This document shows positions 1 through 64,000 of a stretch of DNA of 64,000 nucleotides, one piece after another. The notes under the pieces were generated by a model. That model was not told the origin of the DNA. It did no database searches and was given only the letters and a program-made list of their open reading frames with translations. Location of the stretch: assembly GCF_001314225.1 (NCBI RefSeq), contig NZ_CP012697.1:1426001-1490000 (forward strand), in the 5' to 3' direction. This stretch comes from Microbacterium sp. No. 7 (GTDB taxonomy: Bacteria; Actinomycetota; Actinomycetes; Actinomycetales; Microbacteriaceae). Numbering within the stretch: the first letter of the stretch is position 1; every line of letters starts with the position of its first letter. The position numbers were made by a program, and so were the translations under genes.

Positions 1-824
1 ACGGCGTAGATCCCGCCGCCGGCGAGCATCCCCGCGGCGAGCGCCGTCAGCACGAAGCCGAGCATGCCCGGCTGCCCGGCGAGGGTGAACCAGACCGGGA
101 GGATCAGCCCCTGCAGCGCGGCGAGCACCACCACCGACGCGAGGCTGAGGGCCGTCGTGGCCACCAGGAACGGACTGCGGAAGAGCACCCGCCATCCGGC
201 GCGAAGCTGCCTCCACCCGTTCTCGGCGGGGGCCGCGCCGTCCGCCGGCTCGATCGTTCCGACGCGGTGCGGGATCAGCAGCGTGATCAGCGCGGCCGAC
301 AGCGACGTCGCCGCGGTGATCCACAGGACCGTGGAGCCGTCGAACAGCACCATGAGCGTGCCGGCCGCGGCGGGTCCGAGCAGCAGCGCCACGGCGCCGA
401 GAGCCTCTCGCAGGCCCATGAGCCGTTCGGCCGGGATCCCGCCGTGGCGTACGATCGCCGGCAGCAGCGCGTCTCTCGCGGTCATCCCCGGCACGTCGCC
501 GAGGGAGCCGACGATGCCGAACAGGACGAACCAGCCGAGGCTCAGCCCCGTGAGCATGTCGACCAGCGGGAGCGCGGCCACCGACGCCGCCGACACGAGA
601 TCGGTCACGACCGACGAGGTGCGCCGGTTGATCCGGTCGATCACGACGCCCATCGCCAGCCCCGCGAGCACCGCGGGGATCGCCGTGGCCGCGGCGACCG
701 CCCCCGCGCCGAGCACGCTGCCGGTGACCTGCAGCACGATGAGCGGCAGCGCGATCCCGGCGATCGAGTTGCCGAGCAGGGACAGCAGGTAGGACGTGAG
801 ATACGCGACGGGGATGAGCCTCAT
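1..824 (-). CDS. MFS transporter, C-terminus beyond window
   Basis: The minus strand encodes a membrane protein that starts MRLIPVAYLTSYLL and is still open at the window edge, so the C-terminal part is missing. The first ~270 residues contain repeated hydrophobic helices, and an Asp-Arg-containing loop (VVIDRINRR) lies between the second and third helices, as in the major facilitator superfamily. Family members export drugs or small metabolites by proton antiport in the cytoplasmic membrane; the substrate cannot be read from this sequence. The ATG at 824 is chosen because the helix pattern begins right after it. The next gene on the same strand lies upstream of it, behind a hairpin. Confidence 0.8.
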   Translation of the reverse strand, partial: MRLIPVAYLTSYLLSLLGNSIAGIALPLIVLQVTGSVLGAGAVAAATAIPAVLAGLAMGVVIDRINRRTSSVVTDLVSAASVAALPLVDMLTGLSLGWFVLFGIVGSLGDVPGMTARDALLPAIVRHGGIPAERLMGLREALGAVALLLGPAAAGTLMVLFDGSTVLWITAATSLSAALITLLIPHRVGTIEPADGAAPAENGWRQLRAGWRVLFRSPFLVATTALSLASVVVLAALQGLILPVWFTLAGQPGMLGFVLTALAAGMLAGGGIYA

Positions 825-848
825 GCATCCAGTCAGAACCATGACGCC

Positions 849-894
849 GGGGCGGGGTCAAGCCCTGCCCCGCGCGGTCAAGCCCCCCGCGCGG
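849..894 (-). terminator. Tandem GC-rich hairpins behind the CPBP gene
   Basis: GGGGCGGGG and CCCTGCCCC pair around a TCAAG loop (849-871), and two copies of CCGCGCGG follow (870-877 and 887-894), the second directly at the stop codon of the CPBP gene. There is no T-run, which is usual in high-GC actinobacteria. Likely terminates the gene at 895-1689. Confidence 0.5.
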
Positions 895-1689
895 TCATTT
901 CGTGCGGCTCGTGCGCATCAGCCATGCGGCCGCGGCGAGCGTGAGCACCCAGCCGATCACCTCGATGAGCAGGTGATCCGTGGCGTCGGGCACGGACTGC
1001 AGCAGGTACACCCGCACGCTGTTGATCGCGCCGTGCGCGAGGACGGCGGGCCACACGCTGCCCGACCGCAGGCGAAGCGCGAGCAGCAGCGGCGCCCACG
1101 GCAGCATGCCCGCGAAGTAGACGACGATGTCCCAGAGGGGCCGGTCTCCGATGACGGCGAGCACCGGCAGGTGCCAGACCATCCAGACCAGGCCGCTGAC
1201 GAGGGCGAGCCGCCAGAACCCCCACGATGCGGCGCGCGTCGCCAGCCAGCCGCGCCAGCCGAGCTCCTCGCCGATGGCGAAGGCCGACTGCATGAGGAAG
1301 ACCGGGACGAGCCACAGCGTCGCCGCGAGGATCTGGTCGGGCGGGTTGAGCCGCCAGATCCCCGAGGCCAGGGCGATGACGGTCTGGATCGCGGCGATCG
1401 CCGCGATGATGCCGATGCCGGCGCCGGCCCACGCGGGTGCGCCGCGCCATCCGGTGGCGAACGTCTCCCGGAACGTCCCGGGCCGCCGGAGGCGCCACAT
1501 GACGACGGCGGCGAGCAGCGGCGTCAGCTGCAGGACCGGGGTGATCAGGTTGTCGACCTCCGTCGGGACCAGCCGGAAGACCAGGGGCACCGACAGCGCG
1601 AAGCAGAGCAGCACGGCGATCGCGGAGAACCACGCGACGTCGGCGACCGTCGATCGGGCGGAGGGGGAGCGTACGGGGGACGCCGTCAT
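895..1689 (-). CDS. CPBP family intramembrane glutamic endopeptidase
   Basis: A 264-residue polytopic membrane protein with the three hallmarks of the CPBP (CAAX/Rce1-like, ABI) family: an EE-x3-R motif in GEELGWRGWL, a histidine in WHLPVL, and HGAINS near the C-terminus. These residues form the glutamate-based active site of the family, which cleaves peptide bonds inside the membrane. Bacterial members act in bacteriocin immunity or protein processing, but no partner is visible here. ATG at 1689 is preceded by an AGAGG ribosome site. The longer open frame upstream has no membrane-protein character and was not used. It appears to be transcribed alone. Confidence 0.85.
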   Translation of the reverse strand: MTASPVRSPSARSTVADVAWFSAIAVLLCFALSVPLVFRLVPTEVDNLITPVLQLTPLLAAVVMWRLRRPGTFRETFATGWRGAPAWAGAGIGIIAAIAAIQTVIALASGIWRLNPPDQILAATLWLVPVFLMQSAFAIGEELGWRGWLATRAASWGFWRLALVSGLVWMVWHLPVLAVIGDRPLWDIVVYFAGMLPWAPLLLALRLRSGSVWPAVLAHGAINSVRVYLLQSVPDATDHLLIEVIGWVLTLAAAAWLMRTSRTK

Positions 1690-1817
1690 GATGACCTCTG
1701 TTCCTGGGGAAGGCGCGGGGAGTCCCACGCGTTCAGCACTGTAGGCAGAGGCCCGCATCCCCAGGAACGCGGAGAACCCGACGTCTGCCGGGGGATACCC
1801 GGAACCGGCGGGCGGGG

Positions 1818-2729
1818 TCAGACCAGCTCGGGCAGCGAGTCGGCGATCTCCTCCCACGCCGTGTGGACCTCGGCGCCGACGATGCCGAACTGCGAGATCA
1901 GCGCGACGCAGCTGTCGTCCGCGTCGTACAGCTCGAGCATGGACGTGTTCCCGTGCGTGCCCGAGAGGCGCACCAGGATGCAGTGCCGCACCGCCGACAG
2001 CGCGATCTCGAAGACCGTGTCGCGCATCGTGACGACGGTGACGCCGCGCGCGCGGGTGACGTCGTCCACGACATCCTGAACGGGATGCAGCGCGGCCGAC
2101 GAGAGCACGGCGACCCCGAGGGGGAGCCCGATCGCGCGCACGTGCTCCAGCACGGCGGGCAGCACGTCGGGCCGGATGTGGCGGTGCGCGATCGCGAGGT
2201 GGCCGCTCCGGCGGGTGAGCAGGCTGTCGATGCGCTCGAGCTGGTCGATCGGGTCGTCGGGGCACGGCTCCTTCGCCCGCAGGCACTCGTCGAGGCCCGC
2301 TCGCAACGGCGTCGGCGGCGCGTCGACCACGCGGCTGAGGCCTTCGAGCACGAGCCCGTCGTCGCCCCGCAGCGCGTGGCAGCGATGCGCGGGCTGCCCG
2401 TCCGGTCCGTGCAGCTGCAGCTCGGGCAGGGTGCCGGCGTGGTCTACGGACTCGACGAGGAACGCGTCGGTCACGGCATCCAGGTCGATCCTCATCGACA
2501 CCCTGCCCCGGGAGACCCGGAACGGTCCCCGCGGCGCGGTCGGCACCTCGTAGGCGCCGACCTGGATCATCCGCGCGATGCGGTTGTGCGTGACGCCCGC
2601 GGGGCGCTCGAGCATCACGAGGTTGCACACGATGTCGCGCACGGCCGCCAGGATGCGGCGCGCGGTCAGCACTCCCTCGCCGTCGCCGCTGCCCGTGCCG
2701 TCGCCGGGCGCGCTCGCGTCTGCTGTCAT
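1818..2729 (-). CDS. HemS/ChuS-like tandem-domain heme-handling protein (probable)
   Basis: A 303-residue soluble protein that I read as two divergent repeats of the HemS/ChuX fold. The first half has a conserved-looking stretch on vmaLeRpagVthnriaRmiqvGaYEVP followed by a MRIDLDAV strand and an ELQLHGPDGQPAHR strand. The second half ends in TSMLELYDADDSCVALI, QFGIVGAEVHTAWEEIADSLP, which parallels the 'SLElfDa.G..i..fG.RkpG..e..W..L...L' end of HemS-type hemin-degrading factors. The family binds or degrades cytoplasmic heme. The ATG lies one base after the stop of the diflavin reductase gene, so translation is coupled, and the operon carries an iron-regulator-like box. The assignment rests on pattern memory and could be wrong; a hypothetical-protein label is the fallback. 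Confidence 0.5.
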   Translation of the reverse strand: MTADASAPGDGTGSGDGEGVLTARRILAAVRDIVCNLVMLERPAGVTHNRIARMIQVGAYEVPTAPRGPFRVSRGRVSMRIDLDAVTDAFLVESVDHAGTLPELQLHGPDGQPAHRCHALRGDDGLVLEGLSRVVDAPPTPLRAGLDECLRAKEPCPDDPIDQLERIDSLLTRRSGHLAIAHRHIRPDVLPAVLEHVRAIGLPLGVAVLSSAALHPVQDVVDDVTRARGVTVVTMRDTVFEIALSAVRHCILVRLSGTHGNTSMLELYDADDSCVALISQFGIVGAEVHTAWEEIADSLPELV

Positions 2730-2730
2730 C

Positions 2731-4460
2731 TCAGTACACGTCCCTCAGGTAGCGCTTGGCCCGTTTGAGCCCCGCGATGTACTCGGCGGCGTCGTCGTCG
2801 CCCCGGCCTCTCTGCGTCGCGACGATGTCGGTCAGCGCGCGGTCGACGTCGCGCGCCATGCGCGACGCGTCGCCGCACACGTACACGTATCCGCCCTCCT
2901 CGAGCCAGGAGAAGAGCTCGGCGCCCTGCGCGCGCATGCGGGTCTGCACGTAGACCTTCTCCGCCTGGTCGCGCGAGAACGCGAGGTCGAGACGGGTGAG
3001 GACGCCGCGTGCGGCGTGCTCCTCGATCTCGTCGGCGTAGATGAAGTCGCTGGCCCGGTGCTGATCGCCGGAGAACAGCCAGTTGCGGCCGGTCGCCCCG
3101 CGCGCGGCACGCTCCTGCAGGAAGCCCCGGAACGGTGCGATCCCGGTGCCCGGGCCGATCATCACGACGGGCGCCGCGTCGTCGTCCGGCAGCCGGAACG
3201 ACGAGTTGGGCTGCAGGAAGATGCCGACCGGGTCGTCCTCGCCGAGGCGGTCGGCGAGGAAGGTCGAGCACACGCCGTGGTGCACGCGCGCGTCGCCGTG
3301 ACGCACGGCGGCCACGGTCAGGTGGATGCGATCGGGGCTGTGCAGGGGGCTCGACGAGATCGAGTAGGCGCGCGGCTGCAGCGGCCGGAAGACCGCGTCG
3401 AGGTCCGCCTCGTCGAGCCGTGCCTCGGGGACGTGGTGCAGCAGGTCGAGCGTGTCCTTGCCCCACAGCCACGAGTCCAGGACGTCGCGGTCCTCCCGCG
3501 CGAACACGTGCGCCAGCTCGCTGTGCGGCGCGCGCTCGGCCAGCAGCGCGACGAGGTCCTTGGACGGCGTGCTGATCTCCCACCCGTGCGCGAGCTGCGT
3601 CCGCAGCTCCGCGCCGCCCACCACGAGCCCGGGGTCGAGAGCGAGCCGGTCGAGCAGCAGCTCCGCCAGCCCGGGGTCGTTCGCCGGGACGACGGCGAGC
3701 GCGTCGCCGGCCTGATAGGCGATGCCGCTGTCGCCGAGAGCCAGCTCGAGATGCCGGATCTCCTTGGCGCTGCCCTGGCCCGACAGCACGCGGTTCGCCG
3801 CGAGGCGCGACGGGTACGGGGAGGTGCGGGTCCATCTCGGGCGCTCGCGCGCGGGCGCGGCGGAGGCGACCAGGGGAGCGGCCGCGGTCGCGGGGGCCTC
3901 CGCCGCGAGCAGCGCCACGACGTCGCCGATCCAGGCGCCGCTGGCGGACTCGTGGTCCACGTCGCAGTCCACCCGCGGCAGCATCCGCGTCGCGCCGAGC
4001 TGCTCGAACCTCAGGTCGATGAGCCTGCCCGCCTGGCAGAAGTCGTCGTATCCGCTGTCGCCGAGGGCCAGCACGCCGAACCGCACCTCGTCGAGCCGGG
4101 GCGCGGTGTCGGCGGCGAACGCCTCCCAGAACAGCTCGGCGTTGTCGGGCATCTCGCCCTCGCCGTACGTGGACGTGACGACGAGCACGTACGGCATCCC
4201 GGGCAGGTCGTCGGGCGTGATGTCGTCGAGCGCGCGCAGGGTCGCGCCCATCCCCCGCTCGCGGATCGCCGCGGCCAGGTCCTCGGCGAGGAACTCGCTG
4301 GTCCCCGTCTGGCTGCCGAACAGCACGTCGACGGTCAGCGTGTGCGTGGCGGTCGCGGACGCGTCGCCGCCGCGCGCGGCGGCCATGCCCGCGAAGAAGC
4401 CCTCGAGCCAGACCCGCTGCTCGATGCTGAAGGGCGCGTCGGGCGCGATGGCGAGCTGGC

Positions 4461-4464
<4 letters not shown>
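2731..4464 (-). CDS. CysJ-like diflavin reductase (FMN/FAD, NADPH)
   Basis: A 577-residue diflavin oxidoreductase in the sulfite-reductase-flavoprotein/P450-reductase family. The N-terminal flavodoxin domain shows GSQTGTSE, TSTYGEGEMPDNAE and ALGDSGYDDFC (FMN site). The middle FAD domain has RAYSISSSP and GVCSTFLADRL, and the NADPH domain has MIGPGTGIAPFRGFLQER and the usual C-terminal YLRDVY. Such proteins move electrons from NADPH through FAD and FMN to a partner. No sulfite reductase hemoprotein (CysI) is nearby. Instead the GTG start overlaps the glutamate-synthase stop by 4 nt (GTGA), and a HemS-like gene follows after 1 nt. The partner could therefore be the GltB-like protein or the heme protein rather than CysI. 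Confidence 0.85.
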
Positions 4465-9977
<5,513 letters not shown>

Positions 9978-10080
9978 GAGCAGCTCCGGGGGCCAGGCAA
10001 GCCGGTTCGCGGGGACAGCGAGACACTGCGACGGTGGAGAGCTCGTGCACTGGCACGCGGCGGTGCCCTGGATGGGAAGG

Positions 10081-10099
10081 TATGGCGAGGCTAACCTTA
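10081..10099 (-). promoter_or_regulatory. DtxR/IdeR-like iron box upstream of the gltB-like operon
   Basis: The 19-bp stretch TATGGCGAGGCTAACCTTA matches about 13-14 positions of the actinobacterial DtxR/IdeR consensus TTAGGTTAGGCTAACCTAA, including the core AGGCTAACCT. It sits about 105 bp upstream of the ATG of the gltB-like gene. If functional, the operon would be repressed by iron-loaded DtxR and induced in iron limitation. Judged by eye only. Confidence 0.55.
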
Positions 10100-10169
10100 G
10101 TAGCCTTGCGCGCTCTTCGCATCCTCCTCGTCCGCGGGTGCCGCGGACGTCGTCCGGCCGGGCGGCCGC

Positions 10170-11072
10170 TCAGTCGTTCTCGGGCGCGATCGCGAGGCGG
10201 GTCTCCCACGGATCGGAGAACCGCAGGGCGCGTCCGTCGTCGGCCGCCGCGATGCCGTGGTCGCGGAGGCGCTCGGCGAACGCCGCCACGTCGTCGCGCG
10301 TGGGCACGAGGATGCGCACGTCGCCGAGGCCGAGGGCGGCGGCGCGCGGGCCGGCGCCGGCACTGTGCCAGGTGTTCATGCCGAGGTGGTGGTGATAGCC
10401 GCCCGCGGAGAGGAACAGCGCGCTGTCCATGGCCATGGTGACGTCGAACCCGAGAACGCCCTCGTAGAAACGGCGGGCGGCGGGGATGTCGCCGACCTGG
10501 AGGTGGACGTGCCCGATCGCCGCCGACGCCGCGCCGTCGCCGGGGGCCTCGGGATCGTGCCAGCGCTGCAGGAAGCGGCGGGGATCGAGGAACTCGGTGC
10601 CCATCCGGACCGTGCCGTCGGCGAGGACGGTCCACTGTTCGCGCGGGCGATCGCGGTAGAGCTCGAGGCCGTTGCCCTCGGGGTCGCGGAAGTAGAACGC
10701 CTCGCTGACGAGATGGTCGGCGCTGCCCTCGTAGAGGTGTCCCGCCTGCTGCGCCATCGACGCGAGCGCGGCGGCGAGCCGACGCCGATCCTCGAACACG
10801 ATCGCCGTGTGGTAGAGCCCCGCCCCGCGCCCGCTCGGGCGGGGGAGGTCCTTCTCCTGCCGGAGCACCATCGCGGGCAGGCCGCCGCGCCCGAGGGTCG
10901 CGGTCGGGCCCGACTGGTCGAGCACGTCGAGGGTGACCGCCCGCTGATAGAAGGCGGTCATCGTGTCGAGGTCGCGCACCAGCAGCTCGACCGTGTCCAT
11001 GCGGGTGCCGTCCGGTGCGGCCCCGGGCGTGGGCACGGCCGCCGGCGCCCACCCGGGTCCGGTCGCGCTCAT
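10170..11072 (-). CDS. Two-domain VOC protein, CatE-like ring-cleavage dioxygenase family
   Basis: A 300-residue protein with two vicinal-oxygen-chelate repeats (about residues 25-145 and 165-290). The first contains YHTAIVFED and DHLVSEAFYFRDPEGNGLELYRDRP, the second HVHLQVGDIPAARRFYEGVLGF and HHHLGMNTWH. The pattern resembles Bacillus CatE-type catechol 2,3-dioxygenase-like proteins, where His and Glu residues hold a divalent metal. The actual substrate cannot be read from sequence, and glyoxalase-like or thiol-transferase roles remain possible. The ATG at 11072 has no good ribosome site of its own but overlaps the stop codon of a 13-codon upstream ORF (ATGA), so it is probably translated by coupling. 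Confidence 0.75.
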   Translation of the reverse strand: MSATGPGWAPAAVPTPGAAPDGTRMDTVELLVRDLDTMTAFYQRAVTLDVLDQSGPTATLGRGGLPAMVLRQEKDLPRPSGRGAGLYHTAIVFEDRRRLAAALASMAQQAGHLYEGSADHLVSEAFYFRDPEGNGLELYRDRPREQWTVLADGTVRMGTEFLDPRRFLQRWHDPEAPGDGAASAAIGHVHLQVGDIPAARRFYEGVLGFDVTMAMDSALFLSAGGYHHHLGMNTWHSAGAGPRAAALGLGDVRILVPTRDDVAAFAERLRDHGIAAADDGRALRFSDPWETRLAIAPEND

Positions 11073-11110
11073 CGCGTGCGACCGGCGGCGATGGTCGTCG
11101 TCCTGGTCAT
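11069..11110 (-). CDS. 13-residue upstream ORF coupled to the VOC gene
   Basis: An ideal AGGAGG site sits 5 nt before an ATG at 11110 that opens a 13-codon frame, MTRTTTIAAGRTR. Its TGA overlaps the ATG of the VOC gene by 4 nt (ATGA). It is either a leader peptide that loads ribosomes for the VOC gene or a regulatory uORF; four of its first six residues are threonine. The alternative is that it is the remnant of an old start region. Confidence 0.5.
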   Translation of the reverse strand: MTRTTTIAAGRTR

Positions 11111-11215
11111 GTCGCCTCCTCGCACCGCGGAACGGCCGTCGCCGTGGACAACGCGCCCGAGGTGCGCGGCATTCCGGATGTCCCGCGGCATCCGGCGAGG
11201 GCGGGCGGAGCCGCG

Positions 11216-11234
11216 GAACAGGCAGCTCCTGTTC
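11216..11234 (-). terminator. Hairpin after the 120-residue gene
   Basis: GAACAGG and CCTGTTC form a perfect 7-bp stem with a 5-nt loop, 8 nt beyond the stop codon of the minus-strand gene at 11242-11604. No T-run follows; a weak terminator or mRNA end is the simplest reading. Confidence 0.4.
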
Positions 11235-11241
11235 GGCCGCC

Positions 11242-11604
11242 TCAGTCGTCGGCGAGCTCGGCCAGACGGAGCTCGCGCAGCGTCTCCTGCGACGGCCGCT
11301 GATCGCCGGTGAGATACGCGAACGGGCGCACGAGGGCGGTGCCGCGCAGCGTCGGACGCAGCAGGTCGCCGTCACGCCGCACCAGGCGCATGCTCACGAG
11401 CTGCTCGATGCGCCGCCGCGTCCACAGCCGCAGTCGCCTCTCGGATGCGATCACCTCCTCCTCGGAGACGCCCTCGCGCTCGACGATCAGGGCCAGAACG
11501 CGCCGGGAGCCGTCGGGCACGCTCGCGCTGAACGTCCAGCCGGTGCGAAGCTCCCGTTCGATGCTCGCGTCGAGCGATGCCCCGTAGTCGAATGTCGTGC
11601 TCAT
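11242..11604 (-). CDS. Hypothetical 120-residue protein, winged-helix-like
   Basis: Not recognised by name. The protein is soluble, rich in Arg and Glu, and has a region RRLRLWTRRRIEQLVSMRLVRRDGDLLRPTLRGTALV that looks like a recognition helix plus wing (helix, 'lv..rdG...pT..G' turn) of a small winged-helix regulator. ATG at 11604 is chosen because MSTTFDYGASLD begins a continuous high-GC frame; an ACAGGT stretch precedes it. It is followed by a hairpin and then the coupled uORF/VOC unit on the same strand, so it could regulate that unit. Confidence 0.5.
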   Translation of the reverse strand: MSTTFDYGASLDASIERELRTGWTFSASVPDGSRRVLALIVEREGVSEEEVIASERRLRLWTRRRIEQLVSMRLVRRDGDLLRPTLRGTALVRPFAYLTGDQRPSQETLRELRLAELADD

Positions 11605-11776
11605 ACCTGTACAGACGCAGGAGACGCCGATTCATCACGCGGAAACGCGCAGACGGCACACGCGGCATCCGTCGGCTCCGGGATGCCGGCACCGTCCGTG
11701 CACCGTGCAGGACGGATGGCGGATCCCGGGAGTGTCGCCGGGCGCTCGCGCCCGGACGGCCGCTTTCTCCTGCACC

Positions 11777-11804
11777 CCGCACACCGAGGCCCGCACACCG
11801 AGGC
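11777..11804. repeat. Perfect 14-bp tandem duplication
   Basis: CCGCACACCGAGGC occurs twice with no spacer (11777-11790 and 11791-11804) in the gap between the hypothetical gene at 11242-11604 and the regulator at 11848-12489. It may be a slippage product or a paired binding site; no function is visible. Confidence 0.7.
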
Positions 11805-11822
11805 CCACGCGCCGCGGCCTAC

Positions 11823-11844
11823 GGCCGCCCGAGGGTGGGCGGCC
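11823..11844 (-). terminator. Terminator hairpin of the two-regulator operon
   Basis: GGCCGCCC and GGGCGGCC form a perfect 8-bp stem with a 6-nt loop, 3 nt past the stop codon of the minus-strand regulator at 11848-12489. Confidence 0.6.
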
Positions 11845-11847
11845 GGG

Positions 11848-12489
11848 TCAGTGCTCGGTCCTGCGGTCGATGCCGAGGGTGGCGATGAGGTCTTCGTGCA
11901 GCTGGAACCAGACGCGGTGGCAGGAGTCGACGTCGGTCCGGTCGACCCATTCGTTCTGGCCGGCCCTGGCGCGGCGGAGCGCGGTGTCGAAGCGGGTGTC
12001 GTATCCGGCGAACCTCGTGAGCACGTCGGCGAGCCGCGCGACCAGGGGAGCGAGGGCGGCGCTCAGCGCGGCGAGCTCCTCGAGGACGCGGGCGTCCCAG
12101 GCGGGGTCGGCGTGGTCGTTGGGGGCGAGCCGGTCGTCGCCGACGGGTCTGACCTGCCAGTCGGTGCAGGCGCTCACGAGGTGCGCGTTGAGGGGGAGGA
12201 AGTCGCGGTAGAGGCTCCCGATCACGTCGTCGGGGTCGGCGCCGGTGCGCTCTTCGGCGAGTCGGCGTTGGTTCTCGGCCCTGCCCTCCTCTGTCAGCGA
12301 CCATCCTTCGAGGCCGGCGAACGCGTCGTGCCGAACCCAGCCGCGCTGCTCCGCGTCGCGCAGGATCTCGACGGCGGTGTCGTGGCCGACCCCCGTGCGG
12401 CGGGCGATCGCGGCGGGGTCGGTGAAGCCGAGGGACCGCACCGCGTGCAGCACCAGCAGCGACGGAGGCGAGTCGTGGGCCACGGTCAC
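11848..12489 (-). CDS. Winged-helix transcriptional regulator
   Basis: A 213-residue protein whose first ~75 residues form a winged helix-turn-helix (LLVLHAVRSLGFTDPAAIARRTGVGHDTAVEILRDAEQRGWVRHD then WSLTEEGRAE), as in MarR/PadR-like regulators. The C-terminal part is helical and acidic and probably mediates dimerisation or ligand sensing. The GTG start overlaps the stop of the upstream regulator gene by 4 nt (GTGA), so the two are co-translated. The pair is divergent from the PEP-binding phosphotransferase-like gene, with a phased operator array between them, so one or both likely control that gene and themselves. Confidence 0.75.
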   Translation of the reverse strand: MTVAHDSPPSLLVLHAVRSLGFTDPAAIARRTGVGHDTAVEILRDAEQRGWVRHDAFAGLEGWSLTEEGRAENQRRLAEERTGADPDDVIGSLYRDFLPLNAHLVSACTDWQVRPVGDDRLAPNDHADPAWDARVLEELAALSAALAPLVARLADVLTRFAGYDTRFDTALRRARAGQNEWVDRTDVDSCHRVWFQLHEDLIATLGIDRRTEH

Positions 12490-12875
12490 TCACCCCGCCT
12501 GGTGGTGAGCCGGCTGTAGTGCTGCTGACACGCCTGCGGCGACCGGAACCCCATCGCCTCGGCGATCTGCGCCCAGGTCAGTCCCGCCGCCCTCGCCGTG
12601 AACAGGAGCCCCGCCTCCACGCCCTCGACCTCGGCCCGCGCCGCCGGGAGCAGGGCGAGCGCGCTGAGCAGATCGTCGGGGGCGAGGTCCGCAGAGCGCC
12701 AGAGCGCGAACTGCGTCAGCTCGACGGCGGTGGGCGGCATCGAGCCCGGTCGCCACGGGCGAGCGGCCAGGGCGTCGGCGCCGAGCTCCAGAAGCCGATC
12801 CTGGGCTTCGTGCTCCCGGCGGGCCTGTGCGTGGTCGGCCGCCTCCGGACGAGGGGGATCCGGCTTGTGTTCCAT
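12486..12875 (-). CDS. Small HTH protein, probable autoregulator
   Basis: A 129-residue soluble protein. Its C-terminus (AGLTWAQIAEAMGFRSPQACQQHYSRL) is a helix-turn-helix typical of DNA-binding proteins encoded beside regulated genes; the N-terminal ~60 residues are charged and helical. ATG at 12875 has GGAGG only one base away but AGGA at a normal distance, so the start is slightly uncertain. It is the first gene of a two-regulator operon facing a divergent phosphotransferase-like gene. The 12888-12940 operator array directly abuts its start and is the likely binding site. Confidence 0.65.
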   Translation of the reverse strand: MEHKPDPPRPEAADHAQARREHEAQDRLLELGADALAARPWRPGSMPPTAVELTQFALWRSADLAPDDLLSALALLPAARAEVEGVEAGLLFTARAAGLTWAQIAEAMGFRSPQACQQHYSRLTTRRGE

Positions 12876-12887
12876 GCCTCCATCCTG

Positions 12888-12940
12888 AACAATCAACACA
12901 GTGTTGTCAACATCACGTTGGCAACGATATGTTGAAGCAT
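12888..12940. promoter_or_regulatory. Phased TGTTGNCAACA operator array
   Basis: Two 11-bp palindromes, TGTTGTCAACA (12902-12912) and CGTTGGCAACG (12916-12926), have centres exactly 14 bp apart. Matching half-sites lie one period outward on each side: CAACA at 12894-12898 and TGTTG at 12930-12934. The array fills the promoter gap between the divergent regulator operon and the PEP-binding gene. Likely the cooperative binding site of one of the two adjacent HTH proteins. Confidence 0.65.
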
Positions 12941-12957
12941 GACGGGAGGTGATGTGG

Positions 12958-14136
12958 ATGGTCATGACTCTGCGGGATGCGACCGCGGACGCCTGCGGGG
13001 GGAAGGCGGCGGCCCTGGCAGTGCTGCTTCGGGAAGGACTGCCCGTGCCCGACGGGTTCGTGGTTCCCTTCGCCGCGCACCGCATCGCGCGGGATGACGC
13101 CCGGCTGCCGGTGCCGCACGCGCTGCGGGATGCGCTCGCCCAGCACCTCGCGCTGCTGGGCGACCCGCCGGTGGCCGTCCGCTCGTCGGCGGCGAACGAG
13201 GACACCGCGGGCGGGTCCGCGGCCGGTCAGTACGAGAGCGTGCTGGCCGTGCGCGGGGTGCCGGCCGTCGCCGAGGCGATCCGGGTCTGCTGGGCGTCGT
13301 CGTCCTCGGCGCGCGTCGCCGAGTACCGGCGCCGGCCGGAGGGCGACGCCGCAGACGGCGATCAGGACATGGCCGTGATCGTCCAGCGTCTCGTCGACGC
13401 CGACGTGTCGGGCGTCATGTTCACCCCGGCGCAGCCGGGGGACGGCACCCGGATCGAAGCGTCCTGGGGGCTGGGACTCGGCGTGGTCGGAGGAACCGTC
13501 ACCCCGGACGCGTACGAGGTCGCGTCGGACGGCGGCATCCGGCGCACCATCGCCCGCAAGACGACCCGCTTGGATCGCGACGGCCTCGGCGTCGCCGTCC
13601 GCGACGTGCCGGCGGAGCAGCAGGAGCGTCCGGCGCTCGATGACGCCGTCGCCGCGACCCTCGCGATCCTCGGACGCCGGATAGCGGCCCTGTTCGAGCG
13701 TCCGCAAGACGTCGAATGGGCGATCGCGGACGGAAAGGTCTGGATCCTCCAAGCCCGACCGATCACCGCGGCCGTTCCTCTGCGGCCGCTGCAGGCACCC
13801 GCCGCGGGGGCCGCGTCGCTGATCGGCACACCGGGAGCCCACGGCACCGTCACCGGGATCGCCCGCGTCCTGCACGGCCCGTCCGACTTCCCGCGCGTCC
13901 AGCCGGGGGACGTCGCGATCTGCCCCTGCACCGACCCGGCATGGACGCCGCTGTTCCGCATCGCCGCCGCCGTCGTCACCGAGACCGGGGGCGTGCTCTC
14001 GCACGCGGCGATCGTCGCCCGGGAGCACGGCATCCCCGCCGTCCTCGGCGTCCCGCACGCCACCGTCCGCATCCAGGACGGCATCCGCATCACGGTCAAC
14101 GGCACCGAGGGGACCGTGATGCCGGCACACGGCTGA
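12958..14136 (+). CDS. Minimal PEP/pyruvate-binding phosphotransferase-like protein
   Basis: A 392-residue protein with an N-terminal ATP-grasp PEP/pyruvate-binding domain (GGKAAALAVLLREGLPVPDGFVV, VRSSAANEDTAGGSAAGQYES, ILQARPI) and a C-terminal swivelling phosphohistidine domain (TETGGVLSHAAIVAREHGIPAVLG). This is the layout of rifampin phosphotransferase (Rph) and PEP synthase. Rph is about twice as long because a drug-binding domain lies between the two parts, and that domain is absent here. The substrate is therefore unknown. ATG at 12958 is chosen because GGAGGT lies 7 nt upstream; ATGs at 12952 and 12964 fit less well. It is divergent from a two-regulator operon and precedes a histidine phosphatase gene. 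Confidence 0.75.
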   Translation: MVMTLRDATADACGGKAAALAVLLREGLPVPDGFVVPFAAHRIARDDARLPVPHALRDALAQHLALLGDPPVAVRSSAANEDTAGGSAAGQYESVLAVRGVPAVAEAIRVCWASSSSARVAEYRRRPEGDAADGDQDMAVIVQRLVDADVSGVMFTPAQPGDGTRIEASWGLGLGVVGGTVTPDAYEVASDGGIRRTIARKTTRLDRDGLGVAVRDVPAEQQERPALDDAVAATLAILGRRIAALFERPQDVEWAIADGKVWILQARPITAAVPLRPLQAPAAGAASLIGTPGAHGTVTGIARVLHGPSDFPRVQPGDVAICPCTDPAWTPLFRIAAAVVTETGGVLSHAAIVAREHGIPAVLGVPHATVRIQDGIRITVNGTEGTVMPAHG

Positions 14137-14202
14137 CACCGACCGCACGCGACAGGAAGGAAGCGGGACGCCGGCGCGACGCGCCTGCGTTCTCGGCAAC
14201 CC

Positions 14203-14805
14203 ATGGCGACAAGACACCTCTACATCGCACGACACGGCGACGCCGACGCGTTCGGCGAGCTCAGCGACACCGGCCGCGAGCAGGCACGGCTCCTCGGCCG
14301 GCGGCTCGCGCACCTGCCCATCGACGCCGTATGGCATTCTCCGCTGCCCCGTGCCGCGGAGAGCGCTCGGGAGGTGGCCGCGCAGCTCCGGCCAGGGGCG
14401 CCGGTGGCCGAGGCCGCGGAGCTCATCGACCACGTGCCCTACGTGCCGACGCCCGAGGAGACGCCTCGCGCCTGGGAGCCGTTCTTCGACGGATACGATC
14501 CCGAGGAGGCCGTCGCCGGCAACCGGATCGCGCACAGCCTCACCGCGCGATTCGCCACGCCGCCGGAGCAGGCCGACGACATCCACGAGGTGCTCATCAC
14601 GCACTCCTACCCGATCGCCTGGCTGCTCCGCGACGCTCTCGACGCGCCGCCCGTCCGGTGGCTCGCCCTGAACAGTGCCAATGCGGCCCTGACCGTCATC
14701 GAGCACCGTCCCGGCCTGCCCCCGGGCATCACCATGTTCAACGACATGAGCCACCTCCCCGCCGAGCTCCGCTGGACCGGATTCCCGCAGGTCATCCGGC
14801 CCTGA
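14203..14805 (+). CDS. Histidine phosphatase family protein
   Basis: A 200-residue member of the phosphoglycerate-mutase-like/histidine phosphatase superfamily. The N-terminal YIARHGDADAFGELSDTGREQARLLG carries the catalytic RHG, WHSPLPRAAESA follows, and ITHSYPIAWLL is the second-histidine motif, though ordinary members usually have a GH there. Such proteins transfer phosphate through a phosphohistidine. The gene follows the PEP-binding gene by 66 nt on the same strand and may be co-transcribed with it; no specific substrate is indicated. Confidence 0.75.
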   Translation: MATRHLYIARHGDADAFGELSDTGREQARLLGRRLAHLPIDAVWHSPLPRAAESAREVAAQLRPGAPVAEAAELIDHVPYVPTPEETPRAWEPFFDGYDPEEAVAGNRIAHSLTARFATPPEQADDIHEVLITHSYPIAWLLRDALDAPPVRWLALNSANAALTVIEHRPGLPPGITMFNDMSHLPAELRWTGFPQVIRP

Positions 14806-14894
14806 GGTCCCGCGCGCACCGTGTCAAGGGCCATGTGGGGGGTCGTGGGCTGGTCTTCTTCGCGACGCCCCGGACGACCGCATACGCTGAGGTC

Positions 14895-15167
14895 ATGGGT
14901 GCGGAGCAGTTGAACTTCCGGGCGACGATCGGTGTCGAGATCAAGGGAGACACGTGGAGTTGTGTCGAGATCCCTGGTTCGGTGGAGTTCTTCGGCACCG
15001 GCAAGACGGTCAGGGTCGACGCCCGCGTTGATGACGTCGTGTTGGAGAACGTCGGAGCCATGGTGACGGGGACGGGCGGTCACATGGTGTCGCTGAATGC
15101 CAAGGTCCGTAAGGCTCTCGCTAAGGACATCGGCGACACCGTCGACGTGACCATCACCAAGCGATAG
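14895..15167 (+). CDS. DUF1905 domain protein
   Basis: A 90-residue beta-rich protein (FRATIGVEIKGDTWSCVEIPGSVEFFGTG, MVSLNAKVRKALAKDIGDTVDVTITK) that matches the small DUF1905 beta-barrel family, whose function is not established. ATG at 14895 has GAGG upstream. The local base composition is visibly less GC-rich than the genes before it, so it may be recently acquired. Confidence 0.7.
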   Translation: MGAEQLNFRATIGVEIKGDTWSCVEIPGSVEFFGTGKTVRVDARVDDVVLENVGAMVTGTGGHMVSLNAKVRKALAKDIGDTVDVTITKR

Positions 15168-15322
15168 CTTCTCGTTCCGCGCCCCGCGTCCCGCAGTGGG
15201 TGGTGGCTGCCGGCAGTGGGCGGCTCTTACATCGCGGCGATGTTCGCGATGGCGCCACGCCGTCGTGCTCCCCGTCACGAGGGCGACGCGACCATGAGCG
15301 GGGAATCGGCCACGACGCGCTC

Positions 15323-15913
15323 CTACGTGCCCGGGAACGCGGCCATCGCCAGCTCGACGGTCTCCACGAGCTCCTCGCGGGGGACGCCGCTCGCGGCCTG
15401 GACGTTGAGGCCGGTGGCGACGGTCGCGTAGTACCGGGCGAGCTTGGCGGTGTCGGTGCTGGGCGGGAAGTCTCCGTCGGCCACCGCCTGGTCGAAGCGG
15501 AGCTGCATGGCCTTCCGGGTCTGCTCGCGCCGGTCGGTGAGCTCCTCCTGCACCGAGAGGTTCTCGTCGGCGCAGGCCAGCCCGCCCTGGAGCAGCAGAC
15601 AGCCGGTCGGGTGTCCGTCGAGCGTCGCACCCTCGACGACCCCCATCAGCATGGTGCGGGCGGCCTCGCGGCCCGTCGGCTCGGCGACAGCCCGCTTGAG
15701 GTAGTCGGACCGGCAGTGGATGTATTTGTCAACGGCGCGGTCGAAGAGCTGCCTCTTGTTGCCGAACGCCGCATAGAGGCTCGGCGGGTTGATCCCCATC
15801 GCGGCGGTCAGGTCGGCGATCGAGGTGGCCTCGTACCCCTGCCGCCAGAACACGTCGATGGCCTGATCCAGCGCTCGCTCGATGTCGAACTCGCGAGTCC
15901 TTCCGCGTGGCAT
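15323..15913 (-). CDS. TetR/AcrR family repressor
   Basis: A 196-residue TetR-type regulator. The N-terminal HTH is read in ALDQAIDVFWRQGYEATSIADLTAAMGINPPSLYAAFGNKRQLFDRAV, followed by a helical ligand-binding domain with GCLLLQGG, as in the YcdC/C-terminal-TetR subgroup. It is divergent from the SDR-MFS-QOR operon, and the 86-bp gap holds a pair of direct repeats that are likely its operators, so it probably represses that operon and itself. Inducer unknown. Confidence 0.9.
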   Translation of the reverse strand: MPRGRTREFDIERALDQAIDVFWRQGYEATSIADLTAAMGINPPSLYAAFGNKRQLFDRAVDKYIHCRSDYLKRAVAEPTGREAARTMLMGVVEGATLDGHPTGCLLLQGGLACADENLSVQEELTDRREQTRKAMQLRFDQAVADGDFPPSTDTAKLARYYATVATGLNVQAASGVPREELVETVELAMAAFPGT

Positions 15914-15931
15914 GCGTCACCGTTTCTGTAA

Positions 15932-15975
15932 CGAGCACTACACATGTGTGCTAATTTCTATATCGATCACTACAC
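15932..15975. promoter_or_regulatory. Paired operator repeats for the TetR regulator
   Basis: CGAGCACTACAC (15932-15943) and CGATCACTACAC (15964-15975) match at 11 of 12 bases and lie 32 bp apart, about three helical turns. The palindrome ACACATGTGT overlaps the first copy. They lie between the divergent TetR and SDR genes and probably cover both promoters. Confidence 0.55.
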
Positions 15976-15999
15976 GATACCAAACTCAGGAGGTTCAGC

Positions 16000-16749
16000 A
16001 TGGGACGCCTACAGGACAAGACCGCCGTCATCACCGGCGCCAGCAGCGGCATCGGCTTCGCCACCGCAAGGCGATTCGTCGACGAGGGGGCGAAGGTCTA
16101 CATCACCGGGCGCCGCGAGCGCGAGCTCGAGGCCGCACGCTCAGCCCTCGGTGCGGACGCCACCGCGATCACGGGTGACGCCGCCGACCTCGGCGACCTC
16201 GACCGCCTCGCCGCGACCATCCGGGAGGCGGGAACCGGCCTCGACGCGATCGTCATCAATGCCGGCTTCGTCAACCTCGTGACGACGAGCGAGGCCACTC
16301 CCGACCACTTCGACCGCACTTTCGCGACCAACACCCGCGGAGCGTTCTTCGCCGTGCAGAAGCTCGTGCCACTGCTGCGCGACGGCGGCTCCATCGTGCT
16401 GATCGCCACCAGCGGCCACACCAAGGGGCTTCCCGCCTATGCGACCTACCTTGCGAGCAAGGCCGCGCTGCGCTCCTTCGCCCGCAGCTGGGCCGCCGAA
16501 TTCGCCCCGCGCGGCATCCGTGTCAACGTCGTCAGCCCCGGCCCCGTCGCGACGGCGCTGCTCGACTCGAACGCTCCCAGCCCGGACCTCGTTGACGCGG
16601 TGCGCGAGCAGTTCCGCGCGAGCATCCCGCTCGGACGCCTCGGCGACCCGGAGGACATCGCCGCCGCGATCCTGTTCCTCGCCTCGGACGACGGCCGCTT
16701 CGCCACGGGCGCCGACTTCGTCATCGACGGCGGCCAGACGCAGGTCTGA
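16000..16749 (+). CDS. Short-chain dehydrogenase/reductase (SDR)
   Basis: A 249-residue classical SDR. TGASSGIG at residues 12-19 binds NAD(P), the following NAG lies in INAGF, and the catalytic pair is Tyr150/Lys154 in YLASK. The C-terminal DGGQTQV end is typical. It oxidises or reduces a hydroxyl/carbonyl on an unknown substrate in the cytoplasm. An AGGAGG site precedes the ATG. It is the first gene of an operon with an MFS exporter and a quinone oxidoreductase, controlled by the divergent TetR gene; the set suggests redox detoxification plus export of one compound class. Confidence 0.9.
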   Translation: MGRLQDKTAVITGASSGIGFATARRFVDEGAKVYITGRRERELEAARSALGADATAITGDAADLGDLDRLAATIREAGTGLDAIVINAGFVNLVTTSEATPDHFDRTFATNTRGAFFAVQKLVPLLRDGGSIVLIATSGHTKGLPAYATYLASKAALRSFARSWAAEFAPRGIRVNVVSPGPVATALLDSNAPSPDLVDAVREQFRASIPLGRLGDPEDIAAAILFLASDDGRFATGADFVIDGGQTQV

Positions 16750-16809
16750 GCCTCGCGGTCGACGCTTCATCCCGTTCCTCACGCCTCCCTCGAAAGGTAA
16801 CGCGTCTTC

Positions 16810-18114
16810 ATGTCCGCGCCCTCGTCTCTCGCGAGTCGCCCGTCGGCGATGGCCATGCCGGTCATCGTCCTGTCCGTCTTCATCATCCCGCTGGCCATCG
16901 CCGGCATCGGCATCACTCTGCCGAACATCTCCCGGGAACTCGGCTCCGACCCGTTCCTGCTGCAGTCCGTCGTCAACGGCTTCAACGTCGCCTTCGCGCT
17001 GTTCACGCTCGTCTGGGGTGTCCTCTCTGATCGACTCGGCTACCGCGCCACGGTCGTCCTCGGCCTCGTGATCTTCGTCGCAGGCTCGGTGGTCAGCGTG
17101 CTCGCTCCGAGCCTTGTCGTGCTCGATGTCGGACGGATGGTCGCAGGCATCGGCGGCGCAGCCGTTCTCACCGGTGCCTCAGCGCTCTTGTCGAACGCCT
17201 GGGACGGGGCAGCCCGCGCCCGCAACTTCGCGATCTTCGGCACCACCATCGGCGTCGGCTCGGCAGTCGGTCCGGTCGTCGCCGGAGCGTTGGTCTCCTG
17301 GATCGAGTGGCGCGGCGTGTTCGGCGCGTTCGGCCTGATCGCTCTGCTCGGTCTCATCCTGAGCGGCGCGCTGCCGAAGGTGAAGCACGAGCACGTGCCC
17401 GGCCAGAAGAAGGTCGACTTCACGCTGCTTCGGAACCCGCACTTCCTCGCGATGTGCCTCGTGCCGGTCACCGCCGCGATCGGCACCGTGACGCTCGGCA
17501 CCTACCTCCCCGTCGTCTACAGCGCCGTGTTCGGACTCGGCGGCGCGCTCGCCGGCGTCTTCATGCTCTTCATGATGGTGCCGATCATGATCGCCCCTCT
17601 CGTGGTCGCCCGCGTCCTCGCGAAGAGTCGCTCGATCACCCCGATGAAGGTCATCTACCTCTCACTCGTGCTCATCGTTCTCGGCAACGCCGCGCTGCTG
17701 GCCGTCGACCCGGAACTCGGCATGTGGTGGGCTGTGCCGGGGATGCTGCTCGTCGGGGCCGGGTTCGGCGTCACGATCGGCCTCGTCGACGGTCAGGCGA
17801 TCGGCGCAGTTCCCGCCCATCGTTCCGGTGCCGCGGCCGGCGTCCTCAACTTCATGCGACTCGGCAGCGAGGCAGTTGTCATCGCCGTCTTCGCCGCCGC
17901 CATCGCCGTTCTCGTCGGGCTGCGAATCGCCGACCCTTCGACCGCCGCGGACGTAGCAGGTGGCGCGCCCGGTCACGGTGCCGAGTTCGCCGGAGCCTTC
18001 CACGTGGTGCTGTTGGGGATGATCATCGCGAACCTCATACTGAGCGCAGTCATCATCCTGCTGCACCGCGCGCGCATCCGCGCGGACCGTCTTGAAGTGG
18101 AGGTGGTTGTATGA
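16810..18114 (+). CDS. MFS transporter, drug-export type
   Basis: A 434-residue polytopic protein with about 12 membrane segments. VWGVLSDRLGYR is the MFS loop motif between helices 2 and 3, and TTIGVGSAVGPVVAG resembles the antiporter motif C of drug/proton exporters. The ATG follows a GAAAGG site. Its TGA overlaps the ATG of the quinone oxidoreductase gene by 4 nt, so translation is coupled. In the operon it probably exports the substrate or product handled by the SDR and QOR enzymes. Confidence 0.85.
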   Translation: MSAPSSLASRPSAMAMPVIVLSVFIIPLAIAGIGITLPNISRELGSDPFLLQSVVNGFNVAFALFTLVWGVLSDRLGYRATVVLGLVIFVAGSVVSVLAPSLVVLDVGRMVAGIGGAAVLTGASALLSNAWDGAARARNFAIFGTTIGVGSAVGPVVAGALVSWIEWRGVFGAFGLIALLGLILSGALPKVKHEHVPGQKKVDFTLLRNPHFLAMCLVPVTAAIGTVTLGTYLPVVYSAVFGLGGALAGVFMLFMMVPIMIAPLVVARVLAKSRSITPMKVIYLSLVLIVLGNAALLAVDPELGMWWAVPGMLLVGAGFGVTIGLVDGQAIGAVPAHRSGAAAGVLNFMRLGSEAVVIAVFAAAIAVLVGLRIADPSTAADVAGGAPGHGAEFAGAFHVVLLGMIIANLILSAVIILLHRARIRADRLEVEVVV

Positions 18115-19079
18115 GCACTGTCATCATTCAGCACGGACAGGGCGGCCCCGAGGTCCTCCGCGTCGAATCGCGAGACCTCGCAGCGCCCGGAGCCGGTCAG
18201 GTCATCGTCGAGCAGCGTGCGGTCGGCTTCAACTACCTGGACGTGATGCTGCGCAGCGGCATCTGGCCGATCAGCGAGCCGACCATCGTGCCCGGATTCG
18301 AGGCGGCAGGGGTGGTCACGGACATCGGGCCCGATGTCCACGAGGTCGCGATCGGCGATCGCGTGGGGTACTTCCGGACCCAGGGCTCCTACGCGGCAGA
18401 ACGCACCATCGACCAGCACGACCTCATCCGCATCCCGGAGACCGTGGCATTCGACCAGGCCGCGGCGCTGCTCACGAAGGGCCTCATGGCGCGCATCACG
18501 GTGCGGCAGGCCCACGAGGTCACCGAGGGGCAGACCGTGCTCGTCACCACGGCCGCCGGCGGGATCGGCTCGTTGGTCACCCGCTGGGCGACATCGCTCG
18601 GAGCCCGAGTCATCGGCGTCGTCGGAAGCCCCGCCAAGCGGGAGGCCGCACTGAGCAACGGAGCGTCCGATGTCGCCGTCGGCGTCGAGGAAGCCGTGCG
18701 CCTCGCGAAGCGGGTGACACACGGTCTCGGCGTGGACGCGGTGCTGGACGGGCTCGGCGCCGACACCCCGACAGCATTGGCCGGATCGGTCCGGCCGGGC
18801 GGCTCGATCGTCTCCTTCGGCAGCGCCGCCGGATGGCCGAGCCCGGACGCAGACGTTCTCAACGCCCGCCAGATCCGCTTCACCCTCCCGCAGTTCGGGC
18901 AGTACCTCCGGACGCCAACGCAGGCTCAGGACGCCGCCGACGACGTGTTCCGTGCACTCCTCACCGGGTCGTTCGGCGACACCCTGCCTGCCACCACCAG
19001 GCCTCTCGTCGACGTCGCCCGTCTGCACGCCGACGTCGAAGCACGGCGAGCGACCGGCCTCAACGTGCTGATTCCCTGA
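18111..19079 (+). CDS. Quinone oxidoreductase-like MDR-family dehydrogenase
   Basis: A 322-residue medium-chain dehydrogenase/reductase of the zinc-free NADPH:quinone oxidoreductase type. The N-terminal GroES-like part reads GFNYLDVMLRSG and PGFEAAGVV; the cofactor domain shows VTTAAGGIGSLV and GARVIGVVGSPAK. No structural-zinc cysteine cluster is present, as expected for QORs. It would reduce quinones or enones with NADPH. The ATG overlaps the stop of the MFS gene (ATGA). A truncated SnoaL-like gene follows 62 nt downstream. Confidence 0.85.
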   Translation: MSTVIIQHGQGGPEVLRVESRDLAAPGAGQVIVEQRAVGFNYLDVMLRSGIWPISEPTIVPGFEAAGVVTDIGPDVHEVAIGDRVGYFRTQGSYAAERTIDQHDLIRIPETVAFDQAAALLTKGLMARITVRQAHEVTEGQTVLVTTAAGGIGSLVTRWATSLGARVIGVVGSPAKREAALSNGASDVAVGVEEAVRLAKRVTHGLGVDAVLDGLGADTPTALAGSVRPGGSIVSFGSAAGWPSPDADVLNARQIRFTLPQFGQYLRTPTQAQDAADDVFRALLTGSFGDTLPATTRPLVDVARLHADVEARRATGLNVLIP

Positions 19080-19141
19080 ACACGCACCGACCAGCTTCCG
19101 AAGAACCCGTCTTCCAGACCAACGAGAGCAAGGGGAGTTTG

Positions 19142-19380
19142 GTGACTGACAGTGAGAGCGAACGCGCGAAGGCGGTCGTTCGGCGCAACACCATCGAGGC
19201 GCAGAGCGGGGGCGACTTCGACGTGTTCGACGAACTCTTCGTCGACGACTTCAACGACCACACCCCGCAGCCGGGAACCGAGCCCACCAAGGAGGGCGTG
19301 CGGTTCCTCTGCACCGTGCTGCGCGAGGCGTTCCTCGACTTCCGCACCGAGGTCGGCTGGCAGGTGGTCGAAGGCGATAC
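19142..19380 (+). pseudogene. Truncated SnoaL/ester-cyclase-like gene
   Basis: A GTG at 19142 with GGGGAG upstream opens a frame beginning VTDSESERAKAVVRRNTIEAQ and continuing FDELFVDDFNDHTPQPG and REAFLDFRTEVGWQVVEGD. This is the first ~80 residues of a SnoaL-like polyketide-cyclase fold. Normal members continue for 50 or more residues with another conserved half; here the homology ends at about 19377 and the frame runs on into unrelated Arg-rich codons to a stop at 19456. The break coincides with a change in base composition and marks the left edge of the mobile island. The intact gene probably belonged to the upstream redox operon. Confidence 0.65.
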
Positions 19381-19790
19381 TCCGTATAGACACGGAGAGT
19401 GCCAAGGGCCGAGAGCCTGCAACCGGAGACGGGAAGGCGACGCCCCGTCTCCATAGGGGGAGACGTCTCTGTCGCAGCCTTGCCGTTGCCGCACGGTTGC
19501 AGCAGTTCTCTCGACGAACTCGTCGTCAACGCGCGGGCCGCATGGAACCCACCTATCGATGGCAATCGAGAGCGTTCGAACGGTGCCTGCGAAGCGGGCT
19601 GTGTTCAACCGGGCGAAGACCCTGAATCGTTCTAGAGGGGCGCGCCCGAGTCCATACATCCACAGGGACGTTCGAGCTGTTCCCTGGATGCGTCTTCGCC
19701 CTCGGAGCCGGGAAGCGGCGCACCTTACAGCCGACCACGAGTCTTCGGGTGTGCTCCCTTCAGCCGAGTCTCGGCTAGAGGCCCAGCGTC
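19381..19790. other. Gene-free stretch at the island edge with hairpins
   Basis: No convincing coding frame. CTCCGT/ACGGAG (19380-19385 and 19392-19397) and the perfect 9-bp pair GGAGACGGG/CCCGTCTCC (19425-19433 and 19444-19452) form hairpins, and an imperfect repeat CATCCACAGGGA ... TCCCTGGATG lies near 19660-19690. The sequence is less GC-rich than the host genes on the left. Nothing recognisable as an element end was found. Confidence 0.4.
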
Positions 19791-20282
19791 TCAGAGTGGG
19801 ATCGTCAGGCCGGCGATCTGCAACACGATGCCGACCCCCAAGAGCCCCAGCACCAAGAAGATCGACCATGCTGCCTCTCGACTCCGCAGCGCTTCCTGCT
19901 CGCGACGGTCTTGAGAATCCGCTTTGCGTCGCTCATCGCGATCACGCTTCAGGTCGTCGCTCAGTTCGTCTATGCGCTTGTCGGTGGTCTCCCTCAGCGA
20001 GACGATTTGGTTCTCTAGAGAGGTCAGGCGCTCGTCGAGCTCGAAGAGGCTCATGCGATCGATCGGCGAACGGTAGCCGCGTCTGACCGTGGGCGTTCCC
20101 AGCTTCCAGAAAGACACCCCTCCTGATGCCGCCTGAAGGATCTGTGGCGGTGGTTTCCTCCCGAACATACGCTCGCCCCATCGCCACTTCCAGAGGCCAG
20201 TGAGCGCCATGGTTGCGAACACGACGCTGAGTAGCTGAAGAACGAGCCCAATCAAGGTGAGTGTCGAGGACATCGATGTCAT
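19791..20282 (-). CDS. Small membrane protein with a coiled coil between two helices
   Basis: Not recognised. A 163-residue protein: a hydrophobic helix at about residues 6-32 (TLTLIGLVLQLLSVVFATMALTG), a charged central part with heptad-like ELDERLTSLENQIVSLRE and RIDELSDDLKRDRDERR that should form a coiled coil, and a C-terminal hydrophobic helix (SIFLVLGLLGVGIVLQIAG) ending IPL. A longer frame starts at 20402, but the extra residues are polar and lack a ribosome site, so the ATG at 20282 (or 20273) is preferred. It lies in the mobile island between a gene-free edge and an IS30 remnant. Its role is unknown; membrane-anchored effector or phage-type protein are possibilities. Confidence 0.6.
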   Translation of the reverse strand: MTSMSSTLTLIGLVLQLLSVVFATMALTGLWKWRWGERMFGRKPPPQILQAASGGVSFWKLGTPTVRRGYRSPIDRMSLFELDERLTSLENQIVSLRETTDKRIDELSDDLKRDRDERRKADSQDRREQEALRSREAAWSIFLVLGLLGVGIVLQIAGLTIPL

Positions 20283-20503
20283 GGCGCCACGGTAGCGGCC
20301 AGGCCAGATGTCCGAGATCTGCTGCCTGTGCCTATCGTGCGGCGACGATGCGCTGCTGCTGCGTTCACGAGCGCCGTCCCAGACGGTGTGCTGCCCGGAC
20401 ACCTCCCGACCGATAGATGAGCGTAGTCCTCATCGGCGATACCCTTGGGTCATGTCGGCGGCGCTCGACCTCTGAACGTTTTCGGGGGCTTGCATTCCAG
20501 CGG

Positions 20504-21560
20504 TCATCGCAACGAGGGCTGATTCTCTGACAGTAGCGGGCGGGTGAAGAGGTCCGCGGGTGCACGGACGCCGAGCGTCATTCGGGGACGGTGGTTGAGC
20601 TCGTCCTCGACTCGAGCGAGGTCGCGTGGGGTGCGGACGGTGGGGTTCGTCGACTTGGGGAAGTACTGACGCAGGAGCCCACTCGTGTTCTCGTTGCTGC
20701 CATGCTGCCGAAGGCTGGCGGTATCGCAGAAGTAGATCTTGATGCCGGTGTCGGCGGCGATGTCGAGGTGCTTGGCCATCTCTGTGCCTTGATCCCAAGT
20801 CAGCGTCCGCCGCGGCCCGTGCGAGAGCGCGCCGAGGACCCGCACCAGAGCTGTGTGCAGCTCGGCCGAGGCAAGCGCGTTCAGGTGTAGCAGCTTCACG
20901 TAGCGGGTCTGCGCTTCACGAGCGTGCCGATGGTGGAGCGGTTGTGCGGGCCGACGATGAGGTCGCCCTCCCCGTTGCCCGCCACGGACCTGTCGGTGGG
21001 TTCGAACTCGCGGTCATGGACCGACAGCATCGGCTGCGCGAACCGGCGCCCGGCCCTGATCAGACGGGTGTGCGCCCGCCGGTGGCCACGCCCTGTCCGT
21101 AACGGTGACGGGTCGGGTTTGCGGAGAATCCCTGATCCGGGCCGGTAGATCGCCAGATAGATGCTCTCCGTCGCGACCCGCATGCCGGAATCGCCAGGGT
21201 GCGCGGCACGCAACGCACGACTGATCTGCTGCGGACCCCACCGCTCCTTCAATCGCTCCTTCGCGTATGTCCGCAGCGTTGGATTGGTCGACAGCTTCAA
21301 CGGCTTCGGGCGTCGGCGATGGGTCGCAGCGATGCTGTGCGCGTGGAACGGCCGGTACTGGCCGGACTCATGGGCGTTGCGGCGCAGTTCTTGGCTGATC
21401 GTCGACGGCGACCGGCCCAGCGTCTTGGCGATCTCCGTCGGCCCGGCGCCCCTGCTCGCCAGATCGGCAATCCGGATACGTTCCTCTCATCCGATAGCGC
21501 GAACAGAGAGTAGGACGCTCGCTTAGCGGCGGGATCTAGACAGGCACTGCGGACGAGTTC
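20504..21560 (-). pseudogene. IS30-family transposase, frameshifted
   Basis: Three frames must be joined to rebuild the protein. The N-terminal part ends ...SYSLFALSDE and, after a shift near 21489, continues ERIRIADLASRG with the HTH EIAKTLGRSPSTISQELRRN, then RLKERWGPQQISRALRAAHP and GEGDLIVGPHNRSTIGTLVKR. A second shift near 20905 (one C appears missing from a ...KRQTRYV... sequence) leads into VKLLHLNALASAEL, LTWDQGTEMAKH, IYFCDTASLRQHGSNENTSGLLRQYFPK. These are the D and E regions of IS30-type DDE transposases. Two separate lesions mean it is inactive. The N-terminus is unclear, and the IS21 element begins about 70 bp beyond the annotated end. Confidence 0.85.
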
Positions 21561-21632
21561 ATCGCTTCGCTCCGAGCCTTCGCCCGCCGTCGATGCACGA
21601 GTTGTCGACGGCGCTTGAGAACTGATCGATAG

Positions 21633-21651
21633 CGGCGCTCGAAAAGTGGAC
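21633..21651 (+). repeat. Left inverted repeat of the first IS21 element
   Basis: CGGCGCTCGAAAAGTGGAC pairs with the copy at 23681-23699 with one mismatch. It lies 16 nt before istA. Confidence 0.85.
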
Positions 21652-21667
21652 ACTCAACGATTGGAGA

Positions 21668-23667
<2,000 letters not shown>

Positions 23668-23680
23668 ACTGCCCGCAACC

Positions 23681-23699
23681 GTTCACTTTTCGAGCGCCG
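23681..23699 (-). repeat. Right inverted repeat of the first IS21 element
   Basis: Complement of CGGCGCTCGAAAAGTGAAC; matches the left repeat at 18 of 19 positions. Its sequence encodes the last residues and stop (ALEK, TGA) of the disrupted minus-strand membrane-protein gene. Confidence 0.85.
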
Positions 23700-24591
23700 A
23701 AAGCGTCCAGAGTTCGAGCGCCGCCGACACGAGTCCCAGGGCAGAGTCGATAGCGGCGATGAGCGCACCGCCGCCAAGACCGGCAAGCGCACCAGCAACC
23801 AGCAAGCGCATGTCCCGGTTGGTCTGGGATTGCGGGATCCTGCCAACGAACAGACCAGAGGTTGCGGCATCGCTCAGGGAAAAGCTCGCGCCGGTCTCCC
23901 AGCGTCCGTACGGATACGGCCCGCTCTGGTACTCAGCCTCAGCCGGAACCGGCAGCACGATGTTCCCGTTGCCAGGCCAGCGCGGAACGAGCGCCATCAC
24001 CTGGGACTCGTTCGCTGACACAAACAACGGCAGGGCGGACGTGAGCGTCAGGCTCGTGACGTACCCGAAGCAGTTGGAGGTCGCGAGCTCGTTGCAGTCC
24101 GGCTGCCAATCGAGCTTGAAGCGCGCGACGGAGTAGTTCTCGTCCGAGCGGAGCTCGCATGTGCCGCCAACCCCGGCATCGTCCGTCAGTTCGTCGGCGC
24201 ATTCAACGCCGTCCTGCGACGCCGCACTCACCAGACCATAGATCGCGACCCCCAGAGACTCTACTGCCGGCTCAGTCTCAATACCGCTGGCGTTGAGCGA
24301 TATGTCGATCTGCCATTCGTCAGGCGCATCGCCTTTGGCTATCGCGATCTCCGTGTAGCCTCGGTCGACGCCTTCGGGTGTGCCGCCTCCCTGGAAGTAG
24401 ATCGTCCAGTGCGTGTGTGTCAGTGGGCTCTGTGCGTTCGGGAAGGCGATGATCATCCCAACCAGGCAGGCGATGAAAATCCCGGCCTGCAGCGCAAGGA
24501 GCCACGTACGCTCGCGGTCGTCCGAGGTAACGGAGCGGCGAGACCTGAGCAGTGGCTCCGCGGCTTCGACAGGCGGCTTAGCTCGGCTCAT
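23683..24591 (-). CDS. Unknown membrane protein, 3' end replaced by IS21
   Basis: Not recognised. 302 residues: a short cytoplasmic N-terminus, a membrane helix at about 29-51 (LLALQAGIFIACLVGMIIAF), a ~190-residue outside domain with four cysteines (VECADEL, GTCELRS, PDCNEL, SNCFGY) that could form disulfides, and a C-terminal hydrophobic stretch (LLVAGALAGLGGGALIAAIDSALG). The last residues and stop come from the inverted repeat of the IS21 element, so the native C-terminus is lost or altered. The start overlaps the end of the 480-residue gene by 14 nt. The two form one operon and probably one system, function unknown. Confidence 0.65.
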   Translation of the reverse strand: MSRAKPPVEAAEPLLRSRRSVTSDDRERTWLLALQAGIFIACLVGMIIAFPNAQSPLTHTHWTIYFQGGGTPEGVDRGYTEIAIAKGDAPDEWQIDISLNASGIETEPAVESLGVAIYGLVSAASQDGVECADELTDDAGVGGTCELRSDENYSVARFKLDWQPDCNELATSNCFGYVTSLTLTSALPLFVSANESQVMALVPRWPGNGNIVLPVPAEAEYQSGPYPYGRWETGASFSLSDAATSGLFVGRIPQSQTNRDMRLLVAGALAGLGGGALIAAIDSALGLVSAALELWTLSALEK

Positions 24592-26020
24592 TGCTGACCC
24601 TCAGGAGCTCAGCGGTCACCCGTAGCGTGTCCGTTGCCATGTAGTCGTTCGCTGACTCGGCGCGGTCGATCGCGCGGAGGAGTTCACTCGCATCCTCGAT
24701 CTCGACGGCCAGCGGCGCCCGGCGACGCTGCCATGTGAGTACCAGAATCCCGGACAGGTACTGATCGTGAATGTCGAGCGCCCTATCCGAGTCGCGCCGC
24801 CCAACCACGGCATCGATGATGGGGAGTTCGTCACTCATCCATCGCGTCGCTTCCTCGTAGGGCACGAGCGAGGCATCGTCTTGTGGACAGCCCAACTCGA
24901 CAAGCCGCGCCCGCGAATTGAGGCGGTGACGGAGCAGCGACCGTGCATGCAGTGTCATCTGCTCGGCGAAGCTGGCGATCACGAAGTCCGCGACCCCAGC
25001 GACCGCATCCATGCTCAGCAGCTTCTCGCTGAGCCCGCGTGCGATCGGACTCAGCTCGACGGGAACACGATATTGCTCGTGTTCGTCTTCTTCAAGCAGC
25101 CCGAACGGCACCAGCGCGGCGACATCCGCGAGCGTCCCGGAGACGACGAATGACGTGGCGATGTAGTCGAGGTCGAAGTGCAGCGGGTGCACGGCACGGA
25201 GCGACGTGAACAGACGCTGCTGGTAGGGCGACGCAGGACTCAGCATCCAGGCAACGGCGGTCGCACGGCAGCGGTCTTGATCCTTGCCCGCATAGGGCAC
25301 CTGCTGGTGCTCATGCTCCAACTGCTCCTGAGTGACCGCAAACGACTCGGGATGCGCGGCCACGATCCCGCCGCCGACGAGGCTGACGAGCACGGGATCC
25401 TCCTGCGTGAACTCGACCAATTTCGGGAACGCCTTGGATGTACGGTCGTGCTTGACGCGTTGTTCGCCGAGGCGATCCCAGAGGGAAGTGGTCGCGGTCG
25501 CGCCACTCGTAAGGTACGCACGCAATTCGCCGCTGAACACACGACCGAAGAACTCCGAGGCGTGGCCCACTCGGCGAGAATCGCCACCTGGGATATAGCC
25601 CGGCACAGACGATGCCCGTTGCTGACGCAGTCCCAGCAACGGACGACCAACCCCGTCACCGTCCTTGTGCGCAGGCCCGTCCGGCAGGAGGCTGCCCACG
25701 ACCAGCGCGCATTCCGCGTCCTTGAACCGACTCTTGCTACCGCGCAAGGCGGCGGTCTCCTCGAGCAGATCGCCCAGACGGGTCTTGAAGCCCACGAGGA
25801 TGCGGGTCACCCGATCCTCGTCAAAGTCGCCTTTCAGGGTCGTCGAGAAGAGCGAACGAAGCGCGGGAACCGTGAGCACCGCCTCCATCGGGACAGGCTC
25901 CTTCGACTTCCATGCTCGGCGCATGGGATCTTCGAGCGTGAGATGCATCGCGCCCCCCAATGCCTTGCGATCACCGGCGCTATGGGCGCCCCAGTCTGCG
26001 ACGCCCTGACCTCTGCTCAT
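24578..26020 (-). CDS. Unknown 480-residue protein, first gene of a two-gene unit
   Basis: Not recognised. A soluble, mixed-composition protein without obvious nucleotide-binding loop, nuclease motif or membrane helix. Notable stretches are LTVPALRSLFSTTLKGDFDEDRV, DPVLVSLVGGGIVAAHPESF and a C-terminal helical part EIEDASELLRAIDRAESANDY. The ATG at 26020 follows GGGGCATAGG; an internal ATG (residue 25) with a G-rich run upstream is an alternative. An AT-rich promoter-like segment with two CGATATA/CGATTATAT boxes lies at about 26030-26065. It sits in the mobile island beside recombinase remnants and is coupled to the IS21-truncated membrane protein, a setting common for defence or immunity pairs, but nothing in the sequence proves that. 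Confidence 0.6.
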   Translation of the reverse strand: MSRGQGVADWGAHSAGDRKALGGAMHLTLEDPMRRAWKSKEPVPMEAVLTVPALRSLFSTTLKGDFDEDRVTRILVGFKTRLGDLLEETAALRGSKSRFKDAECALVVGSLLPDGPAHKDGDGVGRPLLGLRQQRASSVPGYIPGGDSRRVGHASEFFGRVFSGELRAYLTSGATATTSLWDRLGEQRVKHDRTSKAFPKLVEFTQEDPVLVSLVGGGIVAAHPESFAVTQEQLEHEHQQVPYAGKDQDRCRATAVAWMLSPASPYQQRLFTSLRAVHPLHFDLDYIATSFVVSGTLADVAALVPFGLLEEDEHEQYRVPVELSPIARGLSEKLLSMDAVAGVADFVIASFAEQMTLHARSLLRHRLNSRARLVELGCPQDDASLVPYEEATRWMSDELPIIDAVVGRRDSDRALDIHDQYLSGILVLTWQRRRAPLAVEIEDASELLRAIDRAESANDYMATDTLRVTAELLRVSNEPS

Positions 26021-26235
26021 CCTATGCCCCTATGGATATAATCGAACATTTGTACTATATCGAGGGTGGCGATCGTCCGGACAGGACCAACGCGTCCCGC
26101 CGTGATCGCCAGCCTCAATGCCGTGTTGATGCTTCTCCGCCCGGGGACATCGATGGCACTCATCACAGACGAAAGGGCATCACGTGTCGTCGAAGTACAG
26201 CGACCACCTGCTGAGCGGCGTCTTCGACGTTCGAC

Positions 26236-26616
26236 AGCAGCGAGATCCGCTATGTCGAAACCGACCCCGACCGCGTCGACCTCGTGTGTGCCGCGTTCAC
26301 GCTTTACGCCGCCGGGGAGTGGACGACCGAGAGCCTGGCCGAGCACCTCTCCGCCCGCGGCCTGACCACCCGACCGACACCACGCCGCCCGGCCAAGCCG
26401 GTCGCGGCGAAGACCATCGGCAAGACGGCCAGCAACACCTACTACCGCGGCCTCGTCACCTGGCGCGGCGGCGATCACCCGGCAACCACGAGCCCCTCAT
26501 AGACAACGTCACCTGGTTTCAAAGTGCAGACCAAGCTCGCCTCACGCCGCCACGGCACGTACAACGCCAGCCAGCGCGCCATCTCGAACAAAGCAAAGAA
26601 GCCCGCCCCAACGGGC
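26236..26616 (+). pseudogene. Large serine recombinase remnant
   Basis: The frame from about 26242 reads IRYVETDPDRVDLV then FTLYAAGEWTTESLAEHL and SNTYYRGLVTWRG, the recombinase-domain segment found in the middle of large serine integrases. After a shift it continues HEPLIDNVTWF and, after another, VQTKLASRRHGTYNASQRA. Neither the catalytic N-terminal domain nor the Zn-ribbon part is present. A GCCCG/CGGGC hairpin at 26601-26616 closes it and may be the old terminator. It marks the right part of the island. Confidence 0.75.
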
Positions 26617-26697
26617 GAGCCTCCTATTGCTGAACCGGAGAACCAGGCGCCAACCCTGGACAGCATTTTCCATGCCAGCGGTTTACCCCGGGATCAA

Positions 26698-26773
26698 TGG
26701 TGGGCCCCGTGGGGCTCGAACCCACGACCCGCGGATTAAAAGTCCGATGCTCTACCGACTGAGCTAGAGGCCC
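26698..26773 (-). tRNA. tRNA-Lys (anticodon UUU)
   Basis: The minus strand reads a complete cloverleaf: acceptor GGGCCTC pairing with GGGGCCC, D-arm AGCTCAGTCGGTAGAGC, anticodon arm with CTTTTAA in the loop (anticodon TTT), T-arm GTGGGTTCGAGCCCCAC, discriminator A and an encoded CCA end. It borders the mobile island, and tRNA genes are common island boundaries, but no duplicated tRNA 3' end was found inside the window. Confidence 0.96.
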
Positions 26774-26862
26774 TCAGCGGTCAAGCCTACTTCGCCCGCG
26801 GTCGTGATCGCGCCGAATGTACGGCAAGCTTGACGGGGGAGACTTCCGAAGGGGGAGAGGCG

Positions 26863-27426
26863 ATGGCCGACGATCCGGCAGCGGCGCACATCGACGCGGA
26901 CGAGGACGTCGTGGAGCCGCCCACGACGACCGAGGCGATCCAGACGGTGCAGCGCGTCGCATGGATCCGCGGCATCAGCGTGCTGATCGGCGTCAGCATC
27001 GTGCTCGTCGCGCTGGGGTGGGTCGCCGGAGCGATCTCGAACCGGCTCGCCGGCACGCCCGACGAGCGCGCCCTGGCGCAGATCGAGCTCGCCGAGGACG
27101 GCGCCGCGGTCGCGGCCGACGCCCCCGTCGGCGTCGAGGCGACGCTGTACTGGTCGGAGGAGCTCGGCACGGGCGTCCTCGTGGCGACGGGCCTTCCCGA
27201 GCCCGGCCGCTACGACGAGTTCGCGCTCTGGTACATCTCGGGCGAGGAGGAGTACACGCGCGTGCTCGGCTTCACGGCCCCGCAGGGCCGCGCGTCGATC
27301 GTGCTGCCCGAGCTGTGGGAGCCCGGGCAGGCGGTCATGGTCTCGATCGACCCGGAGGGCGGCTCGTCGGTCGGCGAGCCCGAGCAGGATCCGCTGCTGA
27401 CCTTCGACGTGCCGGACGCCCCGTAA
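26863..27426 (+). CDS. Anti-sigma-K-factor (RskA) C-terminal-like membrane protein
   Basis: 187 residues with one membrane helix (ISVLIGVSIVLVALGWVAGAI) and an outside domain containing VEATLYWSEELGTGVLVATGLPEPG, EFALWYISGEEEY and QAVMVSIDPEGGSS, which is the pattern of the RskA C-terminal domain. The N-terminal zinc anti-sigma domain is absent; the short cytoplasmic part is acidic. It may therefore sense an outside signal without binding a sigma factor. The start has GGGGGAGAGG upstream. No sigma gene is adjacent. Confidence 0.65.
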   Translation: MADDPAAAHIDADEDVVEPPTTTEAIQTVQRVAWIRGISVLIGVSIVLVALGWVAGAISNRLAGTPDERALAQIELAEDGAAVAADAPVGVEATLYWSEELGTGVLVATGLPEPGRYDEFALWYISGEEEYTRVLGFTAPQGRASIVLPELWEPGQAVMVSIDPEGGSSVGEPEQDPLLTFDVPDAP

Positions 27427-27435
27427 CCTGGAGCG

Positions 27436-28074
27436 ATGAGCGAAGCGCCTCGCGAGTTCCACAAGCCGGTGCGGCGCGCGGGCGATCACCTCGACCGCCG
27501 CTTCTCCTCGGCCGACCCCGCCGAGCGGTCCCGGGTCGCGACGATGACCGCCACCGCACTGCTCACGCGCGTGCGCGCCCAGCCCACGGATGCCGTCGTG
27601 CAGCGCCTCATCGGCTACGCCACGACGCACGGCATCGACACGATCGCGGAGCTCTGGGCGCACTCGCCCGCGCGCTCGCTGCCGGGGGTGCTCTGGCGTA
27701 TCTACCTGCTGCAGCTCATGATCCACGAGGACGCCCGCACGTCGTCCCTGCTGTACGAGCGCGGGCGCGCGGCGCTCGAGTCGGCCGACGAGGCGATCGC
27801 GGGCGCGTCCGCGCCGGCGGGCCCCGACGAGCTCGTCGTGCTCGCCGAGCAGATCCTGCACGGCGTCTTCGTCGGCGACTTCGCGATCGCGCTGGAGCGT
27901 GCCGCCTCGTTCTGCCGCGTGGAGTCGGCGGGCGCCATCGACCTCGCCGACGACTACGACGCGACCGAGCCCGAACGCGGCACGGCGCTGACCCGCCGGG
28001 CGCTGCGCCTGTCGCGATACGCCGACGATCTGACCGTGTGCGCCGGTCTGTGGCGGCGCGGCGAGCTGGGATAG
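27436..28074 (+). CDS. Conserved hypothetical protein (212 residues)
   Basis: Soluble, mostly helical protein (VQRLIGYATTHGIDTIAELWAHSPARSLPGVLWRIYLLQLMI and ADDLTVCAGLWRRGELG). I recognise the pattern as a conserved actinobacterial protein that databases sometimes mislabel as an RNA polymerase beta-related protein, but no function is known to me. ATG at 27436 lies 10 nt after the previous stop, so both are likely co-transcribed. Confidence 0.7.
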   Translation: MSEAPREFHKPVRRAGDHLDRRFSSADPAERSRVATMTATALLTRVRAQPTDAVVQRLIGYATTHGIDTIAELWAHSPARSLPGVLWRIYLLQLMIHEDARTSSLLYERGRAALESADEAIAGASAPAGPDELVVLAEQILHGVFVGDFAIALERAASFCRVESAGAIDLADDYDATEPERGTALTRRALRLSRYADDLTVCAGLWRRGELG

Positions 28075-28183
28075 GCGAGCCGAGACGGCGGCGCGGGCCG
28101 CAGGATGCCGATCGCAGGATGCCACAGGCGCCGGGTCGCGGGACACCGCGGGCGATGCCGCCGGATGCCGGCGAGAAGGTGAG

Positions 28184-28263
28184 GGCCGGGCCGCAGAACG
28201 CCTCTCGGCGAGTGGCCGCTCGCGGCGGCAGAAGATGGAGCCCGGGGTTACTGCGGCCCGGCC
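28184..28263 (+). ncRNA. Structured RNA element upstream of the pabC-like gene
   Basis: A perfect 13-bp pair, GGCCGGGCCGCAG (28184-28196) with CTGCGGCCCGGCC (28251-28263), encloses about 54 nt that include a second hairpin-like CTCTCGGCGAG segment and a purine-rich AGAAGATGGAGCCCGGGG. It lies in the 240-nt gap before the aminotransferase class IV gene, whose start is 52 nt downstream. It could be a terminator of the upstream pair, a cis-regulatory leader or a small RNA; no known family was matched. Confidence 0.35.
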
Positions 28264-28314
28264 GATCAATGATAACCGACGTGTCCGGGGTGGTATTCCC
28301 CGTAGGCTCGTGAC

Positions 28315-29199
28315 ATGGCTTGGCGCTTCGCTCTCATGATCGACCCCGCGGCGTCCGACGACACCCGCACCGACTTCTCCGGGACCTTCGCCGAGATCGA
28401 CCCGTCCGCCCCCGCGCTCACCGTCGGCGAGCTGAGCACGCAGCGCGGCGACGGCATCTTCGAGTCGATCGGGGTCGTCGACGGCCACGCGCAGGAGGTC
28501 GGCGCGCACCTCGAGCGCCTCGCGCACTCGGCCGCGCTGTGCGACCTGCCCGTGCCGCACCGGGAGCAGTGGCGGCAGGCCGTCGTCCGCGCCGCGGCCG
28601 CCTGCGGCCCGGGCGAGTCGGTCATCAAGCTCATCCTCAGCCGCGGCGTCGAGCACGGCCCCGCGCCGACGGCATGGGTCACCGCGGCGACGGCGGCCGA
28701 CTTCACGGCCGCGCGCCGCGACGGCGTCAGCGTCGTGACGCTCGATCGCGGCTACGCCCTCGACGTGCCCGCGCGGGCGCCCTGGCTGCTGCTCGGCGCG
28801 AAGACGCTCTCCTACGCCGTGAACATGGCGGCGATCCGCGAGGCGAAGCGCCGCGGCGCCGACGACGCCGTGTTCGTCAGCTCCGACGGCTTCGTGCTCG
28901 AGGCGCCGACCGCGACGGTCATCGTGCGCCGCGGCGATCTCTTCGTCACGCCCGAGCCCGGCACGGGCATCCTGCACGGCACCACCCAGCTGAGCCTGTT
29001 CGAGTTCCTGGCCTCCCGCGGGCACGCCACCGCCTACGCGCCCGTGACGATCGACGAGCTGCGCGGCGCGGATGCGGCGTGGCTCGTCTCCAGCGTGCGG
29101 CTCGCCGCCCCGGTCACCGCCGTCGACGGCGTGCCGCTCGCCGTCGACGCGGAGCTCACGGCATCCGTCAACGCCTATCTGCTCGGCCCGCGCGACTGA
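28315..29199 (+). CDS. pabC: Class IV aminotransferase, probable aminodeoxychorismate lyase
   Basis: A 294-residue fold-type IV PLP enzyme. Lys163 in GAKTLSYAVNM is the cofactor lysine, the E of FVLEAPTATVIV and the GTGILHGTT loop hold the PLP phosphate, and GELSTQRGDGIFESIGVVDG is the conserved N-terminal substrate loop. Length and single-chain form fit 4-amino-4-deoxychorismate lyase, which makes p-aminobenzoate for folate; branched-chain or D-amino-acid aminotransferase remain alternatives. It stands alone on the plus strand behind a structured leader. Confidence 0.75.
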   Translation: MAWRFALMIDPAASDDTRTDFSGTFAEIDPSAPALTVGELSTQRGDGIFESIGVVDGHAQEVGAHLERLAHSAALCDLPVPHREQWRQAVVRAAAACGPGESVIKLILSRGVEHGPAPTAWVTAATAADFTAARRDGVSVVTLDRGYALDVPARAPWLLLGAKTLSYAVNMAAIREAKRRGADDAVFVSSDGFVLEAPTATVIVRRGDLFVTPEPGTGILHGTTQLSLFEFLASRGHATAYAPVTIDELRGADAAWLVSSVRLAAPVTAVDGVPLAVDAELTASVNAYLLGPRD

Positions 29200-29278
29200 C
29201 GACGCCCGCGCTCCTCGGCAGACCGCGCCCCGGGCCGGTCCTCAGGAGACGGCCAAGATCGGTGCATAGGCTCACAGC

Positions 29279-30124
29279 ATGAGCACACCGATGACGATGA
29301 GATCACTGACGAGACGAGCCGTCGCGACGGCGGCCGTCGCGCTGCTGGCGGGCGCCGGGCTCGCGGGCTGCTCGGCGGGGGAGAGCGGCCCCGACACCGC
29401 CCCGCAATCGCAGACGCAGTCGGCCGCGCCGTCGCCCGCCGAGAGCGCTCCCGCCGAGAGCACGTCGCCGGCCGGCACCATGTCGATCGACGACTTCGCG
29501 CAGCGCATCGGCGACGCGCAGCTGAAGGCGGGCTCGGCGAGCTTCACGCAGACGATCGAGACCGCGGGCCAGACGATCGAGACCTCGGGCGCTCTCACGA
29601 TGGACAGCGATCCGTCGAAGATGCGCATGGCCATGACGCTGCCCGAGGGCATGGAGATGCGCATCGTCGACGGCGTCATCTACATGAACATGGGACCGAT
29701 CACCGACGGCAAGTTCTACATGGCCTCCCTCGACGGCGACGACCCCATCGCGCAGCAGATGGCGTCGTCGGTCGAGCAGGCGAACCCCGCCGCGCAGCTG
29801 GAGTCGCTGAAGGCCGCGCTGCTCGACTTCCGCGCGGACGAGAACGCGGAGACGATCGACGGCGTGACGACGACGCGCTACACGCTCGTGCTCGACACGC
29901 AGAAGATGCTCGCCGAGGTGCCCCAGGAGATCCCGCAGGAGGCGATCGACCAGATGGGCGACCGCATCGAGTACGAGATGTACGTCGGCCCCGACGACCT
30001 GCCGCGCCGCCTCGTGATGAACATGGGCCCGACGGCGACCACGATGGAGTTCAGCGACTGGGGCGCCCCCGTCTCGGTCGAGGCGCCGCCGGCCGACCAG
30101 GTCACCGACCAGCTTGGCGGCTGA
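29279..30124 (+). CDS. LppX/LprAFG-like lipoprotein
   Basis: A 281-residue secreted lipoprotein. The N-terminus has Arg residues, a hydrophobic core and the lipobox LAGC, so the mature protein is anchored through that Cys. A Ser/Pro/Ala-rich linker follows, then a beta-rich domain (FTQTIETAGQTIETSGALTM, MRIVDGVIYMNMG, YTLVLDTQKMLAEVP, YEMYVGPDDLPRRLVM) as in the LppX/LprG fold that carries lipids or senses cell-envelope cargo. A strong bidirectional hairpin terminator follows before the convergent pst operon. Confidence 0.8.
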   Translation: MSTPMTMRSLTRRAVATAAVALLAGAGLAGCSAGESGPDTAPQSQTQSAAPSPAESAPAESTSPAGTMSIDDFAQRIGDAQLKAGSASFTQTIETAGQTIETSGALTMDSDPSKMRMAMTLPEGMEMRIVDGVIYMNMGPITDGKFYMASLDGDDPIAQQMASSVEQANPAAQLESLKAALLDFRADENAETIDGVTTTRYTLVLDTQKMLAEVPQEIPQEAIDQMGDRIEYEMYVGPDDLPRRLVMNMGPTATTMEFSDWGAPVSVEAPPADQVTDQLGG

Positions 30125-30144
30125 CCTTCGCACCGCCGCGCAGA

Positions 30145-30193
30145 CCGCGCACGAGAGAGGCCCCCTCCGATGGGGGGCCTCTCTCGTGCGCGG
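30145..30193. terminator. Bidirectional terminator between lipoprotein gene and pstB
   Basis: A near-perfect inverted repeat with arms of about 21 nt (CCGCGCACGAGAGAGGCCCC paired with the complementary arm ending at 30193) around a short TCCGAT loop. It serves the convergent lipoprotein gene (plus) and pstB (minus). Confidence 0.9.
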
Positions 30194-30204
30194 TCGCGTC
30201 GGGC

Positions 30205-30984
30205 CTATCCGAAGCGGCCCGAGACGTAGTCCTCGGTCGCCTGCACCGACGGCGAGGTGAAGATCGTCGTCGTGTTGTCGTACTCGATGAGCTTGCCGGG
30301 CTTGCCCGTGCCGGCGATGTTGAAGAACGCCGTCTTGTCGCTCACGCGCGACGCCTGCTGCATGTTGTGCGTCACGATCACGATGGTGTACTCGCTCTTG
30401 AGCTCCTGGATGAGCTCCTCGATCGCGAACGTGGAGATCGGGTCGAGGGCCGAGCACGGCTCGTCCATCAGCAGCACGTCGGGCGCGACCGCGATCGCGC
30501 GGGCGATGCACAGACGCTGCTGCTGGCCGCCCGACAGGCCCGAGCCGGGCTTGTCGAGACGGTCCTTGACCTCGTTCCACAGGTTGGCGCCCTGCAGCGA
30601 GCGCTCGACGAGCGCGTCGGCGTCGCTCTTGGAGATGCGGCTGTTGTTGAGCTTCACGCCCGCCAGCACGTTCTCGCGGATCGACATCGTGGGGAAGGGG
30701 TTCGGGCGCTGGAAGACCATGCCCACCTGGCGGCGCACGATCACGGGGTCGACGCCCGAGCCGTACAGGTTGTCGCCGTCGAGAAGGACCTCGCCCTCGA
30801 CGCGTGCGCCAGGGATGACCTCGTGCATGCGGTTGAGGGTGCGCAGGAAGGTGGACTTTCCGCAGCCCGACGGGCCGATGAACGCGGTGACGCTGCGCGG
30901 CGCGATGTCGAGGGAGACCCCCTCGACGGCGAGGAAGTCGCCGTAGTAGACGTTCAGGTCGTGGACTTCGATGCTCTTGGACAC
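30205..30984 (-). CDS. pstB: Phosphate ABC transporter ATPase PstB
   Basis: 259 residues. Walker [10 protein letters not shown] is at residues 37-45, the signature LSGGQQQR and Walker [13 protein letters not shown] follow, and [14 protein letters not shown] is the PstB-typical Q-loop region. It drives high-affinity phosphate import by PstCA at the membrane. The start is GTG at 30984 with GAAGGA upstream, 20 nt after pstA. Last gene of the pstSCAB operon, ending at a bidirectional terminator. Confidence 0.97.
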
Positions 30985-31004
30985 GTGTGTTCCTTCAGTG
31001 GGGC

Positions 31005-32099
31005 TCAGCGGCCGGTCTTCGGGGCGAACACCTTCGCGACGATGCGCGCGACGAGGTTCAGCACCATGACGATGAGGATGAGGGTGAGGGCGCCCGCCCA
31101 GGCGCGGTCGACATAGGCCTCCGCGGGGATGCCCTGGTAGGCGTACTGCGAGTAGATGTAGACGGGCAGCGTCTGCATGCGGCCGTCGAACAGGTTGTAG
31201 TTCATCGAGTCGGTGAACCCGGCCGTGATGAGCAGCGGGGCGGTCTCGCCGATGACGCGGGCGACGGCGAGCATGACGCCCGTCGTGATGCCGGCGATCG
31301 AGGTGGGCAGCACGACCTTGACGATCGTGAGCCACTTCGGCACGCCGAGCGCGTACGAGGCCTCGCGCAGCTCGTTGGGCACGAGCCGCAGCATCTCCTC
31401 CGTCGAGCGCACCACGACCGGGATCATGAGCACCGACAGGGCGATCGCGCCGACGACGCCCATGCGCACGCCGGGTCCGAAGATGAGCGCGAACACGGCG
31501 TAGGCGAACAGACCCGCGACGATCGAGGGGATGCCGGTCATGACGTCGACGAGGAAGGTGATCGACCGCGCGAGCCGGTTGTTCGCGCCGTACTCGACCA
31601 GGTAGACGGCCGTCATGAGGCCGATCGGGATCGAGATGACCGCGGCCGCGAGCGTGATCAGGAGCGTGCCCATGATCGCGTGCAGGCCGCCGCCGCCCTC
31701 GCCGAGGGCGCCGCGCATCGACGTCGAGAAGAACTCGGCGTCGAAGCGGGCGAAGCCGTTGGCGATCACCGTGATCGACACGGAGATCAGCGGGATCATC
31801 GCGATGCCGAAGGCGAGGGTCACGACGCCCGTGATGAAGCGGTCGACCGCGCGGCGGCCGCCCTCGACGATGCGGGAGATCGCGTAGATGAGCACGAGGT
31901 AGACGACGGCGCCGAGGGCGAGCCATCCGCCGAGCGAGAACTCGTCGCCGCTCGCGCCCGCGACGACGCCGAGCACGGCGGCCGACACGGCGAAAGAGGC
32001 GGCCAGGAGCGCCCAGGGGGCCCAGTTCGGCAGCTTGCCGCTGGTGAGACCCGCCTTCGTGCGGGTGGGGGCCGCGGGTGCGGGAACGGTGGTGGTCAT
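31005..32099 (-). CDS. pstA: Phosphate ABC transporter permease PstA
   Basis: 364 residues, membrane permease with an N-terminal Pro/Thr-rich cytoplasmic extension, extra N-terminal helices ([22 protein letters not shown]), and the binding-protein-dependent transport core with the EAA-like loop [24 protein letters not shown] contacting PstB. The ATG lies 1 nt after the pstC stop, so translation is coupled. Confidence 0.96.
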
Positions 32100-32100
32100 G

Positions 32101-33051
32101 TCAGTTCGCTCCCGAGAATTCCTTGCGGCGGCTGACGATCCAGCGCGCGATCGCGTTGACGGCGAAGGTCACGACGAAGAGGATGAGGCCGGTCGCGATC
32201 AGCACGTTGATGTTCAACTGGTAGGCCTCGGGGAAGGTGAGGGCGATGTTCGCGGCGATCGTCGTGGGGTTCTGCGACGTGAGCAGCTGGAAGGTGACGA
32301 CGTTCGTCGCCGACAGCACCATCGCGACCGCCATCGTCTCGCCGAGCGCGCGGCCCAGGCCGAGCATCGAGGCCGAGACGATGCCGGAGCGGCCGAACGG
32401 CAGCACGGCCATGCGGATCATCTCCCAGCGCGTGGCGCCCAGGGCGAGGGCCGCCTCTTCGTGCAGGCGCGGGGTCTGCAGGAAGATCTCGCGGCAGATC
32501 GCGGTGATGATCGGCACGACCATGACCGCGAGCACGAGAGCGGCGGTGAGGATCGTGCGACCGCTCGCGAGCACCTGGCCGGAGAAGAGCGGGAACCAGC
32601 CGAGGTTCTCGTTGAGCCACTGGTAGGTGGGCACGACGGCCGGCGCGAAGACGAGGATGCCCCACAGGCCGAAGACGACCGACGGCACGGCGGCGAGCAG
32701 GTCGACGATGTAGCCGAGGCCCTGGGCGAGCCGACGGGGCGCGTAGTGCGTGATGAACAGCGCGATGCCGAGCGACAGCGGCACGGCGACGAGGAGGGCG
32801 AGGAAGGCCGCCCAGATCGTGCCGAACAGCAGCGGCAGCACGTATTCCCAGAAGTTGGTCTTGAGGAGCGACGCGTCTTCGCTCGTGAGCCCGAAGGCGG
32901 GGATCGACTGGACGATGAGGAAGATCGCGACGGCCGCCAGAGTGACGACGATCATGGATCCCGCAAAGAGGGCGGTGCCGGAGAACCAGATGTCTCCCGG
33001 GCGCTTCTTCGCCGTGATCTGCGACGGGGCCTCGGCGGTTGTGGCGGTCAT
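32101..33051 (-). CDS. pstC: Phosphate ABC transporter permease PstC
   Basis: 316 residues with six or so membrane helices and the PstC-typical LLAAVPSVVFGLWGILVFAP, followed by the EAA loop RLHEEAALALGATRWEMIRMAVLP. It forms the phosphate channel with PstA. It is separated from pstS by 86 nt that hold a strong hairpin, which probably lowers expression relative to pstS. Confidence 0.96.
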   Translation of the reverse strand: MTATTAEAPSQITAKKRPGDIWFSGTALFAGSMIVVTLAAVAIFLIVQSIPAFGLTSEDASLLKTNFWEYVLPLLFGTIWAAFLALLVAVPLSLGIALFITHYAPRRLAQGLGYIVDLLAAVPSVVFGLWGILVFAPAVVPTYQWLNENLGWFPLFSGQVLASGRTILTAALVLAVMVVPIITAICREIFLQTPRLHEEAALALGATRWEMIRMAVLPFGRSGIVSASMLGLGRALGETMAVAMVLSATNVVTFQLLTSQNPTTIAANIALTFPEAYQLNINVLIATGLILFVVTFAVNAIARWIVSRRKEFSGAN

Positions 33052-33091
33052 CAGTGCCGTTTCTTCTCGCTGGAGGGGGGTGAGCGGGGGA

Positions 33092-33127
33092 GCGGCCTCC
33101 CGGCGCGGTGAGGCGCCGGGAGGCCGC
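33092..33127 (-). terminator. Intra-operon hairpin between pstS and pstC
   Basis: GCGGCCTCCCGGCGC pairs with GCGCCGGGAGGCCGC around a 6-nt loop, a perfect 15-bp stem starting 11 nt after the pstS stop. Such a hairpin probably stops part of the transcripts or protects the pstS mRNA end, giving more binding protein than permease. Confidence 0.8.
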
Positions 33128-33137
33128 GGGTCCGTCT

Positions 33138-34265
33138 TTACTTGATGAGCTCGATCGCGGCGAGCGACTTCGTGCGCAGCTCGTCCGAGATGGGGGCGCT
33201 GCCGGCGTTGGCAGCTGCGGCGTCCTGGCCCTCGGGGCTCACGACGGTCGAGAAGAAGCCGCGCACGAGGGCCGCGGTGTTCTCGTCGTCGTACTGCTCG
33301 CAGGCGATGAGGTAGCTCACCAGCAGCACGGGGTAGGCGCCGGCGGCGGTCGTCGTGCGGTCGATCTCGAAGGCGAGGTCGCCCGACGAGCGGCCGTCCT
33401 CGATCGCCGAGGCGTCGAGCGTCGCGGCGGCGCCCTCGGCCGAGTGGCCGACGAACGCGTCGCCGACCTTGACGTTCACCGACGAGAAGGGCTCGGCCTG
33501 CGAGGCGTCGATGTAGCCGATCGAGCCCTCGCCCGCCTTGACGGCGTTGGCGACGCCCGAGGTCTTCTCGGCGGCCTCGCCGACGACGCCCGCGGGCCAC
33601 TCCTCGACGCTGCCCCAGGTCCACACGTCGGCGGCGGTGGCGGCGAGGTAGTCGGTGAAGTTGCCCGTGGTGCCCGACTTGTCGGAGCGGTGCACGGGGT
33701 TGATGGCCGTGGCGGGCAGGTCGACGCCCGCGTTGGTCGCGGCGATGGCCGGGTCGTTCCACGTCGTGATCGTGCCCGCGAAGATGCCGGCGATGGTCGC
33801 CGCGTCGAGGTCGAGCGCGTCGATGCCGGGGAGGTTGAAGATGATCGCGATGGGCGAGATGTAGGCGGGGATCTCCACGAGGCCCGAGCCGTCGGAGCAG
33901 GCGCTGAAGGTGCCCTCGGCGATCTCGTCGATCTTGAACGCGCGGTCGGAGCCGGCGAACTGGACGGCGCCCTGCTGGAACGACTCGCGGCCCGTGCCCG
34001 AGCCGGCCGGGTCGTACTCGACCTGCGCGTCGGGGTTGGCGGCGAGGAAGGCCTGCGACCAGGACTGGATGGCGACCTGCTGCGACGAGGCGCCCGAGCC
34101 GACGATGCGGCCCGAGAGCGCGTCGGTCGTGGGGGCGTCGCTCGTGCTGGTGGCGCTGGAGGTGTCGTCGCCTCCGGCGGGGGTCTCGTTCGAGGCGCAA
34201 GCGGTGAGCGCGAGGGCCGACACGGCGACGACGGCGCCCAGGGAAGCGATGCGGTTGAGCTTCAC
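33138..34265 (-). CDS. pstS: Phosphate-binding lipoprotein PstS
   Basis: 375 residues. The signal peptide ends in the lipobox LTAC (Cys23 region), then a Thr/Ser/Asp-rich linker leads to the periplasmic-binding-type domain. Phosphate-binding motifs GSGASSQQVAIQSW, DPAGSGTGRESFQQG, FAGSDRAF and VHRSDKSGTTGNFTDYL are present. It captures phosphate outside the membrane for PstCAB. The first gene of the operon, with a PHO-box-like repeat about 90 bp upstream of its ATG. Confidence 0.97.
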   Translation of the reverse strand: MKLNRIASLGAVVAVSALALTACASNETPAGGDDTSSATSTSDAPTTDALSGRIVGSGASSQQVAIQSWSQAFLAANPDAQVEYDPAGSGTGRESFQQGAVQFAGSDRAFKIDEIAEGTFSACSDGSGLVEIPAYISPIAIIFNLPGIDALDLDAATIAGIFAGTITTWNDPAIAATNAGVDLPATAINPVHRSDKSGTTGNFTDYLAATAADVWTWGSVEEWPAGVVGEAAEKTSGVANAVKAGEGSIGYIDASQAEPFSSVNVKVGDAFVGHSAEGAAATLDASAIEDGRSSGDLAFEIDRTTTAAGAYPVLLVSYLIACEQYDDENTAALVRGFFSTVVSPEGQDAAAANAGSAPISDELRTKSLAAIELIK

Positions 34266-34351
34266 GAGTGTTCCTTCTGGTATCAGGGACGCGCCCTGCT
34301 GCCGGGCGCTTGCTCGCGACAGTAGACGCGGACCCTTACCAGAGTGGGCAC

Positions 34352-34373
34352 TGCGGATGAACGCCAGGTGAAC
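34352..34373 (-). promoter_or_regulatory. PHO box (direct repeats) upstream of pstS
   Basis: On the minus strand two 11-nt units follow each other: GTTCACC-TGGC and GTTCATC-CGCA. This matches the direct-repeat unit organisation described for PhoP boxes in Streptomyces (GTTCACC core, 11-nt period). It lies 87-108 nt upstream of the pstS ATG. The likely binder is the RegX3/PhoP-type regulator encoded at 45398-46081. Confidence 0.75.
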
Positions 34374-34424
34374 AGCCGTTCCGCGGTCGCGCGGGCCGGC
34401 GTCGTCGCGCCGGCGTCCTCGCGT

Positions 34425-35363
34425 CTACAGACGCGATTCGTGGGTCTCGATCGCGACGATGCCGGAGCCCGGGTTCGACGCCGAGAGGTGCACGACCGAG
34501 AACCCGGCGACCGGCAGGGCCGCGGCGCTCGTGAGATACGAGCCGTGCAGCGTGCCGGTGGCGAGGGCGAGCTCGGAGAGCATGTCGGGCAGCACGGGCC
34601 CGTGGCCGCACACGACGGCGGGGACCCGCGCGCGCACGCGCTTGCCGATGACGAGCCGCGGGTTGGCGCGCCCGGCCTCCCAGAGGTCCTGGCTGATCAG
34701 CGTCGTGCGCGAGATGGGCAGGCGCAGCGCCTTGGCGAGCGGTCGCACGGTCTGCACGCACCGCAGCGCGTCGCTCGTCACGATGCGCTGCACGCCGAAG
34801 GCCGACAGGGGGCCGACGGCGGCGTGCGCCTGCGCGACGCCGCGCGTCGTGAGGGGGCGCGACGCGTCGGGCTTCGTCCATCCCGACCGCGGGGTCGCCT
34901 TGCCGTGCCGCAGCACGATGACGGGGAAGGTGCTGAGCACGCCGTCGTCCACGAACCGCAGGAAGTTCTCCAGGATCTCCACGTCGACGGGGTAGCTGAG
35001 CCGCTTCAGCGCCTTCTTGGGGCTCAGCCACTCGATCGCCGCGATCTCGCGGTTCGGCACGAACTGCGACTGCCGGATCGCGTCGGGCGTCGCCTCGGCC
35101 GCCCAGTAGTGCACGATCTTCTCGCGGCCCTTCGGCATGCGGTAGCGCGAGACGCCCACGGGGATGCCGAGGGCGACGCGGATGCCGGTCTCCTCCAGGA
35201 TCTCGCGGGCGGCCGTCTCGGCCAGCGTCTCGCCGGGGTCGACCTTGCCCTTGGGCAGGGTCACGTCGACGTACGCCGTGCGGTGGATGACGAGGATCTT
35301 GAGCTTGTCCTCGACCATCCGCCACACGACGCCGCCGGCCGCGTAGACCGCGGTCTCCGTCAT
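34425..35363 (-). CDS. NUDIX hydrolase fused to histidine phosphatase (MutT1-like)
   Basis: 312 residues in two domains. Residues 39-61 form the Nudix box ([23 protein letters not shown]), and from about 148 a histidine phosphatase domain begins [12 protein letters not shown] with a second motif [13 protein letters not shown]. This architecture is that of mycobacterial MutT1, which hydrolyses 8-oxo-dGTP and diadenosine polyphosphates. The ATG overlaps the ppk stop by 4 nt (ATGA), so it is translated after polyphosphate kinase; the link suggests clean-up of nucleotide or polyphosphate products. Confidence 0.85.
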
Positions 35364-37531
35364 CGCACCGCGCGTGAGCGGCGCCGACGCTGCACCTGGC
35401 TCATGGTCAGCTCCTGCAGGTCGGTCAGCGGCTGACCGTCGGCATCGAGGTGACGTCGGGTCCATGCCCCCTCGGCGCCGAGATGCCACGAGCTGGTCGC
35501 GTCGCTCACCGCCGTGTCGAACAGCTCGAGGAGCTCCTTGACGTGCTCGGGCGCCGTGACGCGCACGAGCGCCTCGACGCGCCGGTCGAGGTTGCGGTGC
35601 ATCATGTCGGCGCTGCCGATGTACACCTGCGGGTCGCCGTCGTTCGCGAACGCGAAGATGCGGGAGTGCTCCAGGTAGCGGCCCAGGATCGAGCGCACCG
35701 TGATGTTGTCGCTGACGCCCGGCAGGTCGGTGCGCAGCGAGCAGATGCCGCGCACCCACACGTCGACGCGCACGCCGGCCTGGCTCGCCCGGTAGAGCGC
35801 GTCGATGATCTGCTCGTCGACCATCGAGTTGACCTTGATGCGCACGTGGGCGGGCCTGCCCTCCAGCGCGTTGGCCCGCTCGGTCTCGATGTGCCGCAGC
35901 AGGCCCTTGCGCAGGTGCAGCGGCGCGACGAGGAGGCGCTTGAACTTCTTCTCGATCGCGTAGCCGCTCAGCTCGTTGAAGAGGCGGGTGAGGTCGCGGC
36001 CCACCTGCGCGTCGCACGTGAAGAGGCCGAAGTCCTCGTAGATGCGGCTCGTCTTGGGGTTGTAGTTGCCCGTGCCGATGTGGCTGTAGCTGCGCAGGGC
36101 GCCGTCTTCCTCGCGGATGATGTGCAGCAGCTTGCAGTGCGTCTTGAGGCCGACGAGGCCGTAGACGACGTGCACGCCCGCCTTCTCGAGCTTGCGCGCC
36201 CACACGATGTTGGCGGCCTCGTCGAAGCGGGCCTTGACCTCGACGAGCGCGAGCACCTGCTTGCCGCGCTCGGCGGCGTCGATGAGCGCCTGCACGATGG
36301 GGCTGTCGCCCGACGTGCGGTACAGCGTCTGCTTGATGGCCAGCACGTGCGGGTCGCGCGCCGCCTGCTCGAGGAAGGCCACGACGCTCGTCGTGAACGA
36401 CTCGTACGGGTGGTGCACGAGCACGTCGCCCTTGCGGATGGCCGAGAAGAAGTCGGCTTTGCCGTTCTGCTCCGCCGGCTGGAAGGCGGGAGCCGTCTTG
36501 GGCACGTGCGGCGGGAAGCGCAGCTCCGGCCGGTCGATGCGCGACAGGTCGAACAGGCCGCGCAGGTCGAGGATGCCGGGAAGGCGGTAGACCTCCTGCT
36601 CGGTGATGTCGAGCTCGCTGATGAGCAGGTCGAGGGTGACCTGGTCCATCCGCTCCGTGACCTCGAGCCGGATGGGCGGGCCGAAGCGGCGGCGCAGCAG
36701 CTCCGCCTCCAGCGCCTGGATGAGGTTCTCGGTCTCGTCCTCCTCGATCACGACGTCCTCGTTGCGCGTGAGGCGGAACGTGTGGTGCTCGAGGATCTCC
36801 ATGCCCGGGAACAGGTCGCCGAGGTGCTCGGAGATCAGGTACTCCAGCGGCAGGTAGCGGCTCACGCCGTCCTCGCCGCCGGGCACCGGCACGAAGCGCG
36901 GCAGCATCGGCGGCACCTTGAGGCGGGCGAACTCCTGGCGTCCGGTCTTGGCGTTGCGGATGCGGATCGCGAGGTTGAGCGAGAGCCCCGAGATGTAGGG
37001 GAACGGGTGCGCCGGGTCGACCGCGAGCGGCATGAGCACGGGGAACACCTGCGCCTGGAAGTAGTCGTAGAGCGCGGTGCGCTCCTGCTCGTTCAGGTCC
37101 TCCCAGATCACGACCTGGATGCCGGCCGAGGCCAGCGCCGGGCGCACGAGCTCCTCCCACGCCGCCGCGTGGCGCAGCTGCAGCGTGTGCGCGCTCGCCG
37201 AGATGTCGGCGAGCACGTCCTGCGGCGCGCGGCCGATGTTGGTCGGCACGGCGAGGCCGGTGATGATGCGGCGCTTGAGGCCGGCGACGCGCACCATGAA
37301 GAACTCGTCGAGGTTGCTCGCGAAGATCGCGAGGAAGTTCGCGCGCTCCAGCGTCGGCAGGTTCGGGTCCTCGGCCAGCTCGAGCACGCGCTGGTTGAAC
37401 GCGAGCCAGCTCAGCTCGCGGTCCGTGTACCGCTGGTCGGGGAGCTGAGCGTCCGGCTCGCTCGTCGCCTCGTCAAAGTCGTCGTCGTCTGCGTCTTCGA
37501 GACCGGCATCCAGTGCCTCGCTGTCGATCAT
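35360..37531 (-). CDS. ppk: Polyphosphate kinase 1
   Basis: 723 residues, the full length of PPK1. An acidic N-terminal extension precedes the conserved start [51 protein letters not shown] and [21 protein letters not shown] follow; His484 in the last motif corresponds to the phosphorylated catalytic histidine. The enzyme makes polyphosphate from ATP. ATG at 37531. It forms an operon with the Nudix/phosphatase gene and lies among phosphate genes, although no clear PHO box was seen directly upstream. Confidence 0.95.
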
Positions 37532-37628
37532 GAGTTCATCATGTCAGGACGGTGCGGGCGATCGCGATGCGGCAACCGTTTCTTCTCCGAACGTTCTCCT
37601 GAGGGCACTGTCGCGCGTCACCTCGGGG

Positions 37629-38300
37629 TCAGGACGCGGCGTCCTCGTCGTCGACGTTGAAGCGGTAGCCGACGTTGCGCACGGTGCCGATGAGCTGCTC
37701 GGCCTCGCCGAGCTTGGCGCGCAGGCGCCGCACGTGCACGTCGACCGTGCGGGTGCCGCCGAAGTAGTCGTAGCCCCACACCTCGCTGAGCAGCTGCTCG
37801 CGCGTGAACACGCGCGAGGGGTGCGTCGCGAAGAAGTGCAGGAGCTGGAACTCCTTGTACGTCAGGTCGAGGGGGCGCCCGTGGATCTTCGCGGAGTACG
37901 ACGACTCGTCGATCGTGATGCCCGACGTCTGCACGCGTGTGGAGGCCTGCTGCGACGAGGCGCGGCCGAGCGCGAGGCGGATGCGCGCGTCGACCTCGGC
38001 GGGGCCGGCGTCGGCGAGCACGACGTCGTCGATGCCCCAGTCGGCCGACACCGCCGTCAGCCCGCCCTCGGTCACGACGACGACGACGGGGATCTCCAGG
38101 CCGGTCGCCTGCAGTACCTTGCACAGCGACTTCGCGTCGGCGAGATCGGTGCGCGCGTCGACGACGACGGCGTCCGCTCGCGGCGCGTGGATCAGCTGCG
38201 CCGCCTCGGCGGGCAGGACACGGGTGCGATGGCTGAGAAGCTCCAGCGCGGGCAGCGCGAGGCCGTCCGCTGCGGAACTGAGTACGAGCAGCTCGGCCAC
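37629..38300 (-). CDS. glnR: GlnR-type orphan OmpR-family regulator
   Basis: 223 residues: an atypical receiver domain ([63 protein letters not shown]) and a C-terminal winged-helix domain ([55 protein letters not shown]). The receiver pattern is that of actinobacterial GlnR, which controls nitrogen genes without a partner kinase. The GTG at 38300 is chosen over an upstream ATG because AAAGGAG lies at ideal distance. It sits next to ppk, a setting that also suits cross-talk with phosphate control. Confidence 0.85.
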
Positions 38301-38384
38301 GCAGCTCCTTTCCGCCACGATCTGGCGCTCCTAGGCCCCCAATCCTAGTAAAGACCGAGAGCGCGCGTGCGCAACAATAGGGGA

Positions 38385-38675
38385 ATGACGGTATCGGAGT
38401 TCGCGTCGCCCCGCAGCATCCGCGGCATCGTCGGCGTGTGGGTGGTCGCGGTCGTCGCCGCGCTGGCGCTCGGCGTGCTCGCGCCGGTCGAGCTGCGCGC
38501 CGTCTGGCTCTCGCTCGGGTTCGCCGGCTGCGTCGTGATCGCCTTCGTCGTGCAGCTCATGGGCGGCCGGGCCGAGGGCTTCATCCAGCGCGTGGCGGCG
38601 AGCGTGCTCGGCGCGCTCCTGGCGATGGGGCTGATCGGCCTCGGGTTCGGCCTGTCGTCGATGGTCGGGGTCTGA
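38385..38675 (+). CDS. Small three-helix membrane protein
   Basis: 96 residues with three hydrophobic segments (GVWVVAVVAALALGVLAP, LSLGFAGCVVIAFVVQLMGG, VLGALLAMGLIGLGFGLSS). ATG at 38385 follows AGGGGA. It is divergent from glnR with an 84-nt gap and is the first of a run of plus-strand genes ending at the FUSC transporter. No family name recognised. Confidence 0.75.
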   Translation: MTVSEFASPRSIRGIVGVWVVAVVAALALGVLAPVELRAVWLSLGFAGCVVIAFVVQLMGGRAEGFIQRVAASVLGALLAMGLIGLGFGLSSMVGV

Positions 38676-38697
38676 GCCGGCGCGCTAGAGTAGAGGC

Positions 38698-38811
38698 ATG
38701 GACCTCCTTGCCCTTGAGCTTTTCTTCATCGGGTTGCTCGGCCTCGCGGGGCTCGCGATCGCGTTCGTCTCCGGCGTCGTGATCAAGAACCTGTATCGCG
38801 GCCAGCGCTGA
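38698..38811 (+). CDS. 37-residue single-helix membrane peptide
   Basis: A short frame, MDLLALELFFIGLLG to KNLYRGQR, is one hydrophobic helix with a basic tail, the layout of small bacterial membrane peptides. It has AGAGG before the ATG, lies 22 nt after the previous gene and 5 nt before the next start, so it fits the operon. No function known. Confidence 0.6.
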   Translation: MDLLALELFFIGLLGLAGLAIAFVSGVVIKNLYRGQR

Positions 38812-38816
38812 CCGAC

Positions 38817-39416
38817 GTGCTCGAGCTGCCGACCGACCTCCCGGCGGATCTCGCGCCCCTGGCGTGGCTGCTCGGCGTCTGGGAGGGCTCCGGCGTCATC
38901 GACTACGAGGCGAACGGCACCCGCTACTCCGGCGAGTTCGCGCATCGCGTGAGCTTCAGCCACGACGGCGGCGACTACCTCAACTACTCCGCGGAGGCCT
39001 GGATGCTCGGCGACGAGCGCACGCCGCTGGTCGCCGAGACGGGGTACTGGCGCGTCGTGCGCCCCGCGGGCGAGGAGGACCCGGGCCCGGGCCTTCTGCC
39101 GCCGCTCGTGCGCCGCGAGAGCGCGCGTACCGTCGACGACGTCGAGACGCTGCGCAACGCCGACGGCGGCTTCGGGCTGGAGGTCGCCCTCGTGCACTCC
39201 GACGGCGTGAGCGAGCTGTACCTGGGCCAGGCGAAGGGCCCCCGCATCGACCTGGCGACCGACGCCGTCGTGCGCGGCGCGGGCGCCAAGCCGTACACCG
39301 CGGCCACGCGCATGTACGGCCTCGTCGAGGGCCACCTGCTCTGGGTGTGGGACATCGCGGCGCTCGGCGCGCCGCTCGCCTCGCACGCCTCCGCGAGACT
39401 GGCACGGTCGGAATGA
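38817..39416 (+). CDS. Nitrobindin (FABP-like heme-binding beta barrel)
   Basis: 199 residues starting at GTG 38817. LAWLLGVWEGSGVIDY near the N-terminus is the nitrobindin/THAP4-like signature (GxWxGxG), then beta strands with FSHDGGDYLNYSAEAWML and ETGYWRVVRP. The family binds ferric heme in a beta barrel and can isomerise peroxynitrite. The stop overlaps the ygfZ ATG by 4 nt, so the two genes are coupled, which is a common actinobacterial arrangement. Confidence 0.8.
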   Translation: MLELPTDLPADLAPLAWLLGVWEGSGVIDYEANGTRYSGEFAHRVSFSHDGGDYLNYSAEAWMLGDERTPLVAETGYWRVVRPAGEEDPGPGLLPPLVRRESARTVDDVETLRNADGGFGLEVALVHSDGVSELYLGQAKGPRIDLATDAVVRGAGAKPYTAATRMYGLVEGHLLWVWDIAALGAPLASHASARLARSE

Positions 39417-40486
39417 GCAGCCTCGGCGCGCTGCCCGGTGCGGTCGTCGACGACGGGGTGCTCGCCCACCTCGGCAATCCGCTGGGCGAGCAGCGGGCGC
39501 TGCGCGCGGGTCGCGCGCTCGCACCGCTGGGTGCTCGCGCGGTGCTCGCGGTGACGGGCGAGGACCGCCTCTCGTGGCTCGACTCGATCAGCTCGCAGTC
39601 GCTCGCGCGCCTGCCCGCGGGCGTCTCGACGGAGACCCTCGTGCTCGACCCGCACGGTCACGTGGAGCACGCGGCCGGCGTCGTCGACGACGGCGAGAGC
39701 ACGTGGCTCCTCGTCGACCGCGCGCGGAGCGACGACCTGCTCGCATGGCTGCGGCGCATGCGCTTCCGCCTGCGGGTCGACCCGCAGGACCGGTCGGAGA
39801 CCCACGCCGTCGTGGCCGGGACAGTCGCCGCCGTGGCCGCGCTGACCGCGGACGCCGTCTGGCACGACCCGTGGCCCGGCGTCGCCGACGGCGGCTGGGG
39901 GTACGCGCACGCCGAACCGCACCCCGGCGCGGAGCGCGACTGGTGCGAGGCGGTCGTGAGCCGCGACGAGCTCGACGCTCTCGCCGCCGCGGCGGCTCGC
40001 GGCGAGCGGGAGCTCGCGGGCGCCCTGGCGGCCGACGCGCTGCGCGTCGCGGCCTGGCGTCCCGCGGCCGGCGAGGTCGACGGCCGCACGCTGCCACACG
40101 AGGTCGACTGGCTGCGCACCGCCGTGCACCTCGACAAGGGCTGCTACCGCGGCCAGGAGACCGTCGCGAAGGTGCACAACCTCGGTCGTCCGCCGCGGCG
40201 CCTCGTGTCGCTGCAGCTCGACGGCAGCGACGTCCTGCTGCCCGAGCCCGGAGCCGAGGTACAGGCGGAGGGCGAGACCGTCGGCCGGATCACGTCGGCC
40301 GCACGGCATTTCGAGGAGGGGCCCATCGCCCTCGCGCTGGTGACGCGCACGCTCGCGGTCGACGCCCCGCTCACGGTCGTCGCCGGCGACGAGACGGTCG
40401 CCGCGGCACAGGAGACGATCGTGCCGCCGGACGCCGGCCGCACGGTCGCGGTCCCACGCCTGCCGCGCCTCTCCCGCCGCAGGTGA
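39413..40486 (+). CDS. ygfZ: Folate-binding Fe-S cluster assembly protein YgfZ
   Basis: 357 residues of the GcvT/YgfZ fold. The diagnostic motif KGCYRGQE is at residues 242-249, and the N-terminal folate-binding part includes RLSWLDSISSQSLARLPAG. YgfZ helps build or repair [4Fe-4S] enzymes with tetrahydrofolate. ATG overlaps the nitrobindin stop (ATGA), and its own stop overlaps the start of the FUSC gene (GTGA), making one translationally coupled operon. Confidence 0.9.
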   Translation: MSSLGALPGAVVDDGVLAHLGNPLGEQRALRAGRALAPLGARAVLAVTGEDRLSWLDSISSQSLARLPAGVSTETLVLDPHGHVEHAAGVVDDGESTWLLVDRARSDDLLAWLRRMRFRLRVDPQDRSETHAVVAGTVAAVAALTADAVWHDPWPGVADGGWGYAHAEPHPGAERDWCEAVVSRDELDALAAAAARGERELAGALAADALRVAAWRPAAGEVDGRTLPHEVDWLRTAVHLDKGCYRGQETVAKVHNLGRPPRRLVSLQLDGSDVLLPEPGAEVQAEGETVGRITSAARHFEEGPIALALVTRTLAVDAPLTVVAGDETVAAAQETIVPPDAGRTVAVPRLPRLSRRR

Positions 40487-41601
40487 CGGTGTCGGGTCCC
40501 GCGACCGCGCCGATCCGTCCCGGTCTGCCGGGACGCATCGATCGCGGTCGCGCAAGCCTCGCGCTCCGCGCGGCGCGCGTGCGGGGCACGGTTCCCGCGA
40601 CCGTCCAGATCGCGGTCGCAGCGACCGTCGCGTTCGTCGTCGCGCACTACGTGCTCGGACACGAGTCGCCGCTGCTGGCCGGGACCGTGACCATCTCGAG
40701 CCTCGGGCTGGTGCGCGACGCACGGCCGATCCGCGTGCTGGAGACGGTCGTCGGCATGGTGCTGGGCATCTTCGTGGCCGAGACGATCGTGCTGCTCGCC
40801 GGAGCCGGCTGGTGGCAGCTGGCGATGGCTCTCATCCTCACGATCCTGATCGCGCGCTTCCTGTCGTCGCACGCGAGCTTCGCGATCGCCGCGGCCATCC
40901 AGTCGTTCATCGTCCTGGCGCTGCCGGCCAGCGGCGTGCCCTATCTGCGGCTCCTGGACGGCCTGGTCGGCGCCGCCGCGGCGCTGCTGGCGACCGTGCT
41001 GATCCCGCGCAACCCGGTTCGCGCGGTGACCGCCGACGGTCATGTCCTGTTCGCACGGTTCGAGGCGGCCTCGCGCGCCGTCGTCCAGGGGCTGCGCCGG
41101 GGCGATCGACACCGGGCGGAGCGCGGGCTGGAGCGCGCCCGGGCGACGCAGGCCGCCGTCGACGCCTGGGCGGAGTCGCTCGACTCGGGTGCGGCCGTCG
41201 CTCGGATCTCCCCGTTGCTGCGGCGGCAGAGATCCGAGCTGGCCCGTCAGCAGCGGGTGCTCGCGAACATGGACTACGCCGTGCGCAACCTCCGGGTGAT
41301 CGCCCGTCGCGCCGCGTACCTGTGCGACGACGGGACGGCGCGGCCCGTGCCCGCCGACCTGCTCGCGGAGCTGGTGCGCGGCGCGGACCTGATCGCACAG
41401 TCGCTCACGGACATCGCCTACGAGCCGGCGGCGCAGAGCGCGCTGCGTGCCGTGGCCACCCGCCTGCACCCCGAGGCGATCGCGGGGGCCTCGCTCGGAG
41501 AGGCGAACCTGATCGGTGCGCTGCGTCCTCTCGCGGTCGACCTGCTGACGGCCTCGGGCGTGCCGCCGTCCGAAGCCCGCGCCGCCCTTCCGCGGGGGTG
41601 A
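40483..41601 (+). CDS. FUSC-family aromatic acid exporter-like membrane protein
   Basis: 372 residues: six or so N-terminal membrane helices (ATVQIAVAATVAFVVAHYVLG, LLAGTVTISSLGLVRDARP, VVGMVLGIFVAETIVLLAGAGWW, LTILIARFL, GLVGAAAALLATVLIP) then a long cytoplasmic helical part rich in Arg and Ala. This is the aromatic-acid-exporter (ArAE)/FUSC half-unit. GTG start with 4-nt overlap to ygfZ. The cargo is unknown. Confidence 0.75.
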   Translation: MTVSGPATAPIRPGLPGRIDRGRASLALRAARVRGTVPATVQIAVAATVAFVVAHYVLGHESPLLAGTVTISSLGLVRDARPIRVLETVVGMVLGIFVAETIVLLAGAGWWQLAMALILTILIARFLSSHASFAIAAAIQSFIVLALPASGVPYLRLLDGLVGAAAALLATVLIPRNPVRAVTADGHVLFARFEAASRAVVQGLRRGDRHRAERGLERARATQAAVDAWAESLDSGAAVARISPLLRRQRSELARQQRVLANMDYAVRNLRVIARRAAYLCDDGTARPVPADLLAELVRGADLIAQSLTDIAYEPAAQSALRAVATRLHPEAIAGASLGEANLIGALRPLAVDLLTASGVPPSEARAALPRG

Positions 41602-41609
41602 GCCCTCGG

Positions 41610-42446
41610 TCAGGCGGCCGGGGCGACCGCCGCCCACGGCACCGTCAGCTCGCCCAGTCGCCAGCGCGACCGGCTGCGGACCGGCCAGCCGGAGACCGCC
41701 ATCGCCTCCAGGGCGGTGCGCCAGCGGTGCACGGGGCCGAACGCGGTCGTGGAGACGGCGCGGGTCCACTCCGCCTCGAGCCCGGCGAGGAGGGCATGAA
41801 CCGGCTCGCCCGGGACGTTGCGGTGGATGAGCGCCTTGGGCAGGCGCTGCGCGGCGACGGCGGGGGAGTCGAGGCCTGTCAGCCGCAAGGAGATCGTGAG
41901 GGTGCGGGGCACGGCATCGGCCCCGACCTCGATCCACGTCGCGACGCGGCCGATCTCGTCGCACGTCCCCTCCACGAGGATGCCGTCCGGCTGCAGCCGC
42001 GCGCACATGCGCGCCCACGCGTCGGCGACGTCGCCCTCGTCGTACTGGCGCAGCACGTTGAACGCGCGCACGATCGCGGGCCGGCGTCCGCCCGGCAGGG
42101 GCACCTCGAAGCCGCCGCGCGCGTAGGAGACGCGCGCATCGGGCGCGAACGCCGTGCCGCCGGCGCGCACGACGGCCAGCTGCTGCCGGGCGCGCGCGAC
42201 CCGGTCGGGGTCGATCTCGAGGCCCTGCACCTCGACGTCGGGCCGCGTCCGGCGCAGCCGCCGCTCGAGCTCGAGCACGGTCACCCCGCTCGCCCCGTAG
42301 CCGAGGTCGACGACGAGGGGGTCCGCGGCGCGGCGCAGCACGGGATGCCGGGCGATCCACCGGTCGACGCGGCGCAGCCGGTTGGTCCCGGTCGTCCCGC
42401 GCGTGATCCGGCCCACGGGCGCACCCGTCGCGGAATCCGGCCCCAT
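41610..42446 (-). CDS. SAM-dependent methyltransferase
   Basis: 278 residues. VVDLGYGASGVTVLELERRL is the SAM-binding glycine loop (motif I, with Tyr in place of the usual Gly/Ser at one position) and VEVQGLEIDPDRVARARQQL is the following acidic motif. The rest is helical, with FNVLRQYDEGDVADAWARMCARLQPDG. Target not predictable. Of several ATGs the one at 42446 is chosen because a G-rich ribosome site precedes it; 42455 and 42500 are alternatives. It is divergent from gpmA with a 41-nt gap. Confidence 0.75.
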   Translation of the reverse strand: MGPDSATGAPVGRITRGTTGTNRLRRVDRWIARHPVLRRAADPLVVDLGYGASGVTVLELERRLRRTRPDVEVQGLEIDPDRVARARQQLAVVRAGGTAFAPDARVSYARGGFEVPLPGGRRPAIVRAFNVLRQYDEGDVADAWARMCARLQPDGILVEGTCDEIGRVATWIEVGADAVPRTLTISLRLTGLDSPAVAAQRLPKALIHRNVPGEPVHALLAGLEAEWTRAVSTTAFGPVHRWRTALEAMAVSGWPVRSRSRWRLGELTVPWAAVAPAA

Positions 42447-42487
42447 GTCCCCCATGATGCCAGGGCCCGCGTCGATAGACTGGCCGC

Positions 42488-43237
42488 ATGACCGCGCCAT
42501 ACACGCTGATCCTCCTCCGCCACGGGCAGAGCGAGTGGAACAAGACGAATCAGTTCACCGGCTGGGTGGACGTGAGGCTCACCGACCAGGGCAAGGCCGA
42601 GGCCCAGCGCGGCGGCGAGCTGCTGAAGGAGTCGGGCCTGCTCCCCGACGTGCTGCACACCTCGCTGCTCAGCCGGGCGATCCAGACCGCGAACATCGCG
42701 CTCGACGCCGCGGACCGCCTGTGGATCCCCGTGAAGCGCACGTGGCGCCTCAACGAGCGCCACTACGGCGCCCTCCAGGGCAAGGACAAGGCGCAGACCC
42801 TCGAGGAGTTCGGCCAGGAGCAGTTCATGCTGTGGCGCCGCTCGTTCGACGTGCCGCCGCCCCCGCTGCCGGCCGACGACCAGTACAGCCAGGTCGGCGA
42901 CCCGCGCTACGCCGGCATCGACGGCGACGTGCCGCACACCGAGTCGCTCAAGATCGTGATCGACCGCATGCTCCCGTACTGGGAGTCGGACATCAAGCCC
43001 GACCTCGCGGCCGGCAAGACCGTGCTCGTGACGGCGCACGGCAACTCGCTGCGCGGCCTCGTCAAGCACCTCGACGGCATCAGCGACGCCGACATCGCCG
43101 AGCTGAACATCCCCACGGGCATCCCGCTGGTCTACCGCCTGGGCGAGGACTTCACGCCGCTCGGCGCCGGCGAGTACCTCGACCCCGAGGCCGCCGCCGC
43201 GGGCGCCGCCGCGGTCGCCAACCAGGGCAAGCAGTAG
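42488..43237 (+). CDS. gpmA: 2,3-bisphosphoglycerate-dependent phosphoglycerate mutase
   Basis: 249 residues, normal for the family. [29 protein letters not shown] carries the phosphohistidine (His12), [14 protein letters not shown] and [20 protein letters not shown] complete the active site. It interconverts 3- and 2-phosphoglycerate in glycolysis. An uninterrupted 56-bp palindromic terminator follows. Confidence 0.97.
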
Positions 43238-43244
43238 GCCGCGA

Positions 43245-43300
43245 CGCGGAGAACGGAGGAGGGGGATGCCGGCCGGCATCCCCCTCCTCCGTTCTCCGCG
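43245..43300. terminator. Perfect 56-bp palindrome between gpmA and phoU
   Basis: The 28-nt arms (43245-43272 and 43273-43300) are exact reverse complements with no spacer. It lies 7 nt after the gpmA stop and 13 nt from the phoU stop, so it terminates both converging genes. Confidence 0.9.
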
Positions 43301-43313
43301 GGTCGTCGGGCTC

Positions 43314-43991
43314 TCAGGCCTCGTCGCCGACGGCGATGTTCTCGATGTCGGCCTGCCAGTCGCCCGTCGCGAGGTACGCGACCTTCTTGGCGACCGAGAC
43401 GGCGTGGTCGGCGAAGCGCTCGAGGTAGCGGCTGGCGAGGGTCGCGTCGACCGTCGCCGAGGCCTCGCCCTCCCAGCTGTCGCTGAGCACCTTCTCGAAG
43501 ACCGAGACGTGGTGGTGGTCGAGACGGTCCTCGAGGTTGCGCAGCTCGTCGACCAGCGAGAGGTCGGAGTGGCGCAGCAGCTCGGTCAGGGTGCGGGCGA
43601 CCTCGACGTCCAGCTCGCCCATCTTCTTGAACGTGCCCTTGAGGCCCTTGGGGATCGCGCGCTCGGGGAAGCGCATGCGGGTGAGCTGGGCGATGTGCTC
43701 GGCGATGTCGCCCATGCGCTCCAGCGAGGCGCTGATGCGCAGCGCCGCGACGACGATGCGGAGGTCGCGGGCGACGGGCTGCTGACGAGCAAGGATCTCG
43801 ATCCCGAGCTCGTCGAGGGTGACGGCTTTGGCGTCGATGACCTCGTCGGCCTCGATGACCTCTTCGGCCAGCGCCACGTCGCTCGTCGCGAACGCGCGCG
43901 TCGCCTTGTCGATCGCGACCGTGACGAGCTCGCTGATCTCGACAAGGCGCGACTGCACGTCCTCGAGCGACTGGTGGAACACTTCGCGCAT
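43314..43991 (-). CDS. phoU: Phosphate-signalling protein PhoU
   Basis: 225 residues, two three-helix repeats with the metal-binding-type motif ISASLERMGDIAEHIAQ in the first and LASRYLERFADHAVSVAKKV in the second. PhoU couples the Pst transporter state to the sensor kinase and limits phosphate uptake. It is divergent from the kinase/regulator pair, and a PHO-box-like triple repeat lies upstream of it. Confidence 0.95.
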   Translation of the reverse strand: MREVFHQSLEDVQSRLVEISELVTVAIDKATRAFATSDVALAEEVIEADEVIDAKAVTLDELGIEILARQQPVARDLRIVVAALRISASLERMGDIAEHIAQLTRMRFPERAIPKGLKGTFKKMGELDVEVARTLTELLRHSDLSLVDELRNLEDRLDHHHVSVFEKVLSDSWEGEASATVDATLASRYLERFADHAVSVAKKVAYLATGDWQADIENIAVGDEA

Positions 43992-44043
43992 GGGAAACCT
44001 CTCTCCGGGCCGGCGGATGCGCCAACTCGGCGATCATCCCCCG

Positions 44044-44076
44044 AGAAGGTTAACGAACGGTGCCCCGGGCGTGAAC
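44044..44076 (-). promoter_or_regulatory. PHO-box-like triple 11-nt repeat upstream of phoU
   Basis: Three units in an exact 11-nt period on the minus strand: GTTCACG-CCCG, GGGCACC-GTTC, GTTAACC-TTCT, each 5-6 of 7 matches to the GTTCACC core. It spans 53 to 85 nt upstream of the phoU ATG and could also influence the divergent kinase gene. Likely RegX3/PhoP target. Confidence 0.55.
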
Positions 44077-44147
44077 TCTGCCCGACGCCGTCGGCACACG
44101 TCGTGCACGGATGCGGCGGCGCGCGCCGCCGCCGTACGCTGGAGGGC

Positions 44148-45401
44148 ATGGAGTCGACCCAGGCGGCGCTCATCGCCCTCGGCGTCGGCGTGATCATCGG
44201 AGCGCTCGTCGTCGCGCTCGTCGTCATGGCCATGCGTGCCCGGGAGCTCCACGAGAAGACGTCGTCGACCGAGCTGCCCAGCGCGACCCACGCCGTGCTG
44301 CACGGCATGGACGACCTCGCCGTCGTCGTGGACACGTCGCTGCTGGTCGTGGCCGCGTCGCCGCCCGCCGAGATCTTCGGCATGCGCGAGAACGAGGTGC
44401 TGACCGGCGACGACCTGCGCTCGCTCGTGCGCGAGGCGCGGCGCACGCCGCATCCCGAGACCAAGACCCTCACCCTGCGCCGGGGCATGGAGGAGCGGCT
44501 CGTCGCCGTGCGGGCGACCGTCATCACCCCCCGGCTCACCCTCGTCGTGCTGCGGGACATCACCGAGCGCGAGCGCGTCGAGCAGATGCGCCGCGACTTC
44601 GTGGCCAACACGAGCCACGAGCTGAAGACCCCCGTCGGCGCCGTCACCCTGCTGGCGGAGGCGATCGAGTCGGCCGCCGACGACCCCGAGAGGGTGCGCG
44701 ACTTCGCGGGGCGGCTGATCGTCGAGGCCTCGCGGCTGAGCCAGCTGACCGCCCGCATCATGAGCCTGTCGCGCGTGCAGTCGGCCGACGACTTCGCCTC
44801 GCTCAGCGACGTGGCCATCGACGAGGTCGTCGCGCTGGCGATCGAGTCGCAGGCGATGGCCGCCACGTCGGCGGGCATCGAGATCGTGCGGGGCGGGGTG
44901 CGGGGCGCCTACGTGCGCGGCGACGCCCAGGTGCTCACCGAGGCGATCGGCAACCTCGTCGCCAACGCGATCGCCTACTCGCCGTCGGGGGCGTCGGTCG
45001 GCATCGGCGTCACCGAGCGGGACGGCGTCGTCGAGATCGCCGTGTCCGATCGCGGCATCGGCATCCCCGAGGCGGAGCAGCAGCGGGTCTTCGAGCGCTT
45101 CTACCGCGCCGACCAGGCCCGGTCGCGGCGCACGGGGGGCACGGGGCTCGGCCTGTCGATCGTCAAGCACGCCGTGCAGCGGCACGGCGGCGAGATCGAG
45201 CTGTGGTCCCGGCCGGGCAAGGGATCGACGTTCACGGTGCGCATCCCGGCGATCGAGCCGCCGCCCGAGGCGATCGCCGCGGCGGCCGGCAAGGCGTCGA
45301 CGAAGGTCAAGACCAAGGCCAAGGCGAAGAAGCGCAAGCGCGCCCTGGTGAAGGCGGTGAACGGGGGCCCGTCGGCGCCCGTGGAAGGAGAGAACGCATG
45401 A
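44148..45401 (+). CDS. senX3: Sensor histidine kinase (SenX3/PhoR type) with basic C-tail
   Basis: 417 residues. One N-terminal membrane helix (about 7-29), a PAS-like sensing part (DDLAVVVDTSLLVVAASPPAEIFGM), the dimerisation domain with phospho-acceptor His157 in NTSHELKTPVGAV, and the ATPase domain with NLVANAIAYSPSG, DRGIGIPEAEQQRVFERFYRAD, GTGLGLSIVKH. Lack of an outside domain fits SenX3, which senses phosphate through PhoU. Unusually, a Lys/Ala-rich tail (KVKTKAKAKKRKRALVKAV) follows the catalytic domain. The stop overlaps the regulator ATG. Confidence 0.9.
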   Translation: MESTQAALIALGVGVIIGALVVALVVMAMRARELHEKTSSTELPSATHAVLHGMDDLAVVVDTSLLVVAASPPAEIFGMRENEVLTGDDLRSLVREARRTPHPETKTLTLRRGMEERLVAVRATVITPRLTLVVLRDITERERVEQMRRDFVANTSHELKTPVGAVTLLAEAIESAADDPERVRDFAGRLIVEASRLSQLTARIMSLSRVQSADDFASLSDVAIDEVVALAIESQAMAATSAGIEIVRGGVRGAYVRGDAQVLTEAIGNLVANAIAYSPSGASVGIGVTERDGVVEIAVSDRGIGIPEAEQQRVFERFYRADQARSRRTGGTGLGLSIVKHAVQRHGGEIELWSRPGKGSTFTVRIPAIEPPPEAIAAAAGKASTKVKTKAKAKKRKRALVKAVNGGPSAPVEGENA

Positions 45402-46081
45402 CACGCGTGCTGATCGTCGAGGACGAGCCCGATCTGGCGGAGCCCCTCGCCTACCTGCTCGGCCGCGAGGGCTTCGAGGTCGAGATCGCCGAGGACGGGC
45501 CGAGCGGCCTGGAGCTGTTCTCGGCGCAGGGCGCCGACATCGTGCTGCTCGACCTCATGCTGCCCGGCATGCCCGGCACCGAGGTGTGCCGCATCATCCG
45601 CACGACGTCGAAGGTGCCGATCATCATGCTCACGGCGAAGGACTCCGAGGTCGACATCGTCGTGGGCCTCGAGCTCGGCGCCGACGACTACGTCACGAAG
45701 CCCTACTCGTCGCGCGAGCTGCTCGCGCGCATGCGGGCCGTGCTGCGGCGCTCCGACGCGGCGGACGCCGAGATCGAGGACCGCGTCCTGGTGGGCGGTC
45801 GCGTCGAGCTCGACATCGACCGCCACACCGTGGCTGTCGACGGGGCGCCCATCTCGATGCCGCTGAAGGAGTTCGAGCTGCTCGAGTTCCTGATGCGCAA
45901 CGCCGGCCGCGTGCTGACGCGGGGTCAGCTCATCGATCGCGTCTGGGGGAGCGACTACTTCGGCGACACCAAGACGCTCGACGTGCACATCAAGCGCATC
46001 CGCTCACGCATCGAGCGCGTGCCGAAGCAGCCCGAGATGCTGCTGACCGTGCGCGGGCTCGGGTACCGCTTCGAGGCCTGA
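45398..46081 (+). CDS. regX3: Response regulator RegX3/PhoP type
   Basis: 227 residues. The receiver domain has acidic residues EDE at 8-10, phospho-acceptor Asp52 in IVLLDLMLPG, LTAKD and KPYSSREL; the winged-helix domain includes MPLKEFELLEFLMRNAGRVLTRGQLIDRVWGSDYFGDTKTLDVHIKRIRSRIE. It is phosphorylated by the adjacent kinase and activates pst and other phosphate genes through PHO boxes. ATG overlaps the kinase stop (ATGA) with GAAGGAGA upstream. Confidence 0.93.
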   Translation: MTRVLIVEDEPDLAEPLAYLLGREGFEVEIAEDGPSGLELFSAQGADIVLLDLMLPGMPGTEVCRIIRTTSKVPIIMLTAKDSEVDIVVGLELGADDYVTKPYSSRELLARMRAVLRRSDAADAEIEDRVLVGGRVELDIDRHTVAVDGAPISMPLKEFELLEFLMRNAGRVLTRGQLIDRVWGSDYFGDTKTLDVHIKRIRSRIERVPKQPEMLLTVRGLGYRFEA

Positions 46082-46084
46082 GCC

Positions 46085-46122
46085 CGGCCGCGAGGCAGGG
46101 CATCGAACCCGGCGCGCGGCCG
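46085..46122. terminator. Hairpin between regX3 and the lipoprotein gene
   Basis: CGGCCGCG (46085-46092) pairs with CGCGGCCG (46115-46122) across a GC-rich loop, in the 52-nt gap between two converging genes. Weak by itself but well placed. Confidence 0.45.
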
Positions 46123-46133
46123 CGGGCCGCCGG

Positions 46134-46637
46134 TTAGCTCTCGTCGGGGACGAAGTCGGCGAGGTAGGACAGCGTGCCATCGAGCACAGGGATGCTCTGC
46201 TCGGCGCCGTCGGCGCCCACCTGGAAGGTCGCCGTGGCGTAGGTGCCGGGAAGGTGGTCGACGCCCTCGAACAGCAGGGGGTCGACGCCCTCGAAGCCCA
46301 GGCTGACGGCGCTGCGCGCGGGCACGTCGACCGACTGCGTCGTGCCGCCCACGCCGATCTTGATCGTCTCGTCCTGGTCGGTGTCGTTGACGAGCGCGGC
46401 GAGCAGGTTCGCGGCGCTGCCGTCGTCGTTGGCCACCAGCAGCGCGTTGCGCACCGTGACCGGCCCGAAGTCGGCGATGTTGGTGCCCTCGGCGGGGGAG
46501 TACTGGATCGTCGTGGCCTGCGGCGCGACCATGTTGCAGCCCGTCGCACCGAGCACGACGGCGGCGCCGAGGGCGACGGAAGCGAGAACGCGCGACGTGC
46601 GCGAGGGGAATGCCGCACCGCGGTGTGTCGAAAGCAC
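46134..46637 (-). CDS. Small lipoprotein (LpqE-like)
   Basis: 167 residues. The signal sequence SRVLASVALGAAVVLGATGC ends at the lipobox cysteine. The mature part is beta-rich: SPAEGTNIADFGPVTVRNALLVANDDGSAANLLAALVNDTDQDETI, VDVPARSAVSLGFEG. This is the pattern of actinobacterial LpqE-like lipoproteins, possibly copper or cell-envelope related. It converges with regX3. Confidence 0.75.
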   Translation of the reverse strand: MLSTHRGAAFPSRTSRVLASVALGAAVVLGATGCNMVAPQATTIQYSPAEGTNIADFGPVTVRNALLVANDDGSAANLLAALVNDTDQDETIKIGVGGTTQSVDVPARSAVSLGFEGVDPLLFEGVDHLPGTYATATFQVGADGAEQSIPVLDGTLSYLADFVPDES

Positions 46638-46838
46638 GAATCCTCCAGGTGTGTGGGGCAGACGACGATCGCTTCCATTCTAGGGGGCGCTTCTGCCTGC
46701 CTGAAGCAACGGATGCCGTGCTCCGTCCGACGGCTCCGTCCGTCCGGGTGTGCAGACTGCACTTCGCGACGGGGAAACTGGGACGGTAACGGCGATCCGG
46801 CGACGGGTGAGAATGTCAACCTCAGCTGGGCCCAGGGC

Positions 46839-46852
46839 GGCAATCTAAACGG
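46839..46852 (+). repeat. Left inverted repeat around the trpS-istBA block
   Basis: GGCAATCTAAACGG, unusually AT-rich for this genome; its inverted match (13/14) is at 50674-50687, about 3.8 kb away. Confidence 0.6.
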
Positions 46853-46892
46853 GACCCACCCTGTGGTTTCTGGTCTTGGTTCCGGGCCCCGG

Positions 46893-46898
46893 TAGTAT
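46893..46898 (+). promoter_or_regulatory. -10-like element for the trpS leader
   Basis: TAGTAT lies 7 nt before the ATG of the leader peptide, so transcription probably starts at or very near the ATG and the leader peptide may be translated without a 5' leader. A -35 element could not be assigned with confidence. Confidence 0.4.
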
Positions 46899-46905
46899 CT
46901 CGTTC

Positions 46906-46944
46906 ATGAACTTCAACCGTTCCGCTTGGTGGTGGCTGCGATAG
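46906..46944 (+). CDS. trpS leader peptide with three Trp codons
   Basis: ATG at 46906 opens a 12-codon frame, MNFNRSAWWWLR, ending in TAG at 46942-46944. Three adjacent TGG codons (46927-46935) are typical of a sensor of charged tRNA-Trp. There is no ribosome site, and the promoter-like TAGTAT just upstream suggests leaderless translation. It lies inside the attenuator described at 46910-47027. Confidence 0.85.
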   Translation: MNFNRSAWWWLR

Positions 46945-47027
46945 CAGCCGGTTGAAGTATGTTCACGGGCTGCACGGCAGCTCGTGGAACGGCCCGAGTA
47001 CTCCGTGTAGCTCCCAATCATCGGGAG
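46910..47027 (+). promoter_or_regulatory. Ribosome-mediated attenuator of trpS
   Basis: Four segments can pair in alternatives: segment 1 GGCTGC (46934-46939) with segment 2 GCAGCC (46944-46949), extended by ACTTCAACCG/CGGTTGAAGT (46910-46919 with 46949-46958); segment 2 with segment 3 GGCTGC (46968-46973); segment 3 with segment 4 in a 9-bp hairpin (46965-46973 with 46977-46985). Ribosomes stalled on the Trp codons would cover segment 1 and favour 2:3; with enough Trp they reach the stop and favour the 3:4 terminator. A further hairpin CTCCC/GGGAG (47011-47015 and 47023-47027) hides the trpS ribosome site. Confidence 0.75.
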
Positions 47028-47033
47028 ACACAA

Positions 47034-48074
47034 ATGGAGTCCTTCATCGCAACCGCGCAACGCTCGGCAGAGGTCGCGGTCCTCGTGGCCGAGCACCCCG
47101 AGCACTTTCGAGTCCTCACGGGTGAGCGGCCGACTGGGCCGCTGCATCTGGGCCACTACTTTGGCACCATCAGGGAACGGGTGCGTCTCCAGCAGGCTGG
47201 CGTCGAGATGTTCCTCGTGCTCGCGGACTATCAGGTCATCACCGACCGAGACACGATGGCTCACGTTCGCGAGAACGTCTATAGCGCTGTGCTCGACTAT
47301 CTCGCCGCGGGCATCGACCCGGAACGGACGACCATTTTCACCCACTCGTCGGTGCCGGCGCTGAATCAGTTGATGCTGCCGTTCCTGAGCTTGGTCACCG
47401 AGGCGGAACTGCATCGTAATCCGACCGTCAAAGCGGAACTCGCGGCGTCCGGGCGCGCGTTGAGCGGGTTGCTCTTGACCTATCCGGTGCACCAGGCGGC
47501 CGACATTCTGTTCTGCAAAGGCAATCTCGTGCCCGTCGGCAAGGACAACCTCCCGCATGTGGAGATGACTCGCGTGATCGCTCGACGGTTCAACGAGCGC
47601 TATGGGGATGTCTTCCCGGTTCCGGATGCGTTGATCACGTCGACGCCGGAGGTTCCGGGCTTGGACGGTCGGAAGATGTCGAAGAGCTACGGGAACGCGA
47701 TCGCGTTATCTATGACACCGGACGAGACAGTTGCGGTGATTCGTCAGACTCGGACCGATCAGGACCGGCGGATCAGTTTCGATCCCGAGGACAGGCCTGG
47801 TGTTTCGGCGCTGTTGTCGACGGCCGCGCTGTGCCGCGGTGTCGAGCCAGCCGAGTTAGCCGACGAGATCGGTGATGGCGGCAGCAGCGCCCTGAAAGCC
47901 ATGACGGCGACAGCCGTGAACGACTTCTTGGAACCGTTGCGCGTGAGGCGGCAAGCCTTCGCCAAAGACGAGGATCTCGTGCGGGCGATTCTTCGCCACG
48001 GCAATGAGGCTGCGAACACTTCGGCGGAGTCAACACTGGCCCAGGTGCGCGAAGCAATGGGGACGATCTACTAG
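47034..48074 (+). CDS. trpS: Tryptophanyl-tRNA synthetase, attenuator-controlled second type
   Basis: 346 residues, complete class I synthetase. The HIGH-type motif HLGH is at residues 38-41 and KMSKS at 214-218. VPVGKDNLPHVEMTRVIARRFN replaces the more usual GEDQ..H.E form near the active site. The end TLAQVREAMGTIY looks native. ATG at 47034 has GGGAG upstream inside a hairpin. Base composition is less GC-rich than neighbours. Inducible trpS copies of this type in Streptomyces give resistance to the tryptophan analogue indolmycin; that role here is inference. It ends 8 nt from the convergent istB. Confidence 0.93.
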   Translation: MESFIATAQRSAEVAVLVAEHPEHFRVLTGERPTGPLHLGHYFGTIRERVRLQQAGVEMFLVLADYQVITDRDTMAHVRENVYSAVLDYLAAGIDPERTTIFTHSSVPALNQLMLPFLSLVTEAELHRNPTVKAELAASGRALSGLLLTYPVHQAADILFCKGNLVPVGKDNLPHVEMTRVIARRFNERYGDVFPVPDALITSTPEVPGLDGRKMSKSYGNAIALSMTPDETVAVIRQTRTDQDRRISFDPEDRPGVSALLSTAALCRGVEPAELADEIGDGGSSALKAMTATAVNDFLEPLRVRRQAFAKDEDLVRAILRHGNEAANTSAESTLAQVREAMGTIY

Positions 48075-48082
48075 GACCTCGG

Positions 48083-48895
48083 TCAGACCTGGTCAGTGAG
48101 TCGGCGGGTGTGGGCGAGGCGATAGGAGTCGGTGCCGGTTTCGATGATGCTGCCACCGAACGTGAGTCGGTCGACGATCGCAGCGCAGAGCCTCGGGTCG
48201 GTGAAGGTCCTCGTCCATCCGGAGAACGATTCGTTGGAGGCTATCGCGACGGAGTTCTTCTCTTCGCGTTCGGTGAGGACCTGGAACAGGAGCTCGGCTC
48301 CGCGGCGGTCGAGTTCCATGTAGCCGAGTTCATCGATGCAGAGCAAGTCGACGCGGCCGTAGCGAGCGATGGTGCGGGCGAGCTGCTTCTCGTCGGCGGC
48401 TTCGACGAGTTCGTTGACGAGTTTCGTCGCGAGCGTGTATTTGACCCGATAGCCCTTCTCTGCAGCCGCGGTTCCCAGACCGATCAGTAGATGCGATTTC
48501 CCGGTACCGGAGTCGCCGATGAGGCAGAGCGGTTCGCCTTTGCGGATCCAGTCACCGGTAGCGAGTTGGTGGATCGTGGCCGGGTTGATGTTCGGGTTCG
48601 CGTCGAAATCGAAGTCACCGAGCCACTTGCTCCGCGGGAAGCCAGCCGCAGACACGCGCCGAATCGAGGAGCGCCGATCGCGATCATCGCACTCCGCGAG
48701 CAGTAGCTCTGCCAGGAACCCTTGGTAGGACAGCTGCTCTCGGTTCGCGGTCACCAGGGCCTCGTCAACGACGGCGCGGACAGTCGGGAGCCGGAGACGC
48801 CGGCAGGCCTGATCGACAGCCGCGATCGCTGCTTCTTCGGTGAGCCCGCGTCTCCGGCGCAGCGTCGTCGTGACGGTGGTGGGTTTCGTGGTCAT
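48083..48895 (-). CDS. istB: IS21-type ATPase IstB
   Basis: 270 residues, AAA+ ATPase of IS21 elements: Walker A GDSGTGKSH, Walker B LLCIDELGYMELDRRGAELLFQVL, sensor NSVAIASNESFSGW, and the end AAIVDRLTFGGSIIETGTDSYRLAH. It has an N-terminal extension typical of this subgroup and differs clearly from the IstB of the first element. ATG overlaps the istA stop (ATGA). Its stop lies 8 nt from the stop of trpS. Confidence 0.93.
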   Translation of the reverse strand: MTTKPTTVTTTLRRRRGLTEEAAIAAVDQACRRLRLPTVRAVVDEALVTANREQLSYQGFLAELLLAECDDRDRRSSIRRVSAAGFPRSKWLGDFDFDANPNINPATIHQLATGDWIRKGEPLCLIGDSGTGKSHLLIGLGTAAAEKGYRVKYTLATKLVNELVEAADEKQLARTIARYGRVDLLCIDELGYMELDRRGAELLFQVLTEREEKNSVAIASNESFSGWTRTFTDPRLCAAIVDRLTFGGSIIETGTDSYRLAHTRRLTDQV

Positions 48896-50571
48896 GTTCC
48901 CGTGGTTCCTTCCCGATCAATCGCTTCGTCCGTGAGCGTCGGGCGTGCCCGACGTTCCAAGAGTTCGTCGTAGCCGGCGACACTCGGCAGTGGTCTCGTG
49001 TCGGCCGGGAGACCTGCGATCACCGCGGCCGGATCAGCGAGACGGCGTTGGGTGAGACTGACAACTCGTTGCTCGCGGCCAGACGCGAGTTCACGGAGAT
49101 GACCATGCAGGCCAGGCCCACCCGTCGAAGTTTGTCTGCGGGCTTCGACAGCGACGACATCGGCGGTGACTGCCCCGACTTGGAGTGCTGCGTGGATGCC
49201 GGCGATCACTTCCTCTGCGGGCATGCTCCGGTGCAGAAGCAGAACATCAATGAGGGCTCGCGTGCCGACGGCATCACCATCGGTCTTGCGGGCGGCCGCC
49301 CAGAACGCATCGTGGGCAGCCGTAAACACTCCGGCCTCCCGCGCCCTCGCTAAGGCGGTGGCTCCCGGGAGCGCTCCGGGCTTCTGACGCAACACCTCGA
49401 GGTAATGGTCGAGGACGACTGATTGTCCGCCGCGCGCGACAACTCGCTCATGGCGGGCAACTTCCTGGTGCCCGTCGAAAACGACGACCACGGACGCGCG
49501 TAATGAGACGCGGACGTTCCGGCCGATCAGATGGGCGGGGACGGAGTACTTCGCCATCCGAACCGTGATCAGACTCGACCTGTCGACCCGCGGATGCAGC
49601 GTCAGGCCTGGATCGAATCGCTCATACGGCAGCGGCGACAGCAGTGCCTGTTCGACGGCGAAGTCCTGGCCGACTGTGCGAATCCGCGACGCGATCCGCC
49701 GCCTGTCATCCGCCGCGTCCCAGGCGCGGATTCTCGCGTTGAGTTCTGCGAGGGAATCGACAACCGGCATGGGTGTCAAATGTGTTCGCCGGAACCGCCC
49801 GACCTCACCCTCAACGCCGCCCTTCTCATGTGCGCCCGTGATACCGGGTTGGCAGTAGAACGAATCGAACCCGTAGTGGGAGCGGAACAGCACCCACCGC
49901 TCGTTCTCGATCCGGCCGCGCCCGTTGCCATAGAGCACCGCCTGGACTGCCGATGTCAGATTGTCGTAACGGATATGCCGGGTCGGGATGCCGCCAATCT
50001 CTTCGAACGCATCAATGTGGCCCTCGAGGAATGCTTCCTGCGACTGAGTCGAATAAACCCGGTGGATCGCCTTCCCCGAGTGAGAGAGCCGGAACACGAA
50101 CATGTGGCACTTCGTCTTCACCCCAGCTAGCACCACCCACACCTCGCCGAAATCGACCTCAGCCTCCGCACCTGGCTGGTGGTCTTGAGGGATGAAGACC
50201 TCCACCCGCCGGCCCGCGACCGCGTCGATCTCGGGCCGGCGAAAGCGGACGTAGTTACGAACAGTCGAATACGACAATTCAGTCGCTCCGTGCTCCTCAA
50301 TAAGACGATCCAGTACCCGGGTCGCGGTGTGGCGCTGCTTCCTTGGTGCCGTCAGATCCTCCCGCAGCATCGCGTCGATCGCGGGCTTGAACCGGTCAAG
50401 CCTCGGCGCCGACCTCACCCGCGTCTTCTTCGGCGGCGGTTCCGGCGAAGCCAACGCCTGCCGCACCGTCGCTCGCCCAACGTGATGACGGCGCGCAAGC
50501 TCTCTGATCGAGAGCTCCTCCACCCGCGCATCACGCCGAATCGCCGCGAACACATCCACCCGAGATCCCAT
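48892..50571 (-). CDS. istA: IS21-type transposase IstA
   Basis: 559 residues. HTH near the N-terminus (LSIRELARRHHVGRATVRQALA), DDE core with EVDFGEVWVVLAGVKTKCHMFVF, RHIRYDNLTSAVQAVL and GITGAHEKGGVEGEVGRFRR, and the C-terminal domain ending in DEAIDREGTTGT. Intact and longer than the IstA of the first element, so it belongs to another IS21 branch. A strong hairpin lies just upstream of the ATG. Confidence 0.93.
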   Translation of the reverse strand: MGSRVDVFAAIRRDARVEELSIRELARRHHVGRATVRQALASPEPPPKKTRVRSAPRLDRFKPAIDAMLREDLTAPRKQRHTATRVLDRLIEEHGATELSYSTVRNYVRFRRPEIDAVAGRRVEVFIPQDHQPGAEAEVDFGEVWVVLAGVKTKCHMFVFRLSHSGKAIHRVYSTQSQEAFLEGHIDAFEEIGGIPTRHIRYDNLTSAVQAVLYGNGRGRIENERWVLFRSHYGFDSFYCQPGITGAHEKGGVEGEVGRFRRTHLTPMPVVDSLAELNARIRAWDAADDRRRIASRIRTVGQDFAVEQALLSPLPYERFDPGLTLHPRVDRSSLITVRMAKYSVPAHLIGRNVRVSLRASVVVVFDGHQEVARHERVVARGGQSVVLDHYLEVLRQKPGALPGATALARAREAGVFTAAHDAFWAAARKTDGDAVGTRALIDVLLLHRSMPAEEVIAGIHAALQVGAVTADVVAVEARRQTSTGGPGLHGHLRELASGREQRVVSLTQRRLADPAAVIAGLPADTRPLPSVAGYDELLERRARPTLTDEAIDREGTTGT

Positions 50572-50576
50572 CCCAA

Positions 50577-50624
50577 ACCTCCACCATCAGCATCCGGAAC
50601 AACAGTTCCGTCAACGGTGGAGGT
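50577..50624 (-). promoter_or_regulatory. Nested hairpins just upstream of istA
   Basis: ACCTCCACC (50577-50585) pairs with GGTGGAGGT (50616-50624), and inside it CGGAAC/GTTCCG (50595-50600 and 50605-50610) forms a second perfect stem with an AACA loop. It begins 6 nt before the istA start codon, so it may block read-in translation of the transposase or act as an outside-transcript terminator. Confidence 0.5.
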
Positions 50625-50673
50625 GGACTCGGCTCAGGCTGCCGTGGACACCCCGTCAAGCAGCAAGTGGTCT

Positions 50674-50687
50674 CCGCTTAGATTGCC
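50674..50687 (-). repeat. Right inverted repeat around the trpS-istBA block
   Basis: The minus strand reads GGCAATCTAAGCGG, 13 of 14 matches to the left copy at 46839-46852. It lies about 100 nt upstream of istA, a normal distance for an IS21 end. Confidence 0.6.
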
Positions 50688-50792
50688 CTGGTGGGTCCGA
50701 CTTACGCTGCCATAGTCAACGGGGGACTCCGCCGTACTCTGGCCACGTCCACACGGACGACGTCGACGATGACAGGCCCGAAGGGAAGAGCG

Positions 50793-52292
50793 ATGACGCT
50801 GGCACATCTGCCCTGGCGATCCCCCGCCGCAGGCACCGACCGCGCGTGCCTGCTCGATGTCGAGCGGGAGCTCGGCTACCGAGAGGTGGAGCGCCGCGCC
50901 GCCGCGTTCGCCGAGCAGCTGACCGCGCAGGGCGTCGGCCCCGGCGACGTCATCGCGATCATGCTGCCGAACGGCATCGAGCTCGTCATCGCCCTGCTGG
51001 GCGCGTGGCGCGTGGGCGCGGCGGCGACGCCGGTCAACCCCACCTTCACCGAGCGCGAGCTGCGGTATCAGCTCCAGGACTCCGGTGCGCGGCTGCTGCT
51101 CACGACGCGCGACGGCGCCGGGGCGCACGCTCCGCTCGACGTGCCCGTGATCTTCGCCGACGAACTGCGCACGACGCCCGAGGGCGAGGTCGTCACGCCG
51201 GACGTCGCCGCCGATCGCATCGCGCTGCTCATCTACACGAGCGGCTCGACGGGACAGCCCAAGGGCGTCATGCTCGACCACGCGAACCTCGACGCGATGG
51301 CCACGATGTTCGCCCGGCACACCGAGCTCACCGCCGACGATCGCGCGCTGCTCGTGCTGCCGCTGTTCCACGTCAACTCGATCTGCCTGAGCCTGCTCGC
51401 CCCGTTCAGCGTCGGCGCGAGCACCGCGCTGGTCGAGCGGTTCGTGCCGGCGGGCTTCATCGCCGCGATCGAGCGGTTCGCGCCGACGTACTTCTCGGCG
51501 GTCCCCGCCGTGTTCGCACGGCTCGCCGAGCTGCCGCCCGACGTGGCCCCCGACCTCAGCGGCATCCGGTTCACGATCTGCGGCGCCGCGCCGGTCTCCA
51601 AGGAACTGCTGCAGCGCTGCGCCGACCGCTTCGGCCTGCGCATCCTGGAGGGGTACGGGCTCACCGAGGGCACGTGCGCCTCCGCCTGCAACCCGCTGCA
51701 CGGGGTCCGCAAGCTCGGCAGCGTCGGGCCCGCCCTGGCCGGCCAGCGCATCTCGATCACCGACGAGGCCGGAGACCCCGTGCCCGCCGGAGAGCGCGGG
51801 GAGGTGCGCATCAGCGGGCCGACGGTCATGCGCGGCTACCTCGGCCGCCCGGAGGCGACGGCCGAGACGGTCGTCGACGGCTGGCTGCGCACCGGCGACG
51901 TCGGCATCCTCGACGAGGACGGCTACCTGTTCATCGTCGATCGCATCAAGGACATGATCATCCGCGGCGGAGAGAACATCTACCCCAAGGAGATCGAGGC
52001 CTTCCTCGCCACGCATCCCGCCGTGCTCGAGTCGGCGGTGGTGGGAGGGCCCCACGAGGCGCTGGGCGAGGTGCCCGTCGCCTACGTCGTGCTCCTTCCG
52101 GGCTCCGACGCCGACGCGGAGGAGCTCGTGGAGCACTGCAGGAGCGGACTGACGAAGATCAAGGTCCCCGCCCGCATCCGGATCGTCGACGCGCTGCCGC
52201 GCAACCCGGTCGGCAAGATCGACAAGCCCGAGCTGCGACGGCGCACCCCGGCCGTCGACGTCCCGCCCACGGAGGCCGTCCGGGTCGTCTGA
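50793..52292 (+). CDS. Acyl-CoA synthetase / AMP-dependent ligase
   Basis: 499 residues, ANL superfamily. The AMP-binding P-loop LIYTSGSTGQPKGVMLDH, the motif GYGLTEGT, GWLRTGDVGILDEDGYLFIVDRIKDMIIRGGENIYPKEIE and the C-terminal lysine region NPVGKIDKPELRRR are all present. It activates a carboxylic acid (fatty or aromatic) as a CoA thioester. ATG at 50793 with AGGGAAGAG upstream is preferred to earlier in-frame starts, which run into the transposon flank. First of four plus-strand genes that look like a lipid or isoprenoid-derived compound cluster. Confidence 0.88.
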   Translation: MTLAHLPWRSPAAGTDRACLLDVERELGYREVERRAAAFAEQLTAQGVGPGDVIAIMLPNGIELVIALLGAWRVGAAATPVNPTFTERELRYQLQDSGARLLLTTRDGAGAHAPLDVPVIFADELRTTPEGEVVTPDVAADRIALLIYTSGSTGQPKGVMLDHANLDAMATMFARHTELTADDRALLVLPLFHVNSICLSLLAPFSVGASTALVERFVPAGFIAAIERFAPTYFSAVPAVFARLAELPPDVAPDLSGIRFTICGAAPVSKELLQRCADRFGLRILEGYGLTEGTCASACNPLHGVRKLGSVGPALAGQRISITDEAGDPVPAGERGEVRISGPTVMRGYLGRPEATAETVVDGWLRTGDVGILDEDGYLFIVDRIKDMIIRGGENIYPKEIEAFLATHPAVLESAVVGGPHEALGEVPVAYVVLLPGSDADAEELVEHCRSGLTKIKVPARIRIVDALPRNPVGKIDKPELRRRTPAVDVPPTEAVRVV

Positions 52293-52423
52293 GCCCGCTC
52301 ATCCCCAGGACCGCGCGACACCCCTTCGCGACGGCCCTCTCTACGAGCCTGCCCGGATCCGGGTCCGGCCGGCTCCGTCCACGCACAGGCACACACGCAA
52401 GACCCATCACCGAAGGAGTTGTC

Positions 52424-54388
52424 ATGGGATACAAGACACCCCGGTTCCCCGCCGTGGGGGACCCGCTGGAGTTCATCCAGAAGCCGCTGCAGGAACGCCT
52501 GAGGTTCCTCTCGAAGGAGTGGGGCGAGTGGGGCTTCGGCGCCGCCCACAACATCCACGTCCTCTACCTGATGAAGCTGTTCGGCGCCTATCTCATCGGC
52601 GGCACGCTGCTGATCACCCTCACCTCGGGCCTGAACCCGCTCGAGCCGTCGACCTACCTGCTCAACCCGGTCTTCTACCAGAAGCTCCTCGTGATGACGA
52701 TGCTGCTCGACGCCATCGGGGTCGCGGGCTCCTGGGGGCCGCTGGCCGGCAAGTTCGGCCCGCTCACGGGCGGCATCCTGTTCTGGTCGCGCCCCGGCAC
52801 GATCCGTCTCGCGCCGTACAAGTGGATCCCCGGGGTCAAGGGCACCGAGCGGAAGATCTTCGACGTCTTCCTCTACTGGGGCTTCCTGTTCTCGATGGGC
52901 ATCGCGGTGCTCTCGCCCGGACGCACCGACCTGGAGTCCCTGGCGAGCTTCCAGGCGTACGTCGCGGCCCACGCGACGAGCCTGCCCGCCTGGGTCGTCG
53001 ACAACGCGGCGGACTTCTCGCTCATCCAGACCACGCCGCTCATCGTGGCGGTCGTCTTCCTGCTGGCGCTCGGGCTGCGTGACAAGATCATCTTCCTCGC
53101 GGCCCGCTCCGAGCAGTACCTGCTGCCGGTGGTCTTCTGCTTCGCGTTCCCGCTGTTCTCGCCGAACGGCGTGGTCGACATGATCATCGCGTTCAAGATC
53201 TTCCTCGTCACGATCTGGGTCGGCGCCGGCTTCTCGAAGTGGAACCGGCACTTCAGCCCGGTCATCCCGCCGATGATGTCGAACACGCCCTTCTACGTGC
53301 CCCGCTTCGTCAAGAAGGCGATGTACAAGGACTACGCGAACGACGACCTGCGTCCGAGCCACCTCGCCCACTTCATCGCGCACGTGCCCGGCACGATCGT
53401 CGAGTTCGCGACGCCGCTCGTGATGCTCTTCGTCGTCGGCAACGCGTTCGGCGGCCACACCACGGTGACGATCGCCACGCTGCTGATGATCGCGTTCTGC
53501 CTCTTCATCATCTCGACGTTCCCGATCGCGGTGCCGCTGGAGTGGAACCTCCTGTTCGCGGTCACGGCGGCCGTCTGGTTCCTCGGCTACCCGAACGTGG
53601 CCGGCTTCAGCGTCTTCGACATGTCGCAGGCGTGGATGCCGTGGGCCGTGATCGCGATCCACGTGTTCCTCGTGATCTTCGGAAGCCTCCGCCCGGACAA
53701 GGTCTCCTTCCTCGCCTCGCTGCGTCAGTACGAGGGCAACTGGGCGACCGGCACGTGGGCGATCCACCCGGACGCCGAGAAGAAGCTGCACCGCGTCTAC
53801 CGTCCGACCAAGGACCAGATCGACCAGTTCCAGGCGATGGGCCTGCCGTACCCCCTCGCCGAGGCCTTCCTGCAGATGACGCTCGGCTGGCGGTCGCTGC
53901 ACAGCCAGGCGCGCGGTCTCTTCTCGGTGCTGCTGAAGAACGTGCCCGACATCGACCACCGCCGCATCCGCGAGGCCGAGTTCGGCACCAACGCGATGAT
54001 CGGCTTCAACTTCGGCGAGGGGCACTTCCACGACGAGGAGCTCATCGCCGCGATCCAGGAGCAGGCGCAGTTCGAGCCCGGCGAGTTCATCGTCGCCTGG
54101 GTCGAGTCGGAGCCCCTGTGGCACGGGTACCAGGAGTACAAGCTCATCGACGCGGCCCTGGGCGTGGTGGAGACCGGTCGCTGGAAGGTGAAGGACGCGA
54201 TCCAGGAGCAGCCGTGGCTGCCGGGCGGGCCCATCCCGCTCGAGGTGCGCTGGCGCCACCCGGAGTTCCACCGGCTGCAGTTCACGGCGACGAGCATCCT
54301 GGGCTCGGCGACCGAGTCCGAGGCCGACGCGGATGCCGGCTCGGACGCCGCACCGGCCGCCGCCGTCCCGGTCCCGGCCGGGGTGTAG
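52424..54388 (+). CDS. DUF3556 transmembrane protein
   Basis: 654 residues with about ten membrane helices in the N-terminal two thirds (for example YLMKLFGAYLIGGTLLITLTSG, FLYWGFLFSMGIAVLSPG, TPLIVAVVFLLALGL) and a soluble C-terminal part (TKDQIDQFQAMGLPYPLAEAFLQMTLGWRSL, MIGFNFGEGHFHDEELIAAIQEQ). I recognise the actinobacterial DUF3556 family, known mainly from mycobacteria, with no proven function. ATG at 52424 has GAAGGAG upstream. It lies between the acyl-CoA ligase and a desaturase-like oxidoreductase, so a membrane role in lipid handling is a reasonable guess. Confidence 0.75.
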   Translation: MGYKTPRFPAVGDPLEFIQKPLQERLRFLSKEWGEWGFGAAHNIHVLYLMKLFGAYLIGGTLLITLTSGLNPLEPSTYLLNPVFYQKLLVMTMLLDAIGVAGSWGPLAGKFGPLTGGILFWSRPGTIRLAPYKWIPGVKGTERKIFDVFLYWGFLFSMGIAVLSPGRTDLESLASFQAYVAAHATSLPAWVVDNAADFSLIQTTPLIVAVVFLLALGLRDKIIFLAARSEQYLLPVVFCFAFPLFSPNGVVDMIIAFKIFLVTIWVGAGFSKWNRHFSPVIPPMMSNTPFYVPRFVKKAMYKDYANDDLRPSHLAHFIAHVPGTIVEFATPLVMLFVVGNAFGGHTTVTIATLLMIAFCLFIISTFPIAVPLEWNLLFAVTAAVWFLGYPNVAGFSVFDMSQAWMPWAVIAIHVFLVIFGSLRPDKVSFLASLRQYEGNWATGTWAIHPDAEKKLHRVYRPTKDQIDQFQAMGLPYPLAEAFLQMTLGWRSLHSQARGLFSVLLKNVPDIDHRRIREAEFGTNAMIGFNFGEGHFHDEELIAAIQEQAQFEPGEFIVAWVESEPLWHGYQEYKLIDAALGVVETGRWKVKDAIQEQPWLPGGPIPLEVRWRHPEFHRLQFTATSILGSATESEADADAGSDAAPAAAVPVPAGV

Positions 54389-54402
54389 GAGGCGTCGGGT
54401 CG

Positions 54403-55851
54403 ATGACCAACGCGATCGTGGTCGGCAGCGGGCCCAACGGGCTCGCTGCCGCCACCGTGCTCGCGCGGGCGGGCGTCGAGGTGACGGTGCTCGAGGCATC
54501 CGATCGCCTCGGCGGCGGCGCGCGCTCGACGGAGACGCCGCTCGAGGGCCTCGTGCAGGACCACTGCGCGGCGGTGCACCCGATGGCGCCTGGGTCGGCG
54601 TTCTTCCGCTCGCTCGACCTCGGGGCGATGGGCGTCGAGTGGGCCTACGCGCCGATCGACGCGGCGCACCCCCTCGACGGCGGGGATGCCGGTCTGCTCC
54701 GCACCTCGGTGGAGCAGACCGCCGCCGGGCTCGGCGCCGACGGCCGTCGCTGGGCGGCGGCCTTCGGCCCGCCGTCGCGCGCGTTCGACCGGCTCTCGGG
54801 CATGATGATGGCCCCCATGGCGCGGTTTCCCCGGCACCCGCTGCTGCTCGCGCGCTTCGGGCTCGTCGCGGGCCCGCCGCCCGCGGTCACGGGCCGGTTG
54901 TTCCGCACCGAACGCGCGAGGGCGCTGTTCACGGGCGTCGCCGCGCACGCGATCCAGCCGCTCACGCTGCCGCTCGTGACGGGCATCGGCGCGGGCATCA
55001 TCACGGCGGGGCACGCCGTGGGCTGGCCCGTCGTCAAGGGCGGCACGGGCGCCTTCACCGACGCGCACATCCGCCTGCTGCGGGGCCTGGGCGTGAGGTT
55101 CGAGACGGGACGGCGCGTCACGAGCCTCGCGGAGCTGCCCGCGCACGACGTGCTCATGCTCGACGTGCACCCGCACGCCGCCGCCGCGATCCTCGGCGAC
55201 CGGCAGCCGGCGCGGGCGCGCAACGCGTACCGGCGCCTGCGGTCCGGCCCCGCGGCGTTCAAGCTCGATCTCGCGGTGCAGGGCGGCATCCCGTGGACGC
55301 ATCCCGAGGTCGGCAGGGCCGGCACCGTGCACCTGGGCGGGACGACCGCCGAGATGATCGCCGCGGAGCGCGACTGCGCCGCGGGCCGCATGCCCGAACG
55401 GCCCTTCGTGCTGCTGGGGCAGCAGGCCGTCGCGGACCCCGGCCGCGCGCGGGGCGACATCGTGCCGGTGTACGGCTACGCGCACGTGCCCAACGGGTAC
55501 ACGGGAGACGCGACCGCGGCGATCCTCGCCCAGATCGAGCGGTTCGCACCGGGCGCCCGCGAGCGCATCGTCGCGATGCGCGCGCGCACGCCCGCCGAGA
55601 GCGAGGCCGAGAACGCCAACTTCGTGGGCGGCGACATCCTCACGGGCGCCAAGTCGCCGCTGCAGTTCATGCTCGGGCCGCGGCTCAGCGCCCAGCCGTA
55701 CGACACGGGAGTGCCCGGCGCCTACCTGTGCTCGGCCGCCACGCCGCCCGGACCTGGTATTCATGGCATGAGCGGGTACAACGCCGCGCAGCGCGCGCTG
55801 CGGCGGCTCGGGCACGGCGGGACCGGCGATCGAGGAGGTGCGGCATGGTGA
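54403..55851 (+). CDS. Phytoene-desaturase-like FAD oxidoreductase
   Basis: 482 residues. The N-terminal dinucleotide site is AIVVGSGPNGLAAATVLARAGVEVTVLEASDRLGGGARS, followed by QDHCAAVHPMAPGSAFF and a C-terminal GAYLCSAATPPGPGIHGMSGYNAAQRALR flavin-binding end, as in the CrtI/phytoene dehydrogenase-related NAD(P)/FAD oxidoreductase family. Bona fide carotenoid genes are not adjacent, so the substrate could be another polyene or lipid. The stop overlaps the start of the PucR-type gene by 7 nt. Confidence 0.85.
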   Translation: MTNAIVVGSGPNGLAAATVLARAGVEVTVLEASDRLGGGARSTETPLEGLVQDHCAAVHPMAPGSAFFRSLDLGAMGVEWAYAPIDAAHPLDGGDAGLLRTSVEQTAAGLGADGRRWAAAFGPPSRAFDRLSGMMMAPMARFPRHPLLLARFGLVAGPPPAVTGRLFRTERARALFTGVAAHAIQPLTLPLVTGIGAGIITAGHAVGWPVVKGGTGAFTDAHIRLLRGLGVRFETGRRVTSLAELPAHDVLMLDVHPHAAAAILGDRQPARARNAYRRLRSGPAAFKLDLAVQGGIPWTHPEVGRAGTVHLGGTTAEMIAAERDCAAGRMPERPFVLLGQQAVADPGRARGDIVPVYGYAHVPNGYTGDATAAILAQIERFAPGARERIVAMRARTPAESEAENANFVGGDILTGAKSPLQFMLGPRLSAQPYDTGVPGAYLCSAATPPGPGIHGMSGYNAAQRALRRLGHGGTGDRGGAAW

Positions 55852-57107
55852 GCGAGGCCGGGCTGCGCGAGCTCGTCGCCCTCGTCGGCGGGCGCCTGCA
55901 GGCGGCGGCGCCGACGATCGTCGACGACATGCGCGACCTGCTGGCGGAGCGCATCGACGGCCTGGGGCAGGACCCGCAGCTGATCGACATGCTGCGCGCG
56001 AGCATCGACGGCAACGTCACGACGCTCTGCCACATCCTCAGCAACGACATCGGGGTCGACGCGCTGCAGCCCACGACGGCCGCCGTGGAGTACGCCGTGC
56101 GCCTCGCGCAGCGCGACGTGCCGCTCGGCGCCCTCACGCGTGCCTACTACCTGGGTCAGGCGCTGCTCGTGCGCCGGGTCATCGACGCCATCGACGCCCT
56201 CGCGATCGCCGACGCGGAGGCCCCGATGCTGCTGGCGCGCCGGGTCATCGACGTCATCCACAACTACATCGACTGGATCCTCAAGTACGTCACCGAGGTG
56301 TACGAGGCCGAGCGGCGCAAGTGGTGGCGGGCGCGGGCGGTGTCGAACGCCGCGGCCGTGCTGAAGGCGCTGCGCGGGGAGCACATCACGAACCCGAGCT
56401 TCGAGAGCGAGACGAAGTACTCGCTCGACCAGCGTCACCTCGCCGTCATCGCCTGGCTGGAGTCGGGCAGCGACGACCACGAGGACCAGCGCCGCATCGA
56501 CCAGCTCCTGCGCCGCGTCGCGACCCTGCTGAGCTCCTCGCGGCCGCCCCTCATCGTCGCGGCCGACCGCTCCACGGCCTGGTGCTGGATCGCGATCCCT
56601 GCGGACGGCGTCGACGACGGCCTCGTCGAGCGGGTCGACCAGCTCGGAGCGGCCGACGACATGAGCAACATCCGCGTCGCGATCGGCGAGGCGGGCACGG
56701 GGATCGCGGGCTTCCGGCGCTCGCACGAGCAGGCGGCGAAGGCGCGGCTCGTGGCGCTCGGCGCCGCGCACTACCGCGATGCCCGCGCCGTCGGGTTCTC
56801 CGATCCCGACGTCGCGCTGCTCTCGCTGATCATGCACGACGTGCCGGGCGCGGTCGCGTGGACGCGGGAGGTGCTCGGCTCGGTCGCCGATCCGGGGCAG
56901 TCGAACGCGGCGCTGTGCGAGACGCTGTCGGTCTTCTACACGCGGGGCGAGAACTTCACGAGAACGGCCGAGGTGCTCGGCATCCACCGCAACACGGTGC
57001 GGCAGCGGGTGAACCGGTTCGAGACCGAGCGGGGGTCGAAACGTATCGACCCTCTCGAGATCTCGCTCGCGCTGCGCGTGCTGCAGCTGCTCGGCGGCAC
57101 GGCCTGA
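55845..57107 (+). CDS. PucR/CdaR-type transcriptional regulator
   Basis: 420 residues. The N-terminal helical sensing part (LRELVALVGGRLQAAAPTIVDDMRDLL) leads to a GGDEF-like middle fold and a C-terminal HTH domain, TLSVFYTRGENFTRTAEVLGIHRNTVRQRVNRFE, that is the PucR C-terminal helix-turn-helix type. ATG at 55845 with GGAGG upstream is preferred to the GTG at 55848. It is the last gene of the ligase-DUF3556-oxidoreductase cluster and probably controls it. Confidence 0.85.
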   Translation: MVSEAGLRELVALVGGRLQAAAPTIVDDMRDLLAERIDGLGQDPQLIDMLRASIDGNVTTLCHILSNDIGVDALQPTTAAVEYAVRLAQRDVPLGALTRAYYLGQALLVRRVIDAIDALAIADAEAPMLLARRVIDVIHNYIDWILKYVTEVYEAERRKWWRARAVSNAAAVLKALRGEHITNPSFESETKYSLDQRHLAVIAWLESGSDDHEDQRRIDQLLRRVATLLSSSRPPLIVAADRSTAWCWIAIPADGVDDGLVERVDQLGAADDMSNIRVAIGEAGTGIAGFRRSHEQAAKARLVALGAAHYRDARAVGFSDPDVALLSLIMHDVPGAVAWTREVLGSVADPGQSNAALCETLSVFYTRGENFTRTAEVLGIHRNTVRQRVNRFETERGSKRIDPLEISLALRVLQLLGGTA

Positions 57108-57176
57108 GAACGCGCGAGCGAACTTTAGCGTATATGGCCTGTGGTATTCTTTAGGTTGCCGAAAGGATATAACTGC

Positions 57177-57659
57177 ATGCTTTTTGAGGTTGGCGAGACG
57201 GTCGTTTACCCGCACCACGGGGCCGCGACGATCATCGAGGTCAAGGACCGGGTCATCAAGGGCGAGACCAAGAAGTACCTGAAGCTCAATGTCACGCAGG
57301 GCGACCTTATCATCGAGGTTCCGGCCGACAACGTCGACCTCGTCGGTGTGCGCGACGTCATCGGCAAGGACGGCCTCGAGCGCGTGTTCGACGTGCTGCG
57401 CGCGCCGTTCACCGAGGAGCCGACCAACTGGTCGCGCCGGTACAAGGCCAACCTCGAGAAGCTCGCGTCGGGCGATGTCATCAAGGTCAGCGAGGTCGTG
57501 CGCGACCTGTGGCGCCGCGATCAGGACCGCGGCCTCTCGGCGGGCGAGAAGCGCATGCTCGCGAAGGCCCGCCAGATCCTGGTGTCGGAGATCGCCCTCG
57601 CGCTGAAGAAGGACGAGGAGCACGCGTCGGGCGTGCTCGACGAGGTGCTGGCCTCCTGA
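57177..57659 (+). CDS. carD: CarD family RNA polymerase-binding regulator
   Basis: 160 residues. The N-terminal Tudor-like RNA-polymerase-interaction domain reads [20 protein letters not shown] and YLKLNV; the C-terminal helical domain contains [45 protein letters not shown]. CarD binds the polymerase beta subunit and stabilises open promoters, notably at rRNA genes. A GAAAGGAT site precedes the ATG, and the 5' region is AT-rich with a TATTCT -10-like box, consistent with strong expression. Confidence 0.95.
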
Positions 57660-57751
57660 CCCCTCCCGCGGCCGCGGTTCTCCCGGCCGTGACCTGACGC
57701 CCGGCGGAGCACGGCCGTGTGCACCGCGAAGGGGCCGGTAGCCTCGAAGGC

Positions 57752-58951
57752 ATGAGCATCATCGCGGTTCCGCGTGTCGCCGTCATCGTCGTCGCGGCGG
57801 GTTCGGGACAGCGCCTGGGCGCCGGCGTGCCGAAGGCCTTCGTCGGGATCGACCGGCACACCGTGCTGCGGCACGCGCTGCGCGGCGTGTTCGCCGCCGC
57901 GCCCGCGCAGGTGGTCGTCGTCGCCCCCGAGGACCGGCAGGGCGACGCGCTCACCGAGGCCGCCGAGGCCGCGGGCGATCGGGGCGACCTCCTGCGCGTC
58001 GTCGCGGGCGGCGCCACCCGGCAGCAGTCGGTCGCGGCGGGCCTGGCCGCGCTCTGGGCCGACATCGACGTCGTGCTGGTGCACGACGCGGCGCGTGCGC
58101 TCACGCCCGCCGACGTGTTCGACCGCGTCGTGTCGGCCGTCGACGGGGGAGCGGATGCCGTGGTGCCCGTGCTGCCGGTCGTCGACACGATCAAGCGGGT
58201 CGAGGGCGCCCGGGTGGTCGAGGCCGTCGATCGCAGCGCGCTCACGGCCGCGCAGACCCCGCAGGGGTTCCGCCGCGACGTCATCGCGGCCGCCTACGCG
58301 ACCGCGCCCGCGGAGTTCACCGACGACGCGGCCCTCGTGCAGGCCGCGGGACGCGTCGTGCGCACCGTCGCGGGCGATGAGCGGGCGTTCAAGATCACGA
58401 CGCCGGGCGACCTCGAGCGGGTACGCGCGCTCGTGACGCCGCTCGCGCCCGTCACGCTCGCGCCCGTCGTCGCCGCGCCGCGCGTGGGCGTCGGCACCGA
58501 CGTGCACGCCTTCGGCGGCGACGGCGCGCTGTGGCTCGCGGGCGTGGAGTGGCCGGGCGAGCGTGCGCTCTCGGGCCATTCCGACGGCGACGCCGTCGCG
58601 CACGCGATCGTCGACGCCGTGCTCGCGGCCGCGGGCCTCGGCGACATCGGCACGCACTTCGGCACCGACCGCCCCGAGTACGCCGGCGCGCACGCCGCCG
58701 CGTTCCTCGCCCGGGTGCGGATGCTCGTCGCGGAGGCCGGCTTCGTGGTCGGCAACGTGTCGGTGCAGGTGCAGGCGAACCGGCCGCGGCTGGCGGGCCG
58801 GCGCGACGAGTGCGAGCGCGTGCTGTCGGCGGCGCTCGGCGCGCCGGTGTCGGTGTCGGCGACGACGACCGACGGCCTCGGGTTCACGGGCGCCGGCGAC
58901 GGCGTCGCCGCGTTCGCGGTCGCCGTCGTCGTGCCCGCCCCCGCGCCCTAG
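57752..58951 (+). CDS. ispDF: Bifunctional IspD/IspF (MEP pathway)
   Basis: 399 residues in two fused enzymes. Residues 1-230 are 2-C-methyl-D-erythritol 4-phosphate cytidylyltransferase ([43 protein letters not shown]). The rest is 2,4-cyclodiphosphate synthase ([61 protein letters not shown]). The two steps convert MEP to MEcPP for isoprenoids. The fusion is known in several actinobacteria. It stands behind carD and is followed by a repeat cluster. Confidence 0.95.
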
Positions 58952-58991
58952 CGCCCGCCGCGCCGTAGCGCCCGTCCCATCCGTCCCGTCC

Positions 58992-59112
58992 CGAGGGTGC
59001 CAGTTGTTCTCGCGAGGGTGCCAGTTGTTTCCGCGAGGGTGCTTCCGCGCCCGGGGTGAAAGCACCCTCGTGCTGACAACCAGCACCCTCGGCTAGATAA
59101 CTGGCACCCTCG
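58992..59112. repeat. Cluster of CGAGGGTGC repeats with inverted copies
   Basis: Three direct units of CGAGGGTGC start at 58992, 59013 and 59034; the first two continue CAGTTGTT. Three inverted GCACCCTCG units follow, starting at 59062, 59082 and 59104. The two blocks can fold into a long stem. It fills the gap between ispDF and the convergent EamA gene, so it may act as a terminator, but it looks like a dispersed intergenic repeat family. A G-rich/T7 stretch (59117-59160) follows. Confidence 0.8.
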
Positions 59113-59167
59113 CGGGGATCAGGGGGAGGGGAGAGGGGGAGGGGGCGCCTTTTTTTGGGGGCGGGGC

Positions 59168-60106
59168 TCAGCCCTCGATCGCGAAGGGCTCGGGGTCGCG
59201 GGCGCGACGGGAGCCGGCGGCGAGCAGGGCGAGGCCGGCCACCAGCACGACGAGGCCGGCGATCGCGAGCGGCGCGAGCTGTTCGCCGAGCACGACGATC
59301 CCCAGCACCGCGGCCGTCACGGGCTCGGCGAGCGTGAGCGTCGCCGCCGTCGCGGCCGTGAGGCCCACGAGCCCCCACGTGAACAGCAGATAGGCGACCG
59401 TGACCGTGGCCAGGCCGAGCCAGAGGGCCAGGGCGACGCCGCGGTCGGCGCCGATCCACGAGAGATCGACGAACGGCAGCGCGACGAGCGCGATCGCGGC
59501 CGAGACCGCGCCCATCGCCCCGACCACCGTGAACGAGTCCCAGCCGGCCTCGAGCAGGCGGCGCTGCGCCACGGCGAGCACCGCGAACGACGCGCCCGCG
59601 CCGATCGAGGCCGCGATGCCCAGCGGGTCGGTGGCGCCCGCGCTGAACGAGCCGGCGGCGCCCGCCTGCCCGCCGAAGCCGAGCAGCGCCACGCCGACCG
59701 TCGCGAGCGCCGTCGCGACGAGCCACACCGGCGAGGGACGGCGGCGGGTGAGCACGCCCTCGAGGACGCCCGCGATGACGGGCGCCGAGCCGATGCCGAC
59801 GACCGTCGACACGGCGACGCCGTTGCGCTCCGTGCCGATGAAGAAGAGCGGCTGGTACAGCGCGAAGGCGACGCCGGTCGTGACCATGAGGGCGCCCGCG
59901 CGGCCCGACCAGACCGGGCCGGGACCCGTGCGCCGGCGCGCGTGACGGCGCGCCAGCACGGCCGCCGCCACGGCGAGGGCCGAGCAGCCGATCGCGAGCC
60001 GCACGACCCCGATCGACAGCGGCGAGGCGTCGGGCCCGAGCGCCTGGCTGGTTCCCGTCGTGCCGAACAGCACCGCGGCGGTGAGCACGGCGAGGGCGGG
60101 GAGCAC
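59168..60106 (-). CDS. EamA/DMT-family transporter
   Basis: 312 residues with ten hydrophobic helices in two EamA halves (LAVLTAAVLFGTTGTSQALG, GALMVTTGVAFALYQPLFFIGTERNGVA, LATVTVAYLLFTWGLVGLTAATAATLTLAEPVTAAVLGIVVLGEQL). The paired helices with the TLAEPVTAA motif mark drug/metabolite transporters of the RhaT/EamA type, which usually export small metabolites. GTG start at 60106; divergent from cysS with a 34-nt gap. Confidence 0.85.
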   Translation of the reverse strand: MLPALAVLTAAVLFGTTGTSQALGPDASPLSIGVVRLAIGCSALAVAAAVLARRHARRRTGPGPVWSGRAGALMVTTGVAFALYQPLFFIGTERNGVAVSTVVGIGSAPVIAGVLEGVLTRRRPSPVWLVATALATVGVALLGFGGQAGAAGSFSAGATDPLGIAASIGAGASFAVLAVAQRRLLEAGWDSFTVVGAMGAVSAAIALVALPFVDLSWIGADRGVALALWLGLATVTVAYLLFTWGLVGLTAATAATLTLAEPVTAAVLGIVVLGEQLAPLAIAGLVVLVAGLALLAAGSRRARDPEPFAIEG

Positions 60107-60140
60107 ACTGGTACCGTACCGCCGCGAGTAGGCTGGTGCG

Positions 60141-61538
60141 GTGAAGATCCGGCTCTACGACACCAAGGCGCAGGCACTGCGTGACTTCGTGCCCCTCGAC
60201 CCGGAGAACGTCACGATCTACGTCTGCGGCCCGACCGTGCAGTCGGGGCCGCACATCGGACATCTGCGCGGCGCGCTGTCGTTCGACCTCCTGCACCGCT
60301 GGCTCGCGCGCCGCTTCGGACGCGTCACCCTCGTGCGCAACGTGACGGACATCGACGACAAGGTGCTGCAGAACGCGACCGACGCCGAGCCGTGGTGGGC
60401 GCTCGCGTACCGCATGGAGCTGGAGTTCACGGCGGCGTATTCCGCGATCGGCATCCTGCCGCCCGCCTACGAGCCGCGGGCGACGGCATCCGTGCCGCAG
60501 ATGCAGGAGCTCATCGCGCGGCTCATCGACGCCGGCCACGCCTACGCCGTCGAGGGGAGCGTCTACTTCGACGTGCGGTCGTGGCCCGAGTACGGCGCGC
60601 TGACGAACCAGCGACCGGATGCCATGGAGCCCTCCGGCGACGCCGAGCCCGGCAAGCGCGATCCCCGCGACTTCGCCCTGTGGAAGGCGGCCAAGGCGGG
60701 CGAGCCCGCGTCGGCCACGTGGGAGTCGCCGTGGGGCCCCGGCCGGCCCGGCTGGCACATCGAGTGCTCCGCGATGTCGCGCCGCTACCTCGGCCCCGAG
60801 TTCGACATCCACGGCGGCGGGCTCGACCTGCGCTTTCCGCACCACGAGAACGAGCTCGCGCAGTCGGCCGCGGCGGGCGACGGCTTCGCCCGGTACTGGG
60901 TGCACAACGGCCTCGTGACGGTCGGCGATCAGAAGATGTCGAAGTCGCTCGGCAACTTCCTGCTCGCGGCCGATCTCCTCGCCGAGCGCGCGCCGCTCGT
61001 CGTGCGCTATGCGCTCGCCGCCGCGCACTACCGGTCGAGCCTCGACGTGTCGGCGTCGTCGTTCGACGAGGCCGAGGCGGCGCTCGAGCGCATCGCGACG
61101 TTCATCGCGCGCGTTCGGCGGACCCTGCCCGGCGCGCCGGACGAGACGCGCATCGGGATCCTGCCGGAGGCGTTCGAGGCCGCGATGGACGACGACCTCG
61201 GCGTTCCGCAGGCCCTCGCGGTCATGCATGAGACGGTGCGTCGCGGCAACGCCGCGATCGACGCGGGCCGCACCGCGGACGCCTGGACCGCGTTCACGGA
61301 GGTCGACGCGATGATCCGCGCACTGGGGTTCGACGAACTCGCCGGCAGCGGAGGGATCGCCGGGGCGGCGGATGCCGCGCTCGACGCCCTCGTGCAGACG
61401 ATGATCGCCCAGCGCGCCGAGGCGCGCGCGAACAAGGACTGGGCGGCCGCCGACCGCATCCGCGACGCGATCGCGGCGGCCGGCATCGTCCTCGAAGACG
61501 GTCCCGACGGGACGCATTGGAGTATCAACGATGGCTAG
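60141..61538 (+). CDS. cysS: Cysteinyl-tRNA synthetase
   Basis: 465 residues, typical length. The zinc-ligand [19 protein letters not shown] contains the HIGH motif; [30 protein letters not shown] supply the rest of the zinc site and KMSKSLGN is the second signature. GTG start at 60141. It charges tRNA-Cys. The stop overlaps the start of the rRNA methyltransferase gene by 8 nt, the usual actinobacterial cysS-rlmB order. Confidence 0.97.
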
Positions 61539-62535
61539 ACCAGGACGCCCGGGCGCGAGCAAGGGCAAGGGGAAGAAGGGCCCTCAGAAGGGCACGGGCG
61601 GCCACGGCCGCAAGTCGCTCGAGGGCAAGGGCCCGACGCCCAAGGCCGAGGACCGCAGCTGGCACGTCGCCGGCAAGCGCAAGGCGGCGCAGGAGCGCTA
61701 TGCCGCAGCGGGCGGCAAGGGCCGGCCCGGCCCGCGGCCCGCGGGCTCGAACCCGAACCGCCTGCAGCGCGCGAAGGGCTCCGACGACACCGAGACGGTC
61801 ACGGGCCGCAACAGCGTGCTCGAGGCGCTGCGCACGAGGATCCCGGCGACCGCGCTCTACATCGCGCAGCGCGTCGAGATGGACGACCGGGTCAAGGAGA
61901 TGCTGTCGATCGCGACGCACCGCGAGATCCCCGTGCTCGAGGTCACCCGCCCCGAGCTCGACCGCATGGCGGGCATCGATGGCGTGCACCAGGGCGTCGC
62001 GCTCAAGGTGCCGCCGTATCAGTACGCGCACCCGCAGGACCTGCTCGAGGAGGTGACCGAGCGCGGCGCGCTCCCGCTGCTCGTCGCCCTCGACGGCGTC
62101 ACCGACCCGCGCAACCTCGGCGCCATCATCCGCTCCACGGCCGCGTTCGGCGGCCAGGGCGTCATCCTCCCGCAGCGCCGCTCGGCGAGCGTGAACTCGG
62201 CCGCGTGGAAGACGAGCGCGGGAGCCGCGGCGCGCATTCCCGTGGCGATCGCCGCGAACCTCACGACGACGCTCAAGGAGTTCAAGAAGCAGGGCGTGTT
62301 CGTGCTGGGGCTCGACGGCGACGGCGACGTGTCGCTGCCCGCTCTGGAGCTGGCCGATCGCCCCGTCGTGATCGTCGTCGGCTCGGAGGGCAAGGGGCTC
62401 TCGCGACTGGTCACCGAGACGTGCGACCAGATCGTGTCGATCCCGATCTCGGCGGCGACCGAGTCGCTGAACGCGGGCATCGCGGCATCCGTCGCGCTCT
62501 ACCAGGTCGCCACGCTGCGCGGCCCGCAGGACTGA
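61531..62535 (+). CDS. rlmB: 23S rRNA (guanosine-2'-O-)-methyltransferase RlmB
   Basis: 334 residues. A Gly/Lys-rich N-terminal extension is followed by the substrate-binding domain ([24 protein letters not shown]) and the SPOUT knot ([73 protein letters not shown]). It methylates a 23S rRNA guanosine with SAM. ATG at 61531 overlaps cysS by 8 nt. Confidence 0.93.
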
Positions 62536-62560
62536 CCGACACGATCGAGAGGAAATCGAC

Positions 62561-63202
62561 ATGGCACGCATCGCAGTTCTGGGCGGCACCGGCTACGCCG
62601 GCAGCCACATCGTCGCCGAGGCCGTGCGCCGCGGCCATACGGTCGTCTCGGTCGCGCGGTCGCTCCCGGCCGAGCGCGTCGAGGGCGCGACGTACGTCGA
62701 GGGCACCCTGCTCGACGTGCCGGGCCTGGCCGCCGAGCTCGAGGGCGTCGACGTTCTCGTGTCGGCGATCGCGCCGCGCGGAGACATGCTGGGCTTCGTG
62801 CGCCCGGGCGTGCAGGCACTGCTCTCGGTGCTGCCCGACGACGTGCGCGTGGGCGTCATCGGCGGCGCCGGCGGCAGCCTCGCGGCCCCCGGCGGCCCGC
62901 GCCTGCTCGACACGCCCGAGTTCACCGAGGAGTACAAGCCCGAGGCGCAGGAGGCCTACGGCATCCTCGAGGACCTGCGCGCCTCGGCGAGCCCGCGTGA
63001 CTGGTTCTACGTGCACCCCGCGGGCGGCTTCGGCGCCTGGAACCCGGGCGAGCGCACGGGCTCCTACCGCGACGGCGGCGACGTGCTCGTGGTCGACGAG
63101 GCGGGGGAGTCGTTCATCTCCGGGGCCGACCTCGCGGTCGCCGTGCTCGACGAGATCGAGACGCCCCGGCACCACCGCGAGCGGTTCACCGTCGGGTACT
63201 GA
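62561..63202 (+). CDS. NAD(P)H-binding atypical SDR
   Basis: 213 residues. The N-terminal IAVLGGTGYAGSHIVAEAVRRGHTV is a Rossmann glycine loop, followed by VDVLVSAIAPRGD and VGVIGGAGGSL, as in NmrA-like or atypical short-chain proteins lacking the Tyr-x3-Lys pair. A redox sensor or reductase role is possible. GAGAGGAA precedes the ATG. It converges with the DUF4032 gene. Confidence 0.8.
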   Translation: MARIAVLGGTGYAGSHIVAEAVRRGHTVVSVARSLPAERVEGATYVEGTLLDVPGLAAELEGVDVLVSAIAPRGDMLGFVRPGVQALLSVLPDDVRVGVIGGAGGSLAAPGGPRLLDTPEFTEEYKPEAQEAYGILEDLRASASPRDWFYVHPAGGFGAWNPGERTGSYRDGGDVLVVDEAGESFISGADLAVAVLDEIETPRHHRERFTVGY

Positions 63203-63220
63203 CCCGGATCGGTATCCCGA

Positions 63221-64000
63221 TCACACCAGATCGCGCCAGTCGATGCTCCCGGTGTCGGGCTCGACGTCGGCGTCGGCGATGTCGGACAGCGTCAGCGAGG
63301 TCGTCTCGGTCGGCGGGCCCATCACGGTCGCCTCGTCGCGGCGATGCCGCAGCACCGTGTCGACGTACGACGAGAGCGCCTCGGCGAGCGAGACCGACCG
63401 GTTCAGCTCCTGAGACATGTACCAGCGGTGCTCGAGGGCCTGGTGATACACCTCCGCGGGCTCCAGCTTCGCCCGCAGGTCGAACGGGATCGCCTTGACG
63501 ACCGGCTCGAACACGCGCGTGAGCCACTCGTGCGCCACCATCTCCTCGTCGGAGCCGAGTCGTGAGACGCGCGCGCGGAACTCGTCCATGTCGTTGAGCA
63601 GCCGGCGTGCCTGGTTCTCCTCGACGTCGAGTCCCGTCAGTCGCAGGAGGCGCCGCTGGTGGTGGCCCGCGTCGACGACCTTCGGCTGGATCGACACGGT
63701 CGCGCCGTCGGAGGTCGTCTCGATCGACATCTCGTCGATGTCGAAGCCGAGATCGTTGAGCTGCCGCACGCGCTCTGTGATGCGCCACGTGTCGCGCGCG
63801 TCGAAGGTCTCCAGGTCGGTGAGCGCGCCCCACAGCGAGTGGTAGGAGCTCACCAGGCCGTCGGCGATCGCGATCGCGTCGATGCCGCCCTCCAGGCGCC
63901 CGCCCGCCTCCAGGTCCATGATCTCGCCGGCGATATTGGTGCGGGCCACGTCGAGATCGTGCTCGCGCTGGCCGGCCGTCAGGCGCGCGTCGTAGAGCTC
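63221..64000 (-). CDS. DUF4032 domain protein, 5' end beyond window
   Basis: The minus-strand frame is open to the window edge; the internal GTG that could start at 63949 is not chosen because the frame continues upstream in coding-like sequence (ELYDARLTAGQREHDL). The visible 259 residues include RQLNDLGFDIDEMSIETTSD, PKVVDAGHHQRRLLRLTGLDVEENQARRLLNDMDEF and LAEALSSYVDTVLRHRRDEATVMGPP, which I recognise as the actinobacterial DUF4032 family (a kinase-like fold in the N-terminal part, beyond the window). Function not known. Confidence 0.75.
   Translation of the reverse strand, partial: ELYDARLTAGQREHDLDVARTNIAGEIMDLEAGGRLEGGIDAIAIADGLVSSYHSLWGALTDLETFDARDTWRITERVRQLNDLGFDIDEMSIETTSDGATVSIQPKVVDAGHHQRRLLRLTGLDVEENQARRLLNDMDEFRARVSRLGSDEEMVAHEWLTRVFEPVVKAIPFDLRAKLEPAEVYHQALEHRWYMSQELNRSVSLAEALSSYVDTVLRHRRDEATVMGPPTETTSLTLSDIADADVEPDTGSIDWRDLV

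Follow-up and report, generated by a model that had tools for sequence, protein, structure and literature searches.

The window, by which we mean the whole 64,000-nucleotide stretch of Microbacterium sp. No. 7 DNA that was analysed, contains a tryptophanyl-tRNA synthetase gene (trpS) lying convergently beside the istB and istA genes of an IS21-family element. The genes and the limits of the element are listed below.

46808..50718 (3,911 bp), no strand assigned: whole element, a trpS-carrying IS21-family transposon (8 copies, 0 mismatches, differing flanks)
46803..46807, no strand assigned: left target duplication ACGGG (identical 5 bp at 50719-50723)
50719..50723, no strand assigned: right target duplication ACGGG (identical 5 bp at 46803-46807)
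46808..46820, plus strand: left tip inverted repeat TGAGAATGTCAAC (8-copy flank comparison)
50706..50718, minus strand: right tip inverted repeat TGACTATGGCAGC (8-copy flank comparison)
46839..46852, plus strand: subterminal repeat GGCAATCTAAACGG, bases 32-45 from the tip (noted in the first-pass annotation)
50674..50687, minus strand: subterminal repeat GGCAATCTAAGCGG, bases 32-45 from the tip (noted in the first-pass annotation)
47034..48074, plus strand: trpS, auxiliary-type tryptophanyl-tRNA synthetase, 346 aa, the cargo (TIGR00233 above cut-off; residue comparison)
48083..48895, minus strand: istB, helper ATPase, 270 aa (NF038214 above cut-off)
48892..50571, minus strand: istA, IS21-family transposase, 559 aa (NF033546 above cut-off)

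Profile scores were 240.7 bits for trpS (TIGR00233, cut-off 176.75), 251.9 bits for IstB (NF038214, cut-off 200) and 246.5 bits for IstA (NF033546, IS21 transposase, cut-off 160). IstA carries EVDFGE at 138, RYDN at 201 and HEKGGVEGE at 248, which we take to be its DDE landmarks. istB and istA overlap by 4 nt, and the trpS stop lies 8 nt from the istB stop, as the first-pass annotation had stated. PADLOC returned a DrmD match for IstB, taken as shared ATPase homology, and no family for trpS. Rfam gave six weak matches, all under gathering scores. As to the other IS21 element mentioned in the first-pass annotation, distant istA/istB homology was found in the window at 21686-23604 (27% and 37% identity).

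The 3,911-bp element is present in the host genome in 8 copies at 8 different sites with 0 mismatches. trpS sits between the left end and istB inside the ends of all 8 full copies, and these identical limits rule out reading trpS as a gene that is simply fixed beside an insertion sequence. Each of the five copies on the main contig is bordered by a target duplication of 5-6 bp (ACGGG, ACCGGC, TCTGG, CCGACG and CCTGT), where 4-8 bp had been anticipated; the remaining three, spread over two small contigs, lack duplications of their own. Visual comparison shows AGCGTG both to the left of copy L003 and to the right of copy L007, which is compatible with recombination between copies but does not prove it.

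The tips begin with TG and end with CA and are accompanied by inner repeats. These inner 14-base repeats had initially been described as enclosing the block; they do so, agreeing at 13 of 14 positions, but they start at base 32, and the 8-copy flank comparison ruled them out as the element ends by placing the true tips 31 bp further out. The two repeats are the only exact matches to their pattern in the window, where tolerance of up to 3 mismatches gave 6 matches against 4.95 expected, which is no excess. Between the element ends the repeat was found once (three registers, at least 12 of 14 positions), with a mean of 0.015 in 200 base shuffles.

Comparison with empty sites, as the first-pass annotation had proposed, succeeded for one copy and not for the copy in the window. 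The ACCGGC copy interrupts a reading frame that 4 of 97 other genomes carry without a break at the junction: G181 (78% identity, 15-436 of 495 joined bases, the stretch itself having been read), G328 (76%, 3-349 of 495), G169 (73%, 6-421 of 495) and G756 (67%, 1-468 of 495). For the window copy, which occupies a poorly conserved intergenic site, no empty site occurred among the matches listed from the 97 other genomes; none of the matches listed carried trpS at this locus without istBA either, a weak test at such a site. Outside the host, a sister trpS element was recovered in another genus (G627), 87% and 91% identical in two pieces. It retains both tips, a duplication (CCACCC), the same leader and an open trpS, and has lost most of istBA. 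Mobility is thus supported by eight identical copies, of which five have duplications and one an empty site, and by the sister element; trpS, istB and istA form one mobile element. This bears out the original description of a mobile IS21-type element enclosing a trpS that is probably under leader control.

The region upstream of trpS contains the following features, all on the plus strand.

46906..46944, plus strand: leader peptide reading frame MNFNRSAWWWLR*, with three Trp codons (WWW) (sequence; conserved)
46934..46949, plus strand: attenuator-like hairpin 1:2, GGCTGC/GCAGCC, sharing bases with the 3' end of the leader frame (100% of cells paired, 21 sequences)
46944..46973, plus strand: candidate antiterminator 2:3, GCAGCC (46944-46949) with GGCTGC (46968-46973) (100% paired, 21 sequences; the pairing barely varies, so covariation is unable to test it)
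46964..46986, plus strand: candidate terminator-like hairpin 3:4, CACGGGCTGC/GCAGCTCGTG (98.6% of cells paired, one two-sided change)
47011..47027, plus strand: hairpin CTCCC/GGGAG over the probable trpS ribosome-binding site (93.3% paired, two two-sided changes)

A Trp-codon leader is present and conserved, together with alternative hairpins. Of 79 trpS loci, 31 have a leader frame with at least 2 adjacent Trp codons, including 18 of the 19 loci of the element and its nearest kin. Across the leader helices 94.8% of cells were paired, compared with 26.7-46.2% when the 3' partner was slid; covariation was modest, with 5 pairs changed on both sides and up to 8 in slid structures. Unlike a classical transcription attenuator, hairpin 3:4 has no U-run after it in the sequence, which leaves termination uncertain, and the hairpin that covers the ribosome-binding site could point to translational control. 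The leader appears attenuator-like and probably regulates trpS, with an output at the level of either transcription or translation.

One further trpS, for the housekeeping enzyme, is present in the host genome at C1:1157360-1158334 (TIGR00233, 328.3 bits), and its product is 33% identical to that of the element gene, which groups with auxiliary TrpRS. Residues H43, D132 and Q147 have been named as indolmycin determinants, and replacement of H43 by N gives resistance, according to the available portion of that report (PMC4899734). In alignment with Geobacillus TrpRS (7cki and 1i6k among others), the housekeeping enzyme retains all three residues. Set against the housekeeping enzyme, the element enzyme retains D132 but carries Q in place of H43 (ADYQVIT, housekeeping VDLHALT) and N in place of Q147 (VGKDN, housekeeping VGDDQ); at these two indolmycin-contact residues it also departs from a TrpRS that binds the drug. 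Neither changed residue proves resistance, because H43 to Q is also present in the solved TrpRS II 2a4m and Q147 is kept in the Kitasatospora relative L161. Reviews, in the sections consulted, describe the second Streptomyces TrpRS as indolmycin-resistant (PMC6804068, PMC9437257), and residues and family together make resistance of the element enzyme plausible.

The cargo might alternatively serve tryptophan starvation, stress or gene dosage instead of drug resistance. A fall in charged tRNA-Trp would be registered by the leader whatever its cause, and second TrpRS enzymes have other roles, as with TrpRS II and nitric oxide synthase in the accessible part of one review (PMC9437257). The two altered indolmycin-contact positions and the reported resistance of the Streptomyces enzyme point the other way, and we regard this alternative as possible but rather doubtful.

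Related elements were surveyed at 40 istBA loci chosen from the best matches, a non-random set that makes the cargo survey a lower bound. The slot occupied by trpS holds, in other elements, a mercury reductase with a MerR-type regulator, a GNAT protein, a methyltransferase, other genes, or none. A 5-6 bp duplication was found at the predicted ends of 20 of 41 testable loci; in a control of 99 wrong-offset pairs, run after the survey, the mean was 0.08 loci and the maximum 2. The 22 of 42 examined loci without ends pool contig edges, decay and nesting, and include L123, which has no istA start and was skipped. Among order-level loci, taken with 1.5-kb flanks, 3 of 10 gave ends, as did 5 of 8 named plasmid loci; L247 is incomplete, and two of the five, L250 and L254, coincide with L087 and L113. 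istBA without trpS, ended right after istB, was found only in relatives 73-74% identical in IstA (L101 and L251), which fits gain of the cargo and is not evidence against mobility.

The combination of trpS with istBA was found in at least 2 of 366 genus genomes (the host G000 itself and G018), as a relict in G262 and in one more genome of the family sample; these searches scored two candidate stretches per genome in overlapping samples, and the counts are lower bounds. Among the best 80 of at least 566 trpS relatives, none had istA or istB in the flanking sequence covered, which was at most 6 kb per side. Querying plasmids with the element brought up 259 records, in none of which a single place covered 80% of it, and two Rhodococcus plasmids encoding a 72.7% identical TrpRS had no adjoining istBA, the nearest being IS1415 about 4 kb off in one of them. 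The exact 20-base right-end pattern had 0 matches in viral contigs. The idea that solo trpS genes are hidden elements found no support: scanning of 19 loci without full istBA for tip and repeat patterns (up to 2 substitutions) gave loose matches only, one within the trpS of L126 and another in L127.

Rarity of this kind, and eight identical copies that resemble one recent burst, would suit a neutral hitchhiker, a trpS that one IS21 copy happened to trap and that an active transposase spreads to no benefit. The trpS genes of the host and G627 nevertheless differ by a dN of 0.047 and a dS of 0.651, a low ratio across two genera in which the leader was also kept, although some of this divergence may predate capture as the solo G600 trpS groups with both. 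In addition, trpS was probably captured a second time, into the same slot and with the same orientation, which argues against chance, and a neutral origin appears unlikely.

The evidence for that second capture comes from G018, which carries a decayed trpS-istBA unit with slot and orientation as in the host. Its IstA falls outside a 37-row clade that joins the host element with other-cargo or cargo-less elements (97/96), and its trpS belongs to a different trpS clade (trees were midpoint-rooted for drawing only). Since trpS and IstA of G018 come from other lineages, trpS was probably captured twice. The identical slot and orientation could also descend from one ancient capture by the ancestor of the branch, with trpS lost or replaced in most descendants and the two units not independent; the separate placement of both G018 genes and the many losses needed make this improbable. 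Misassembly or amplification of a single locus is very improbable and largely refuted: eight perfectly identical copies are difficult for short reads and three lack duplications, but at five unrelated sites the copy has matching short duplications, other genomes show an empty site for one copy, and G627 holds a sister element with both tips and a duplication.

We therefore favour, with a probability of roughly 85%, a complete and recently active IS21-family transposon carrying an auxiliary, probably leader-governed and possibly inhibitor-tolerant trpS as passenger. The tips and the subterminal repeats (from base 32) would be the sites of action of IstA and IstB, which would move the whole 3.9-kb unit and duplicate 5-6 bp of target. 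When charged tRNA-Trp runs short, for example where indolmycin or another TrpRS inhibitor blocks the housekeeping enzyme, a ribosome would stall in the leader, the RNA would refold and trpS would be expressed. The element enzyme may resist such inhibitors and would be kept for that reason. With somewhat better than even confidence, a branch of IS21 in Actinobacteria can further be viewed as a general cassette transposon, with constant transposition genes and right end and, between istB and the left end, a slot whose content is exchangeable and amounts to one gene or a few, including stress or resistance functions. This slot would have taken in a self-regulated, probably drug-resistant trpS at least twice, making the resistant version of an essential enzyme mobile.

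A synthetase gene usually found at fixed places has here become a mobile trait. Spare resistant synthetases have been reported in antibiotic producers, with plasmid-borne IleRS as the mobile precedent in the part of the review at hand (PMC9437257), and TrpRS inhibitors are under study as drug leads, according to a partially available source (PMC12135181). If the favoured reading is true, a leader and a possibly resistant TrpRS moved as one would offer TrpRS-inhibitor resistance a route beyond its native setting. The slot pattern suggests overlooked cargo in actinobacterial IS21 elements, which can be sought by reading from the istB stop to a TG....TG.CA tip and then checking the flanks for a 5-6 bp duplication.

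IS21-family elements have overlapping istA and istB, TG...CA tips, inner repeats and a short target duplication. The trpS element shares all of these traits with IS21 and with IS1415, an annotated actinobacterial example, but differs from both in the unrelated gene inside its ends. IS1415 on Rhodococcus plasmid pYLC1 is distant, with one istB match at 32% identity and no IstA at E 1e-20.

Transporter IS (tIS) are IS derivatives with passenger genes (PMC9330008). The element resembles them in having an unrelated passenger between IS ends, as seen for trpS in the 8 copies and G627; the accessible text of that article mentions no IS21 tIS and no synthetase passenger (PMC9330008), and no IS21 element with synthetase cargo was found in print in the open-licence PMC literature.

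For S. avermitilis trpS2, a candidate classical attenuator lies upstream in the portion of the report available (PMC1262725), and the reviews, as far as accessible, report indolmycin resistance in S. griseus and for TrpRS1 (PMC6804068, PMC9437257). Streptomyces TrpRS1 is likewise a second TrpRS with a Trp-codon leader attenuator, but the available text does not describe it as transposon cargo, whereas the element trpS lies inside a transposon and lacks the U-run. An attenuation study of the TrpRS1 gene reportedly exists.

The genes for mupirocin-insensitive IleRS are named mupA or ileS2. This plasmid-borne enzyme, as presented in the excerpted review (PMC9437257), shares with the element trpS the character of a mobile, drug-insensitive spare aminoacyl-tRNA synthetase, and differs in its amino acid, in its drug and in being plasmid-encoded rather than carried inside an IS21 element.

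The element occupies 3,911 bp of the window, with trpS as its cargo, and consists of the following parts.

Window 46808-50718: whole element, 3,911 bp
Window 46906-46944, + strand: leader peptide
Window 47034-48074, + strand: trpS, passes curated family model
Window 48083-48895, - strand: istB, passes curated family model
Window 48892-50571, - strand: istA, passes curated family model

A search of the host genome (G000; 4.83 Mb, three contigs) with the trpS-istBA unit returned eight full copies, one partial copy and a 75% relative of the transposase part. The full copies show no mismatches across 3,911 bp (8/8), and flank comparison demonstrated that their surroundings are unlike up to TGAGAATGTCAAC at the left tip and GCTGCCATAGTCA at the right tip. 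The first-pass annotation had proposed a mobile trpS-istBA unit, which is borne out by these mismatch-free copies at differing flanks, five of the eight with target duplications. The 14-bp inverted repeats that it took for the element ends begin at base 32 from each tip; they are subterminal repeats, probably bound by the transposase. A probability of about 0.95 is assigned to the mobility and limits of the element.

The duplications (ACGGG, ACCGGC, TCTGG, CCGACG, CCTGT) were observed at all five main-contig copies and, at 5-6 bp, fall within the predicted 4-8 bp. None of the three small-contig copies has its own duplication. The left flank of copy L003 was matched by eye to the right flank of copy L007 (AGCGTG), suggesting that copies recombined with one another. 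The ACCGGC copy (L002) is inserted within a lipocalin-like reading frame, as judged from the frame, and the proposed empty-site comparison succeeded here: when joined, its flanks align through the junction to 4 of 97 other genomes (G181 78%, G328 76%, G169 73%, G756 67%), and the G181 stretch spanning the empty site was examined directly. The window copy is flanked by a lipoprotein-like and an AMP-binding-enzyme-like ORF; among the matches listed for the 97 other genomes, no long one spans its junction.

Several further features of the host genome were recorded. Copy L008 (G000:C1:3504811-3508721) appears from its flanks to be inserted near the 3' end of a cytochrome P450-like gene. The ninth, truncated copy (L017, G000:C3:26690-27658) retains the left tip and leader, loses trpS past about residue 240, and lies directly downstream of an ORF read as resembling an IS256-type transposase. 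Four TrwC relaxase domains are located on the main contig (C1) and none is listed for the two small contigs. At window 21686-23604 there is a further istA/istB pair that is IS21-like but distant (27% and 37% identity). IstB (window 48083-48895) is hit by the DrmD defence model of PADLOC (E 5.3e-29); such hits are likely to produce false defence calls close to IS21 elements.

Related units were also found elsewhere, as a sister element in G627, a decayed unit in G018 and a relict in G262. Among the matches listed for 366 genus genomes (own included), trpS occurs together with istBA in at least two, G000 and G018. The G018 unit is decayed, with istB split between frames and a recognisable right tip; its left tip was not found. 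An adjoining TrwC/MobF relaxase-like reading frame was noted by eye (L079, 15764-16768), and a former plasmid or integrative element setting is hinted at for this unit. The G262 relict is 95% identical and holds a frameshifted trpS and 48 bp of istB. G627, from another genus and found among 398 family genomes, has both tips, the duplication CCACCC, the same leader as G000 and a trpS open from TTG, with most of istBA deleted (87% and 91% identity in two pieces). No new case was among the matches listed for 396 order genomes. The three samples overlap and two candidate stretches were scored per genome, making these counts lower bounds. No istA or istB was found in the flanks (at most 6 kb a side) of named trpS relatives (0/80, the best 80 of at least 566). 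The trpS-istBA combination is likely rare. Of 104 records that encode a TrpRS relative in a plasmid collection, 25 are from Staphylococcus and 99 fall below 60% identity.

The trpS tree (37 rows) places the genes of G000, G262 and G627 and a solo G600 gene inside an 18-row clade (100/99) whose other members are solo genes and of which 17 rows come from the host family; support within it is mixed, the fork uniting these four being 81/78. The G018 trpS belongs to a separate eight-row clade (91/85), where the fork closest to it is weakly supported (82/33). The IstA tree (48 rows) groups G000 with G627 (100/99), the latter filling 34% of columns, amid elements with other cargo, and the G018 IstA falls outside the 37-row clade (97/96) holding G000. 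Two captures of trpS are the simpler reading of these trees. The element resembles solo trpS loci from query 64-98, near the leader, to 1265-1277, about the trpS stop, so leader and gene were probably acquired as one cassette. The solo G600 locus (L064), where neither tips nor istBA lie within 1.5 kb, could be either a donor-like locus or stranded cargo.

A leader ORF with at least two adjacent Trp codons was identified upstream of trpS at 31 of 79 loci, a few being long frames possibly due to chance; these 31 include 18 of the 19 nearest loci. Most loci lacking it belong to relatives further away (Bifidobacterium, Coriobacteria, Treponema and others). Across 21 aligned leaders, five helices (33 pairs) were paired in 94.8% of cells, compared with 26.7-46.2% when slid by 1-3 columns. 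Both-sided changes occur at 5 pairs, a value that 9 of 500 shuffles attained; with up to 8 such pairs in slid versions, the covariation is modest. Pairing is complete (100% of cells) in hairpin 1:2 and in the alternative 2:3, which hardly vary and therefore cannot be tested by covariation. The predicted arrangement of stall codons, 1:2, 2:3 and 3:4 corresponds to a classical attenuator. No U-run follows hairpin 3:4 in the element sequence, and control may alternatively act on translation, as suggested by a hairpin that covers the probable ribosome-binding site.

The element TrpRS shares 33% identity with the single other full TrpRS of the host. Published work describes H43, D132 and Q147 as indolmycin determinants and H43 to N as conferring resistance (PMC4899734), and 7cki as TrpRS from Geobacillus stearothermophilus (PMC12087186). 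Alignment with solved TrpRS including 7cki, from which the numbering was counted, showed that the housekeeping enzyme keeps all three residues; the element enzyme, aligned to it, has Q at 43, N at 147 and D132 kept. Q at 43 also occurs in a solved TrpRS II (2a4m), and a Kitasatospora auxiliary-type TrpRS (L161) has ADYQVIT in common with the element enzyme and keeps Q147. These residues are suggestive of a drug-resistant TrpRS. The dN/dS between G000 and G627 trpS is 0.07, part of which divergence may predate capture, and indicates that the protein was kept working. It is quite likely that trpS is functional cargo, and resistance may well be the reason it is kept.

The slot between istB and the left end was surveyed at 42 loci, namely 40 istBA relatives from the best matches (up to 5 kb each side), G018 and G627. 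Ends were accepted with TGNNNNTGNCA at both tips, the right tip 125-170 bp beyond the istA start, and an exact duplication of at least 5 bp. Twenty loci were delimited; duplications sought at 99 wrong offset pairs passed a mean of 0.08 loci (maximum 2). Besides G627, one of the 19 has no cargo (L101, 75 bp from istB to tip) and 18 hold 478 to 2,613 bp. L091/L108 and L095/L111 have duplications in common and may not be independent. Seven loci encode MerA and a MerR-type regulator, assigned by family models at L122 and by near-identical ORFs at the other six. The L122 MerA scores 517.2 bits against TIGR02053 (cut-off 454.45). The L122 regulator is recognised by Pfam MerR models and reaches none of the metal-specific cut-offs of NCBIfam. 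Other cargo is listed below.

Slot cargo at other delimited loci
L087: GNAT
L093: methyltransferase
L112: DF-family-like protein, below cut-off (64.5 vs 70)
L113, L115: GntR and membrane protein
L114: DUF1254/DUF1214
L117: GAF-ANTAR
L121: MarR and others
L118, L119, L125: ORFs without family assignment

By eye, the G369 istBA (L086; 7639-8328, - strand of the locus) has as neighbours a regulator resembling ArsR and a gene resembling phosphinothricin acetyltransferase; the left end of that element was not found.

The mer element L122 resides in the host genome itself (G000:C1:2538945-2541297, duplication GACGTC). The slot arrangement recurs in named records. A Paenarthrobacter plasmid carries merA, regulator, istB and istA, with an IS5 transposase also within the ends; a Frondihabitans plasmid carries GNAT, istB and istA; an M. 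proteolyticum plasmid (NZ_CP121273.1) has a hypothetical protein and GntR as cargo; and pBD2 holds a nearly cargo-less form (84 bp). The trpS element is an IS21-family transporter IS with new cargo, from a branch with exchangeable cargo.
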